Shown piece by piece: positions 1 through 35,695 of a stretch of 35,695 nucleotides of DNA. The notes below the pieces were generated by a model, which saw only the letters and a program-made list of their open reading frames with translations, did no database searches and had not been told where the DNA came from. The DNA lies in IMG/VR virus record IMGVR_UViG_3300043449_000807, positions 1 to 35,695 of that record, one strand, 5' to 3'. The position numbers were made by a program, and so were the translations under genes. Origin of the DNA: a virus. Each line of letters starts with the position of its first letter. Within the stretch, counting starts at the first letter, position 1.

Positions 1-1
1 A

Positions 2-124
2 AATACAGCGGCCGATACGGAGACAGCCGACGATCTCGCTAAACTTTTTAAGGAACAATTTGACAATTTGCTGGCAGAGGCCCGCAGCCAGCTTAATGAT
101 CGTTTGATGCAGGCGGCGGAATAG
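2..124 (+). CDS. Partial C-terminal end of an unknown phage protein
   Basis: An open frame enters from the left edge and stops with TAG at 122-124, leaving 40 residues. The visible part is acidic and helical (ends in LNDRLMQAAE) and resembles the tail of a soluble protein. The next gene starts 5 bases later, so it is probably in the same early operon. I do not recognise the family from this fragment. Confidence 0.6.
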   Translation, partial: NTAADTETADDLAKLFKEQFDNLLAEARSQLNDRLMQAAE

Positions 125-128
125 CCGC

Positions 129-365
129 ATGTCTCCCTACATCAAATCCAATCAAGTGATTTCCGACATGGCCCTGGCGTTAGCCTGGATAAAGGATTTG
201 TCGGACATACGCCACGTCCGCCGCGAGCTTTCTTGCGCCGGCTTCGACGAAGATCACATCGACCAATACGCAGAATGCGCCGTCGTCTACGCGCAGCATA
301 AGCGCGCCTTGTTCGGTGGACCCAATCAAATGACCGCGCCGGAGGGCCAGCATGAAGATCAGTGA
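129..365 (+). CDS. Small hypothetical phage protein
   Basis: A 78-residue frame starting with ATG. It has helical N-terminal and central parts, with an acidic GFDEDHIDQY stretch near residues 38-47 and a polar tail. It overlaps the following exonuclease gene by 14 bases (that ATG is at 352, this TGA at 363-365), which suggests translational coupling in the recombination operon. The ribosome site is weak. I do not recognise a family or a function. An antisense frame (180-437) looks like a shadow. Confidence 0.6.
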   Translation: MSPYIKSNQVISDMALALAWIKDLSDIRHVRRELSCAGFDEDHIDQYAECAVVYAQHKRALFGGPNQMTAPEGQHEDQ

Positions 366-1011
366 CGCGCCGATGGTATCAGAAGGTGATACAGGCTTAC
401 AGCGCAATGACGGTTGGTATGCTGACCGTTGCGCCAAAGTTACGGCAAGCCCGATCCTGAAAGTCTATAAGAAGCTTAAATCAGGCGGCTACAGCAGCGA
501 GCGCGAAACTTACTTTTTCCAAGTGCTAGGCGAGACGCTGACAGGCGTTCCGGCGTCCGGTTTCAAGTCTGCCGCCATGCAGCGCGGGATCGACAAGGAA
601 GCCGAGGCACGCGAGGCGTATCAGCGCAAGACGAATTACCCCGTTTACGAAGCGCCATTTATCGCTCATCCGCGCATCGAGCGCGCCGGCGCATCGCCTG
701 ACGGTTTTGTGGGCGAGGACGGGCTTGTCGAGATCAAATGCCCCAACAGCGCGACGACCGCAAAAGTCCTGCTCAACGACTATCTGGACGAGACATACGC
801 CGCTCAGATGCAATGGCAGATGGCTTGCACAGGCCGCCAATGGTGCGACTACGCGGTCTATGACGACCGTATGCCGGAGCATTTGCGCCTCTACGTCCGT
901 CGCATCAATCGCGATGACGCGCTGATCGCTGACGTGGAGAAGGAAGTTATCAAGTTTCTTGAAGAGATTGACGCGGCGGTTGCTGCGCTCACCAAAAAAT
1001 ACGCAGCTTAA
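352..1011 (+). CDS. YqaJ-like phage exonuclease (lambda-exonuclease superfamily)
   Basis: This 219-residue protein has the hallmarks of the YqaJ viral recombinase family (PD-(D/E)XK nuclease fold). It has an N-terminal helix with RCAKVTAS (26-33), an acidic helix MQRGIDKEAEAREAY (76-90), the metal-binding core with SPDG (D117) and EIK (E127, K129), and a following helix AAQMQWQMACTG (150-161). Family members digest one strand of duplex DNA from ends and work with a single-strand annealing protein in phage recombination and concatemer processing. Length is normal for the family. The SSB-like gene 12 bases downstream supports this role. No RecT or Beta annealing protein is visible in the window; it may lie to the left. 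Confidence 0.88.
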   Translation: MKISDAPMVSEGDTGLQRNDGWYADRCAKVTASPILKVYKKLKSGGYSSERETYFFQVLGETLTGVPASGFKSAAMQRGIDKEAEAREAYQRKTNYPVYEAPFIAHPRIERAGASPDGFVGEDGLVEIKCPNSATTAKVLLNDYLDETYAAQMQWQMACTGRQWCDYAVYDDRMPEHLRLYVRRINRDDALIADVEKEVIKFLEEIDAAVAALTKKYAA

Positions 1012-1023
1012 TAGGAGAAGAAA

Positions 1024-1653
1024 ATGAAATTACCTAAGCCCGGCGAAGGTGGTGGCAATATGGAGCCGGTTCCGGCCGGTACTTATGTCGGCATTTGCTA
1101 TAGATTTGTCGATCTAGGCACCCAGAAAAGCGAATATCAAGGGCAGATCAAGCACACACGTAAGGTGATGATCTCTTGGATTTTGCCTGACGAGCTTATG
1201 TCGGACGGACGCCCGTTCTCCGCGCACAAGCAATACGGCTGGAGTATGCACGAAAAAGCGACCCTGCGTCACGATTTGGAAAGCTGGCGCGGGAAGGCGT
1301 TTACGCCGGAGGATTTTGGCAAGTTTGATACCAAGAACCTGCTTGGCCAGCCGTGTATGCTGACCATTACGCAAGACACGAAGCCGGACGGCCGCGTCTT
1401 CTCTAATGTCTCATCAGTCGGAAAGCCTATGAAGGGCCTTGTCATTCCGAAGCTGGCAGAGCCGACTGTTTACCTGTCGCTGGAGCCGGATGCTTTTGAC
1501 CAAGCGGTCTATGACAGCCTTGGCAACGGCCTCAAAGAGCGCATCGCGCAGTCGCCGGAGTTTAAGGAGCTTAGCGCGAAGCATCTGCACGCCGCTTATA
1601 CCGATGATGGTCTGAGCGCTGGCGCTGATCCGTCCGACGACATTCCGTTTTAG
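1024..1653 (+). CDS. SSB-like phage DNA-binding protein with DDIPF tip
   Basis: A 209-residue protein with a good ribosome site (AGGAG before ATG 1024). The body looks beta-rich, with conserved-looking PVPAGTYVG (residues 16-24) and a core near 85-150 that includes LLGQPCMLTITQ. The C terminus is acidic and ends in DPSDDIPF, which closely matches the terminal tip of bacterial SSB (DDDIPF). In SSB that tip docks repair and replication partners. Its place directly after a YqaJ exonuclease is typical of phage single-strand-binding proteins. The role is inferred from the tip and the neighbours; I do not see a textbook OB-fold signature. It probably coats single-stranded DNA and recruits host proteins. 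Confidence 0.65.
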   Translation: MKLPKPGEGGGNMEPVPAGTYVGICYRFVDLGTQKSEYQGQIKHTRKVMISWILPDELMSDGRPFSAHKQYGWSMHEKATLRHDLESWRGKAFTPEDFGKFDTKNLLGQPCMLTITQDTKPDGRVFSNVSSVGKPMKGLVIPKLAEPTVYLSLEPDAFDQAVYDSLGNGLKERIAQSPEFKELSAKHLHAAYTDDGLSAGADPSDDIPF

Positions 1654-1665
1654 TATTTACTCGGC

Positions 1666-1760
1666 ATCGCAACGCCGCGCTACGCCACGCAGCGCTCCAC
1701 ATTGCATCGCTACGCCCCACCCCGATCCGCCCCGCCACGCTTCGCAACGCAACGCTGCGA
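1666..1760 (+). repeat. Degenerate NNCGC pentanucleotide tract
   Basis: Read in steps of five from 1666, the gap between the SSB-like gene and the next gene resolves into 19 successive pentamers. Fourteen have the form NNCGC (for example ATCGC, AACGC, TACGC, CACGC, TTCGC). The exceptions are at 1696-1705, 1716-1725 and 1756-1760. The tract fills almost the whole gap. The top strand is strongly C-rich and G occurs almost only within the CGC core. Its role is unknown; a protein-binding array, a replication element or an unstructured mRNA spacer are all possible. Confidence 0.75.
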
Positions 1761-1777
1761 TTAAATATGGAGCTTAA

Positions 1778-2227
1778 ATGGCCAAAGCAGCAATAGCCGC
1801 CAGCCTTGTCGATGTCAGGAACATCGCTGCGCACAAATGCGTGCGGCTGGAAATACACGTCCCGGCAGAACAAGCCGGGGCGGTTCTTGAAGCATTTGGC
1901 TGGCCTACGGCCGTCGATCCAGTTCCCGTCGCCATCGCGAGATTGAACCATGTCCATGAGACTGAGACACACCACGCCGACGAGCCTGAGAAGCCACGTC
2001 GCACATGGCCCGAGGTGCCGCCAACTACGCGCGCTGCCATGCTCTGCAACGAAACTGCCTTCCTTGCCTTTCTTAAAGTCAAGACCAAAGAGGAAGCCGC
2101 TGACAAGCTACGCCGTCATTGCATGGTGAAAAGCCGCAGCGAGTTCAACACTAATGAAACCGCGCGCATGAAGTTCGAAATGGTTGAGCGCGATTTTCAG
2201 CGCTGGCGTGAGGAGAAGCACTTCTGA
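1778..2227 (+). CDS. Conserved hypothetical phage protein
   Basis: A 149-residue protein. ATG 1778 is preceded by GGAG at 1769-1772. The N-terminal third (CVRLEIHVPAEQAG, then FGWPTAVDPVPVAIARL) resembles a family I associate with early regions of alphaproteobacterial phages and prophages near recombination genes, but I know no function. The C-terminal half (residues 85-149) is helical and basic, with a KSRSEF motif and an ending rich in Arg, Trp and Glu, as in small nucleic-acid-associated proteins. It ends overlapping the CTG start of the HNH gene. The role is unassigned. Confidence 0.75.
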   Translation: MAKAAIAASLVDVRNIAAHKCVRLEIHVPAEQAGAVLEAFGWPTAVDPVPVAIARLNHVHETETHHADEPEKPRRTWPEVPPTTRAAMLCNETAFLAFLKVKTKEEAADKLRRHCMVKSRSEFNTNETARMKFEMVERDFQRWREEKHF

Positions 2228-2595
2228 CACGACGGGAGTTCTCAAAAGCGGTCAAAGTGGCCGCAATCAAGAGGGCAACCAAAGAGGGCAATGTTTACTG
2301 CGAGGAGTGCGGAGCGCTCGCAAAGAGTTTTGAGGTGGATCATGTTCGAGCCGATGGGTTACTTGGAAGCAACCTTCTGGATAACGCTCGCGTTCTTTGC
2401 CGGCTTTGTCATGTCGCCAAAACGCGAGACGACGTGGCGCGCATCGCGAAAGCGAAACGTGTCGAGGCCAGAGCCCTCGGAGTCAGAAAGAAGCCAACAC
2501 TGAAATCGCGCGGGTTCGAAAAGGTCGAAAAGGTCAGGACGATTGACAAAGACGCCCTGCCCCCGCTGCCAAGAAGGAAGCTGTTTGATGATTGA
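2224..2595 (+). CDS. HNH endonuclease, probable CTG start
   Basis: Small HNH-type nuclease. Counting from CTG it has 123 residues. A CxxC pair (YCEECG), a VDHVRADG core holding the catalytic His and a second zinc pair LCRLCH followed by AKT make up the beta-beta-alpha-metal fold; the tail is Lys/Arg-rich. Family members nick or cut DNA and in phages often assist packaging or recombination. The first ATG/GTG-type start is GTG 2257, but it lacks a ribosome site. The frame is open upstream and reads TRREFSKAVK, which looks like the usual N terminus of such proteins. CTG 2224 lies 8 bases after a perfect AGGAG (2211-2215) and overlaps the previous stop as CTGA. I therefore choose CTG, with GTG 2257 as the alternative. 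Confidence 0.8.
   Translation: MTRREFSKAVKVAAIKRATKEGNVYCEECGALAKSFEVDHVRADGLLGSNLLDNARVLCRLCHVAKTRDDVARIAKAKRVEARALGVRKKPTLKSRGFEKVEKVRTIDKDALPPLPRRKLFDD
2342..2503 (+). CDS. Possible nested small membrane protein within HNH gene
   Basis: A 53-residue frame lies inside the HNH gene, shifted +1. ATG 2342 has a strong ribosome site (GAGGTG at 2332-2337, spacer 4-6 bases). The product would have one hydrophobic segment near residues 9-24 (ATFWITLAFFAGFVM), then a basic, Ser-rich tail: a plausible small inner-membrane protein. The overlapped HNH frame is well conserved, so this could be chance. It is kept as a low-confidence candidate. Confidence 0.3.
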   Translation: MFEPMGYLEATFWITLAFFAGFVMSPKRETTWRASRKRNVSRPEPSESERSQH

Positions 2596-2959
2596 AAGGA
2601 TTCAATCTTCTGACGCCGCCAAGATGCTTGGCGTATCGAAACGGCAAATACAACTTATGGCGAACCGAGGGGAATTGCCCGGAGCCGCCAAAATTGCGAG
2701 TCTATGGACGTTCGATCCCCAAAAACTAACGAAATGGATCGAGGAAAGGGAAGCACAATGTCAGACAACCCCGACAGAAATATCATTCGTCGCGGCGACA
2801 CCTATTGGATCAGAGCCTACGTTAAGGGCAAGCTCCTCCAAAGAAGCCTACGAACAAGCGATGTCAAAGTTGCGCGCAGCCAGCGCGACAAAATGCTCAA
2901 AGAAGCATCCGATTGGGCCTGGCGCGGAGATCGTGTCGTTACGTGGCTTGATGCGGTGA
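2588..2959 (+). CDS. Excisionase-like helix-turn-helix protein
   Basis: A 123-residue protein starting at ATG 2588, which overlaps the HNH stop. Residues 4-51 form a MerR/HTH_17-type DNA-binding domain (SSDAAKMLGVSKRQIQLMANRG, then WTFDPQKLTKWI), as in phage excisionases and Cox-like proteins that bind attachment sites and bias integrase toward excision. The position directly before the integrase supports that. The domain ends near codon 57. The rest overlaps the integrase gene by about 200 bases in another frame, is Ser/Ala-rich and looks like read-through rather than a folded domain. The function is inferred from the fold and the neighbour. Confidence 0.7.
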   Translation: MIERIQSSDAAKMLGVSKRQIQLMANRGELPGAAKIASLWTFDPQKLTKWIEEREAQCQTTPTEISFVAATPIGSEPTLRASSSKEAYEQAMSKLRAASATKCSKKHPIGPGAEIVSLRGLMR

Positions 2960-3831
2960 CAGAGTGGATCGACCACGAGGGAAAGCATTTGCCGGCAAAT
3001 ACAGCCAAGCGCTATTCCGTGTCGCTGAAACAGGTTGAGCCTTTTCTGGCCAAGCTGAATATTGCGGCGATCAACGGCAAGGTCATTGGCGATTTTGCAA
3101 AAACGCGACGCAAAGCCGGCGCTTCCGCTGCCACGGTCCGCCGCGACCTGACCGCCATATCAAAGGTGCTGGATTACGCGATCTCGGAGAACTGGCGCGA
3201 GGACAACCCTACGTTGAGCCGCCGCCGTCTCATCAAGGAGCGGCGCGATCCGATCACCCTTCCTGTCATCGAAGATGTGGAGACAATGATCGCCGCCTCT
3301 TCGCCTGCCTTTGGTGCATTGATCCGGGCCGCATGGCTGACCGGATGCCGCCAGGACGAGCTAGTCACCGCCGTATGGCGCGGATACGACCCCGTTCGGA
3401 AGACGCTCCGCGTGGTCGGCAAGGGCAATAAGGCTCGCGTAATCTCCCTGCGCCCGATCCCGTCGAAAGACGCCGTGGACTTTATCGAAAGCCTGCCGAG
3501 GACGTTTGGGTCGGACCTGATCTTCTGCAAGCCGGATGGTGCGCCGTTCTCTCAGGCCGCTTCCGACTTCACCCACATCCGCCGGGGCGTCATTGCCAAG
3601 GCCAAGAAGGAGGGCCGCCGGTTTGATCGCTTCCGCTATCACGACCTGCGCCACCTGTTCGCCGTCGAGGCGCTCAAGGAGGGGATGAACATTTACGACC
3701 TCCAGCAGCACATGGGCCATTCTTCCGTGAAGGTGACGGAAATTTACCTCGCCCATCTGACGCCGGAAGAGAAGGCTGCGGCCAAGGGTGGCTCGGCTGC
3801 CTATACCCAAAACTATACCCAAACGGCCTAG
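2758..3831 (+). CDS. int: Tyrosine-family site-specific integrase
   Basis: A 357-residue tyrosine recombinase. ATG 2758 is chosen because GGGAAG sits just upstream and the protein begins with the usual short N-terminal strand region (IIRRGDTYWIRAYVKGK). A core-binding domain spans about residues 60-150. The catalytic domain shows R198 (TGCRQDE), H295 and R298 (YHDLRH), H321 (MGHSS) and the nucleophile Y330 (IYLAHL). It catalyses phage integration into and excision from the host chromosome. The gene reads toward the tRNA-Ser segment 75 bases downstream, which is its likely attachment core. The C-terminal codons contain two direct repeats (3801-3823) that may double as arm-type binding sites. 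Confidence 0.95.
   Translation: MSDNPDRNIIRRGDTYWIRAYVKGKLLQRSLRTSDVKVARSQRDKMLKEASDWAWRGDRVVTWLDAVTEWIDHEGKHLPANTAKRYSVSLKQVEPFLAKLNIAAINGKVIGDFAKTRRKAGASAATVRRDLTAISKVLDYAISENWREDNPTLSRRRLIKERRDPITLPVIEDVETMIAASSPAFGALIRAAWLTGCRQDELVTAVWRGYDPVRKTLRVVGKGNKARVISLRPIPSKDAVDFIESLPRTFGSDLIFCKPDGAPFSQAASDFTHIRRGVIAKAKKEGRRFDRFRYHDLRHLFAVEALKEGMNIYDLQQHMGHSSVKVTEIYLAHLTPEEKAAAKGGSAAYTQNYTQTA
3801..3823 (+). repeat. Direct repeat CTATACCCAAA x2, candidate integrase arm sites
   Basis: CTATACCCAAA occurs at 3801-3811 and 3813-3823 (12-base period) in the last codons of the integrase gene. A third TACCCAAA lies at 4083-4090 on the other side of the tRNA core. Short direct repeats flanking a core fit arm-type integrase sites. 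The first two also encode YTQ-type codons, so chance or coding constraint is possible. Confidence 0.35.
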
Positions 3832-3906
3832 TTCGGCGGTTTGCAAAACAGAAGCATCAATCTGGACAAGGAGTTAGAGCTATATGCAGATTGATTTTAA
3901 ATCGCA

Positions 3907-3964
3907 CTTGAAAACCGCCGTGGGGGCAACTCCACCGTGGGTTCGAATCCCACCTCTTCCGCCA
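3907..3964 (+). other. attP: attP core candidate: 3' part of tRNA-Ser(TGA)
   Basis: This segment is the 3' portion of a class II tRNA. It has an anticodon loop CTTGAAA (3907-3913, anticodon TGA), the stem start ACCGC, a long variable arm, the T arm GTGGG-TTCGAAT-CCCAC, the acceptor strand CTCTTCC, a discriminator G and an encoded CCA (3962-3964). The 5' half does not precede it: the bases before 3907 do not form the anticodon stem or D arm, so this is not a complete tRNA gene. It lies 75 bases after the integrase stop with phage genes on both sides, so it is best read as the phage attachment core that would rebuild the host tRNA-Ser gene on integration. Confidence 0.8.
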
Positions 3965-4060
3965 TTAACTTACGGAAATATATACGGATACAGCGACGGA
4001 GCAAGGAGAACAAAACGCTTCGCCGCCGGCGCAAAAAACGAACAAAACGCGCCCGATAAC

Positions 4061-4075
4061 GTATACAGTATATAC
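4061..4075. promoter_or_regulatory. Inverted repeat GTATA-N5-TATAC, possible operator or Xis/Int site
   Basis: A small inverted repeat sits in the AT-rich part of the attachment region: GTATA at 4061-4065 and TATAC at 4071-4075. It lies between the tRNA core and the dCTP deaminase leader and could bind excisionase or a repressor, or contain a -10 element. No convincing -35 box is visible. The remainder of 3832-4137 holds no gene that I can support. Confidence 0.3.
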
Positions 4076-4085
4076 AAAATCGTAC

Positions 4086-4134
4086 CCAAAAATCGGGCCG
4101 GTTTTGGCTTCCGCTCTCCCATTTGGGAGGGCGG
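4086..4134 (+). promoter_or_regulatory. Tandem hairpin leader burying the dCTP deaminase ribosome site
   Basis: Two adjacent hairpins precede ATG 4138. The first pairs CCAAAA (4086-4091) with TTTTGG (4102-4107). The second pairs CCGCTCTCCC (4111-4120) with GGGAGGGCGG (4125-4134) around the loop ATTT: ten pairs including one G-U. The Shine-Dalgarno GGGAGG lies wholly inside the 3' arm. No T-run follows on either strand, so this is not an intrinsic terminator. It probably limits translation of the downstream gene. Confidence 0.6.
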
Positions 4135-4137
4135 TCG

Positions 4138-4626
4138 ATGAGCCAGCTATCCGCCCAATCCATCCGCAAGCTCTGCCTTGCCGACCCGCCTCTCATCCAC
4201 CCGTTCATCGGAACGAAGGTGGTCGTAAACGGCAAAAGCTATGGCTTGAGCGCAGCCAGCTATGACGTGCGGATCGCCCACAAGCTGACCCTGATGTGCG
4301 GTCAGGCGGCGCTGGCGCATACGGTCGAGGACTTCTGGCTCCCTGACAACGTGGTCGGCTATGTCGTGGACAAGTCCACATGGGCGCGTCGCCACGTCAC
4401 GGCGTTCAACACGCTGCTCGACCCTGGCTGGCACGGCAACCTGACGCTGGAACTGGTCAACCTTGGCCATACGCCGGTAGACATCGCGGCCGGCGATCCA
4501 ATCGTTCAGATCGCCTTCCATTGGCTCGATGAGCCGACTGACCGCGCTTACGACGGAAAATATCAGGCGCAGACAAAAGCCGCTCACGGGCCTCGTCATC
4601 AGCACGAAGACGGGTCGTGGAGCTAA
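4138..4626 (+). CDS. dcd: dCTP deaminase (dUTPase-like trimer family)
   Basis: A 162-residue protein of the dCTP deaminase/dUTPase family. Motifs in order: SYDVRI (41-46), VDKSTWARR (77-85, the phosphate-binding Ser/Arg region), LDPGWHGNLTLEL (94-106) with the likely catalytic E105, AAGDPIVQIAFH (117-128), and the C-terminal nucleotide-covering YDGKYQ (138-143). It should convert dCTP to dUTP (some relatives continue to dUMP), feeding dTMP synthesis and shaping nucleotide pools during phage replication. It is slightly shorter than the bacterial enzymes. The in-frame TTG at 4123 falls in the hairpin; ATG 4138 with GGGAGG 7 bases upstream is the better start. It begins the second + strand gene cluster. 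Confidence 0.88.
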   Translation: MSQLSAQSIRKLCLADPPLIHPFIGTKVVVNGKSYGLSAASYDVRIAHKLTLMCGQAALAHTVEDFWLPDNVVGYVVDKSTWARRHVTAFNTLLDPGWHGNLTLELVNLGHTPVDIAAGDPIVQIAFHWLDEPTDRAYDGKYQAQTKAAHGPRHQHEDGSWS

Positions 4627-4629
4627 GCC

Positions 4630-4860
4630 ATGCCCTCACCCAATCCCAAACGACAAGCGGAGGTTCGCCGGGCAGCAGCCGGCGTGCCGACTTTCGACAC
4701 CATCGCGGGCGTCGAGGCAGTCACGCACATGGTCGTGGCGGCTGACGGCACACGTCCCAAAGGCGACGAAGTTTACACCGGCCGCCGGCTGACACCGCTC
4801 AGCCTGCCGCGTCTGAAATTCATGGAGAGAGACATTGATGACAACCGAAATGGTCTTTGA
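4630..4860 (+). CDS. Small hypothetical phage protein
   Basis: A 76-residue protein starting at ATG 4630, with GGAG 7 bases upstream inside the end of the dCTP deaminase gene, so the two are probably coupled. The N terminus is basic (PNPKRQAEVRR) and the middle contains VTHMVVAADGTRPKG. There is no membrane segment. It ends inside the next small gene. I do not recognise a family. Confidence 0.6.
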   Translation: MPSPNPKRQAEVRRAAAGVPTFDTIAGVEAVTHMVVAADGTRPKGDEVYTGRRLTPLSLPRLKFMERDIDDNRNGL

Positions 4861-4939
4861 CGCGGGGCTTTACCTCGGCTTTTACGCTTTCGGACTGGCC
4901 TCCGGCGTCTTCCTGAGTTGGATCGAAGCGCGTCGATGA
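4838..4939 (+). CDS. 33-residue single-span membrane protein
   Basis: ATG 4838 follows GGAGAGAG, a fair ribosome site. The product has an acidic start (MTTEMVFDAG), one hydrophobic span at about residues 10-27 with aromatic and small residues, then a basic end EARR, predicting N-out/C-in topology. It overlaps the previous gene by 23 bases and the next by an ATGA junction. Tiny membrane proteins of this kind are common in phage early regions; the function is unknown. Confidence 0.5.
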   Translation: MTTEMVFDAGLYLGFYAFGLASGVFLSWIEARR

Positions 4940-5052
4940 TCCGCCTCCTGACATCCCTTTTTCGCTCTCGCGAGAAATCGCTGACCTGGGCAAGTCGCCA
5001 GCCAAAGGTCCGCGTCCGTATTCAGATCGGCGGCACGGAGATTACAAAATGA
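4936..5052 (+). CDS. 38-residue basic peptide, hypothetical
   Basis: Starts with the ATG of an ATGATGA-type junction with the preceding gene and ends in another ATGA overlap with the next gene. The product is strongly basic (LTSLFRSREK, then RQPKVRVRIQIGG) and would be cytoplasmic or nucleic-acid associated. It is supported mainly by the chain of stop-start overlaps on both sides; there is no recognisable family. Confidence 0.45.
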   Translation: MIRLLTSLFRSREKSLTWASRQPKVRVRIQIGGTEITK

Positions 5053-5405
5053 TGAAGCTCGTAGACACCACATACGGCCTCTCAGACGATGCGCTTGATG
5101 CTCGCGCTGGAGCCATCGCCATCAACGCATACATGGCCCAGCTTCGCGCATTGAACCGCCATGAGCTTCCGATCCTCGACGTGGACTACCGGAAGATAAA
5201 ATGGCTCAAGCACATCCTGACAAGCGCTAATGCCGTTGATGCGCCGTCCGCTGACGGAGCGCTGTTCTCTCCCGTTCAGGCGCGCGTGTCGAAGAAGTTC
5301 ACGCAGATTGAAGCCGGCCTAGAGGCCGCGCTGGACCTGATTGACGAGCCGGTCGAGGAAGTCGTCAAGGCGACCGTAGCCAAGAAGCAGGCTGTCGCAG
5401 CGTGA
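5049..5405 (+). CDS. Hypothetical phage protein
   Basis: A 118-residue soluble, largely helical protein, with a DVDYRKIKWLKHIL segment (49-62) and an Ala/Val/Lys-rich C terminus. It begins ATGATG; the second ATG (5052) is equally possible. It is linked by ATGA to the gene before and by GTGA to the gene after, so it is part of a tightly packed operon. I do not recognise the family. Confidence 0.65.
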   Translation: MMKLVDTTYGLSDDALDARAGAIAINAYMAQLRALNRHELPILDVDYRKIKWLKHILTSANAVDAPSADGALFSPVQARVSKKFTQIEAGLEAALDLIDEPVEEVVKATVAKKQAVAA

Positions 5406-5599
5406 GGCAGGCGCTTCACGCCGTTGGGGTCACAATACTTGGCCTCGCAATCATGGTTGTCGCGCTTTCGAGCGCGGCAGCCATGCTCAACGGACTGTTT
5501 GACCGTCCGCCGGAATACCGCGCCGATCTGACAGTCCCGCCTTCCTACATCATCTGCCAGCAGGATGCCGGCGGGAACTGTTGGGTGCGCGGACATTGA
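5402..5599 (+). CDS. Small exported or membrane-anchored protein
   Basis: A 65-residue protein with a GTG start overlapping the previous stop (GTGA). Residues 6-31 form a hydrophobic segment (VGVTILGLAIMVVALSSAAA) typical of a signal anchor or a signal peptide. The rest (about 33 residues) is polar with two Cys (C52, C60) and would be periplasmic. The function is unknown; it may be a membrane accessory gene such as a superinfection factor, but nothing specific shows this. Confidence 0.6.
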   Translation: MRQALHAVGVTILGLAIMVVALSSAAAMLNGLFDRPPEYRADLTVPPSYIICQQDAGGNCWVRGH

Positions 5600-5889
5600 C
5601 GACGAAATACGAACTTAAAAAAGCGCGTATGGCGGCCGATCCTGAATACGCCGAAAGGATCAGAGAGGAATGGCGGCGCGCGAACGCGAACCGATTAGCC
5701 AACGAGACGCCGGAAGAACGCGAAAAGCGCAAGCAGCGTAATCGTGAGGCGTGCGCGAAGCGCTATCAGGAATGGAAGGCTAAGCAGCCTCCGAAAGAAG
5801 ATAAGCCGAAGCCGACTCCGAAGCCGGCAGCGATTAACAAGCCCAAGCCCGGCCGGCTGATGGCGCTGGCAGGCTGGCACAGATGGTGA
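5596..5889 (+). CDS. Highly charged hypothetical protein, start uncertain
   Basis: A charged, helical protein: repeated Glu/Arg/Lys/Ala heptad-like sequence up to about residue 63, then a Lys-Pro-rich linker (KEDKPKPTPKP) and a short hydrophobic end. It looks like a nucleic-acid- or protein-binding coiled coil; no family is recognised. Three starts are possible. TTG 5596 overlaps the previous stop (TTGA) and gives 97 residues; TTG 5581 gives 102 and has a nearby GCGGGAA; ATG 5629 gives 86. I chose 5596 because stop-start overlap is the rule in this operon. Confidence 0.6.
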   Translation: MTTKYELKKARMAADPEYAERIREEWRRANANRLANETPEEREKRKQRNREACAKRYQEWKAKQPPKEDKPKPTPKPAAINKPKPGRLMALAGWHRW

Positions 5890-5896
5890 GGGGGAA

Positions 5897-6142
5897 ATGA
5901 AAAGATACGACCGCGCCGCAGTCATGCGCGATGCGCACAAGCAGATGCGTCAGTCAAAGAGGCTGGGACTGGGGTGGGATTGGAGCCGGTGCCTGCGCTT
6001 CGCCTGGCATAAGGCCAAAGGCAAGAAGGAGATCGAGTATGGAAGATTGGGCCGGCGTCAGCACGCAGCAAGTTCAAGAAGTCTTAGTAGCCTTGCTTGG
6101 CGGGGCGCTTGCCGGGATAGTAACGTGGGTGCTTGTTTGTGA
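5897..6142 (+). CDS. Small basic hypothetical protein
   Basis: An 81-residue frame with a good ribosome site (GAGGGGGAA before ATG 5897). The first 45 residues (RYDRAAVMRDAHKQMRQSKR, then WSRCLRFAWHKAKGKKE) resemble a short phage family with a Trp-centred basic helix. From codon 48 it overlaps the membrane-protein gene at 6039 and reads as Ser/Arg-rich sequence of doubtful value. The function is unknown; it may bind DNA or RNA. Confidence 0.6.
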   Translation: MKRYDRAAVMRDAHKQMRQSKRLGLGWDWSRCLRFAWHKAKGKKEIEYGRLGRRQHAASSRSLSSLAWRGACRDSNVGACL

Positions 6143-6149
6143 CGACTAA
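6039..6149 (+). CDS. 36-residue single-span membrane protein
   Basis: ATG 6039 has an excellent ribosome site (AAGGAG at 6026-6031, spacer 7). The protein has an acidic N terminus (MEDWAGVSTQQ) and one hydrophobic span over residues 12-33 (VLVALLGGALAGIVTWVLVC), ending CDD. It is nested in the end of the preceding gene in another frame and is the last + strand gene before the strand switch; its stop overlaps the stop of the opposing gene by four bases. The role is unknown. Confidence 0.6.
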   Translation: MEDWAGVSTQQVQEVLVALLGGALAGIVTWVLVCDD

Positions 6150-6346
6150 TCGCGTCTTAGCTCACATCGCTGACGAATATAATAGCCTTCGCCTGGGGCG
6201 CGGGCTGATTGCACAATCTGCATAGTTGCTGGCACGCCACAGATGATTACGCCAGGCTCGGCGCGGAACGCCTGGAAGTCAACGTAATGCGTTTTATCGC
6301 ATGGTTGATTGACCGCGCAGACCAGCAAGACGACGTATAGCGTCAC
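6146..6346 (-). CDS. Small secreted hypothetical protein
   Basis: A 66-residue protein with a GTG start in a GTGA overlap with the upstream gene. A short hydrophobic N terminus (LYVVLLVCAVNQPC) looks like a signal peptide, and a Cys-containing mature part of about 50 residues follows. It is the last gene of the long late cluster and converges with the + strand operon. No family is recognised; lipoprotein processing is possible but the motif is poor. Confidence 0.55.
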   Translation of the reverse strand: MTLYVVLLVCAVNQPCDKTHYVDFQAFRAEPGVIICGVPATMQIVQSARAPGEGYYIRQRCELRRD

Positions 6347-6576
6347 GACTTGCCGCCTGTCAGCGGTGTCAGATCGCCTACCGGCAACGTCTTAAAAGAC
6401 AGACGAATAGCTCGAAGCATGAGTAGAGCTTCTTTGCGGCCCTCGTCATCTTTGACATGATCGACCAGGGCAAGGAGTTTGGTGAACGACGCAGCCCGAG
6501 CAGCGACAGGATCAAGCGGCGGCTCCTCGAACGCAGGAACGTCGATGTCGGAGTAATCCTCATCATCGTCTCTCAT
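6343..6576 (-). CDS. Small acidic hypothetical protein
   Basis: A 77-residue protein with a very acidic N terminus (RDDDEDYSDIDV) and a helical C-terminal half. ATG 6576 overlaps the upstream gene by 14 bases and has AAGG about nine bases before it. It lies at the end of the late cluster after the phosphoesterase gene. No known family; it may be a small regulatory or virion-associated protein. Confidence 0.6.
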   Translation of the reverse strand: MRDDDEDYSDIDVPAFEEPPLDPVAARAASFTKLLALVDHVKDDEGRKEALLMLRAIRLSFKTLPVGDLTPLTGGKS

Positions 6577-6772
6577 ATCGCTGGCCTTTCGTCTTAAATG
6601 GCATGATGGGCTCGCCGCCCTTCTTCCATTCCATTAAAACAGAATAGTTGTTATGCGGTGGGCCAAGGTCAGACGGGTCTTCCCAGCCTACTTCAATCGC
6701 CTTCTCCACCCATGAATGCGGTACATAAAGAAATATTCGTTCACTTACGTTTTTTTGGTTTTGATTGCTCAT
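6563..6772 (-). CDS. Small hypothetical protein after the phosphoesterase gene
   Basis: 69 residues from ATG 6772, chosen because GCGGAG lies 7 bases upstream; the longer frame to 6868 would run in the phosphoesterase coding sequence with Arg-rich shadow content. The protein contains IFLYVPHSWVEKAIEVGW (18 residues), then GPPHNNYSVLMEWKKGG. It overlaps the phosphoesterase gene by 32 bases. It looks like a compact conserved phage domain, but I cannot name it. Confidence 0.6.
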   Translation of the reverse strand: MSNQNQKNVSERIFLYVPHSWVEKAIEVGWEDPSDLGPPHNNYSVLMEWKKGGEPIMPFKTKGQRYERR

Positions 6773-7787
6773 AATCACTCCGCAACGCATCCAAAAACAC
6801 AACGCCCTTCTCGACGGTCGGAGCGCACCAGCAGCGGCCAGCGCTCGTCTCGGGCTCACGCGGATCAATGATGACCAGAGCGGCCTGGTGCATCATCATC
6901 TTCTTGAGGGCGAGTTGGTGCGCGTAGGAGTCAACGACCTTGTAGCCGGCGACGCGGACGATCTGACAGACCAACCCGTCAGGCGTGACAAGCTGCTCAT
7001 CGCCGCCCGTATGCTTGTGGCCCGCGACAATAAGGTGGTCACGAAAGCCCATAATGGCTTCACGCTTCGGACCATGCAGCGAATGGTAAATTGAGTGTCC
7101 AGGAAAATCATGGCGACAGTGGATGCGAGTGCGCGCACCACACGGATGGTTTAGCTGCATCCTGACGCCGTGCGGCTCGTAGATGCTATTCGCCTGCTTG
7201 GCGATCCATTGCAGGGGGTCGCCATTGCCCATCCAGAGATCGTGGTTGCCGGCGATCAAGAACAACCAGTTAATTGGGCTGACAAGCCACTCGACTAGCT
7301 TCCAGCCTTCCGCAGCAGTCGTCGTGTTATGAGCATACAACTGTCCAAGGCGGCCGATCCAATTATCAAGATTATCGCCAATGTTCCCAGCAAGAATGAA
7401 GGGATGCTCCATCGCGATATGTCGGTGGGATGCCAGTGTTTCAAAGTCGCAGCCTGGGTTATCGACGTGGGGGTCGCCAAAAATCAGCAGCCCGAAAGGC
7501 CCGTCGATCTTGACTGTGATATTGATGAGGTCGCGCGCTTCATCCGCGTTCTTTGTGCGCTTGCTTTCCGCGATCCTGTCAGCGACTAGCTCGTCAATGT
7601 CCCGTATTGGGCTTGGCAGAGCGGGCGCTTCGAAGCGTTTGTTGAGCCTGAATATTTTTATCCGGTGCTGGAGCGTCGAGCGCGTGATGCCGAGTTCTTC
7701 CGCCGCGTGCGTGATGTTCCAGCCATGCTGCTCAAGCGCGGCTTTCGTCCGGGCCGCTTCTTCCGGTGACAGCGGCAATGTCGGCAT
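6741..7787 (-). CDS. Fis-type HTH fused to a calcineurin-like phosphoesterase
   Basis: 348 residues from ATG 7787 (one base after the previous stop; CAGGG upstream). Residues 7-52 form a Fis/NtrC-type helix-turn-helix (ALEQHGWNITHAAEELGI, then TRSTLQHRIK). Residues about 110-300 are a metallophosphoesterase with FGDPHVD (D and H metal ligands), GNIGDN, AGNHD, CRHDFPGH and GHKHTGG: the complete dinuclear-metal site. Such enzymes hydrolyse phosphodiesters or phosphomonoesters, including DNA ends and cyclic nucleotides. The fused DNA-binding domain suggests action at DNA. Its place after the lysis genes is not explained by lysis. Substrate unknown; the domain calls are firm. Confidence 0.85.
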   Translation of the reverse strand: MPTLPLSPEEAARTKAALEQHGWNITHAAEELGITRSTLQHRIKIFRLNKRFEAPALPSPIRDIDELVADRIAESKRTKNADEARDLINITVKIDGPFGLLIFGDPHVDNPGCDFETLASHRHIAMEHPFILAGNIGDNLDNWIGRLGQLYAHNTTTAAEGWKLVEWLVSPINWLFLIAGNHDLWMGNGDPLQWIAKQANSIYEPHGVRMQLNHPCGARTRIHCRHDFPGHSIYHSLHGPKREAIMGFRDHLIVAGHKHTGGDEQLVTPDGLVCQIVRVAGYKVVDSYAHQLALKKMMMHQAALVIIDPREPETSAGRCWCAPTVEKGVVFLDALRSDYEQSKPKKRK

Positions 7788-7788
7788 G

Positions 7789-8019
7789 TTAGCCCTGCTT
7801 GGGCGGGCGGCCGAAGTGCCACCACTTGTGCGCAATCTGGCTACCGAGCCAGATGCAGCCGAGGATCGGGAGCCAAAGCGCCGCAGTCTCGGATGTCTCT
7901 TTGAGGTTGAATGCGGGGCTTATGATGGCGGCTCCTGAAATTGCGGCTGTGACCTTTTCGGTCGTCGTCTCAAACAATGCGTTGATGAAATCCCATACCG
8001 GGTGATCGCTCTCTGTCAT
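7789..8019 (-). CDS. Small membrane protein, possible holin or antiholin
   Basis: 76 residues from ATG 8019 (GGGGGAAGAA upstream; ATGA overlap with the outer-spanin gene). Two hydrophobic segments at about residues 22-37 (VTAAISGAAIISPAF) and 46-61 (ALWLPILGCIWLGSQIA), followed by a His/Lys/Arg-rich tail (HKWWHFGRPPKQG), match class II/III holin-like topology. It sits directly after the spanin pair. A second holin-like protein is encoded at 8382-8561, so one may be holin and the other antiholin. This is inferred from topology and position only. Confidence 0.6.
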   Translation of the reverse strand: MTESDHPVWDFINALFETTTEKVTAAISGAAIISPAFNLKETSETAALWLPILGCIWLGSQIAHKWWHFGRPPKQG

Positions 8020-8249
8020 TTCTTCCCCCATCCACACAGCTTGCCTACGGCATTGTGAGCCTTGACCTGCTCGACCGTCTTCGGAGTATCGCGCTTGCTC
8101 CAGTAGATTGGCCGTGCGGCGTCGCAAAACAGAAGCGCCTGTTTGCTAGTCGGGGCGGGTAAATTCGTCTCCTGACATGACGCTATCGGGATTGCTGTTA
8201 AGAGCGGCAGCAACCGCCTCGCGAATTTTGACGGATTGATGTGCCGCAT
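8016..8249 (-). CDS. Outer-membrane spanin lipoprotein, Rz1-like
   Basis: A 77-residue lipoprotein. The basic N terminus and hydrophobic stretch RRLLPLLTAI end at a lipobox IASC with C25 as the acylation site. The mature part contains FCDAARPIYWSKRDTPKTVEQ and AHNAVGKLCGW, a pattern I associate with Rz1-type o-spanins of phages of Gram-negative hosts. With the inner-membrane spanin it bridges the periplasm and fuses the two membranes in the last step of lysis. It overlaps the 3' 104 bases of the Rz-like gene in another frame, the classic embedded Rz/Rz1 arrangement. Confidence 0.78.
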   Translation of the reverse strand: MRHINPSKFARRLLPLLTAIPIASCQETNLPAPTSKQALLFCDAARPIYWSKRDTPKTVEQVKAHNAVGKLCGWGKK

Positions 8250-8385
8250 CGACTTGGGCCTTGAGGGTTTCGAGTTGCTGAGCGGTCTTGGCGAGATCGA
8301 CCATCTGACGCTGGTTCAGAAAGTCGAAGACCTTCCCGGCGAGCATGAACAGCCCGCCGAGAATTTGAAGGATCGTGACGATCAC
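8146..8385 (-). CDS. Inner-membrane spanin, Rz-like
   Basis: 79 residues starting at GTG 8385 (GTGA overlap with the holin stop). The N-terminal membrane anchor (residues 2-23, IVTILQILGGLFMLAGKVF) is followed by a periplasmic coiled-coil-like helix (LAKTAQQLETLKAQVDAAHQ). This is the expected layout of an i-spanin, although it is shorter than lambda Rz. Its overlap with the lipoprotein gene and the holin and endolysin neighbours support the call. It should pair with the Rz1-like protein through C-terminal contacts. Confidence 0.7.
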   Translation of the reverse strand: MIVTILQILGGLFMLAGKVFDFLNQRQMVDLAKTAQQLETLKAQVDAAHQSVKIREAVAAALNSNPDSVMSGDEFTRPD

Positions 8386-8561
8386 TTGTTGGCCGGCGGC
8401 GTCGAGGTGATCGAGCGCATGACAGCCATGACAACGGACATGGCAATGATCGACCAGCCGGCCTTCGGGTCTGCCAAGAACGAGTTCCAGTCAGCGACAG
8501 CCAGCGCGCCAAAGGCGGCCGTCAGGGCGGACATCAGGTAGGTGCGCCATCCGATAAGCAT
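8382..8561 (-). CDS. 59-residue holin-like membrane protein
   Basis: A short frame with a strong ribosome site (TAGGAG, spacer 7) before ATG 8561. The sequence has a basic start (MLIGWRTYL), a first span MSALTAAFGALAVADW, a loop NSFLADPKAGW and a second span SIIAMSVVMAVM that ends RSITSTPPANK. This resembles small phage holins I know from alpha- and gammaproteobacterial phages (the R(S/T)-x-T-T/S-T-PP ending is typical). It would form holes in the inner membrane that release the endolysin. It sits between the endolysin side and the spanins, the standard lysis order. Confidence 0.72.
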   Translation of the reverse strand: MLIGWRTYLMSALTAAFGALAVADWNSFLADPKAGWSIIAMSVVMAVMRSITSTPPANK

Positions 8562-8571
8562 GTTCTTACTC

Positions 8572-8718
8572 CTAGTTGCAGGGGTTACGGGTGTTGTCTC
8601 GCGCGATGCACTCGACGTATTTCGCTGACTCGAAGCCTGTCAGGAGCGCAGCCGCTCCAAACAAGGCGAGGCAAAAGATTGCCGACACGATCAGAAATCG
8701 AAGGTCTTCCTGTCTCAT
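8572..8718 (-). CDS. 48-residue membrane protein of the lysis cassette
   Basis: ATG 8718 overlaps the endolysin stop as ATGA. The protein has a charged N terminus (MRQEDLRF), one strong hydrophobic segment (LIVSAIFCLALFGAAALL, residues 9-26) and a short polar, Cys-containing tail. It could be an antiholin, a signal-arrest accessory or a periplasm-facing lysis regulator. The call rests on position, coupling and topology. Confidence 0.55.
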   Translation of the reverse strand: MRQEDLRFLIVSAIFCLALFGAAALLTGFESAKYVECIARDNTRNPCN

Positions 8719-9143
8719 GCGATGCTCGGAGGTTTCTTGCCGGCGTTAAGGTCAGCCAGCGTCAGACCGCCCGTCCACTGGAGGTGGGCGTATTCCTTGA
8801 ACGATTTCCTCCAGTCGCCAGCCCACTCCAGTCCCAGCTTCTTGCCGATCTCTCCGCACTTCTTGAAGACGGACAGGTCTTTCCATTGCGGCTTGCCGTT
8901 GACGACCGGCACGAAGTCAAACGCCAGACGCCAGTTGTGCCAGGACTTACCGCCGCGAGCGTTCGTGACACGCGGGCCAGGAGCCGTGCGGCCCTGCGCA
9001 TAGAGCGCATTCTGAGAAGCGAAGTCGCGATAGGTGGACGTGATGATTACGTCTATATGCTGCCTCTTGCATTCCTCGATAAACTCTCGGCACAGGCGGG
9101 CAACGTGAGGATGCAGGTCGTCAATATTGCGGCTGTTAATCAT
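8715..9143 (-). CDS. Endolysin, M15-family L-Ala-D-Glu peptidase
   Basis: 142 residues from ATG 9143, which overlaps the stop of the preceding small gene (ATGA). The longer frame to 9212 reads Arg-rich sequence and is rejected. Peptidase M15 motifs are present: ITSTYRDFASQNALYAQGR (34-52), SWHNWRLAFDF (67-77) with zinc ligands H69 and D76, the WAGDW region (107-111) and the third ligand H120 in AHLQW. It should cut the L-Ala-D-Glu bond of peptidoglycan stem peptides. There is no signal peptide, so release depends on the holin. Length and motif spacing fit the phage endolysin group. Confidence 0.88.
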   Translation of the reverse strand: MINSRNIDDLHPHVARLCREFIEECKRQHIDVIITSTYRDFASQNALYAQGRTAPGPRVTNARGGKSWHNWRLAFDFVPVVNGKPQWKDLSVFKKCGEIGKKLGLEWAGDWRKSFKEYAHLQWTGGLTLADLNAGKKPPSIA

Positions 9144-9265
9144 CGTGCTTTCTTTCTCACATGCACAGGCGCGTTCTCTTGGCGCACCCAATCGAGAGCG
9201 CCGAGGAAGCACAGGTAAAAAACTGTCAGCGGGATAAGCTGAAATCCCATCACGTCGTCGTGCAT
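9140..9265 (-). CDS. 41-residue membrane protein coupled to the endolysin
   Basis: ATG 9265 is preceded by AAAGG at a usable distance, and the stop overlaps the endolysin start as ATGA. The product has one hydrophobic segment (QLIPLTVFYLCFLGALDW, residues 9-26) and a basic tail (VHVRKKAR): a minimal N-out/C-in membrane protein. It may regulate lysis or simply deliver ribosomes to the endolysin gene. Confidence 0.5.
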   Translation of the reverse strand: MHDDVMGFQLIPLTVFYLCFLGALDWVRQENAPVHVRKKAR

Positions 9266-9277
9266 TTCAAAAGCCTT

Positions 9278-9391
9278 TCACTGAATGGTCAGGTAAAGCG
9301 CTTTCAAAATGCGGACGGACAGAATGATGCAGCAGATCACGACGGCTGCGCGGAGTATCCGCATAACCGTGTAAGCGTGGTCAGGTCGCAT
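9278..9391 (-). CDS. 37-residue membrane protein, hypothetical
   Basis: ATG 9391 lies within the end of the upstream gene (11-base overlap). The translation has a single hydrophobic segment (AAVVICCIILSVRILKALYL, residues 15-34) with a Cys pair. Support comes from the packed operon context and membrane topology only; there is no clear ribosome site. Confidence 0.4.
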   Translation of the reverse strand: MRPDHAYTVMRILRAAVVICCIILSVRILKALYLTIQ

Positions 9392-9596
9392 CATCGCGCT
9401 TACCGTAGGTCCGGTTCTCACTTGCCTTGTCGCAATAGCTGCGCACGACCCGGAAATAGTCTTCCCGTGTCAGCGGTATGCCGAGACAAATGCCTTGAAC
9501 GATTGTGAAGTTGGGATCGTGGCCTAGCCGCCAGCGCGTGACGATGTGCCGGACCCATTTGTTGAGTTCGGCCTCATCGTGCGTCGGAAGAGGCAT
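9381..9596 (-). CDS. Small hypothetical protein between spike and lysis genes
   Basis: A 71-residue soluble protein (EAELNKWVRHIVTRWRLGHD near the N terminus, then GICLGIPLTREDYFRVVRSY). ATG 9596 is 18 bases past the spike stop. The fold is probably mixed helical. No family is recognised; position suggests a late gene with a role in tail or lysis timing. Confidence 0.55.
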   Translation of the reverse strand: MPLPTHDEAELNKWVRHIVTRWRLGHDPNFTIVQGICLGIPLTREDYFRVVRSYCDKASENRTYGKRDDAT

Positions 9597-9614
9597 TCGC
9601 TTGTCGCGAGCCGA

Positions 9615-11567
9615 TTACGACTTGACCTTTTGCTCCAAGCCCTCAATGCGGCGCATCGCCTCTTGAAGCGCACCCAGAGCTTTCAGGTAAAGGATTGAGT
9701 ATTTAACTTCTTTGGTCGTTTCGCCCGTCGCGCGGCGAACGATCTCCTTCTGACCGGCCTCATTAACAATCTCGATCTCTTCAAAGTCAGGCGTTTCTGA
9801 CACGAGGTTTGGAGATGTCTTTTCTAATTCCTGGGCAATAACGCCAAGCTGGACAAGGCCGCTTTCATCAGACTTAAAGCGAAATTTGCACAGATTGACC
9901 GCCTTGATGTCTTCCCACTGTGAAGAGGCAGGCCCGATTATGTCTTTTAATTTGGCGTCAGAAATAGACCCAAATACATTGTTTGCATTTCGAGTGTCGC
10001 CGTTGGCCGTCACTCTAAAGACGTTTGTGCCAGAGGAGTTTAGCCAATAAGCCAAATATGTGTTTGTGTCCGTGGTGCCAGCTTTTGCCTGGATCGTGAT
10101 TGAACCCGTTGTCGATGACGAGTTTTCATAGTGAACAAGAGAAGAATTGGCCTTTGCATCTTTGATGGTGAGCGTTTTAGCAATCGCGGTCGGAGACTCG
10201 CCAATCACCTGCTGGTAGTTGCCATCGACCCAATCGAGAACCGTCGCGGGGTCGCTGTCAATTATGTTTGCGCCGCCGATGCTAAACGATCCTCTCACAT
10301 AAGCATACCCAACCGTAGACGCTAGAATTATCGCCTTTTCAAATCCAGACCCTCTGACCTGATCGCCAATAATATAGACGTTATCGGCCTTTCTTATGTC
10401 TATTGCTCTATGAGTGGTTCCGGGGGCGGATGCCTGGGTGTAGAAATTGCCAGTGAAGACCGCAACAGTCGTCGTTGTGCTGCTACCTCCTGGTATCAAC
10501 AAAACGTCCGCATAGGTTGACCCAGCGAAATTGTTGCGCTCAAAGAAATTGTTTTCAAAGCGGATATTGGTTCCGTCAACGACTTTGACGCCGTTATACT
10601 GCGCGCCTTGAATGGCGTTGCCGGTCAAATTGACAGTAATTATCTCTGATGCGCCGCCATCAAGGACAATGCACTCTTCTCCGGCGTCATCTATGCGATT
10701 TCTTGCGATTTCGCAGGCGGTGGCGGCGGACCACCAAATATTGTTTTTAAGGGCGTCGTGAATATAATTGTCCGCAATCGTGAACGCCCATGTTTCATAT
10801 CCGTAGATATTATATCCAAACCCATAAATCTGACATTGCTGGATGTAGCAATTGCGGATCGTTCCAGTGAAGTAAACTCCCTTTGTCGTATTGGTCGATC
10901 CGTCGCCTTTAATGGACAGGTGTTCCAGCATGACGTTGGAATATTCTCTGTCAACGCCGCCCATCTGGACAGCGACAGCCAAGCCAGCGGATTGAAGCAT
11001 TGAGCTAGACTTTGACGCGCCGATAAGCCGGACGCCTTCTTTGACGTAGATCGTCGAAAGATGCTTATAGACGCCAGCAGGAACGAATACGTCGTTGCTT
11101 ACAAAGTCCACTTTTGAAGCGATGACTGTTTGAACTTTGACGGTAGCAACATCAATGGCCGCTTGTATCGCGGACGTATCGTCATTTGATCCGTCGCCCT
11201 TCGCGCCAAACCATTTTACGTTCAGCGGTCCAGTGACAATGCGCTTCCACGCCGTCGTTCCGGTTCCGCCGCCGGGGACAATGGTTAGGGCTCCGTCATC
11301 TGTGTAGGAGCCGCCTGTGACGCCATAAAACTCGCCGCCGCCGCCATCGCCATTGCTGTAGTAGCCGCTGACAACAGCCACCTGATTGGCTACGGGCGTA
11401 TTCGTGCGCAGGGCGGCTATGTTAGTTGCGCGGATAATACCCGTGGTGGTGGGAACAACGCCTGTCGCTGTAGCAGCCGCAGCTTCCGCAAGAAGCCGAT
11501 CCGAACGCGCAGCAGCCGAGTCGCTGACCTGGACGTTTGTGACGTTATTAGAGACAACAATGGTCAT
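9615..11567 (-). CDS. Tail spike: pectate-lyase beta-helix with S74 self-cleaving chaperone
   Basis: A 650-residue receptor-binding protein. Residues 1-60 are Ala/Thr-rich and probably attach to the tail. FGAKGDGSNDDTSAIQAAID (120-139) is the signature start of the pectate-lyase-3/right-handed beta-helix fold, which continues to about 440. Residues 535-650 are a Peptidase_S74 intramolecular chaperone: SDAKLK (S536, K541) at its start, LGVIAQELE (574-582), and a C-terminal coiled coil YLKALGALQEAMRRIEGLEQ. The chaperone trimerises the spike and is then released by autocleavage, most likely just before S536. The spike probably binds or degrades surface polysaccharide of the host. Start ATG 11567 overlaps the upstream stop (ATGA). 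Confidence 0.88.
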   Translation of the reverse strand: MTIVVSNNVTNVQVSDSAAARSDRLLAEAAAATATGVVPTTTGIIRATNIAALRTNTPVANQVAVVSGYYSNGDGGGGEFYGVTGGSYTDDGALTIVPGGGTGTTAWKRIVTGPLNVKWFGAKGDGSNDDTSAIQAAIDVATVKVQTVIASKVDFVSNDVFVPAGVYKHLSTIYVKEGVRLIGASKSSSMLQSAGLAVAVQMGGVDREYSNVMLEHLSIKGDGSTNTTKGVYFTGTIRNCYIQQCQIYGFGYNIYGYETWAFTIADNYIHDALKNNIWWSAATACEIARNRIDDAGEECIVLDGGASEIITVNLTGNAIQGAQYNGVKVVDGTNIRFENNFFERNNFAGSTYADVLLIPGGSSTTTTVAVFTGNFYTQASAPGTTHRAIDIRKADNVYIIGDQVRGSGFEKAIILASTVGYAYVRGSFSIGGANIIDSDPATVLDWVDGNYQQVIGESPTAIAKTLTIKDAKANSSLVHYENSSSTTGSITIQAKAGTTDTNTYLAYWLNSSGTNVFRVTANGDTRNANNVFGSISDAKLKDIIGPASSQWEDIKAVNLCKFRFKSDESGLVQLGVIAQELEKTSPNLVSETPDFEEIEIVNEAGQKEIVRRATGETTKEVKYSILYLKALGALQEAMRRIEGLEQKVKS

Positions 11568-12004
11568 GGGCGCACCTTGCGGATCGGAATGATTACTTGC
11601 GTGAGGGTGTCGTTGCTGGCGTCAGTCGTCTGCAAAAGCAGGCGCGTGTAGTAAGAGCGCGTCGTGTCAAACGGAACGTCAGGACTTTGAATGTCAGGCG
11701 TTTGAACCGCCGTGTAGCTGTCGTTGATCGTGACTACAACGACGCCTTGCGCTCTCAATGTCGCGTCAACAGTCCCGACCGCCCCCGTGACTGCTGTGCT
11801 AGTCGTTGGTGTGACAATCTTGGCGCTAAACGTATAAGCGCTCATGTTCTGAGGCGTCTGCGTCGTATTGTTCAATATTTCTGATGGGCCGGCGTTTGTG
11901 AACAGGAAGCTAAAAACCCAGTCGTCGCCAATGAAGCCGTTGTATAGCGGCGCAAGCTGCGGCTCGGAACACCAAGCCGCAGTAATCTGTGATGTCACAG
12001 CCAT
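11564..12004 (-). CDS. Phage tail-associated protein, unknown
   Basis: 146 residues from ATG 12004 (AGGAAGACAAATC upstream); the longer frame to 12145 gives Arg/His-rich shadow sequence. The protein is rich in Thr, Val and Ala with many predicted strands (GDDWVFSFLFTN, AKIVTPTTSTAVTG, ATLRAQGVVVVTIND) and ends IPIRKVRP. It lies between two receptor-type proteins and probably forms a beta-sandwich baseplate, adaptor or spike-connecting protein. No named family is recognised. Confidence 0.65.
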   Translation of the reverse strand: MAVTSQITAAWCSEPQLAPLYNGFIGDDWVFSFLFTNAGPSEILNNTTQTPQNMSAYTFSAKIVTPTTSTAVTGAVGTVDATLRAQGVVVVTINDSYTAVQTPDIQSPDVPFDTTRSYYTRLLLQTTDASNDTLTQVIIPIRKVRP

Positions 12005-12018
12005 GATTTGTCTTCCTA

Positions 12019-13488
12019 TCAGGCAGAGCCAATAAAGAGCGGGCCATCTACGGCACATGCAGCGATGACCGTCCCGTCGTAATTGATGCCGATGTCTGTC
12101 CAGAGATATGTGCTGCCGAGCCCATCGACGTTTACGTTTGTCCACGTCAGGCCGAAGTCAGCCGAGAGGAACAGGTAGCCGCCGTATGTCGCAGCAGCCA
12201 TGACGCGGCCGTTTCCTGACACGGCGCAGGTCAGATATGGCGAGCCAGCGCCATACTTCGTCCAAGTCGAGCCGCCGTCACGCGACACCTGCCACCAGGT
12301 TGTCGTGCTTTGCGATGTCGCGATGACGTATGTGCCAGACCAATCGCAGGCGACTTTCGAGAACTGACTGGCGAACGAATTGGCGCAGACTTCCCAATGC
12401 GCGCCGCCGTTGAGGGAGCGATACATCTTGTCGAGCGACCGACCGGCGAACATGACACTGTTGTTGAACGAGGCGCAGCAGCAGGTAAAAAACTCATACC
12501 AGGGCAGAAGCCCAGTATCCTTGCTTTCCCAGCTTATGCCGTTGTTGGCCGAGAAATAGATCAGGTTGCCCGGATTGGCTGTCAGGATGGTCCTGGAGCC
12601 GTCCTTGGCGATCTCAACGCCGTTCGTCTGGTTTGTCGTCCAAGGACGCGGGCTGGCGACCCAACTGGCTCCAGCGTCAAACGACGAGTAAGTGTATTGC
12701 CTGTCGAGCGGATAGGCGGCCATAAGGTTGCCAGCCGCGTTCATTGTAACGTTGACCCAATTATCTGCTGACACAGGCATTGTCAGCCAGTTGTTGCCCG
12801 TGTCAGGCGACAGATAAACTTTGGAGTCGCCGCCGAACAACGAGCCGCCGCGTCCTATCAAGATCAAATTGCCAGCGGCATTCAGATCGACAACGCGGGC
12901 GTTCAGTATGCTTTTCCGCCATGTGTAGACGAGCGGCGGAAACGGATCGGGCGGCGTCGGCTGGACTCCGCAATGGTCTTCCCCCGGCGTCGGGTTATAT
13001 TCGTATGAACCGGCCGTGCCGGCATTAAATCTCGATGGCCGTATCCGACTGCAAAACATCGGGCTTGGCACTTGATCCTGCGCGCCGGCAAAGTGCGGCA
13101 AGATGTGAGCCGGATTAGCAAAGCCGACTGCGGCAGCAGTTGACGAGCCTGCACCTATGAAGCGAGCTTTGACCGGGCTGACAGCGATTGCTGTGCTTCT
13201 GCCGGAAGCAAGTCCGTAGCCGTATCTGTTCGGGTCAACCGTTCCTGCTACCGTTGATGTGCCGGCGGACGATCCAATGCCTTGTCTTGCCGTGACGCCA
13301 ACAGCAGCAGCGGTTGACGTTCCTGACGCTGACCCAGCGCCAGACGGCGATCCGCTGTTTGTCGTCGTCCCGAGTGGCTGAAAACCAATAGGCGCAGAAG
13401 CTATTGCGCCGCCTGATTGCGCACTTGTCGTGACGGCTACGGCTTCTCCGTCGCCATAGGCATATTCGCCATAAGCGCCGTCAGCCAT
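12019..13488 (-). CDS. Asp-box beta-propeller tail protein
   Basis: A 489-residue protein. Residues 1-125 are low-complexity Gly/Ala/Ser/Thr with repeated xSTAxAVG-like units (near 57-64, 76-81, 97-103, 115-122). Residues about 190-489 carry six Asp-box (BNR) motifs, SxDxGxxW, at 227, 269, 313, 358, 402 and 442. The 40-45 residue spacing marks the blades of a beta-propeller, as in sialidases and Ycf48-like proteins. It most likely contacts a host surface glycan. I see no catalytic sialidase set (no clear FRIP and Tyr/Glu pair), so binding is more likely than cleavage. ATG 13488 has GAGG upstream. Confidence 0.82.
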   Translation of the reverse strand: MADGAYGEYAYGDGEAVAVTTSAQSGGAIASAPIGFQPLGTTTNSGSPSGAGSASGTSTAAAVGVTARQGIGSSAGTSTVAGTVDPNRYGYGLASGRSTAIAVSPVKARFIGAGSSTAAAVGFANPAHILPHFAGAQDQVPSPMFCSRIRPSRFNAGTAGSYEYNPTPGEDHCGVQPTPPDPFPPLVYTWRKSILNARVVDLNAAGNLILIGRGGSLFGGDSKVYLSPDTGNNWLTMPVSADNWVNVTMNAAGNLMAAYPLDRQYTYSSFDAGASWVASPRPWTTNQTNGVEIAKDGSRTILTANPGNLIYFSANNGISWESKDTGLLPWYEFFTCCCASFNNSVMFAGRSLDKMYRSLNGGAHWEVCANSFASQFSKVACDWSGTYVIATSQSTTTWWQVSRDGGSTWTKYGAGSPYLTCAVSGNGRVMAAATYGGYLFLSADFGLTWTNVNVDGLGSTYLWTDIGINYDGTVIAACAVDGPLFIGSA

Positions 13489-13563
13489 CCTTGCCTCGTT
13501 AAGTTTACATTGCGTCGCGAGTCAGGCCGGCGTAGCCTTACAGTCCCACCACAGGAGCAACCG

Positions 13564-13905
13564 ATGTTTAGAATTGCGTGCTTTTGCGCTTTTACGCTTG
13601 TTGCAAGCGATGCGTTTGCGTGCATGGGATCGTTCGACAAGCTAACTGCCTATCTAAACTCAGATAAAACGTCGAACGAACCAGCGTGCGCAGATAATGC
13701 AAGTGACTGGCAAAAAGACCTAAAAGCAGAGCGTGACAAATCACGCGAAGAACTGAAGCAGTCTTCACGCGAACTTGACGCAAAATTGCAGGCTCAACGC
13801 GATTACGACCAGCGCGATAGGCTCGCGGCTGACGAAGACCGCCGGCAGAGCATGATCCAAGGCCAGATGAACCAACTCAACATGAACACAGTGCCGCGTT
13901 ACTGA
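13564..13905 (+). CDS. Exported coiled-coil protein, moron candidate
   Basis: A 113-residue gene on the opposite strand to all its neighbours. ATG 13564 has AGGAG at 13552-13556. The N terminus (FRIACFCAFTLVASDAFA) is a signal peptide with cleavage at AFA/C19, or a weak lipobox at AFAC. The mature protein has a short Cys-containing region, then a highly charged helix (KAERDKSREELKQSSRELDA) predicting a coiled coil in the periplasm. The base composition looks more AT-rich than flanking genes. It starts divergently from the propeller gene and its stop overlaps the end of the 2417-codon gene. No family is recognised. It is a likely lysogenic-conversion gene. Confidence 0.7.
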   Translation: MFRIACFCAFTLVASDAFACMGSFDKLTAYLNSDKTSNEPACADNASDWQKDLKAERDKSREELKQSSRELDAKLQAQRDYDQRDRLAADEDRRQSMIQGQMNQLNMNTVPRY

Positions 13906-16900
13906 CGTTCTAATCCTTCGTCGCTGTAACGGTTCATCTTCAAGGTAATGGCGTCGTGGATTAGCTGCGGATATTTTTGCAGCATAGTCTCACGCGCCGC
14001 CTTGCGGGTCACGTCAAACACCTTCTCGATCACGTCCATCTTCTGAAAGTCTGGCATCCGCTCATAGTCCGGCGAGTTGATGACCTGATCGAGTTGCATC
14101 TTTGTCAGACGGCCGGCGATACGCGCATAGTCGTCCAGTTGTTCCGGCGACAGTTCGACGTTCCTGATCTTCTTGTCCACCGGCGACTTGCGGACGTTCA
14201 GGCGATACATCTCGCGATTGACCGGATCGTTGTTCTCCGGGCTCTGATAGATCGCCGTGCCGGCTGTAAGCTGTTTGTTGGCGATAGGCTCGCCCCACAA
14301 GTCGCGGCGCGGAGCCAGATCGCCGGCCGACCACGGATACTTCGACTTGAAGGCGTCCATGATGGTGCGCGCTTGGCGCGAATAAGGATCGGTCGCGCGC
14401 GTGATTTGCGACATGCCAACTGACGCCGGCGCAAAAGACGACAGGAAGTTTCTGGCCCAAGATGCGCCATACTGCTTCGGGTTTTCAATCGCCCGGAACA
14501 GTTCGGACGGGCCGCGCATAAAGCTCTCTTCAAGGATGTTGTGAGAAAACGCTTCCAGCAGCGCCGCGCCGGCTTCCGCCATCTCTTCCTTCGTGGCTTT
14601 CTCAGCCACCTTATACATGTCAGCCGCGACGCCGATCAGCAGACCGAGCGCGCCGAGGCGGTGATAGCTATACCAGGTGTCGCCAATCTTGACCGAGTAG
14701 GGCTGAATGCCGAGGCGTTCCCAATTACCCTTTTCCTCGCGATCCTTTGGTCCGCCGCCTGTGATCGAACCTTCCATGACGTAGCCGGCGACAGCCGCCG
14801 AGACGGCCGTTCCCAGCATGATCCGGCCCATCGCCTTGTCCTGGGCGTAGGTGCCGTTCTTGCCAGACAGGTCAGCGCGCATGTCAGGCGAGAACAGCGC
14901 CAGTGGCGTGCGCTGGCCAAGGGACTGCTCGATGACGTTGCCGGTGATGTGGACGAACGGATCAATAAACTTGAGCCACGGAACGCCGAGAACCTTCGTA
15001 TTCGTCAGGCGCGCCAGGTTGCGGGTGAACTCGCCGCCTTGGCCCATCATCGTGCCTTCGGTCGCCGCTTCTCCCGCGCGCTTAATCATCTCCAGGTCAG
15101 GGTTCTTTTTAAGCTCAGCGACGCGCTGGGCGAACGCATCGCCTGTCAGACCTTCCGCCGACGCGCGGCGATAGGCTTCCGCATTCAATTCCATCGCGTA
15201 GAAGTTGACGCGGTGGAAGGCGTGGATCGCCTGAATGAAGCGGCCCGGCACGCGGATCGCAGAGCCAAACGGCACAACCGGCACGCCCTTGTAGGCGATG
15301 TCGGGAATGACGCCGAGCGGCGACGTGTAAAGGCTCCACAGCGGAGCGCCATCGACGCCCTTGTCGAGCAACTGACCGTAAGCGATCACCGCGTCCTTCA
15401 TGCCACGGATCGCGCCGAACATGTCCGGCATGACGCGCGACAGCTTGTAGGTCGGGTCCATCCGGTCGGGCTTGGCAAATTGCTGACCAGGCATAAGGCC
15501 CGGCAGGTTGCGCATCGTCTCGCCTGGCAGCAGCGTTGTAACGCCAGTCCTGAATGAACCAGCGGCGGCCTTGAGCGCCGGCGCGAAGCCTTCGCCAAAG
15601 CCTTTGACTTGCGCCATCACCTCACCGAAATGCACCATGTCGGCGGCTTCGGTCTTGCGGCCGGCGGCCTGCATGGCCTTCCCGACAGCAGCGCGAGCGA
15701 CTGTCTCAGGTATAGCCCGATACATCGCAAGCAGATCGTTACCGACCATGTAGGTGGCGTGAGTAACTGGACCCGAGATAAGGTTGTTGATCCAGTATTC
15801 CAGAATATAGCGATGGAAACCGGGTCGATCCGAGTTGCGCAGGAAATTAGCCGCTGCTTCGGGATCGTCTAATTTTGACAGAAGATCGAGTTCAACTCTA
15901 GTCTGAAATAGCGTCCGGCCCGTATTCTCTTGAAAGAGCTTGTTTACGGCCTTGTAGTCCTTCGATCCGCTGATGTCGCGGAAGGAACGGCCGGCGCGGC
16001 CCCACTCAGCCGTCGCGCCTGACACGGTTTTCTGGATGTTGACCAGCCGGTCGCGCTCGACCGCGTAATCACGCATGGCCTGCCAGTCGCCTTCGCCGGC
16101 GGCTTTAGCGGCCTTGGCAAGCTCGACCACCTTGGCAAGCTGCTTCTGGAAGAGAAGGCGCATGGCCATGATCTCTTCCGCGTTATAGGCGCTGCCCTTG
16201 GCCCACTTGTCCACCATGCGCCACGCGCCTTCGTCGCCAATGGCGGTCGCAAGGTCATGGACCTGGCCATCCGTCACGACGCCACGGCGGTCGCCAATGA
16301 AGCCGTCGTTCTGCGCCGCGACCTCTCGGGCCGCTTCACGAAGGTCTTCCTCGTTGGTGATGTTCTCTAAGCGGATGTTGCCGGCTTTATCGACGAACTT
16401 GCCTTCTTTGGACGCGAAGCTGGCGCGCTCTCTTGGGACATATCCATTCCCATCGTTTCCTGATGATGCGCCAAAGCCTTCCGCCGCATTTTCACCGTTG
16501 CCGCCGCGCTGCGCGCCGCCACTCTGGCCGCCTGCGCCGCTTCCGGCCCTAGCTCCTTGTCCGCCGCGATCCTCTGCCATGCCTCGGCCGTCTGCATCGC
16601 TTCCTCCAAGCTCGCGGACGGATCGTCCATTTCGTTCGGCTGCGGCTGCAAGTTCATTCTTCACCTCGGCAGGAAGTTCTTTGACAAATTGGGCGCGCTC
16701 GTTGTCAGCCCTGTCAGCTTTTGCGCCGGCTTCGCGGTGCGTCGTTTTGACGGCTTCGGCCTCATGGACAGCGCCCAGGCTGCGGCTCGTCTTGATCTCG
16801 CCGGCGACAACCGTGCGGCGCGGCTCGGCCGACAACAGCCGGTCGAACACGGAACGGATTTCAGGCGTCAGTTCCGGGATGCCGTTGCGCTTGAGGCCAC

Positions 16901-19900
16901 GGATCGACTGATAGACCTCGCGCAGCCAGTTCGTGAAGCGCTCAAATACGCTGGCAAGCTCCTTCGACGGTGCAACGCCATCGTAGATGTAGCGCTCAAA
17001 GCCTTTGGCGAACTTCTCATGCTGCTTGCGCGTGAACTCGGCCTGACCGCGTTTCCAGCCCACCCAATCCTTGACCGTCTCCAGATCGGCTTTGACCTGG
17101 GCGGGGGCTTCGCCATGCGCGGCGTCGCGAGTCAGTTCTTCAAGATACTGGTGGCCGCTCTCATGGATGATCGAGGACGGATCGGCCTTCTTGCCCAGCC
17201 AGATTTCGCGCGTGCGGGTGTTGTAAGCGCCTAGGCGTTCTTCATTTCCTCGGCGCTGTTCGAAGACCTCACCGTTTCCTCGCCCGCTTTCAGGCTGTCC
17301 AGCGCCCGGCTCTCCAGGTCCGCCCCCGACTTCTCCAGCTCCTTGTCGCCCTGCTTCTGTCCCGCCAGCTTCATTGCGCGACCCATCGCCAGCGCTGCGG
17401 GGCTCGAAAAGGTTTGCCTGATCGGTTGATCCGCCATTCTCTTTGCCTTTCTGTGCCGCAAGGGCTTGAACGTCTTCCGACCGAACCGGCGTCAGGTCGA
17501 AGGCCAAGCCTTCTTGGGCAGAAACCTTGCGCGCTTCCTGCGCATAAAAATTGACCCGCTCTGCGATGTCGGCAGCGCTTGCGGCGCGGCGGCCGGTCGC
17601 ATTGTAGAACATCCGCATCCAGGCTTCGACGGTCGGATTGAGCCTATCGAAAGCGTCTTGCTGCGCCAAGAAGCTATCCAGCTTGACGCCCTTGGAGCGA
17701 AGATCGGCCGTGCGCTTGACCGCTTCCATAAGCTCCGGCGTCAGGTCCATGTCAGCGCGGACCAGGCCGGCTTCCACATCTGCGCGCAGCTTCGCCCATT
17801 TCGGGGCAGCCGATGTCAGCGCATTCGAGATCGACTTGACCTCATCGCTGGTCGCTTCCGCGATCCGGGCCATCAGGCTTGCGTCGCCGTAGGCTTTAGC
17901 CAGGACGGCGTTACGGACGCGCGCCAGACCTTCCGATGACAGGCCGCCTTCGGCCGTCGTCATCATGCCTTGCTCGGACTGCGGCAGACCCTTCACAAAC
18001 GCCTGGACGAAGCCACGGTTCTTGATCGCTCCAAGGTCGTCCGGGTTCTGGACGAGATCGAGCGTTTCCGGCGTCAGCATCCGCGCGTCGGCCATAGCGC
18101 GCTCGCTGGCGGACATAGCCAGTGTGGCGGATTGGTTGGCCTCGACGGTGAACGCCTTGCGCTGTTCCGGCGTCATTTCCGTCACGCGCTGACGGATAAG
18201 GACCGGCTCTTTGTATTTCGATACGTCAATGCCCTGGCTGGCGATCCAATCGCGGTAGCGCTGGGCAGCCTGACCGTTCTGACGGTATGCCTCGCGTATC
18301 GCCATGACGCGACCGTTGCCGCTTTCGACCATGTTGTCAGGGCCGACGATAGGAGCGCCACGGTCGGCCTCAGAGGACGAGCCAAGGCGGTTGGGATCAA
18401 GCCGAGTGGCAATGTCCCTGATCTGACCCTGGCTGGCTGCACGGTCGCGATTGCGCGGCTGGAGCGCCTTGTCGTAGCCGGCGTCGGATGACGTGAGTAG
18501 GTCGGCGGCTTCCACCACCATCGGCTTCACATCGACGGCCGTGCCATTCGCGGTCGTGACGCGCTGAACAATCGGCGTGGGCTCGTCGGGCTGGGCGGCG
18601 GGGGCCGGCTCACGCAGGTTTTCTGTGGCGGAAAGGAAGTCAACCTTTCCTTCTTTGGAGACGCCTTTATGCGGCTCGGAAATGTATCTCTGACTTTCGC
18701 CGTTGCTGTCCGGCTTGCCAAGAAGGGTGAGCGATCCGTCCTCGTTCTTGCTGACGACAAGCAGGTCTTTAACGAACCCAACGTCAACAATGTTGCCCGG
18801 CGTCCAGTCCTTCTTCGCTCTAGCGCGATTGGGGCTGCCGCTGCGCAAGCGATCCCATTTTACAAAACCAGGTGATTGGCCGGCTTCTTGAGCGTTTGCG
18901 GCGAAGCGCTGCCATTCAGAGCCCATATCAGGCGCGACTTCCTGCGCAACCGGATATTCGTCCGACATCGCTTCCTGGCGCATTTTCTCGCGCAGGGCGG
19001 CCATGTCAGGTGCTTCTGGCAGGCGGCCGGGAACTGTCTCCTTCGGAGCGCCTTCCTGCTTCTCCATCAAACCGCGAACGACTTCGGCCAGCTTGGCGTC
19101 AATCGGCTCGCCATTAATCGTGATCTTCTCGCCTTCGGCCTTCGCCGCCGGCGCGACGTGCTCGCCAAGCATTTGATCGAAGACGTTGCGGCGCAGGTTC
19201 AGCGGGAGCGCTTTGTCCTTCTTGCGCGCGGCAACCAGCTTGACGCTGTTGTCGTCAATCGCCTCGATTTTGTAGCGCGTATCGTTCAGCGTGATCGTGT
19301 CGCCAGCCTTCGGGCCGGCGGGCTCCGGCGCAGGCGGTTCGGCGGCCGGCGCAGGGGTGGCCTCCGGGGCGGGTTGCGCGCCAGCTTCCGGGGCAAACGA
19401 GACTTCGCCGGTGACTTCCGCAGGAGCTTGGGCGGCATTTTCTGTAGTAACAGGCGCGGCCGGCAACTGACCCGGCTCGACCTTCTTGGCGGGCTCCCAC
19501 GACCTGATCTGCGAACCTTCGGCGTGGTAAAGCTCCAGCGGCGAACCGAGCTTGCCTTCAAAGCGACTGGCGCGGCTGATGTAGCGGCTGGCCGTAAGCT
19601 CACCGTATGCTTTCGCCTCTTCCTCCGGCCGGCCAGCCTCAAGGGCGCGCTTCGTAGCTTCCGCTGCAATGGCCTTGCGGTCGGCGGTGTAATCGGGCTG
19701 TGCGGCCTCCCCAGTGGCGGCTTCCGCAGGCTTCGGCTCCATGACGAAATCGCCACGGCCAATGCCAATGGCGGCCCGGCGCTTGGCTTCTGTCAGCTTC
19801 GGAGCCAGGTCACGCAGCGCTTCGTCGGCCTTCACCAATTCTTGACGATGGCGCGCGGTAAGGTCGTTGTCAGCGCCTTCCGTTTCGGCCGCTTCCATCG

Positions 19901-21152
19901 GGCGGTTTTCGAGCGACGAAATCTCGTTCTGGATCGCGCGAATGGACTGACGCATGACGCGCGCTTCGCGTCCGCCTTCGTATCCGTTCCGGCCTTTGAC
20001 GAACTCGCTGTAGTCGCGCTGCGCCTGGACAAGCTCTTTCGTCAATTCGCCAACGCGCTTCGGGCTTCCGTTGTTGATCTCGTCGATGGCCGCGCGGGCT
20101 TCGTCCTTGATCGCTGTCAGGCGGTCGTATTCGTCAAAAAGCTCAGGCTCCATCTTGCGAGCCGTGTCGGTGACTTGCTCGGGGCCAGGCAGACGCGGGC
20201 CTTGAACTTCGGCTTCCTCGTCGCGGGCATATTGATGTGAGGCTTCCTTGGCGACCTGGTTGGCTTCGGCGTCGCCTTGGAAGGTGTCTTCGTTATGGCC
20301 GGGACCAAAGATGCCTAGGTCGCGCGCCTGGCCAAGCGTGTATCGAGCGCCGTTCGAACCCGTCTCGATGACGGCCGTGCCGTATTTGTTCTGATGCGGA
20401 AACATCGTGCCGAACGCGGTCGCGATGGCGACTTTGTTCCAGTCCACGTTCCCGTGATACGCCTCGTTACCGAACTCCCAGCCGCCCATGACGGTGCCAG
20501 AGAACCCGCGCTGGAGCAGATCGGAGCCGACGCGCTTGCTGATCGTCGCAGCCATCGGTGCGCCGCCAGGGGCCGCCCACGGACGCGCCGTGACAAGGAA
20601 TGGCACAAGGCCGCCGATCTGCGCGGCGTAAGGATGTCTGGCCTCGTCAATGATCGCCTGATCTTCGTCCAGGCCCATCTTTTTCTTGATGTCGTCCGGG
20701 ACATAGGACAGGGCGAAGTCCTGCACGGCCGAGCCGAACATGCCGCCGGCTGCGCCGCCCACAAGACCGCCCACGAAGCCGCCCGCGACAGACGCCAGAG
20801 GACCGCCGGCTGCGCCAAGCTCAGCGCCCAAGGTCGCGCCAAAACCAATGGCCGGCAAAGCGGTTGCAGTCGGGACAATGCCTTTCTCCATGCCGCGCGC
20901 GAACGCGCCGGACGCAGAGCTTTCGTCATCGTCCTTCGACGTGTTGAACTGCGAAAAGGGATTTAACTCGTCGTCTTTCGACGTATTGAACTCGGCAAAC
21001 GGATTGTCGCTGACAGGCGCGGCTGGCTGGCTGACAGCCTGCGTCGGCGGGGCCGGCAGCGGATCGGGCGCGTAAGGAGACGCTTCCTGCGTCGGTTCCG
21101 TCACCGTCTCATCGGCCGGGGCGTCAGGAAGCTGGTCTTCTTCTTCGATCAT
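13899..21152 (-). CDS. Giant polyvalent internal virion protein (DdrB/ParB-like and HExxH domains)
   Basis: A 2417-residue protein in the position of T7 gene 16. The N terminus (1-90) is disordered with a duplicated NPFxxFNTSKDD motif; 91-148 is Gly/Ala-rich and membrane-like. A small domain near 620-680 contains DTRYKIEAIDDNSVKLV. Residues about 870-1080 resemble the DdrB/ParB-like nuclease-superfamily domain (IVGPDNMVESGNGRVMAIRE). HESGH at 1330-1334 is a HExxH metallopeptidase motif within a zincin-like domain. Residues 1820-2200 hold hydrophobic stretches and a WYSYHRLGALGLLIG region found in large podovirus internal proteins. It is probably ejected with DNA to form the injection channel and protect the genome. 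ATG 21152 overlaps the upstream stop (ATGA). Two small frames are nested in it. Confidence 0.8.
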   Translation of the reverse strand: MIEEEDQLPDAPADETVTEPTQEASPYAPDPLPAPPTQAVSQPAAPVSDNPFAEFNTSKDDELNPFSQFNTSKDDDESSASGAFARGMEKGIVPTATALPAIGFGATLGAELGAAGGPLASVAGGFVGGLVGGAAGGMFGSAVQDFALSYVPDDIKKKMGLDEDQAIIDEARHPYAAQIGGLVPFLVTARPWAAPGGAPMAATISKRVGSDLLQRGFSGTVMGGWEFGNEAYHGNVDWNKVAIATAFGTMFPHQNKYGTAVIETGSNGARYTLGQARDLGIFGPGHNEDTFQGDAEANQVAKEASHQYARDEEAEVQGPRLPGPEQVTDTARKMEPELFDEYDRLTAIKDEARAAIDEINNGSPKRVGELTKELVQAQRDYSEFVKGRNGYEGGREARVMRQSIRAIQNEISSLENRPMEAAETEGADNDLTARHRQELVKADEALRDLAPKLTEAKRRAAIGIGRGDFVMEPKPAEAATGEAAQPDYTADRKAIAAEATKRALEAGRPEEEAKAYGELTASRYISRASRFEGKLGSPLELYHAEGSQIRSWEPAKKVEPGQLPAAPVTTENAAQAPAEVTGEVSFAPEAGAQPAPEATPAPAAEPPAPEPAGPKAGDTITLNDTRYKIEAIDDNSVKLVAARKKDKALPLNLRRNVFDQMLGEHVAPAAKAEGEKITINGEPIDAKLAEVVRGLMEKQEGAPKETVPGRLPEAPDMAALREKMRQEAMSDEYPVAQEVAPDMGSEWQRFAANAQEAGQSPGFVKWDRLRSGSPNRARAKKDWTPGNIVDVGFVKDLLVVSKNEDGSLTLLGKPDSNGESQRYISEPHKGVSKEGKVDFLSATENLREPAPAAQPDEPTPIVQRVTTANGTAVDVKPMVVEAADLLTSSDAGYDKALQPRNRDRAASQGQIRDIATRLDPNRLGSSSEADRGAPIVGPDNMVESGNGRVMAIREAYRQNGQAAQRYRDWIASQGIDVSKYKEPVLIRQRVTEMTPEQRKAFTVEANQSATLAMSASERAMADARMLTPETLDLVQNPDDLGAIKNRGFVQAFVKGLPQSEQGMMTTAEGGLSSEGLARVRNAVLAKAYGDASLMARIAEATSDEVKSISNALTSAAPKWAKLRADVEAGLVRADMDLTPELMEAVKRTADLRSKGVKLDSFLAQQDAFDRLNPTVEAWMRMFYNATGRRAASAADIAERVNFYAQEARKVSAQEGLAFDLTPVRSEDVQALAAQKGKENGGSTDQANLFEPRSAGDGSRNEAGGTEAGRQGAGEVGGGPGEPGAGQPESGRGNGEVFEQRRGNEERLGAYNTRTREIWLGKKADPSSIIHESGHQYLEELTRDAAHGEAPAQVKADLETVKDWVGWKRGQAEFTRKQHEKFAKGFERYIYDGVAPSKELASVFERFTNWLREVYQSIRGLKRNGIPELTPEIRSVFDRLLSAEPRRTVVAGEIKTSRSLGAVHEAEAVKTTHREAGAKADRADNERAQFVKELPAEVKNELAAAAERNGRSVRELGGSDADGRGMAEDRGGQGARAGSGAGGQSGGAQRGGNGENAAEGFGASSGNDGNGYVPRERASFASKEGKFVDKAGNIRLENITNEEDLREAAREVAAQNDGFIGDRRGVVTDGQVHDLATAIGDEGAWRMVDKWAKGSAYNAEEIMAMRLLFQKQLAKVVELAKAAKAAGEGDWQAMRDYAVERDRLVNIQKTVSGATAEWGRAGRSFRDISGSKDYKAVNKLFQENTGRTLFQTRVELDLLSKLDDPEAAANFLRNSDRPGFHRYILEYWINNLISGPVTHATYMVGNDLLAMYRAIPETVARAAVGKAMQAAGRKTEAADMVHFGEVMAQVKGFGEGFAPALKAAAGSFRTGVTTLLPGETMRNLPGLMPGQQFAKPDRMDPTYKLSRVMPDMFGAIRGMKDAVIAYGQLLDKGVDGAPLWSLYTSPLGVIPDIAYKGVPVVPFGSAIRVPGRFIQAIHAFHRVNFYAMELNAEAYRRASAEGLTGDAFAQRVAELKKNPDLEMIKRAGEAATEGTMMGQGGEFTRNLARLTNTKVLGVPWLKFIDPFVHITGNVIEQSLGQRTPLALFSPDMRADLSGKNGTYAQDKAMGRIMLGTAVSAAVAGYVMEGSITGGGPKDREEKGNWERLGIQPYSVKIGDTWYSYHRLGALGLLIGVAADMYKVAEKATKEEMAEAGAALLEAFSHNILEESFMRGPSELFRAIENPKQYGASWARNFLSSFAPASVGMSQITRATDPYSRQARTIMDAFKSKYPWSAGDLAPRRDLWGEPIANKQLTAGTAIYQSPENNDPVNREMYRLNVRKSPVDKKIRNVELSPEQLDDYARIAGRLTKMQLDQVINSPDYERMPDFQKMDVIEKVFDVTRKAARETMLQKYPQLIHDAITLKMNRYSDEGLERQ
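16367..16657 (-). CDS. Candidate nested gene, 96 residues, +1 frame of the giant gene
   Basis: Same strand as the 2417-codon gene, shifted +1. ATG 16657 follows GAGGTGA, complementary to the 16S tail. The product is protein-like: an acidic N terminus (EMDDPSASLEEAMQTAEAWQ), a helical middle (IAADKELGPEAAQAARVAAR) and a basic end. Here the giant protein's own frame is only a Gly/Ser/Asp-rich linker. By my hand count over 16511-16606, third positions are G or C in 27 of 32 nested codons but in about 16 of 30 host-frame codons, as if the nested frame were the one under selection. Function unknown. Confidence 0.5.
   Translation of the reverse strand: MNLQPQPNEMDDPSASLEEAMQTAEAWQRIAADKELGPEAAQAARVAARSAAATVKMRRKALAHHQETMGMDMSQESAPASRPKKASSSIKPATSA
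17231..17437 (-). CDS. Candidate nested gene, 68 residues, +1 frame of the giant gene
   Basis: In the same +1 frame as the other nested candidate. ATG 17437 has AAAGG with an ideal 8-base spacer. The product (MADQPIRQTFSSPAALAMGR, then a Lys/Glu/Asp-rich helical stretch with GDKELEKSGADLESRALDSL) has normal soluble-protein composition, unlike the Arg/Pro/Ser-rich shadows elsewhere in this gene. The host frame here is a Gly/Glu-rich linker (about residues 1239-1307), just before the HESGH domain. Function unknown. Confidence 0.45.
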   Translation of the reverse strand: MADQPIRQTFSSPAALAMGRAMKLAGQKQGDKELEKSGADLESRALDSLKAGEETVRSSNSAEEMKNA

Positions 21153-23302
21153 TGAAATTTGATCCCCATGCCGCCGAGCAGCTTGTCAGCGTCAATGCCG
21201 AACTCTTTGGTGAAAGCGCCGCGCATTTGCGGCGACGGGTCAGACATCAGTAGTTTGACAGCCTTTGACCATTTGAGAGCCGAGACGGGTCCGCCATCCT
21301 TGGCGTTTGGCCGCGCCATGATCGTCTCGTTCCATTTGGTTTGATCTATTTCGCCCGGAGCCGGAAGGATCACATCGCGCTTTTCCCCAGACGGCTTCTT
21401 GTCTTCTACGCCGGCGGTCACACGATCCTGCGCCATTTTGTTCTTGTCAGATATTTCCTTGACCAGCTTGTCGGTGTTGCCCTTCGACAAGAACTCGTAA
21501 GGGTCTTTGCCCGCCTTCACCCATGCGTTGTAGCGGCTGTAGAAAGCCGGGATGAAGGTGGAGTTGTAGACTTCCGCGCCAGGGCCAGTCTTCATGCCAA
21601 GCGGGTTGAGTTTGCTGGCGGCATAGGCAAGCTGGCCAGCGATGACCTTCTGTTCGACAGCCTTCTCCGGCTTGGAGCGCAGGTCGCCCATCATTGTCTT
21701 GAGTTGCTGGACGCCGTGGATTGTCAGCTTGCCTTCCTGGTTCATCTGGTAAAGCTGCTGGGGCGTCGTAATGTCGCCCTTCATCACGCCGTCAAAGCCT
21801 TCGGTGTAACCCGGCCCGTAGTCGCCGCCCTTGTTCTTGGCGATCTGGTCGATGTGCCGCTTGGCAATGTCCATCATTTGAAGCTGCTCTTTGGGATGCT
21901 GCTTCAAGACGGGATCGTTCTGAATGTCATCGATAAGGTTGTCGATTTTGTTGTCGGTCAGGCGCGTGTAATACATCTCGTTCGCCTGTTCGATTTCTTG
22001 TTTGGTCCGCGCGGTCGCCAGTTGAAGCTCTTTCTGCTTCTGTGCGAAAGCGTTGTTGACCATTTTGGCGTGTTCGTCCGGCGTCAGGACGCCAGCCATG
22101 CCATTTGATGCGATCTCGTAGGAGCCCTCGGCGGACGGCGCGTTGTTAAGGGTCGCGCCGTACCAACTGCGGGCTTTGCGTGGATTGTCTTTCAGGCCGG
22201 CCCATGTGTCGCCAAGCGCGGACACTACCTTGTCTGACACGCCGTTCTTTTGCAGTTCGGCGTCCAGATCGCCGCCGGTCTTTTGCTTGTAGACCTGCCG
22301 GGCAAGATAAAGCGCAGCGTGATCCTGGTTCTCCGGCGAGAAGTTGGACAGGCCCATCTGATTGGCCACGTCTTTCCAGGTCGATCCGGTGAACTGATAG
22401 CGACCGGCGGCAGATGATTTACGGCCATCCTTCGTCGGCTCTAGGATGTTTGGATGCGTGTCGAAGCCAGAAAAGGTCGCGCCACCGCCCGGCGTATAGC
22501 GGATGTTGTATTTGCCAGCGCTCTCCGGGCCAGCCAGCGCGTTCAAAAAGGCCGTCTCATACGGCTTCAAATCCTTCGCAGCGACCTGTCCGGGCTTTGA
22601 CACACCAAGAAGCTCAAACTGTCGATCAACAGGCTGGTTCTGGATGTAATTGGCGACCGATCCGCGAGCGAAATCGTTCTTGCCCTTTTCGGCCTGATCC
22701 GGTGTGATGTAGCCGTTCTCCGACATGTAGTCGAAAATCTTGCCGGCGCTATCGAGCGCGTCACGTTGCGTCTGTTCGTCGCCGCGCGTGAAGGAGCTTT
22801 GCAAATCATTCAGCGTGCCGTTGGCCGACGCCATGTAGCTCTGCTTGTTCAGCGACTCGATGCGCTTCTCGCCATAAAGGCGCAGGCTGTTTGCCCGATG
22901 CTCAGACTTGATGCCAAAGAGCTTGGCCTGGTCGCCTGACAGGATCGAGCCGGCGCTGGCATAGCCCTTGTCAGCGTTGTCGAGAAGCTGCTTGATCTTT
23001 TCGGGATCGTTCTCGTTCTCAATGGCGGATTTGAGGTTGTCTTCGTAGATGGTGGACTTGGCGTCCGCCATCGCGCCGTTGAGCTTGTCCTGCTTGGCCT
23101 CTTGATCCTGGGCGTAGTTTTCGAGCCCTTGGCCAAATCGCGCAATTCCGGTTCCTAGCGAGCGATAGCCTTCGCCCATGCGCTCAAAGCCGGCGGCCGC
23201 GCCTTTGCCGGCCTCAGTGACGCTCTCGTAATTGGGGTGCGACCGCCCGGTCAATGCGCTGGGCAGATCACCGAGGGCTGTGCGATCAGGAAGAACTGCC
23301 AA
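21149..23302 (-). CDS. Internal virion protein with lambda-type lysozyme domain
   Basis: 717 residues with a TTG start (AGGATAAG upstream), in the position of T7 gene 15. Residues 60-250 are helical and charged. Residues 251-385 match the lambda-lysozyme (GH104) type: FLNALAGPESAGKYN with the probable catalytic E260, FSGFDTHPN (278-285), SSAAGRYQFTGSTWKDVA (296-313), then FSPENQDHAALYLARQ (321-336). The remainder is helical, with a conserved-looking C-terminal region ending FGIDADKLLGGMG. It likely travels in the virion and opens peptidoglycan during DNA entry; T7 carries such a domain in gp16, P22-like phages in other proteins. It is coupled by ATGA to the giant protein gene. Confidence 0.82.
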   Translation of the reverse strand: MAVLPDRTALGDLPSALTGRSHPNYESVTEAGKGAAAGFERMGEGYRSLGTGIARFGQGLENYAQDQEAKQDKLNGAMADAKSTIYEDNLKSAIENENDPEKIKQLLDNADKGYASAGSILSGDQAKLFGIKSEHRANSLRLYGEKRIESLNKQSYMASANGTLNDLQSSFTRGDEQTQRDALDSAGKIFDYMSENGYITPDQAEKGKNDFARGSVANYIQNQPVDRQFELLGVSKPGQVAAKDLKPYETAFLNALAGPESAGKYNIRYTPGGGATFSGFDTHPNILEPTKDGRKSSAAGRYQFTGSTWKDVANQMGLSNFSPENQDHAALYLARQVYKQKTGGDLDAELQKNGVSDKVVSALGDTWAGLKDNPRKARSWYGATLNNAPSAEGSYEIASNGMAGVLTPDEHAKMVNNAFAQKQKELQLATARTKQEIEQANEMYYTRLTDNKIDNLIDDIQNDPVLKQHPKEQLQMMDIAKRHIDQIAKNKGGDYGPGYTEGFDGVMKGDITTPQQLYQMNQEGKLTIHGVQQLKTMMGDLRSKPEKAVEQKVIAGQLAYAASKLNPLGMKTGPGAEVYNSTFIPAFYSRYNAWVKAGKDPYEFLSKGNTDKLVKEISDKNKMAQDRVTAGVEDKKPSGEKRDVILPAPGEIDQTKWNETIMARPNAKDGGPVSALKWSKAVKLLMSDPSPQMRGAFTKEFGIDADKLLGGMGIKFQ

Positions 23303-23306
23303 GGTC

Positions 23307-23858
23307 TTATCCTATCGAATATTTGCTGAAATCGGTGTTGCCGACCGCGTTGAAGAGGCCGCCGGCCGAGCCAATGAGGCTGCCCATCGCGCTCGCGCGT
23401 GCGGCCCGCGTGTTCATGCCGGCCTTCCACACGTCCATGTTGCCCTGGTTGACGGCGCGGTAGACGCCAGCCGTGCCAGCGTCCTCAAGACCGCGCGCGC
23501 GGCTTTCACCGGCGAACATGCTCATGGCCTTCTGGAATGAGCCGACCTGTCCGATCTCGCCGCCGAGTTTGGCAACCGTGTCATCCGTGGCCGAGCCGCC
23601 GCCAAAGGCCGCATTCGCTTTCAGGCTGGACTGGACGCGCTTCTCCTGATCGGCAAACTGCAAGGCGCGCTGTTGCGCACCAAAGCGTTCTTCGCTGGCC
23701 TGCTGCTGGAGCGCCTTCTGGTTGTAGATCGAGCCGTTGAGGTCGTTCCACCATTGCGCCTGCGCAGCCTTTTCGTTCGCCTTCGCAGCGCCAATGGTGC
23801 CGGCGGCGGAAATTCCCGCGCCGACCATGCCAATAGCTGCACCCGCTAATGCTGCCAT
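23307..23858 (-). CDS. Internal virion protein, T7 gp14-like
   Basis: 183 residues. The N terminus is a Gly/Ala hydrophobic helix (ALAGAAIGMVGAGISAAGTI), followed by a long Gln/Ala/Glu-rich coiled-coil helix (KANEKAAQAQWWNDLN, then QQQASEERFGAQQRALQF) and a second Gly-rich hydrophobic patch near the C terminus (MGSLIGSAGGLFNAVG). This matches internal core or ejection proteins of short-tailed phages that insert into the outer envelope. Order (tail tube, this gene, lysozyme protein, giant protein) supports the role. It overlaps the GNAT gene by 13 bases. Confidence 0.7.
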   Translation of the reverse strand: MAALAGAAIGMVGAGISAAGTIGAAKANEKAAQAQWWNDLNGSIYNQKALQQQASEERFGAQQRALQFADQEKRVQSSLKANAAFGGGSATDDTVAKLGGEIGQVGSFQKAMSMFAGESRARGLEDAGTAGVYRAVNQGNMDVWKAGMNTRAARASAMGSLIGSAGGLFNAVGNTDFSKYSIG

Positions 23859-24214
23859 ATCCAGACTTCCTGATTGTTCCAGTCGTGTTGCTCAAAGCCC
23901 AATCGGGCCAACCAGCGCTTCGCAGCCGGTGAGGCCGCCATGTCAGCGCTGGCGATGACGCGCTTGACCCCGCGCCGGCGTGCGGCGTCTAGGATCATCA
24001 ATGCCGCCTTATGCAAAGCGACAGGGTTCTTGCGCGCTTCGTCCGTCAGTTCCGTGAAAGCGTATTTCTGGCCATCCGGCAGGAAGGCGATCCCGCCGAT
24101 CCCGATGATCTCGCCGGCGTCATTGCGGCCGACCAGCGCGATCATGCGGTGAGGAATGTCCATCCCGCTTTCATCAAGGTCGGCCTTCGTGGCCCACTTG
24201 ACGCTTGCCGTCAC
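23846..24214 (-). CDS. GNAT-fold acetyltransferase-like protein at the T7 gp13 position
   Basis: 122 residues with a GTG start overlapping the tail tubular B stop (GTGA). It has the layout of a GNAT domain: strands MIALVGRNDAGEIIGIGGIA (24-43) and KYAFTELTD, a helix KNPVALHKAALMILDAARRR, then KRVIASADMAASPAAKRWLA and GFEQHDWNN. The usual acetyl-CoA loop (Q/RxxGxG/A) is not obvious, so enzymatic activity is uncertain. Many podophages encode a GNAT-like protein here, and T7 gp13, needed for virion assembly, occupies the same place. It could be structural or could acetylate a virion or host protein. Confidence 0.7.
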   Translation of the reverse strand: MTASVKWATKADLDESGMDIPHRMIALVGRNDAGEIIGIGGIAFLPDGQKYAFTELTDEARKNPVALHKAALMILDAARRRGVKRVIASADMAASPAAKRWLARLGFEQHDWNNQEVWIWQH

Positions 24215-26958
24215 CCGTTGGTCCGCATCTCAGTTGTGAAGCCGAGAACCGTCGCAGGACGCGGTGAGGCTGCTTCCAGATAAATCCGGCTGTCAGCGGA
24301 CCATTCGCCGTTCAGTTCGAACGTCTGCTGATCGTAGCGCTGCCAGATCGTGTTGGCGTCGGTCGCGACGCCTTCCTCGACCAGAGGCAGATTGTCCGCT
24401 GTATAGGTGCCGCTGTAGGTGTCGTATTGGCCGTAGCGAACGCCCTGGTAATGCGTGCGATCAAGAACAAAGCCGAGGCCGCTGACGCGCTTGACCTTAT
24501 TGACGGCGGTTCCCCCAACAGCCGCATAGGCCAGCTTTGCGGAGATAAATTGCGCCGTGTAGGGCAGGCCAACAACGGCTGACGTGACTGCCTCTGACAG
24601 CGTGATCGCGCCCCCGGAGACGACATACGTTCCCAAATCTTTGCCGCCGCCCCAGGCGCAAACCGTGCGACCGTTTAGGTGGCTCAAGCCGGTGATCGTC
24701 GCCGTGCTGGTACCGGAATAGGTGACATAGCTGTCAGCCAGAAGCGGCGTTGTCGTGTCCTGCGCCTCGTCCAATCGAGCGAACTTCTCGACGTAGCGGG
24801 CGGTCGCGCCGTTCACCGTGCGGTTGACCACCGTGTAGACGCCATCTTCCAAACAACCCGGCAGGACCGCGACGTTCTCATATTTGTCGTTGCCGCCGGT
24901 CGTCAGGCGATACCAGGCGTAAACCTCATCGTCCGCGTCAAAGATCAGGCAGGCAATCTGTCCGTCGTTCCTGACGAAGAACATGCGCGTGTCGATCTGA
25001 CGCTGGATAGAGAAGTCGCAGAAGCCGGGAATGCCGATGTCCACGTTAAGACGGGTCAGGTCAATCGTCTTGAAGTCGAACGACTGATTAGTGAACTCCA
25101 TCATATATATACGACGATTTGACCGTTGAACAAAGATGCCACGCTGGTCAAGTTGCATCGCGCGGACGTTGTTGTATGTGCCTTGCGTGTTTGTGAAGCG
25201 CAGGTTGAACTTTGTCGGCGTCAGGGGCTCATCGAATGAGCTAGACCGCGCCGTCACAACGCCGTAGTCCGTGCCAATGGCAAGGCGGCTCAGCGACAGC
25301 AGGAAGTTGGTCGTCTGGATCGGACCCTTGCCAATGGTGCGGCTGATCGGAGCGGCGTCGCCCTTCGCCTCAAAATCGAACGAGGCGTAATTGTCCGACA
25401 CCGAGCCCCAAACCTTGCTGCCGCCGGACCACCACAGGCGGCCTTCGTGCAGGGCGACGCTGGACGGATAGCCGTCCGAGCCGTTCCATTCCTGCAAGCG
25501 CCAGTCGTCTGTTTGTGTCGTGTTGGAGAAGTCGTTCAGAACTTGGATGTTGGCGACGGTCGTGGGGTTTGACACTTCAAGGCTGACGATGCGGCAGATG
25601 CCGGAGCCGCCGGAGCCAGTATAGGTCAGGGAGCAGACCGCCGTGCCTGACGTATAGGACCGCATGAACAGGCGGTAGAAGATAATCGTGTTGTCTTCGC
25701 GGTCCTGATAGGTGGTCGAGGTATTGCTGGTGTAGGATGCGACATCGACCCAATCAGCCAAGCCTTCCGGGTCAAACGTGCGCTGCAAGACAACGGTGCC
25801 TGACCATGTTCCGCTGATCGAAAACGAGAACTGACGGTCGTAGGACTGAAAATAGCCGCCTTGCTGGACCGGGACATTGTTGACGACGACGTAAGTTACA
25901 GGCAGCCAGTTTGACACGCCTGACACACGAATGCTCTCGGTGGCGGTCGTAGCCACGTTGAGTGGCTTGGTGGCAGTCGCGCCCTGATGAAACAAGCGCA
26001 TGGTCGAGCCGACAAGTTTGCTCGTGAAGAAGTCCTTGTTGCAGGTCAGCGTGCCGTCGCCGCGAAGGACGCTCGGCGTAAACTTGTAGGTTTTGTCACC
26101 TTGAGCAGAAGGGAACGGACCATCATCTGGTTCATAGCGCACAACCGCCCAAGAGTTGCCAGAACGGCGCTGGATCATGCGGGGCCAATAGCCATCGGCC
26201 GCAATGAAGATGATGTCGGAGGACTGGTCGTATTTGACCTTGGGGAGATCGGCCGCCGTCCACGGCGTCGGGATGACGACCGCTCCAGAGCTTTCAATCG
26301 TCGGCTGCGCAATGGTGTAGGAGCGCGCGTCGCGGCTTTCGAACTGGACGTATATTGTAGCTACAGCCGGCACAAAGCCGAACGAATAAGTGCCTGTCGG
26401 CAAAGCGGTTGACTGGATGATGTCATCGCCACCAACCGTCGTTCCCATCTTGAACAGGAGGTTGCCGCCCTGATTGACGGTAAAGCGCAGGCCGTGTTTG
26501 AGGTTGAGGTTGCCCGTGCAGTTGATCGTGCCATAAGCTTTCGAGATCGAACCGTCCGTCACGTCCTTGATCGTCAGAACGCCGCCGGCTTGCGTGACAG
26601 TCGCGCCGGTCGAGGCTGTAAGCGTCCATGAGCTATAGTCCTGGACCGTGCTGGTGACGCTATCGCGGCTGACAAGTGCGTCGCTTGCCCAGATGCGCAT
26701 GTTCTGGTCTGTCAGTTCGATCAGCGCCGTGTCGCTGGCGGAATAGACAAACTCAAGGAGTTTTGCTGCCTTGTTGCCGTATGTCATGCCGAGATATTTC
26801 GACCCCGGCCGCAACGTCATCGGGCCTTGCGTCAACGGCAGCCAATTTACCATCGTGTCGGCGGCAAGGCGCATTTTCTCCAGGTCAACGCGCATGAGCG
26901 CGAGCCGAGAAACCTCACCGCCGTTACAGTGATAGAATGGAATGTTCTGGCTGGCCAT
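24211..26958 (-). CDS. Tail tubular protein B (T7 gp12-like)
   Basis: A 915-residue protein, beta-rich and Thr/Ser/Gly-rich, that follows tail tubular A as in T7. The N terminus (FYHCNGGEVSRLALMRVDLE, then NWLPLTQGPMTLRPGSKYLG) is typical of this family, as are LPKVKYDQSSDIIFIAADGY (250-270 region), RLWWSGGSKVWGSVSDNYAS and RIYMMEFTNQSFDFKTIDLT. The protein forms the nozzle of the short tail. Length is close to other large gp12 relatives of Bcep22-type phages. A gp12-like tail part implies short-tail morphology. Start ATG 26958 follows the upstream stop directly. Confidence 0.88.
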   Translation of the reverse strand: MASQNIPFYHCNGGEVSRLALMRVDLEKMRLAADTMVNWLPLTQGPMTLRPGSKYLGMTYGNKAAKLLEFVYSASDTALIELTDQNMRIWASDALVSRDSVTSTVQDYSSWTLTASTGATVTQAGGVLTIKDVTDGSISKAYGTINCTGNLNLKHGLRFTVNQGGNLLFKMGTTVGGDDIIQSTALPTGTYSFGFVPAVATIYVQFESRDARSYTIAQPTIESSGAVVIPTPWTAADLPKVKYDQSSDIIFIAADGYWPRMIQRRSGNSWAVVRYEPDDGPFPSAQGDKTYKFTPSVLRGDGTLTCNKDFFTSKLVGSTMRLFHQGATATKPLNVATTATESIRVSGVSNWLPVTYVVVNNVPVQQGGYFQSYDRQFSFSISGTWSGTVVLQRTFDPEGLADWVDVASYTSNTSTTYQDREDNTIIFYRLFMRSYTSGTAVCSLTYTGSGGSGICRIVSLEVSNPTTVANIQVLNDFSNTTQTDDWRLQEWNGSDGYPSSVALHEGRLWWSGGSKVWGSVSDNYASFDFEAKGDAAPISRTIGKGPIQTTNFLLSLSRLAIGTDYGVVTARSSSFDEPLTPTKFNLRFTNTQGTYNNVRAMQLDQRGIFVQRSNRRIYMMEFTNQSFDFKTIDLTRLNVDIGIPGFCDFSIQRQIDTRMFFVRNDGQIACLIFDADDEVYAWYRLTTGGNDKYENVAVLPGCLEDGVYTVVNRTVNGATARYVEKFARLDEAQDTTTPLLADSYVTYSGTSTATITGLSHLNGRTVCAWGGGKDLGTYVVSGGAITLSEAVTSAVVGLPYTAQFISAKLAYAAVGGTAVNKVKRVSGLGFVLDRTHYQGVRYGQYDTYSGTYTADNLPLVEEGVATDANTIWQRYDQQTFELNGEWSADSRIYLEAASPRPATVLGFTTEMRTNG

Positions 26959-26961
26959 CTA

Positions 26962-27600
26962 TCACCAATTCTTGATGGAGTTGCTGTAGTAGCCGATGTA
27001 GCCACGGCGGATGCGGCTCGTCGTCCAGGTGCCGAGCGGCCACGGCTGCGGAGGCTCGTCCATCGCGTCGTTCGCCTGGGCGCGTTTCCAGTAGAGCTTT
27101 TCTTTCTTCTCGATAGCGTCGATCAGGTTGTTGTCCTGAGTGATACGCGGCGCAATCGTGCGGGCCAGCGCAATGCCGACGTATTCAGCGAAGTCAGCCG
27201 GCCAAGCGAGGATATTGCCGGCGAGATCGCTGCTGACATAGCGCGCATAGAGCGTGTCAGCGTTGGCAAGCCAGTAGCCTTCCTGGTCGCGGTAATTGCG
27301 GAGCGGCGGATCGAACGTCTCCGACGTAGAAATCAGTGACGTTCTGATCCAGTCGCAAGGTTTTTGGAATGCGGATTGATAGCCGAAGGATGGCTCAATC
27401 GAACCGTCCACGTCGATCTGCACGGCGCGCGAGGCGAAATTCCACAGGCCAGAACGCAGGCACAGGAGAACCGTGTCGCTGTACTCGTCATCGAGATAAC
27501 GGCGCGGCTCCCTGTTCTCTGTCAACGACGCCAGCTTACGCTCGCCAAGATGACGGAGCGCCTTGTTGTAGAGCGAAAGTTGCGTCGTGTTCTGTGTCAT
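26962..27600 (-). CDS. Tail tubular protein A (T7 gp11-like)
   Basis: 212 residues, the usual size for the gp11/gp4 adaptor family that forms the ring between portal and nozzle. Supporting motifs: LYNKALRHLGERKLASLTEN (10-29), DDEYSDTVLLCLRSGLWNFA, FQKPCDWIRT, then ADTLYARYVS and FAEYVGIALARTIAPRITQD. The C terminus is Trp/Tyr/Arg-rich (RRGYIGYYSNSIKNW). The order portal, scaffold, capsid, tubular A, tubular B is that of T7. Confidence 0.88.
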   Translation of the reverse strand: MTQNTTQLSLYNKALRHLGERKLASLTENREPRRYLDDEYSDTVLLCLRSGLWNFASRAVQIDVDGSIEPSFGYQSAFQKPCDWIRTSLISTSETFDPPLRNYRDQEGYWLANADTLYARYVSSDLAGNILAWPADFAEYVGIALARTIAPRITQDNNLIDAIEKKEKLYWKRAQANDAMDEPPQPWPLGTWTTSRIRRGYIGYYSNSIKNW

Positions 27601-28044
27601 TTAGGCCGCCATCGCTTTTGCGTGTGACTTGATGTAATCGACCGCCTGCTCGCGCGTGTTGAAGCCATCCTTCACGATCTCATTGTCAGACGTGCGGACG
27701 GCCGAAAAACGGCGGTGCGGTCCTTTCCATGCAACTTCATATTCAGGGTTGCCGATTGCGGCCTGCACAGGCTCCAGATCGACCTTGCGCAGCAGCGCCA
27801 TCTTCGCCCAATTCTTGCCGGCAGCGCGGACATAAAGCTCGGCAAAATAGGAGCCGTCTTCCGCGTGAACCTCAATGATGTCGCAGGGTTTAAACTTGTA
27901 GGCCACCATTGACCAATACGCTTCGTTGAGAAGGTCTTCGATCTTGGTGCCGTCTTCCGGGACCACATGATGAGCCTGCCGGGCAAACTCTGTCAGGGTG
28001 ACGCGCGAGTCGCGGATCATGGGAAGACCAGGTGTATGCGTCAT
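27601..28044 (-). CDS. Conserved-type structural-region protein, unknown
   Basis: 147 residues from ATG 28044 (GGAG upstream, just past the terminator). A helical N-terminal third is followed by a mixed region with VHAEDGSYFAELYVRAAGKN (60-80) and a C-terminal helix. It contains FSAVRTSDNEIVKDGFNTRE, a small-domain pattern. It lies between the capsid terminator and tail tubular A, where podophages of this type often carry a small unknown protein. It may be a head completion or neck protein. Confidence 0.6.
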   Translation of the reverse strand: MTHTPGLPMIRDSRVTLTEFARQAHHVVPEDGTKIEDLLNEAYWSMVAYKFKPCDIIEVHAEDGSYFAELYVRAAGKNWAKMALLRKVDLEPVQAAIGNPEYEVAWKGPHRRFSAVRTSDNEIVKDGFNTREQAVDYIKSHAKAMAA

Positions 28045-28054
28045 GGGTTACTCC

Positions 28055-28082
28055 AAAAAAGGAGGGGGCCGGAATGGCCCCC
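28055..28082 (-). terminator. Rho-independent terminator after the capsid module
   Basis: On the minus strand GGGGGCC and GGCCCCC pair (28082-28076 with 28070-28064) around a five-base loop. Three bases TCC and then TTTTTT (28060-28055) follow. It lies between the 93-residue gene and the 147-residue gene, matching the place of T7 T-phi after gene 10. It probably gives partial read-through so that capsid transcripts outnumber tail transcripts. Confidence 0.75.
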
Positions 28083-28100
28083 TTCCAAAAGCGTGTCAGA

Positions 28101-28382
28101 TCACGAAGACGAAAGCGTCGTGACCGAGCCGGACATCGACGCAGCGCCGCCGGCCGTAACCGTCTTGATCCAACCGCTGCTGACGGTCGGAGTGTTGTTG
28201 TCGTAGACAAGAATGAAGTCGCCAACTTTCATGCCAAGAGCAGAACCATTGGAGAAATAGTCAGCGGCTTTGACGGTCGCGATAGCGTCAGCAGAAACAT
28301 ACGACCAGATAGCCGGGCCGCCAGAACCGTCGAGTGTGCCAGCAACCAGCTTGTTGGGCGGGTTGGAAGTCGAATAAGCCAT
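28101..28382 (-). CDS. Small capsid-linked protein, possible head decoration
   Basis: 93 residues with a near-perfect ribosome site (TTAGGAGG before ATG 28382), implying high expression. The sequence is small-residue-rich with strands (AIWSYVSADAIATVKAADYF, GMKVGDFILVYDNNT, GWIKTVTAGGA). It lies directly after the capsid gene and shares its terminator-bounded module. Families of this size and place are common in podophages and may decorate the head; no published name comes to mind. Confidence 0.7.
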   Translation of the reverse strand: MAYSTSNPPNKLVAGTLDGSGGPAIWSYVSADAIATVKAADYFSNGSALGMKVGDFILVYDNNTPTVSSGWIKTVTAGGAASMSGSVTTLSSS

Positions 28383-28410
28383 TATGGCCTCCTAAGATTT
28401 GAGGGAAACA

Positions 28411-28431
28411 GGGCGGCTAGATCAGCCGCCC
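28411..28431 (-). promoter_or_regulatory. Hairpin between capsid and 93-residue gene
   Basis: GGGCGGCT (28411-28418) is perfectly complementary to AGCCGCCC (28424-28431) with a five-base loop: an 8-pair stem a few bases beyond the capsid stop. Only a weak T-rich run follows on the minus strand (TGTTTCCC), so it is more likely an RNA-stability or processing element than an efficient terminator. Confidence 0.55.
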
Positions 28432-28438
28432 ATCAGGA

Positions 28439-29296
28439 TTAGAACGCCGAACCGTCGTGGTTCACGAGGACAACACCCTTCGTCTGGAGCAGCTTCGAGC
28501 CCATGAAGACCGTGCTGCGAGCGAAGTAGTAATCGTCTTCCTCGTTGTAACCGGCCTTGACATCCATCTCGCCCGTGTTGACCGCATGGCCAATCGCAGA
28601 CTTGTGGAAGGCGTAGCACTTCTCGGTCGAAGTGCCGGCGCCGGACAGGCGGGGATGCCAAATCCAGTTGAAGCCAGCCCAACGCTCGATGCGCTTGCTG
28701 TTGATGCCGGTGGACGGGCCATTCTCAAGGAACGGCAGGTTCATATCCACCCAATCGCGCGAACCAAATTCTTTGGTCTGCATCAGGTAGGCACGGAACG
28801 CCGGCGAGGCGACGAAAAACATGTTGTCGATCTCATCGACCGGCACTTCGTTCTTGCCGAGGATGGCCATAGCCTTCATGACAAGGGCCAGCGACGCCGT
28901 AGCGGAAGTCGTTCCAGCGTTCGTGGTCGTGTTCGCCAGTTCGCCCAGGATGTCCTGGTCGATCTTGCGGTTCATGACCTTGATCGTGGTTTCCTGCATG
29001 ATCCGGCGGCCATCGCCCTGCGAGGCGAAGATGTTGAAGCCGGTGCGGCGAGGCTTATCGTGCCACTCAACCAGCGTCGCAGTGTACTGGTTCAGGTTGT
29101 CAGCGCGGCCCGGAATGAGGCCGTTGACGCCACGAGTGACCGCCGACGCATTGCCGCTGTCAGCGACAAGGAAGGTGGCCTGGTTGCCTTTAATGACCGC
29201 TTCCGTGGTGGCAGCGGTACGCAGAAGGGACTGGCCCTGTTCGAAGCCGGCAATGAACTCCTGCCGGTACTGTGTCTGGAATGCTGTATTAGCCAT
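28439..29296 (-). CDS. Major capsid protein
   Basis: 285 residues from ATG 29296 (AGAGGTG upstream); the longer frame to 29305 adds three residues without a better site. It has a helical N terminus (MANTAFQTQYRQEFIAGFEQ), a long central region with PRRTGFNIFASQGDGRRIMQ (85-105) and IDQDILGELANTTTNAG, then VASPAFRAYLMQTKEFGSRD and KLLQTKGVVLVNHDGSAF at the end. This pattern matches the phage capsid family found in Bcep22/P22-like podophages with the HK97 fold. It follows the scaffold gene and has its own leader RNA and terminators. It should build the icosahedral head around the scaffold. Confidence 0.85.
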   Translation of the reverse strand: MANTAFQTQYRQEFIAGFEQGQSLLRTAATTEAVIKGNQATFLVADSGNASAVTRGVNGLIPGRADNLNQYTATLVEWHDKPRRTGFNIFASQGDGRRIMQETTIKVMNRKIDQDILGELANTTTNAGTTSATASLALVMKAMAILGKNEVPVDEIDNMFFVASPAFRAYLMQTKEFGSRDWVDMNLPFLENGPSTGINSKRIERWAGFNWIWHPRLSGAGTSTEKCYAFHKSAIGHAVNTGEMDVKAGYNEEDDYYFARSTVFMGSKLLQTKGVVLVNHDGSAF

Positions 29297-29353
29297 TTGA
29301 AGCACCTCTGGTTGGTTGAGACGCTTCGATCAGGTTGTCCGTTGGCGCGCGTC

Positions 29354-29414
29354 GGCGGGTTACCCCCGGCCTTAAACCGGGGAGCCGCCTATCGCCCTAC
29401 GGGGCTTCTCGATA
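29354..29414 (-). ncRNA. Structured capsid 5' leader with two hairpins
   Basis: Given in plus-strand letters. Hairpin A: GGCGG (29354-29358) pairs with CCGCC (29385-29389), enclosing CCCCGG (29364-29369) paired with CCGGGG (29377-29382). Hairpin B: TATC (29390-29393) pairs with GATA (29411-29414) and GCCC (29394-29397) with GGGC (29402-29405), leaving a five-base bulge. The element lies in the capsid mRNA leader between the scaffold terminator and the capsid start. It is cis-acting RNA by position; function not known. Confidence 0.5.
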
Positions 29415-29420
29415 GCGGAA

Positions 29421-29446
29421 AGAAAAAAGTTCCCAATATGGGAACC
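29421..29446 (-). terminator. Rho-independent terminator after the scaffold gene
   Basis: On the minus strand GTTCCC (29445-29440) pairs with GGGAAC (29434-29429) around ATATT, followed directly by TTTTTT (29428-29423). It starts just after the scaffold stop (29448). It probably attenuates transcription coming from the portal side into the capsid gene, or ends transcripts so that the capsid uses its own promoter. Confidence 0.75.
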
Positions 29447-29447
29447 G

Positions 29448-30404
29448 TTACGCAGCGCGTCCCTTGCCTTCACGGGCCGACTTGGCCTCAAGAAGTTCGC
29501 GGTAACGTGCTTGCATCTTGGGATCGCGCCAATACTCCTGCGTCCCGACCTTCTTCTGGAGAGCTTCAAGCTCGCCTTCAAAGTTCTGGAAGCCGGGAGC
29601 CGGCACGACGGTGTATTCAGGGTTGGCCTCGCGGGCCATTGACGCCAGCACCTTCAAAGCAGCCGGATCGTCGCCAAGACGACGGCCGTTCGGAAGGCGT
29701 GAAAGCAGGATGTCAGCTTTGACTTCCGGCGTTGCGTGAACGTCGAGAAGGTTTGCAATCGCATTCGTGTTGCGACGGAACTCCTGACCCCATTCTGAGC
29801 GCAGCTTGTCTTCGCTCTCCTGGTGAAAGCGGTCGTCCGCCTCTTCCATAGCGGCCTGCTGGCGCTCCTGCATGGCGGCATACCAGCCAAGCACCTGCTT
29901 GACCTGGCCTTCCGGCATGTTGGCCTTGTGAGCGTATTGCGCGAAGTCATCCAGAAGCGGCTTGTCAGCGTCAGACCAGACGAACCCGTTGCCCAACTGG
30001 ACATCGTATTTGTCAGGGCTGTCAGGGACGCCGTTCTCAGCGCGCCAGGTTTTTAATTCTTCCTCGGTCGGGTTCTCAGGAAGAACCGGCTTGAGGTTGC
30101 CAGCCGACAAACGCGCTTGCGCGTCACGGTAGGCTTTCGCCAGATCAGCCGGCGTATTGAAGCGATCCAGCGTTTTAAGATAGCTCTTGTCTTCGCCAGC
30201 TAACTTAATGCGCCAGTCTTCCGGCCAATCGGCCGGGGCGGCTACAGGCTTTTCGGTTACGTTGCCGTCAGCAATCGTGCCTTGCGAGCCGGTGTTTGCG
30301 GTTTCGGTCGAAGCAGGAGCGGTTGTCTCGCCACCCGGAGCGGCGTCAGCGGCCGGAGCCGTGTCAGCCATTCCGCCAGCGAGGGCGTCCGTGTCTTCTG
30401 TCAT
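29448..30404 (-). CDS. Capsid scaffold protein
   Basis: 318 residues, acidic and Ala/Pro/Thr-rich at the N terminus (residues 1-60), then helical with many charged residues (NPTEEELKTWRAENGVPDSP, YAAMQERQQAAMEEADDRFH, then ELEALQKKVGTQEYWRDPKM), ending in a basic KSAREGKGRAA. This is the profile of podovirus scaffolds, located between portal and capsid as in T7 and P22. It should guide procapsid assembly and then leave. ATG 30404 overlaps the upstream TAA by one base. Confidence 0.82.
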   Translation of the reverse strand: MTEDTDALAGGMADTAPAADAAPGGETTAPASTETANTGSQGTIADGNVTEKPVAAPADWPEDWRIKLAGEDKSYLKTLDRFNTPADLAKAYRDAQARLSAGNLKPVLPENPTEEELKTWRAENGVPDSPDKYDVQLGNGFVWSDADKPLLDDFAQYAHKANMPEGQVKQVLGWYAAMQERQQAAMEEADDRFHQESEDKLRSEWGQEFRRNTNAIANLLDVHATPEVKADILLSRLPNGRRLGDDPAALKVLASMAREANPEYTVVPAPGFQNFEGELEALQKKVGTQEYWRDPKMQARYRELLEAKSAREGKGRAA

Positions 30405-30688
30405 TAGGTCTTATCCTCTAAGGAGGCGTTCGACATGTTGATGAGCGCAACGATCTCTAGCCCGACAAAGCGCTTGCCGGCGGCAAAATCACTGTCACGC
30501 GGACTATCGGGATAATACGTTGTGTCGCGCACGCCGCACGCCACGTTCAAAATCCAGTCCAGGGCGCGTTTTTGCTGACCCTCGCTGGCGCTACCGGACG
30601 CGAGCGCCTTGAGCGCATACACATCCGCCTTCTCGCAGGGGCCGGGTTTCCACGGCCGCCTATCGGAAGCTCTCTGTCTGACTGCCAT
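30404..30688 (-). CDS. Bbp19-like phage protein
   Basis: 94 residues. The central part (QKRALDWILNVACGVRDTTY, then SDFAAGKRFVGLEIVALINM) resembles the Bbp19 domain of short-tailed phages, found between the portal and scaffold genes in Bcep22/BPP-1-like genomes. Function is unknown; it is linked to head assembly. Start ATG 30688 overlaps the portal stop (TAATG), and its stop overlaps the scaffold start in the same way. Confidence 0.6.
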   Translation of the reverse strand: MAVRQRASDRRPWKPGPCEKADVYALKALASGSASEGQQKRALDWILNVACGVRDTTYYPDSPRDSDFAAGKRFVGLEIVALINMSNASLEDKT

Positions 30689-32352
30689 TAACCGCCTTGT
30701 GCCGGTGCCATCGCATCATTGAACTTTTTGGCAGCGCCGCCGGCAGCGTCAGCCGCCTGTGCGCCACCCTGGAGCATGGCCATCTCTTGCGCCATCTGCG
30801 CTTGCTGCGCCTGGGCTTGAGCGGCCATCGCCTTCTTCTGCTGGGCAACCTGTTCATCGAGGAACCAGGCCGCCGGAGCGCCAGCGCCCTCGGCCGCATC
30901 GCGGAACGCACGGTCGAAGTCCATGTCATGCACCACTGACGGATCAAGTTGCGCGGCCATCTGGAGAAGCTGGGCGGTCTGCATGAACGCCTGGCTGTTG
31001 GCGCGCGTCTGAGCCGCCTGGAGCGGGCTTTCGAACGTGAACCTTACGTCCTGACCCGACAGGCTCGGCGGGATGTCGAACTTGCTGCCAAACGCGCCAT
31101 TGCGAAGTAGAATGTCAAAAGTGCGGTCACATAGAGCGCCATTGTATTCAGTCTCCATCGGCTCAAAAAGCGGTAGGGCGCGACGGATGTATTCTTCGAC
31201 GCGCTTCTGCGTCTCGAACGCCGTCATGTCGCCTTTAAGCTCGGGAAGCTGGATTTGGTTCAGGTAGAACGCTTCCTGGATCAACTCGCGGATTTTGGCC
31301 TCGCGGTCGTTGCCCCACGGCAGGCCGGCGCGGTCAATCGGAAGAGGACGCAGGGCTTCGCCCGTGCGCTCGTCGTATTCGCTGTCAACGTAGGTGATGC
31401 CGCCGGCAAACAGATTGACGGAACCCTGGATCGCGTCGCCTGACGCCAACATCGGCGGATCGACCGCCTTCTGACCCGCCTCGATCATCGTGAGGGTCAT
31501 TTGCTGGAGCATACGCGCGTCCGAGATCGAGATGACCGTCGCCGGCGAATAGGCGTATTGCGAGCCGGAAACCGTCTGCCAACGCGGAATGATGTAGGGA
31601 TTGTCAGGGATGGCGACTTCTTCAAGGATTGCCTCGTTGTCGCAATCAACGTAGATCGAGACGTATTTGAAGCGCTCTTTGTTCTTGGCCAGGTCGTATT
31701 CGTCCGCCGGCACGACGATGTGCTGGACGTTGACTTCAAAGAAGGGGTCTTTCTCTTCCTTCTTCTTGACCTTTTCGCTGACGCTGTTCGGGAACAACTG
31801 GCAAAGCTGACGCGCGGTCGGTTTCCATCTGCGGTGAACGCGGTCCACCTGATAATGGAAGTTCTCGGTCCACGCCACGTCGCGCAGGTGCCAGCAACGG
31901 AACAGCAAGCCGTTCAGGTTTTTGTTCATCTCAACCGAAATGACCGCATTGCCGAAGGCGGCGAAGTCATGGTCGCCCTCGCGCGTCGCCCGGATGAAGC
32001 CGGAGCGCGTGTCATACATGAACAGGCGCATCCGCTCGGTGGCCCAATCAAGCCACTGACGAGACGCCGGATCGCGGTTGATCGCCTCGACGGGCGTGCG
32101 CGCATGAAACCACGGCTGGCCGCGCGGACGCAGCATCGCGCCGATCTGGTTGGCAAGGTCGCGCCGGCACATGCTCGGCACGCCTGTCATCAGATGGGCC
32201 GCAAACTCCTGTCCAATCGAGCGCGTCGTCGTAAAGTCAGCGCGCTCGACGTAGAAGTTCTCAGCCATTGACTGCCAAAGGCTGGTGATTTGCACGCGGC
32301 TGGAGAACAGTCTTTCTCCCTGCGTGATTAGCTCTTTGGCGCGTGTCTTCAT
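30688..32352 (-). CDS. Portal (head-tail connector) protein
   Basis: 554 residues, the usual length of the head-tail connector family of short-tailed phages (T7 gp8-like). Motifs: an N-terminal helix ending RVQITSLWQSMAENFYVERA (19-38), FAAFGNAVISVEMN (129-142), VDRVHRRWKPTARQL (169-183), then AYSPATVISISDARMLQQMT (267-286), RELIQEAFYLNQIQLPELKG (356-375) and a Gln/Ala-rich C-terminal barrel region. It forms the dodecameric ring at the special vertex through which DNA is packaged and ejected. Its gene lies just downstream of terminase, as expected. Confidence 0.92.
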   Translation of the reverse strand: MKTRAKELITQGERLFSSRVQITSLWQSMAENFYVERADFTTTRSIGQEFAAHLMTGVPSMCRRDLANQIGAMLRPRGQPWFHARTPVEAINRDPASRQWLDWATERMRLFMYDTRSGFIRATREGDHDFAAFGNAVISVEMNKNLNGLLFRCWHLRDVAWTENFHYQVDRVHRRWKPTARQLCQLFPNSVSEKVKKKEEKDPFFEVNVQHIVVPADEYDLAKNKERFKYVSIYVDCDNEAILEEVAIPDNPYIIPRWQTVSGSQYAYSPATVISISDARMLQQMTLTMIEAGQKAVDPPMLASGDAIQGSVNLFAGGITYVDSEYDERTGEALRPLPIDRAGLPWGNDREAKIRELIQEAFYLNQIQLPELKGDMTAFETQKRVEEYIRRALPLFEPMETEYNGALCDRTFDILLRNGAFGSKFDIPPSLSGQDVRFTFESPLQAAQTRANSQAFMQTAQLLQMAAQLDPSVVHDMDFDRAFRDAAEGAGAPAAWFLDEQVAQQKKAMAAQAQAQQAQMAQEMAMLQGGAQAADAAGGAAKKFNDAMAPAQGG

Positions 32353-32355
32353 CTA

Positions 32356-32592
32356 TTAACCCAGGGTCTTGCCGGAGTAATCGGGCGACATCGGCGCGGC
32401 TGCGCCAGGCGAACGCTGCTTCGTCAGGTTCGTGCCTTCACGGCCACCGCCCGTCGTCTGGGCCGCCTTGTTCATCGCGGCCTCGTTTGAAACCGGCGAG
32501 GCAATGTCAGGCGCACGCGGAACCGGCTGCGGCGGGGGAGGAATAATCATCGGAGGAGGCGGCGGGGCAGAACCGCCGAAAAGACCGCTCAT
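32356..32592 (-). CDS. Small Pro-rich protein between terminase and portal
   Basis: 78 residues from ATG 32592, which overlaps the terminase stop as ATGA; the longer frame to 32706 lies in terminase coding sequence. Composition is Pro/Gly/Ala-rich and mostly disordered, with a run SAPPPPPMIIPPPPQPVPRA near the N terminus. Similar short disordered proteins occur at this place in podophages. The role is unknown; it may be a virion or packaging accessory. Confidence 0.65.
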   Translation of the reverse strand: MSGLFGGSAPPPPPMIIPPPPQPVPRAPDIASPVSNEAAMNKAAQTTGGGREGTNLTKQRSPGAAAPMSPDYSGKTLG

Positions 32593-34163
32593 GAAGGCTT
32601 CCTTTTGAGGTTGGAGTATCCGAGGTTGGCGCGGGCTGGCCGGTTCTCCCAGGACTTGATGCGCTTCTTGATCGCAATGTCGCCCTGTGAGAGCGCCATC
32701 ACGCACGCATCGCCTTTGTCAGTGGATCGACCGATCCGCTTTTTGATGTCCTGCTTGCTTTCGATCTGGATGCCCGAGCTTGTCAGCGTCCAAGTCGGAG
32801 CGCAGAGGTCTGAGCGCAGGTCGGGGTCGTGAGGCAGGGCAACCTTGCTGCCGCCTTCCTGATCCGGGTTCAGGGCTTCTCTAAATCGCCACCAGGCTTC
32901 CGCACGCTTGTTGCGAAACTGGAGCTTCGATCCGTCTTGAGCAACAGCGGTTGACTTATTAGCCGCGTTGAACCGCTCGCAGTCGATGCCGTTGTCTTTG
33001 AGGCGGGACAGTGTGTCGCCACCATAACCGCCGCCCATATCAATGACCACAGGGCAATTATCGCGGCGATGCTTGACCACCAAGGCGGCGACCGATGATC
33101 CATCCGGCGTCTCCGATCCATTGACCGCGACTGGCGGAAGGTAATAGCCGCCGTAACGACAAGCGACGACCGTTCTGTCAGCGCCGCCCTGGGCGATGTC
33201 TACGCCCATAGCAGTCATTACAGTGTCGGCCGGCTTTTCCTTATTCCAGCGAGCTTCCGCCTCAATGACCCATTGGGTAGGTATGACTTGAAAATCTGCA
33301 TCTGCACGAGCAGCCATAAAGTTGCCATCACGCACAGCACTACGAAGCGGCTCAGGTAGACCATCGAGTTTCGCCTGGTATCCAGAGTCAACGAGATAAG
33401 GATTGTCTTTCAAGAATGCCGGAATGAAGCTCCGGCTCATCGGAACAGAGGGACTATGATTGCCCGGCAGCAGGACCGGATCGGGGCCGTCTACTTCCAG
33501 ATCGGAACCATCCGGCGCGGTGACATACCAGCGCAGTTCGCCGGGCTCGGCCGGGTTGTTATGCGTGATGTCCAGCCACGGCCGGAACATGCCAATGATC
33601 CAGTCGCCTTCCGCGCTGATCGGCGGGTTGGTCGCTAACAGGGCGCGGACGCGCTGGCCGGGAGTGGTTGAACGCAACCAACCCAGATGGAAGCGGACTT
33701 GCGCCTCCAGGAATTGCGTGGCCTCGTCAAACACCTTCAAGTCAAAGGCGTGACCCTGCCAATCTTGCTCGTCGCCAAGATGCTGACAGCCGGCGAATTG
33801 AATGAAGCGACCATCGACAGACCGAAGCAGCGGCGGGGGCGAACCATTGAAGCCCTGTCGCGTGCCGTTGATCTCGATGGCGCGTTCCGTCATCGCTGAC
33901 AGGTTCGCGTATTTGCGGCGAATTATGAGCGAGCGCTGGTGTTGAGTGAATGCCAGCCCGAGGCCGAGATCGGATTTGCCACCGCCACCAGCGCCGCCAT
34001 ACAGAAGGATGTCCGCCGGGCTGAAATAAGCATCGGCCTGACGGCCCGGCGACGGTATCCATCTGTAGTTAGCAGCGAAAGCCTTGGCGCTTTCCAGCAC
34101 CTTGGCTCGCTGCTCATCTGACAAGTCATTAAGACTTGCTAGTATGTCATCAATGACCGCCAC
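32589..34163 (-). CDS. terL: Terminase large subunit
   Basis: A 524-residue packaging motor with GTG start 34163. ATPase domain: Walker A GAGGGGKS (57-64), then IIRRKYANLSAMTERAIE (80-97), Walker B KVFDEA (143-148) and the coupling motif ATNPP (177-181). The C-terminal nuclease has metal-binding acidic residues in GVDIAQGGADR (D322) and PVVIDMGGGYGGD (D375). Length is normal. The protein translocates and cuts concatemeric phage DNA. No ribosome site precedes GTG, so it may depend on coupling from the upstream gene six bases away. A small subunit is not seen in the window. Confidence 0.92.
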   Translation of the reverse strand: MAVIDDILASLNDLSDEQRAKVLESAKAFAANYRWIPSPGRQADAYFSPADILLYGGAGGGGKSDLGLGLAFTQHQRSLIIRRKYANLSAMTERAIEINGTRQGFNGSPPPLLRSVDGRFIQFAGCQHLGDEQDWQGHAFDLKVFDEATQFLEAQVRFHLGWLRSTTPGQRVRALLATNPPISAEGDWIIGMFRPWLDITHNNPAEPGELRWYVTAPDGSDLEVDGPDPVLLPGNHSPSVPMSRSFIPAFLKDNPYLVDSGYQAKLDGLPEPLRSAVRDGNFMAARADADFQVIPTQWVIEAEARWNKEKPADTVMTAMGVDIAQGGADRTVVACRYGGYYLPPVAVNGSETPDGSSVAALVVKHRRDNCPVVIDMGGGYGGDTLSRLKDNGIDCERFNAANKSTAVAQDGSKLQFRNKRAEAWWRFREALNPDQEGGSKVALPHDPDLRSDLCAPTWTLTSSGIQIESKQDIKKRIGRSTDKGDACVMALSQGDIAIKKRIKSWENRPARANLGYSNLKRKPS

Positions 34164-34169
34164 GGGCGA

Positions 34170-34772
34170 TCAGAGCATTTCGACCGTGAGGTAGTCGAGG
34201 CGGCAGCTATCGCTGGCGCTCGCGGCAGACCAGGTAGCGCCGACGCCAATGACCTGGGTGGCCGTCGTGTCAATCGCGGTCGAAGCGGTAATGCCAACAA
34301 CCATCGTGGCCGTGCCAGAAGCAGCAAGCGTCTTTACATAGCTGCCCCAGCCGACAAACGTGCCGCTCGCGCCAATAGTGCGAACCGCAAGATAATATTC
34401 GCCGGCGAAGATGTTGTTGTTGGCAACGTCCGTCGCGGCGCTCGCCTGAAGCGCAGTGCCGGTCAGGCCACCGATGTAGAGCTTAGCGGTCAGCGTGTCC
34501 GTCGAGTTGGTCGCGGTGGCGATGCCCTGATAGCGGATGCGCAAAAGCGAACCGGCTTTCAGGATGTTAGCCGGAAGCGTGTAGCTGGTGCTGAACAACG
34601 TTTCGTCGGTCGTATTCGAGACGGCCGTGGAGGCCGCAACCGAGGAATACAGCTTCTTCGCAACGACCTTGGCGTCATTCGCCGCGTCAGCATAGTCGCG
34701 GGCGACAAGGCGACCGTCATTGTCCAAGCCGGCCCATTTGCCGTCAAGGGAGTTAAGGATTTCAAGCGCCAT
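34170..34772 (-). CDS. Beta-rich unknown virion-type protein upstream of terminase
   Basis: 200 residues with a good ribosome site (CTAGGAG before ATG 34772). Rich in Ala, Thr and Ser with strand-forming segments (LLRIRYQGIATATNSTDTLT, LAVRTIGASGTFVGWGSYVK, ATMVVGITASTAIDTTATQV). An N-terminal part contains KWAGLDNDGRLVARDYADAA. It looks like a jelly-roll or decoration-type structural protein, not a terminase small subunit (no HTH). No named family is recognised. Confidence 0.65.
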   Translation of the reverse strand: MALEILNSLDGKWAGLDNDGRLVARDYADAANDAKVVAKKLYSSVAASTAVSNTTDETLFSTSYTLPANILKAGSLLRIRYQGIATATNSTDTLTAKLYIGGLTGTALQASAATDVANNNIFAGEYYLAVRTIGASGTFVGWGSYVKTLAASGTATMVVGITASTAIDTTATQVIGVGATWSAASASDSCRLDYLTVEML

Positions 34773-34858
34773 TTCAGTCTCCTAGATGTTTCAGTTGCAC
34801 ATGCGACAAATCCCGTGCGCCGCTGCGCAACGGTCAACATCACCTTTCGGGTGAATTG

Positions 34859-35695
34859 TTATGCGGGCCGGCTGGTGGTCGGGGCCGTCAGTTCGGTTGA
34901 GAACAAATACGGGATCACGGCGTTCACGGTTCCGTTATCGTAGCGGCCGAGCGCAACACCATATTCTGTCGGAGACGTGCAGCCCATCGTTGATAAGGTG
35001 CTTGTGTAAACCGAATACCAGTTGGTCCCGTCTTTCGAACAAGAAAACGTCAGGTTGCTGGATGCGTCGTAAGCCAGTTTAAGCCACTCAATCGCGTCAG
35101 CGTTCGCCCCGTATTGGCTGTCAGTCCAAGACCCGCCAGTCGTTCCCTTGGCCGCGTCAAAGCGGAAGTTCGGGTAGGCGTTGTTTGTGTAGATGATCCA
35201 ATGGACAAGATTTGTTCCGTCTCCAATGCAAACGCCGAAAGACGCATTTGTCTTAGCCGTTGGTGGGAACAGGAACCGACCTGCCACCTCAAATGCGTTG
35301 CCAGCCTGCATACCAGCAGGGATGCCGCGCATTAATCCCTTGACGGCCCGTGTGCCGGACCCAGGATCGCTTAGCAGCGCGGCGGCCGTCTGGTCTGTAA
35401 TCGTCAATGCCGTCGTGTCAGACGTGCCGCCAGATCGAATGATGATGCGGCTTGTCGTAAATTGAGACGCTAGCGGAGCGTTGTAGGCGATGTTCCTGTT
35501 GGCGTAGCTGACGTCTTCCGCCAGCGGCGTGATGAAGACAGTTGCGCTTCCTGACAGGTTGATCGCACTGTTACTGTTCGTCGATGTCAGGACGCTGCGT
35601 GTCAGTGTTGTGCCGGATGACGTATAGACGCCGCGCCCGACTTCCGAGTTGGAGCCGTCCCGAATGCCGTATGTGACCGTCTCGCCATCCTGCAC
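34859..35695 (-). CDS. Partial tail-fibre-like protein with lectin-type domain
   Basis: At least 278 residues, open at the right edge, so the true start lies outside the window; the GTG at the edge reads as an internal Val. The N-terminal part (VTYGIRDGSNSEVGRGVYTS, then LTRSVLTSTNSNSAI) is a repeat-like beta domain seen in phage fibres. Residues about 105-278 look like a concanavalin-A/LamG-type sandwich: EVAGRFLFPPTAKTNASFGV, FRFDAAKGTTGGSWTDSQYG, WLKLAYDASSNLTFSCSKDG, WYSVYTSTLSTMGCTSPTEY. It probably binds a carbohydrate receptor. Its place upstream of terminase is unusual for a receptor-binding protein. Confidence 0.65.
   Translation of the reverse strand: MQDGETVTYGIRDGSNSEVGRGVYTSSGTTLTRSVLTSTNSNSAINLSGSATVFITPLAEDVSYANRNIAYNAPLASQFTTSRIIIRSGGTSDTTALTITDQTAAALLSDPGSGTRAVKGLMRGIPAGMQAGNAFEVAGRFLFPPTAKTNASFGVCIGDGTNLVHWIIYTNNAYPNFRFDAAKGTTGGSWTDSQYGANADAIEWLKLAYDASSNLTFSCSKDGTNWYSVYTSTLSTMGCTSPTEYGVALGRYDNGTVNAVIPYLFSTELTAPTTSRPA

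What the first reader, a model, noticed from the sequence alone, without database searches (positions are those of the whole stretch)
1666..1760. Tract of 19 degenerate NNCGC pentamers between SSB-like gene and next gene
Seen: reading in steps of five, 14 of 19 units are NNCGC, filling nearly the whole 124-base gap. The phase holds throughout with variable first two bases, which argues against simple slippage and for selection on a 5-base (half helical turn) spacing. G is nearly confined to the CGC core. Inference: candidate binding array for a phage recombination or replication protein, a replication origin element, or an mRNA spacer free of stable structure.
Basis: partly seen in the sequence, partly recalled or inferred. 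Interest (0 to 1): 0.7.

Follow-up and report, generated by a model that had tools for sequence, protein, structure and literature searches.

The report
Phage guide-RNA array lacking its partner
The odd five-letter repeat in this phage looks like a guide RNA of a newly described, CRISPR-related weapon that phages use on each other, with a different repeat core from the published one and with its protein partner missing from the sequence at hand.

Summary
The tract is real: 14 of 18 pentamers at 1666-1755 read NNCGC in one phase; no dinucleotide shuffle of the gap exceeded 9 (20,000 tried). It is not a local curiosity. A pattern scan filled its 120-stretch limit, and 92 of the 120 loci hold NN-diverse arrays. 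In 64 of the 92 the locus also encodes a ~196-aa protein with a RAMP (Cas7/Csm3) fold, homologous to phage SUSP1's gene at the Vipr position. VIPR systems (PMC13142463) use GGY/NN vrRNAs whose NNs pair with DNA by a one-base-skip code. One CGC guide here (L090) decodes to a related phage (L034) at 27 of 28 bases with wobble skips. A sister phage (L138) carries a full GG-type VIPR locus in the same gap; one of its guides fits the window's SSB-like gene at 16 of 18 bases. So the tract is best read as a CGC-core guide array. The window record encodes no Vipr and no target was found. Orphan guide or relic is undecided.

The parts
1666..1755 (+). CGC/NN guide-like array, 18 units (14 NNCGC; the others TCCAC, ATTGC, CCCAC, CCCGA), ending AACGC AACGC
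   Evidence: family statistics
1756..1777 (+). 3' flank of the array; holds GGAG, a likely ribosome-binding site of the next gene; candidate RNA tail (inferred)
   Evidence: Sequence; the fold pairs this flank with the imperfect middle units, but the whole fold is not better than shuffles (z -0.58)
1024..1653 (+). SSB-like gene, NGO0469 family (NF046043); left border of the gap
   Evidence: E 1.2e-60; phrog_862
1237..1263 (+). Site in the SSB-like gene that a guide of sister phage L138 fits (16 of 18 bases, skip base = third codon position)
1778..2227 (+). 149-aa gene of unknown function; right border of the gap and anchor for the sister phages
352..1011 (+). YqaJ/RecE-like exonuclease; syntenic anchor

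Best explanation
The tract is a guide-RNA array of the VIPR kind with a CGC core. The + strand transcript carries NN dinucleotides spaced by CGC. A RAMP protein (Vipr) coats the RNA and presents the NNs, which pair with two of every three bases of a double-stranded DNA target, skipping the third (usually wobble) base, and block that gene in a competing phage or prophage. Shown here by computation: the tract, its family, the family's association with a RAMP-fold Vipr homologue, one decoded cross-phage target of a CGC guide, and a VIPR locus in the same gap of a sister phage. Taken from the preprint: pairing, binding and repression, shown there for GGY-core systems. Inferred: that this tract is transcribed, processed and loaded, and that its Vipr comes from beyond the truncated record or from a co-resident phage. 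Split: about 0.85 that it is such a guide by origin, about 0.55 that it still works.
For: Phased tract far beyond chance. Same array type in 92 of 120 scan loci. Vipr-family protein in 64 of the 92 loci and 6 more by whole record, arrays on its strand 238 to 13; 0 of 11 loci fetched with the SSB-like protein have it. RAMP fold; SUSP1 homologue at 73 bits beside GGT arrays. L090 guide to L034: 27 of 28 bases with skip 1, 15-17 with skips 0, 2, 3, best of 2000 shuffles 22, wobble frame. Sister L138 has a full VIPR locus between the same two genes, and one of its guides fits the window at 16 of 18 bases (0 of 1000 shuffles). The + strand array RNA is open.
Against: The published core is GGY, not CGC. 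No Vipr in the record. No target for this guide in five IMG/VR patterns or 385 genomes. The general skip-1 excess is modest: 14 of 271 guides against 2-8 in eight shuffles, and one shuffle gave a single score of 10. 18 units is above the 9-16 reported. 22 of the 92 loci have no Vipr found. Nearest sister phages lack the tract, so its conservation in place cannot be shown. No expression data.
Confidence: 0.75

Rival explanations
1. Relic: the gap once held a whole CGC-type VIPR locus, as L138's gap holds a GG-type one; the protein genes were lost and one array is left with no present function.
For: No Vipr in the record; no target found; four of 18 units off the core; sister phages show gain and loss at the gap.
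Against: Core integrity 14/18 is within the family's range: 73 of 288 arrays are at or below it. Two of the four deviants are CAC units, a common accepted deviation. L029 has intact arrays with no Vipr found.
Confidence: 0.3
2. Binding array for a phage recombination or replication protein on single- or double-stranded DNA, or a replication origin element.
For: It lies between recombination and replication genes; 5-base phase.
Against: Absent from the same gap of L137, L139 and L140 with the same flanking genes; in 64 of 92 loci the arrays go with a RAMP protein instead; strand bias 238 to 13 fits RNA.
Confidence: 0.05
3. mRNA spacer or leader that keeps the ribosome-binding site of the 149-aa gene open or regulated.
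For: The array ends 20 bases before a start codon and is less folded than shuffles.
Against: A spacer needs no fixed 5-base phase; sister phages do without; the fold with the flank may even hide GGAG (not significant).
Confidence: 0.05
4. Plain slippage-born microsatellite.
For: Some scan loci hold low-diversity repeats, e.g. L003, L021, L097.
Against: NN positions are diverse while CGC is kept, in the window and in 92 loci.
Confidence: 0.02

Closest known systems
VIPR vrRNA (PMC13142463, bioRxiv 2026.04.26.720920; abstract and main text read, supplement not available)
   Same: Tandem pentamers of a fixed triplet and a variable NN; phage-borne; family arrays flank a ~20-kD RAMP-fold gene; one CGC guide obeys the one-base-skip reading with wobble skips.
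   Different: Core CGC instead of GGY; 18 units rather than 9-16; no Vipr in the record; 3' tail not shown. The main text allows 'a related consensus' (fig. S17), which I could not read.
Escherichia phage SUSP1 VIPR locus (KT454805)
   Same: Its 195-aa gene at 28474-29061 is a homologue of the CGC-array neighbours (73 bits) and is flanked by pentamer arrays. That this gene is the published Vipr is inferred from place and size.
   Different: GGT/NN arrays; unrelated phage.
CRISPR class 1 backbone RAMPs (type VII Cas7, Csm3) with crRNA
   Same: Fold of the array-adjacent protein; in both a RAMP coats a guide RNA (from the preprint).
   Different: Five-base units with gapped pairing instead of a continuous spacer; no CRISPR repeats or cas operon noted at these loci (not searched for).
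TRAP-binding leader RNAs (recalled, no call)
   Same: Fixed triplet plus variable dinucleotide at a 5-base step.
   Different: TRAP reads NAG triplets in host trp leaders; no TRAP-like protein was sought here.

Membership tests
VIPR vrRNA | Tandem pentamers: constant triplet alternating with hypervariable NN | tested here: met
VIPR vrRNA | Constant triplet is GGY | tested here: not met
   Core is CGC. 'Or a related consensus' in the main text; the supplement could not be read
VIPR vrRNA | 9-16 repeat units | tested here: inconclusive
   18 units with 14 perfect; the last two may be a constant end, as AACGC ends 138 of 287 arrays
VIPR vrRNA | Conserved, structured 3' tail | tested here: inconclusive
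   Array plus flank does not fold better than shuffles (z -0.58); no syntenic CGC array to compare
VIPR vrRNA | One-base-skip match to a DNA target | tested here: inconclusive
   Met by one CGC guide of the family (L090 to L034); no target for the window guide
VIPR vrRNA | Expressed as a small RNA bound to Vipr | not testable with these tools
   Needs RNA sequencing and pull-down
VIPR locus (complete system) | A vipr gene next to the array | tested here: not met
   None in the 35.7-kb record. Met for the array family in 64 of 92 loci and for sister phage L138
Vipr protein (neighbour of the family's arrays, not in the window) | RAMP fold, ~20 kD, homologous to the SUSP1 gene at the Vipr position | tested here: met
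Intergenic binding array or origin | Kept in place in relatives with the same flanking genes | tested here: not met
   Absent in L137, L139, L140; L138 has GG-type arrays and a Vipr gene instead

The most novel reading that the evidence does not exclude
Phages such as this one carry stand-alone CGC guide RNAs with no Vipr of their own and borrow the Vipr of a co-resident phage or prophage, so that guides travel apart from the protein; arrays and whole VIPR loci swap in and out of one gap between replication genes, and phages recode the matching codons of their own alleles (serine AGT to TCG in one case) so as to be spared.
Probability: 0.3. Interest if true: 0.85.

Novelty: new variant of a known kind. 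Interest (0 to 1): 0.72.

Why it matters
VIPR was described in 2026 from GGY-core guides, and the one-base-skip code was tested there on type II. This work finds a broad CGC-core class by DNA pattern alone, decodes one of its guides to a closely related phage (the guide's owner is recoded at that site), and places a guide array without a Vipr in a gap that holds a whole VIPR locus in a sister phage. If orphan guides work with a borrowed protein, guides could spread between phages like small plug-in weapons, a step on the road from phage conflict to CRISPR that can be tested directly.

Tried and rejected
Nearby DNA in INPHARED: no match for window 1024-2227. Vipr homologue of L004 by tblastn in INPHARED: no match. 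Host search: the 149-aa alignment found no relative in genome contigs; the integrase alignment found only 24-30% relatives. Target of the window guide: five skip-1 patterns in IMG/VR. Units 1-10 gave 0 stretches. Units 9-17 gave 2 copies of one intergenic sequence, 23 of 36 bases. Units 5-13 gave 0. Units 8-15 gave 6 and units 2-9 gave 8 stretches, in which only 2 to 7 of 16 bases outside the seed match, as by chance. Genomes of one class: 0 of 385 with up to 3 mismatches. SSB-like homologues as target: at most 18 of 32 bases, noise; I had hoped for this because a codon reading resembled their start. Literature: (bacteriophage, pentanucleotide repeats, intergenic) found the VIPR preprint; (CGCNN, NNCGC and AACGC-type strings, anywhere in a word) held 192 papers of which I saw the 25 listed, none on phage arrays by title; (VIPR + vrRNA) found that one preprint only. 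Pfam, PADLOC and NCBIfam have no model for the Vipr homologue. Rfam: no match in window, L100, L138, L004.

Dropped before counts: 28 of 120 loci by the NN-diversity filter (8 of those 28 also have a Vipr-family hit); L121-L124 (copies of the window); L141/L142 in the guide scans (fetched by the window's own pattern, they inflated); 13 of 284 guides as redundant or poor in NN types. Skip 3 covered 239 of 270 guides only (time). One search's output was cut, so I read part of its rows. The genome search missed a divergent Vipr-family hit that the local HMM found (L062), so its empty answers are weak.

Full report
OBSERVATION. The tract is as described. From 1666, 14 of 18 pentamers to 1755 are NNCGC, in a 124-base gap between two co-directional genes. 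In 20,000 dinucleotide-preserving shuffles the best phased count was 9. It is the only such tract found in the 35,695-base record.

NEIGHBOURS. Upstream are a YqaJ/RecE-like exonuclease (352-1011) and an SSB-like gene that NCBIfam calls an NGO0469-family phage replication initiation protein (1024-1653). Downstream are a 149-aa gene of unknown function and an HNH gene, then an integrase-like gene (named from sequence by recall). The record starts inside an open frame and ends inside an ORF that runs off the end.

FAMILY. With 21 fixed bases, chance would give well under one match (my estimate, taking roughly 40 Gb). In 92 of 120 loci the arrays have diverse NN (6 or more intact units, 5 or more NN types, entropy over 2 bits). 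Over 5032 units of these arrays, 4185 are NNCGC; the main deviations are CTC (291), CAC (253) and TGC (117); all 16 NN occur; 138 of 287 arrays end in AACGC and 111 are followed by AACG. The three loci laid out in full hold several arrays parted by near-constant spacers of 18-25 bases (L004, L015) or ~75 bases (L100). Arrays often begin a few bases after a stop codon and end just before the next gene's start region.

PARTNER. A family of ~196-aa proteins (phrog_4652, unknown) is encoded in 64 of the 92 loci, and in 6 more when whole records were searched: 70 of 92, counted by locus, some loci sharing a record. It is also in 8 of the 28 low-diversity loci. In the 64 loci, 238 arrays lie on its strand and 13 on the other. 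None of 11 loci fetched with the SSB-like protein has it. An AlphaFold2 model of the L004 protein from 31 sequences (pLDDT 92.9, pTM 0.86) matches type VII Cas7 and Csm3/Cmr RAMP subunits; all 50 listed rows are CRISPR type III or VII complexes or their subunits, best E 1.4e-7, TM about 0.5.

LITERATURE. The VIPR preprint PMC13142463 (abstract and main text read; supplement not available) describes phage systems of a ~20-kD RAMP protein, Vipr, and vrRNAs of 9-16 YNNGG units, read by non-contiguous pairing in which NN pairs and one target base is skipped. It says the seven types use GGY/NN 'or a related consensus'. The SUSP1 record shows a 195-aa gene between two long gaps with GGT-type arrays, and my HMM built on the CGC neighbours finds that protein at 73 bits. 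So the CGC arrays belong with VIPR-like loci.

CODE TEST. For 284 CGC arrays against 5.26 Mb (both strands) of held phage DNA with arrays masked, skip 1 gave the only score above 9: L090's array against L034. Counted by base it is 27 of 28 over 14 units; skips 0, 2 and 3 give 16, 15 and 17; the best of 2000 unit-order shuffles is 22. The skipped base is the third codon position of an SNF2-like gene of L034. L090 is nearly the same as L034 on both sides, but it differs at the target (22 of 28 bases) and carries its own array just downstream inside the same gene. The wider excess is modest: 14 of 271 guides score 8 or more with skip 1, against 4 and 2 for skips 0 and 2, 8 for reversed order, and 2-8 (mean 5) in eight shuffles, one of which held a score of 10. 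One strong case and a weak trend therefore carry the rule over to the CGC class.

THE GAP IN SISTER PHAGES. The 149-aa gene led to four contigs. L139/L140: 9 bases in the gap. L137: a small ORF. L138: the complete package, GG-type arrays at 3659-3826, a Vipr homologue at 3868-4659 (E 1.6e-18), more GG-type arrays at 4706-5055 and a 158-aa ORF, then the 149-aa gene. So this gap is a place where VIPR parts come and go, and the window has only a CGC array there. One of eight L138 guides fits the window's SSB-like gene at 1237-1263: 16 of 18 bases over nine units, seven units in a row, skip base at the third codon position. 0 of 1000 shuffles reach 16 in the whole window; 20 reach 15 (not corrected for eight guides). 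The sister L125 fits 15 and L137 14; L138's own gene reaches 13, in another frame. At the site L138 has serine TCG where the window has AGT. This is suggestive, not proof.

THE WINDOW GUIDE. Read 5' to 3' the NNs are AT AA CG TA CA AG TC AT AT TA CC CC TC CC CA TT, then AA AA. No Vipr is found in the record with filters off (best E 2.7) nor. No target was found. The array RNA alone is less folded than shuffles (195 of 200 shuffles fold at least as well), while the complement of array plus flank folds strongly (z -3.45), which suits a + strand RNA. Other records also hold arrays and no found Vipr: L029 (43 kb) has 17/17 and 18/19 arrays each followed by a terminator-like hairpin and T run.

VERDICT. 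By origin a CGC-core guide array of the VIPR kind, likely; still working, about an even bet. It works like a vrRNA; it is not filed as a GGY vrRNA because that core is not met, and not as a complete VIPR system because no Vipr is in the record.

Noticed in passing
L090:2222-2301 and L034 (+ strand) 3609-3703: In two near-identical phages a guide array lies inside an SNF2-like gene; L090's guide matches L034's allele just upstream of L034's own array at 27 of 28 bases, and L090's own allele is changed there. A clean pair for a duel experiment.
   Followed up: partly
L138:3659-5055 and window 1237-1263: A sister phage's GG-type guide seems aimed at the window's SSB-like gene; the sister's own serine codon is TCG where the window has AGT.
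   Followed up: partly
L029 (- strand) 375-459 and 948-1042: Two CGC arrays, each followed by a hairpin and T run like an intrinsic terminator, among other ORFs of a 43-kb record in which no Vipr was found: stand-alone guide genes.
   Followed up: partly
L100 (- strand) 10094-12658: 14 arrays parted by a conserved ~75-base spacer with a GCCAGCCCCGCGAGGGGCTGGC-type hairpin, perhaps a processing element; no Rfam match.
   Followed up: no
L004, L015 array spacers: Near-constant AT-rich spacers of 18-25 bases beginning AACG(A/T)AT or similar between arrays: possible processing site or tail.
   Followed up: no
window 1664-1777: Predicted pairing of the array's imperfect middle units with the flank that holds GGAG of the 149-aa gene; the whole fold is not better than shuffles.
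   Followed up: partly
window 3900-3963: Sequence like the 3' end of a tRNA gene just after the integrase-like gene, a likely attachment site (recalled pattern); ARAGORN finds no whole tRNA in the window.
   Followed up: no

Follow-up and report, generated by a model that had tools for sequence, protein, structure and literature searches.

The window, by which we mean the whole 35,695-base stretch of DNA analysed here, is a virus record with podovirus-like gene content. Its structural cluster encodes a terminase, a head-tail adaptor, a major head protein, a tail protein, a lysozyme-like protein, a giant protein and a tail fibre. The gene for the giant protein is the host of the two nested reading frames described below, and its relevant parts are as follows.

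13899-21152, minus strand: host gene, a polyvalent internal-virion-type protein of 2417 aa (Pfam, PHROG, podovirus structural cluster)
17466-18566, minus strand: DdrB-like ParB domain region of the host, residues ~863-1229, with ORF-A behind it
16746-17222, minus strand: zincin metallopeptidase domain of the host, residues ~1311-1469, with ORF-B behind it
17151-17165, minus strand: HESGH motif of the host

The DdrB-like ParB domain was recognised by Pfam (PF18763, ddrB-ParB; 117 bits, E 6.5e-34), and the PHROG match to internal virion proteins covers residues 1969-2362. For the zincin-like HExxH signature, HESGH was found inside a domain that is conserved among other phage giant proteins; none of the Pfam zincin models matched the host protein. 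By these matches, the host gene is of the DdrB/polyvalent kind and of the internal virion or ejection type. It shares the DdrB-ParB domain, the zincin-like metallopeptidase and the virion context with P1 DdrB and the polyvalent proteins (PMC5512222).

Two small open reading frames lie on the same strand inside this gene, each preceded by a Shine-Dalgarno (SD)-like site.

17231-17437, minus strand: ORF-A, nested +1-frame gene of 68 aa (relatives, predicted structure)
17446-17450, minus strand: AAAGG, SD-like site of ORF-A, spacer 8
16367-16657, minus strand: ORF-B, nested +1-frame gene of 96 aa (relatives, predicted structure)
16661-16667, minus strand: GAGGTGA, SD-like site of ORF-B, 3 bases 5' of the ATG

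The initial annotation had proposed that both are overprinted genes, and the coordinates, lengths, starts, +1 frame and SD sites it gave were all verified in the sequence. Both ATG codons sit at host codon position 2, which places the ORFs in the +1 frame, and the TGA within GAGGTGA closes the nested frame in phase with ORF-B, 3 nt 5' of its ATG. Over 16511-16606, we counted G or C at the third position in 27 of 32 nested codons, the same as the earlier count, and in 18 of 31 host codons, a small correction to the earlier figure of about 16 of 30. A weak Arc-like ribbon-helix-helix match (E 0.014) was also seen in the host frame at ~16617-16703 (residues 1484-1512), overlapping the start of ORF-B. 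The host region 3' of ORF-B gave no match in phage records.

We asked how much of this could arise by chance. Both ORFs lie in Gly-rich linkers, and GGN codons read in the +1 frame could by themselves give open, Ala/Glu-rich frames that encode nothing. When synonymous codons of the host were shuffled, the ORF-A frame stayed open in 97% of the shuffles and the ORF-B frame in 84%, so openness judged by codon permutation is uninformative, and the original argument from openness and composition is no proof of nested genes. Similarly, SD-led +1 ORFs of at least 45 aa across 61 giant genes showed only a slight excess (36 against a null of 30, sd 5). Arg-poor ORFs of this kind behaved differently, with 24 in the same genes against a null mean of 7.4 and a maximum of 14, at an Arg threshold that was set after earlier ORF lists had been seen. 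A preference for the +1 over the +2 frame was rejected as a gene signal, being mostly compositional and present in the null as well.

A stronger test is whether the nested proteins show conservation in excess of that imposed by the host protein. Relatives of both ORFs were gathered by domain similarity of the giant proteins and not by the nested frames, which therefore provide an independent read-out. The closest host relative (L002/L020), 71% identical over 370 aa, has at the corresponding position a +1-frame ORF that shares 62% identity with ORF-A over 50 aa (31/50), compared with 21/49 in the host frame there. Further hosts came from scans with the ParB domain, which brought the nested relatives of ORF-A to 18. 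In all 19 hosts including the window, the ORF is read in the +1 frame and follows the ParB domain immediately, and the host frame stays open throughout. More generally, nested identity exceeded host identity in 143 of 171 ORF-A pairs, whereas in the ParB domain, our negative control, the +1 frame beat the host frame in 0 of 45 pairs (0.30 vs. 0.61). Leave-one-out profiles scored 16-73 bits in the nine members tested against shuffle maxima of 9-30 bits, and in each of these nine none of 500 host-preserving shuffles attained the real score. A profile built from the window clade recognised seven of eight members of the second clade, with 0 of 300 shuffles each. The reverse test was weaker, with L022 and L127 failing and L037 and L026 marginal, and support for L024, L025 and L112 as clade members is weak.

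Synonymous-site conservation, a check proposed with the initial annotation, pointed the same way. Among seven hosts of the second clade, divergence at fourfold sites fell to 0.14-0.21 only over ORF-A and was ~0.5 elsewhere in the 2500-column gene, while host positions 1 and 2 over ORF-A diverged more than in the neighbouring ParB domain. The codon-position pattern is thus reversed where the host's synonymous sites are at their minimum.

The ORF-B family was missed by a scan of viral contigs with ORF-B alone and emerged only through the zincin domain. Hosts of this domain carry +1-frame ORFs ~530 nt behind the domain start, and ORF-B matched ORFs at this position in 13 contigs (phmmer E 1.7e-8 to 5e-3). 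Iterating the search gave 26 distinct members including the window, and the 25 relatives all sit at the same position within an uninterrupted giant gene and are read in its +1 frame. Even the nearest are only ~35-44% identical to ORF-B in the nested core. Nonetheless, with leave-one-out profiles all 26 members scored above every one of 200 host-preserving shuffles, and the nested proteins were more alike than the host proteins in 244 of 275 pairs; whether the host's synonymous sites vary less was assessed for this family by codon-position pattern and pairwise identities only.

Judged by comparison with their relatives, ORF-A and ORF-B clearly exceed chance, and each ORF belongs by these profiles to a family of its own that was previously unrecognised. 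The overprinted-gene reading of both is thus supported by family-level conservation beyond host constraint. Frames that are merely open by virtue of the Gly codons would leave this conservation, the reversed codon-position pattern, the Arg-poor excess and the clean ParB control unaccounted for; the family-level tests already refute that explanation for both ORFs, and we regard it as highly improbable.

Outside these host-guided sets, tBLASTn of both nested peptides against phage records, a comparison put forward with the initial annotation, returned no match for either. Further members of both families had no match in phages, and ORF-A had none in plasmids. In one Bradyrhizobium-family genome (L224), an ORF-A relative was seen at L221:1501-1674, in an apparent prophage remnant ~620 bases from a tRNA-Lys gene, where the open stretch of the host-like frame around it spans only 229 codons. 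This match is convincing, unlike those at L220, L222 and L223 in Bradyrhizobium-family genomes.

We then compared the start signals across both families. The start codon is ATG in 18 of 19 ORF-A members and 23 of 26 ORF-B members. An SD of at least 4 nt precedes 18 of 19 and 25 of 26, respectively, against a background of ~25%; the ORF-B value is biased upward because its start sites were chosen partly with the SD in view. Relatives with nested stops or lost SD sites, which had been named as evidence against nested genes, were not what we found: the frames, starts and SD-like sites are kept, so that both families retain initiation signals of their own.

These signals also bear on how the nested frames would be read. 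One could imagine that ribosomes shift into the +1 frame in a programmed manner, so that the product would be a shortened ParB-containing protein carrying a different tail and no separate small protein would be made, and in the window the nested frame is indeed open for 54 nt 5' of the ORF-A ATG. In ORF-B of the window and several relatives, however, the nested frame has a stop codon 3 nt ahead of the start, and in L024 and L025 such a stop is found 6 nt ahead. Such stops favour internal initiation over a programmed frameshift, and frameshifting does not account for the retained ATG and SD-like sites; we therefore give it very little weight. Most likely, as these signals suggest, ORF-A and ORF-B are translated by internal initiation, each at its own SD and ATG on what would be the late structural mRNA.

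A drop in variation at fourfold sites alone could stem from any nucleotide constraint, including a non-coding element that acts within the linker as RNA or DNA. Against this, the variation is codon-periodic in the nested frame, with position 2 the least variable, the nested protein sequence is preserved from clade to clade, and confident helical-hairpin models were obtained for both families. An element of this kind is the least probable of the explanations we considered, with hardly any likelihood left to it.

The distribution of the two families suggested that each ORF is tied to one domain of the host. All 19 ORF-A hosts, which were selected by their ParB domain, have the ORF behind their DdrB-ParB domain, and all 26 ORF-B hosts, which were selected by their zincin domain, have the ORF behind that domain; given this selection, it is chiefly the negative side of the association that is firm. 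Among the ORF-A hosts, this zincin type occurs only in the window host, and the giant proteins of L037 and L091 have no HExxH at all and terminate shortly beyond ORF-A. Conversely, among the ORF-B hosts the ParB domain occurs only in the window host, and ORF-A was not found when sought in 80 zincin loci. Outside the window each ORF thus occurs without the other type of domain, and therefore each travels with one domain module; on this distribution, the window giant gene is a combination of two domain-plus-nested-gene modules. Taken with the conservation described above, ORF-A and ORF-B are very probably real, conserved and module-tied overprinted genes, a grading that concerns the genes and not their roles. 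A broader scheme is also conceivable, although we consider it rather unlikely: the giant polyvalent ejection proteins would be assembled in evolution from shuffled two-layer modules, in which an enzyme domain is joined to a linker whose +1 frame encodes a small dedicated partner of that domain (inhibitor or chaperone), and recombination would move domain and partner jointly.

We next considered the Gly-rich linkers, which the initial annotation had attributed to constraint by the nested genes. In the window, Gly makes up 28% of host residues under ORF-A and 25% under ORF-B. Across the hosts, its content under nested ORFs is ~19-20% against 8-9% elsewhere, and it was higher under the nested ORF in 45 of 45 comparisons; in L070 (Bradyrhizobium), a host relative that carries no nested gene, the linker at this place is not Gly-rich. 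The association therefore holds, but a nested gene does not by itself produce Gly richness: in the host-like frame, this phage's ordinary genes would encode 8.8% Gly and 17.8% Arg. The Gly richness reflects either joint selection on both frames or an origin of the nested genes inside a linker that was already Gly-rich. The host linkers also contain an LF motif (NLFEP, QLSLFGG, PSLFD), at ~17400-17415 in the window and in the same linker of L021, L022, L025 and L026; QLSLF resembles a DNA sliding-clamp binding motif.

Structure prediction gave a two-helix hairpin for both products, with high confidence in the helices (residues 12-29 and 32-50 of ORF-A; 13-32 and 38-73 of ORF-B). Profile comparison showed no match between the two, and we rejected the possibility that they are paralogues. 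Neither ORF-A, ORF-B nor 19 aligned members of each family matched Pfam or PHROGs, and the ORF-A model had no match at E 0.001 or better in viral and PDB fold libraries.

What the small proteins do is a more tentative matter. Helical-hairpin proteins made from the giant protein's own message would bind the domain preceding each of them, as chaperone or inhibitor. That both are dedicated partners of this kind, serving as assembly chaperones or activity inhibitors, is a possibility we favour with reservation, somewhat short of even chances. The initial annotation had suggested both as partners or inhibitors of the HESGH domain. This is unsupported for ORF-A because the ParB domain precedes it in every host and the zincin type accompanies it only in the window. 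The suggestion stands as a possibility for ORF-B, since the zincin domain precedes it in all hosts. P1 DdrB undergoes proteolytic processing ahead of packaging, with its metallopeptidase domain as the presumed protease (PMC5512222). ORF-B could therefore plausibly serve to control the zincin domain while virions assemble and, by analogy, ORF-A may restrain the ParB nuclease domain or help its folding.

Alternatively, the genes may be real while their products are independent small virion proteins, or anti-host proteins that are injected, with no relation to the domain beside them. The linkers would then merely be places that tolerate a second frame, which fits both the location of the nested genes, where the host protein tolerates change, and the occupation of the same linkers by unrelated nested families (TnpV-like, D and E, described below). 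The constant pairing of family and preceding domain across the ORF-A and ORF-B hosts speaks against independence, and we consider it the less probable account of their roles, though still a serious one. If each nested protein does control the neighbouring enzyme domain, this would explain how a nuclease and a protease are carried safely in a virion, and the nested proteins would represent ready-made inhibitors.

Several further nested families were found in host relatives. In four giant genes, the second +1 ORF is related to TnpV; in L022, the match to PF14198 reached 46.2 bits against a cut-off of 27.

L022, 5604-5903: TnpV-related nested ORF
L021, 5679-6002: TnpV-related nested ORF
L023, 6072-6383: TnpV-related nested ORF
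L127, 7243-7557: TnpV-related nested ORF

ORF-A and ORF-B, by contrast, have no PF14198 match. Family D occurs in L024-L026, family E in the second clade directly behind ORF-A, and family C 5' of the zincin domain in L140, L141 and L145. In L098-L110 and L124 (e.g., L103:6346-6525), a short nested ORF beginning MSEPVDLTGMT... starts right after the ORF-A stop, in an arrangement resembling a nested operon.

Overprinting on the same strand with a start of its own is known from the lysis genes, with E of phiX174 lying in D and Rz1 of lambda in Rz. The nesting seen here differs in that several unrelated families occupy the linkers of one giant ejection-type gene, each of them following a particular domain. 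P1 offers another likeness, as iddB is an annotated gene inside ddrB; it was rejected as a homologue, lying antisense and inside the ParB-coding part, so that strand and position both differ. The window polyvalent protein carries nested genes, unlike the account given by Iyer et al. 2017 (PMC5512222); in the main text of that paper, the words 'overlapping' and 'TnpV' do not occur, and 'nested', in the use seen, refers to a protein fold.

Nested small genes thus seem to occur regularly in giant phage genes of this very common kind, and annotation would be missing a whole layer of phage proteins. The hosts of ORF-A and ORF-B offer a natural system for studying the co-evolution of two reading frames. 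Limnohabitans phage DC33 (L078) and ctQRb9 (L080) carry two to three SD-led, Arg-poor +1 ORFs 5' of the zincin domain, all unannotated in their records. The DC33 record (PQ492659.1) is 39 kb long and contains a giant polyvalent gene, and its Inoviridae label looks wrong.
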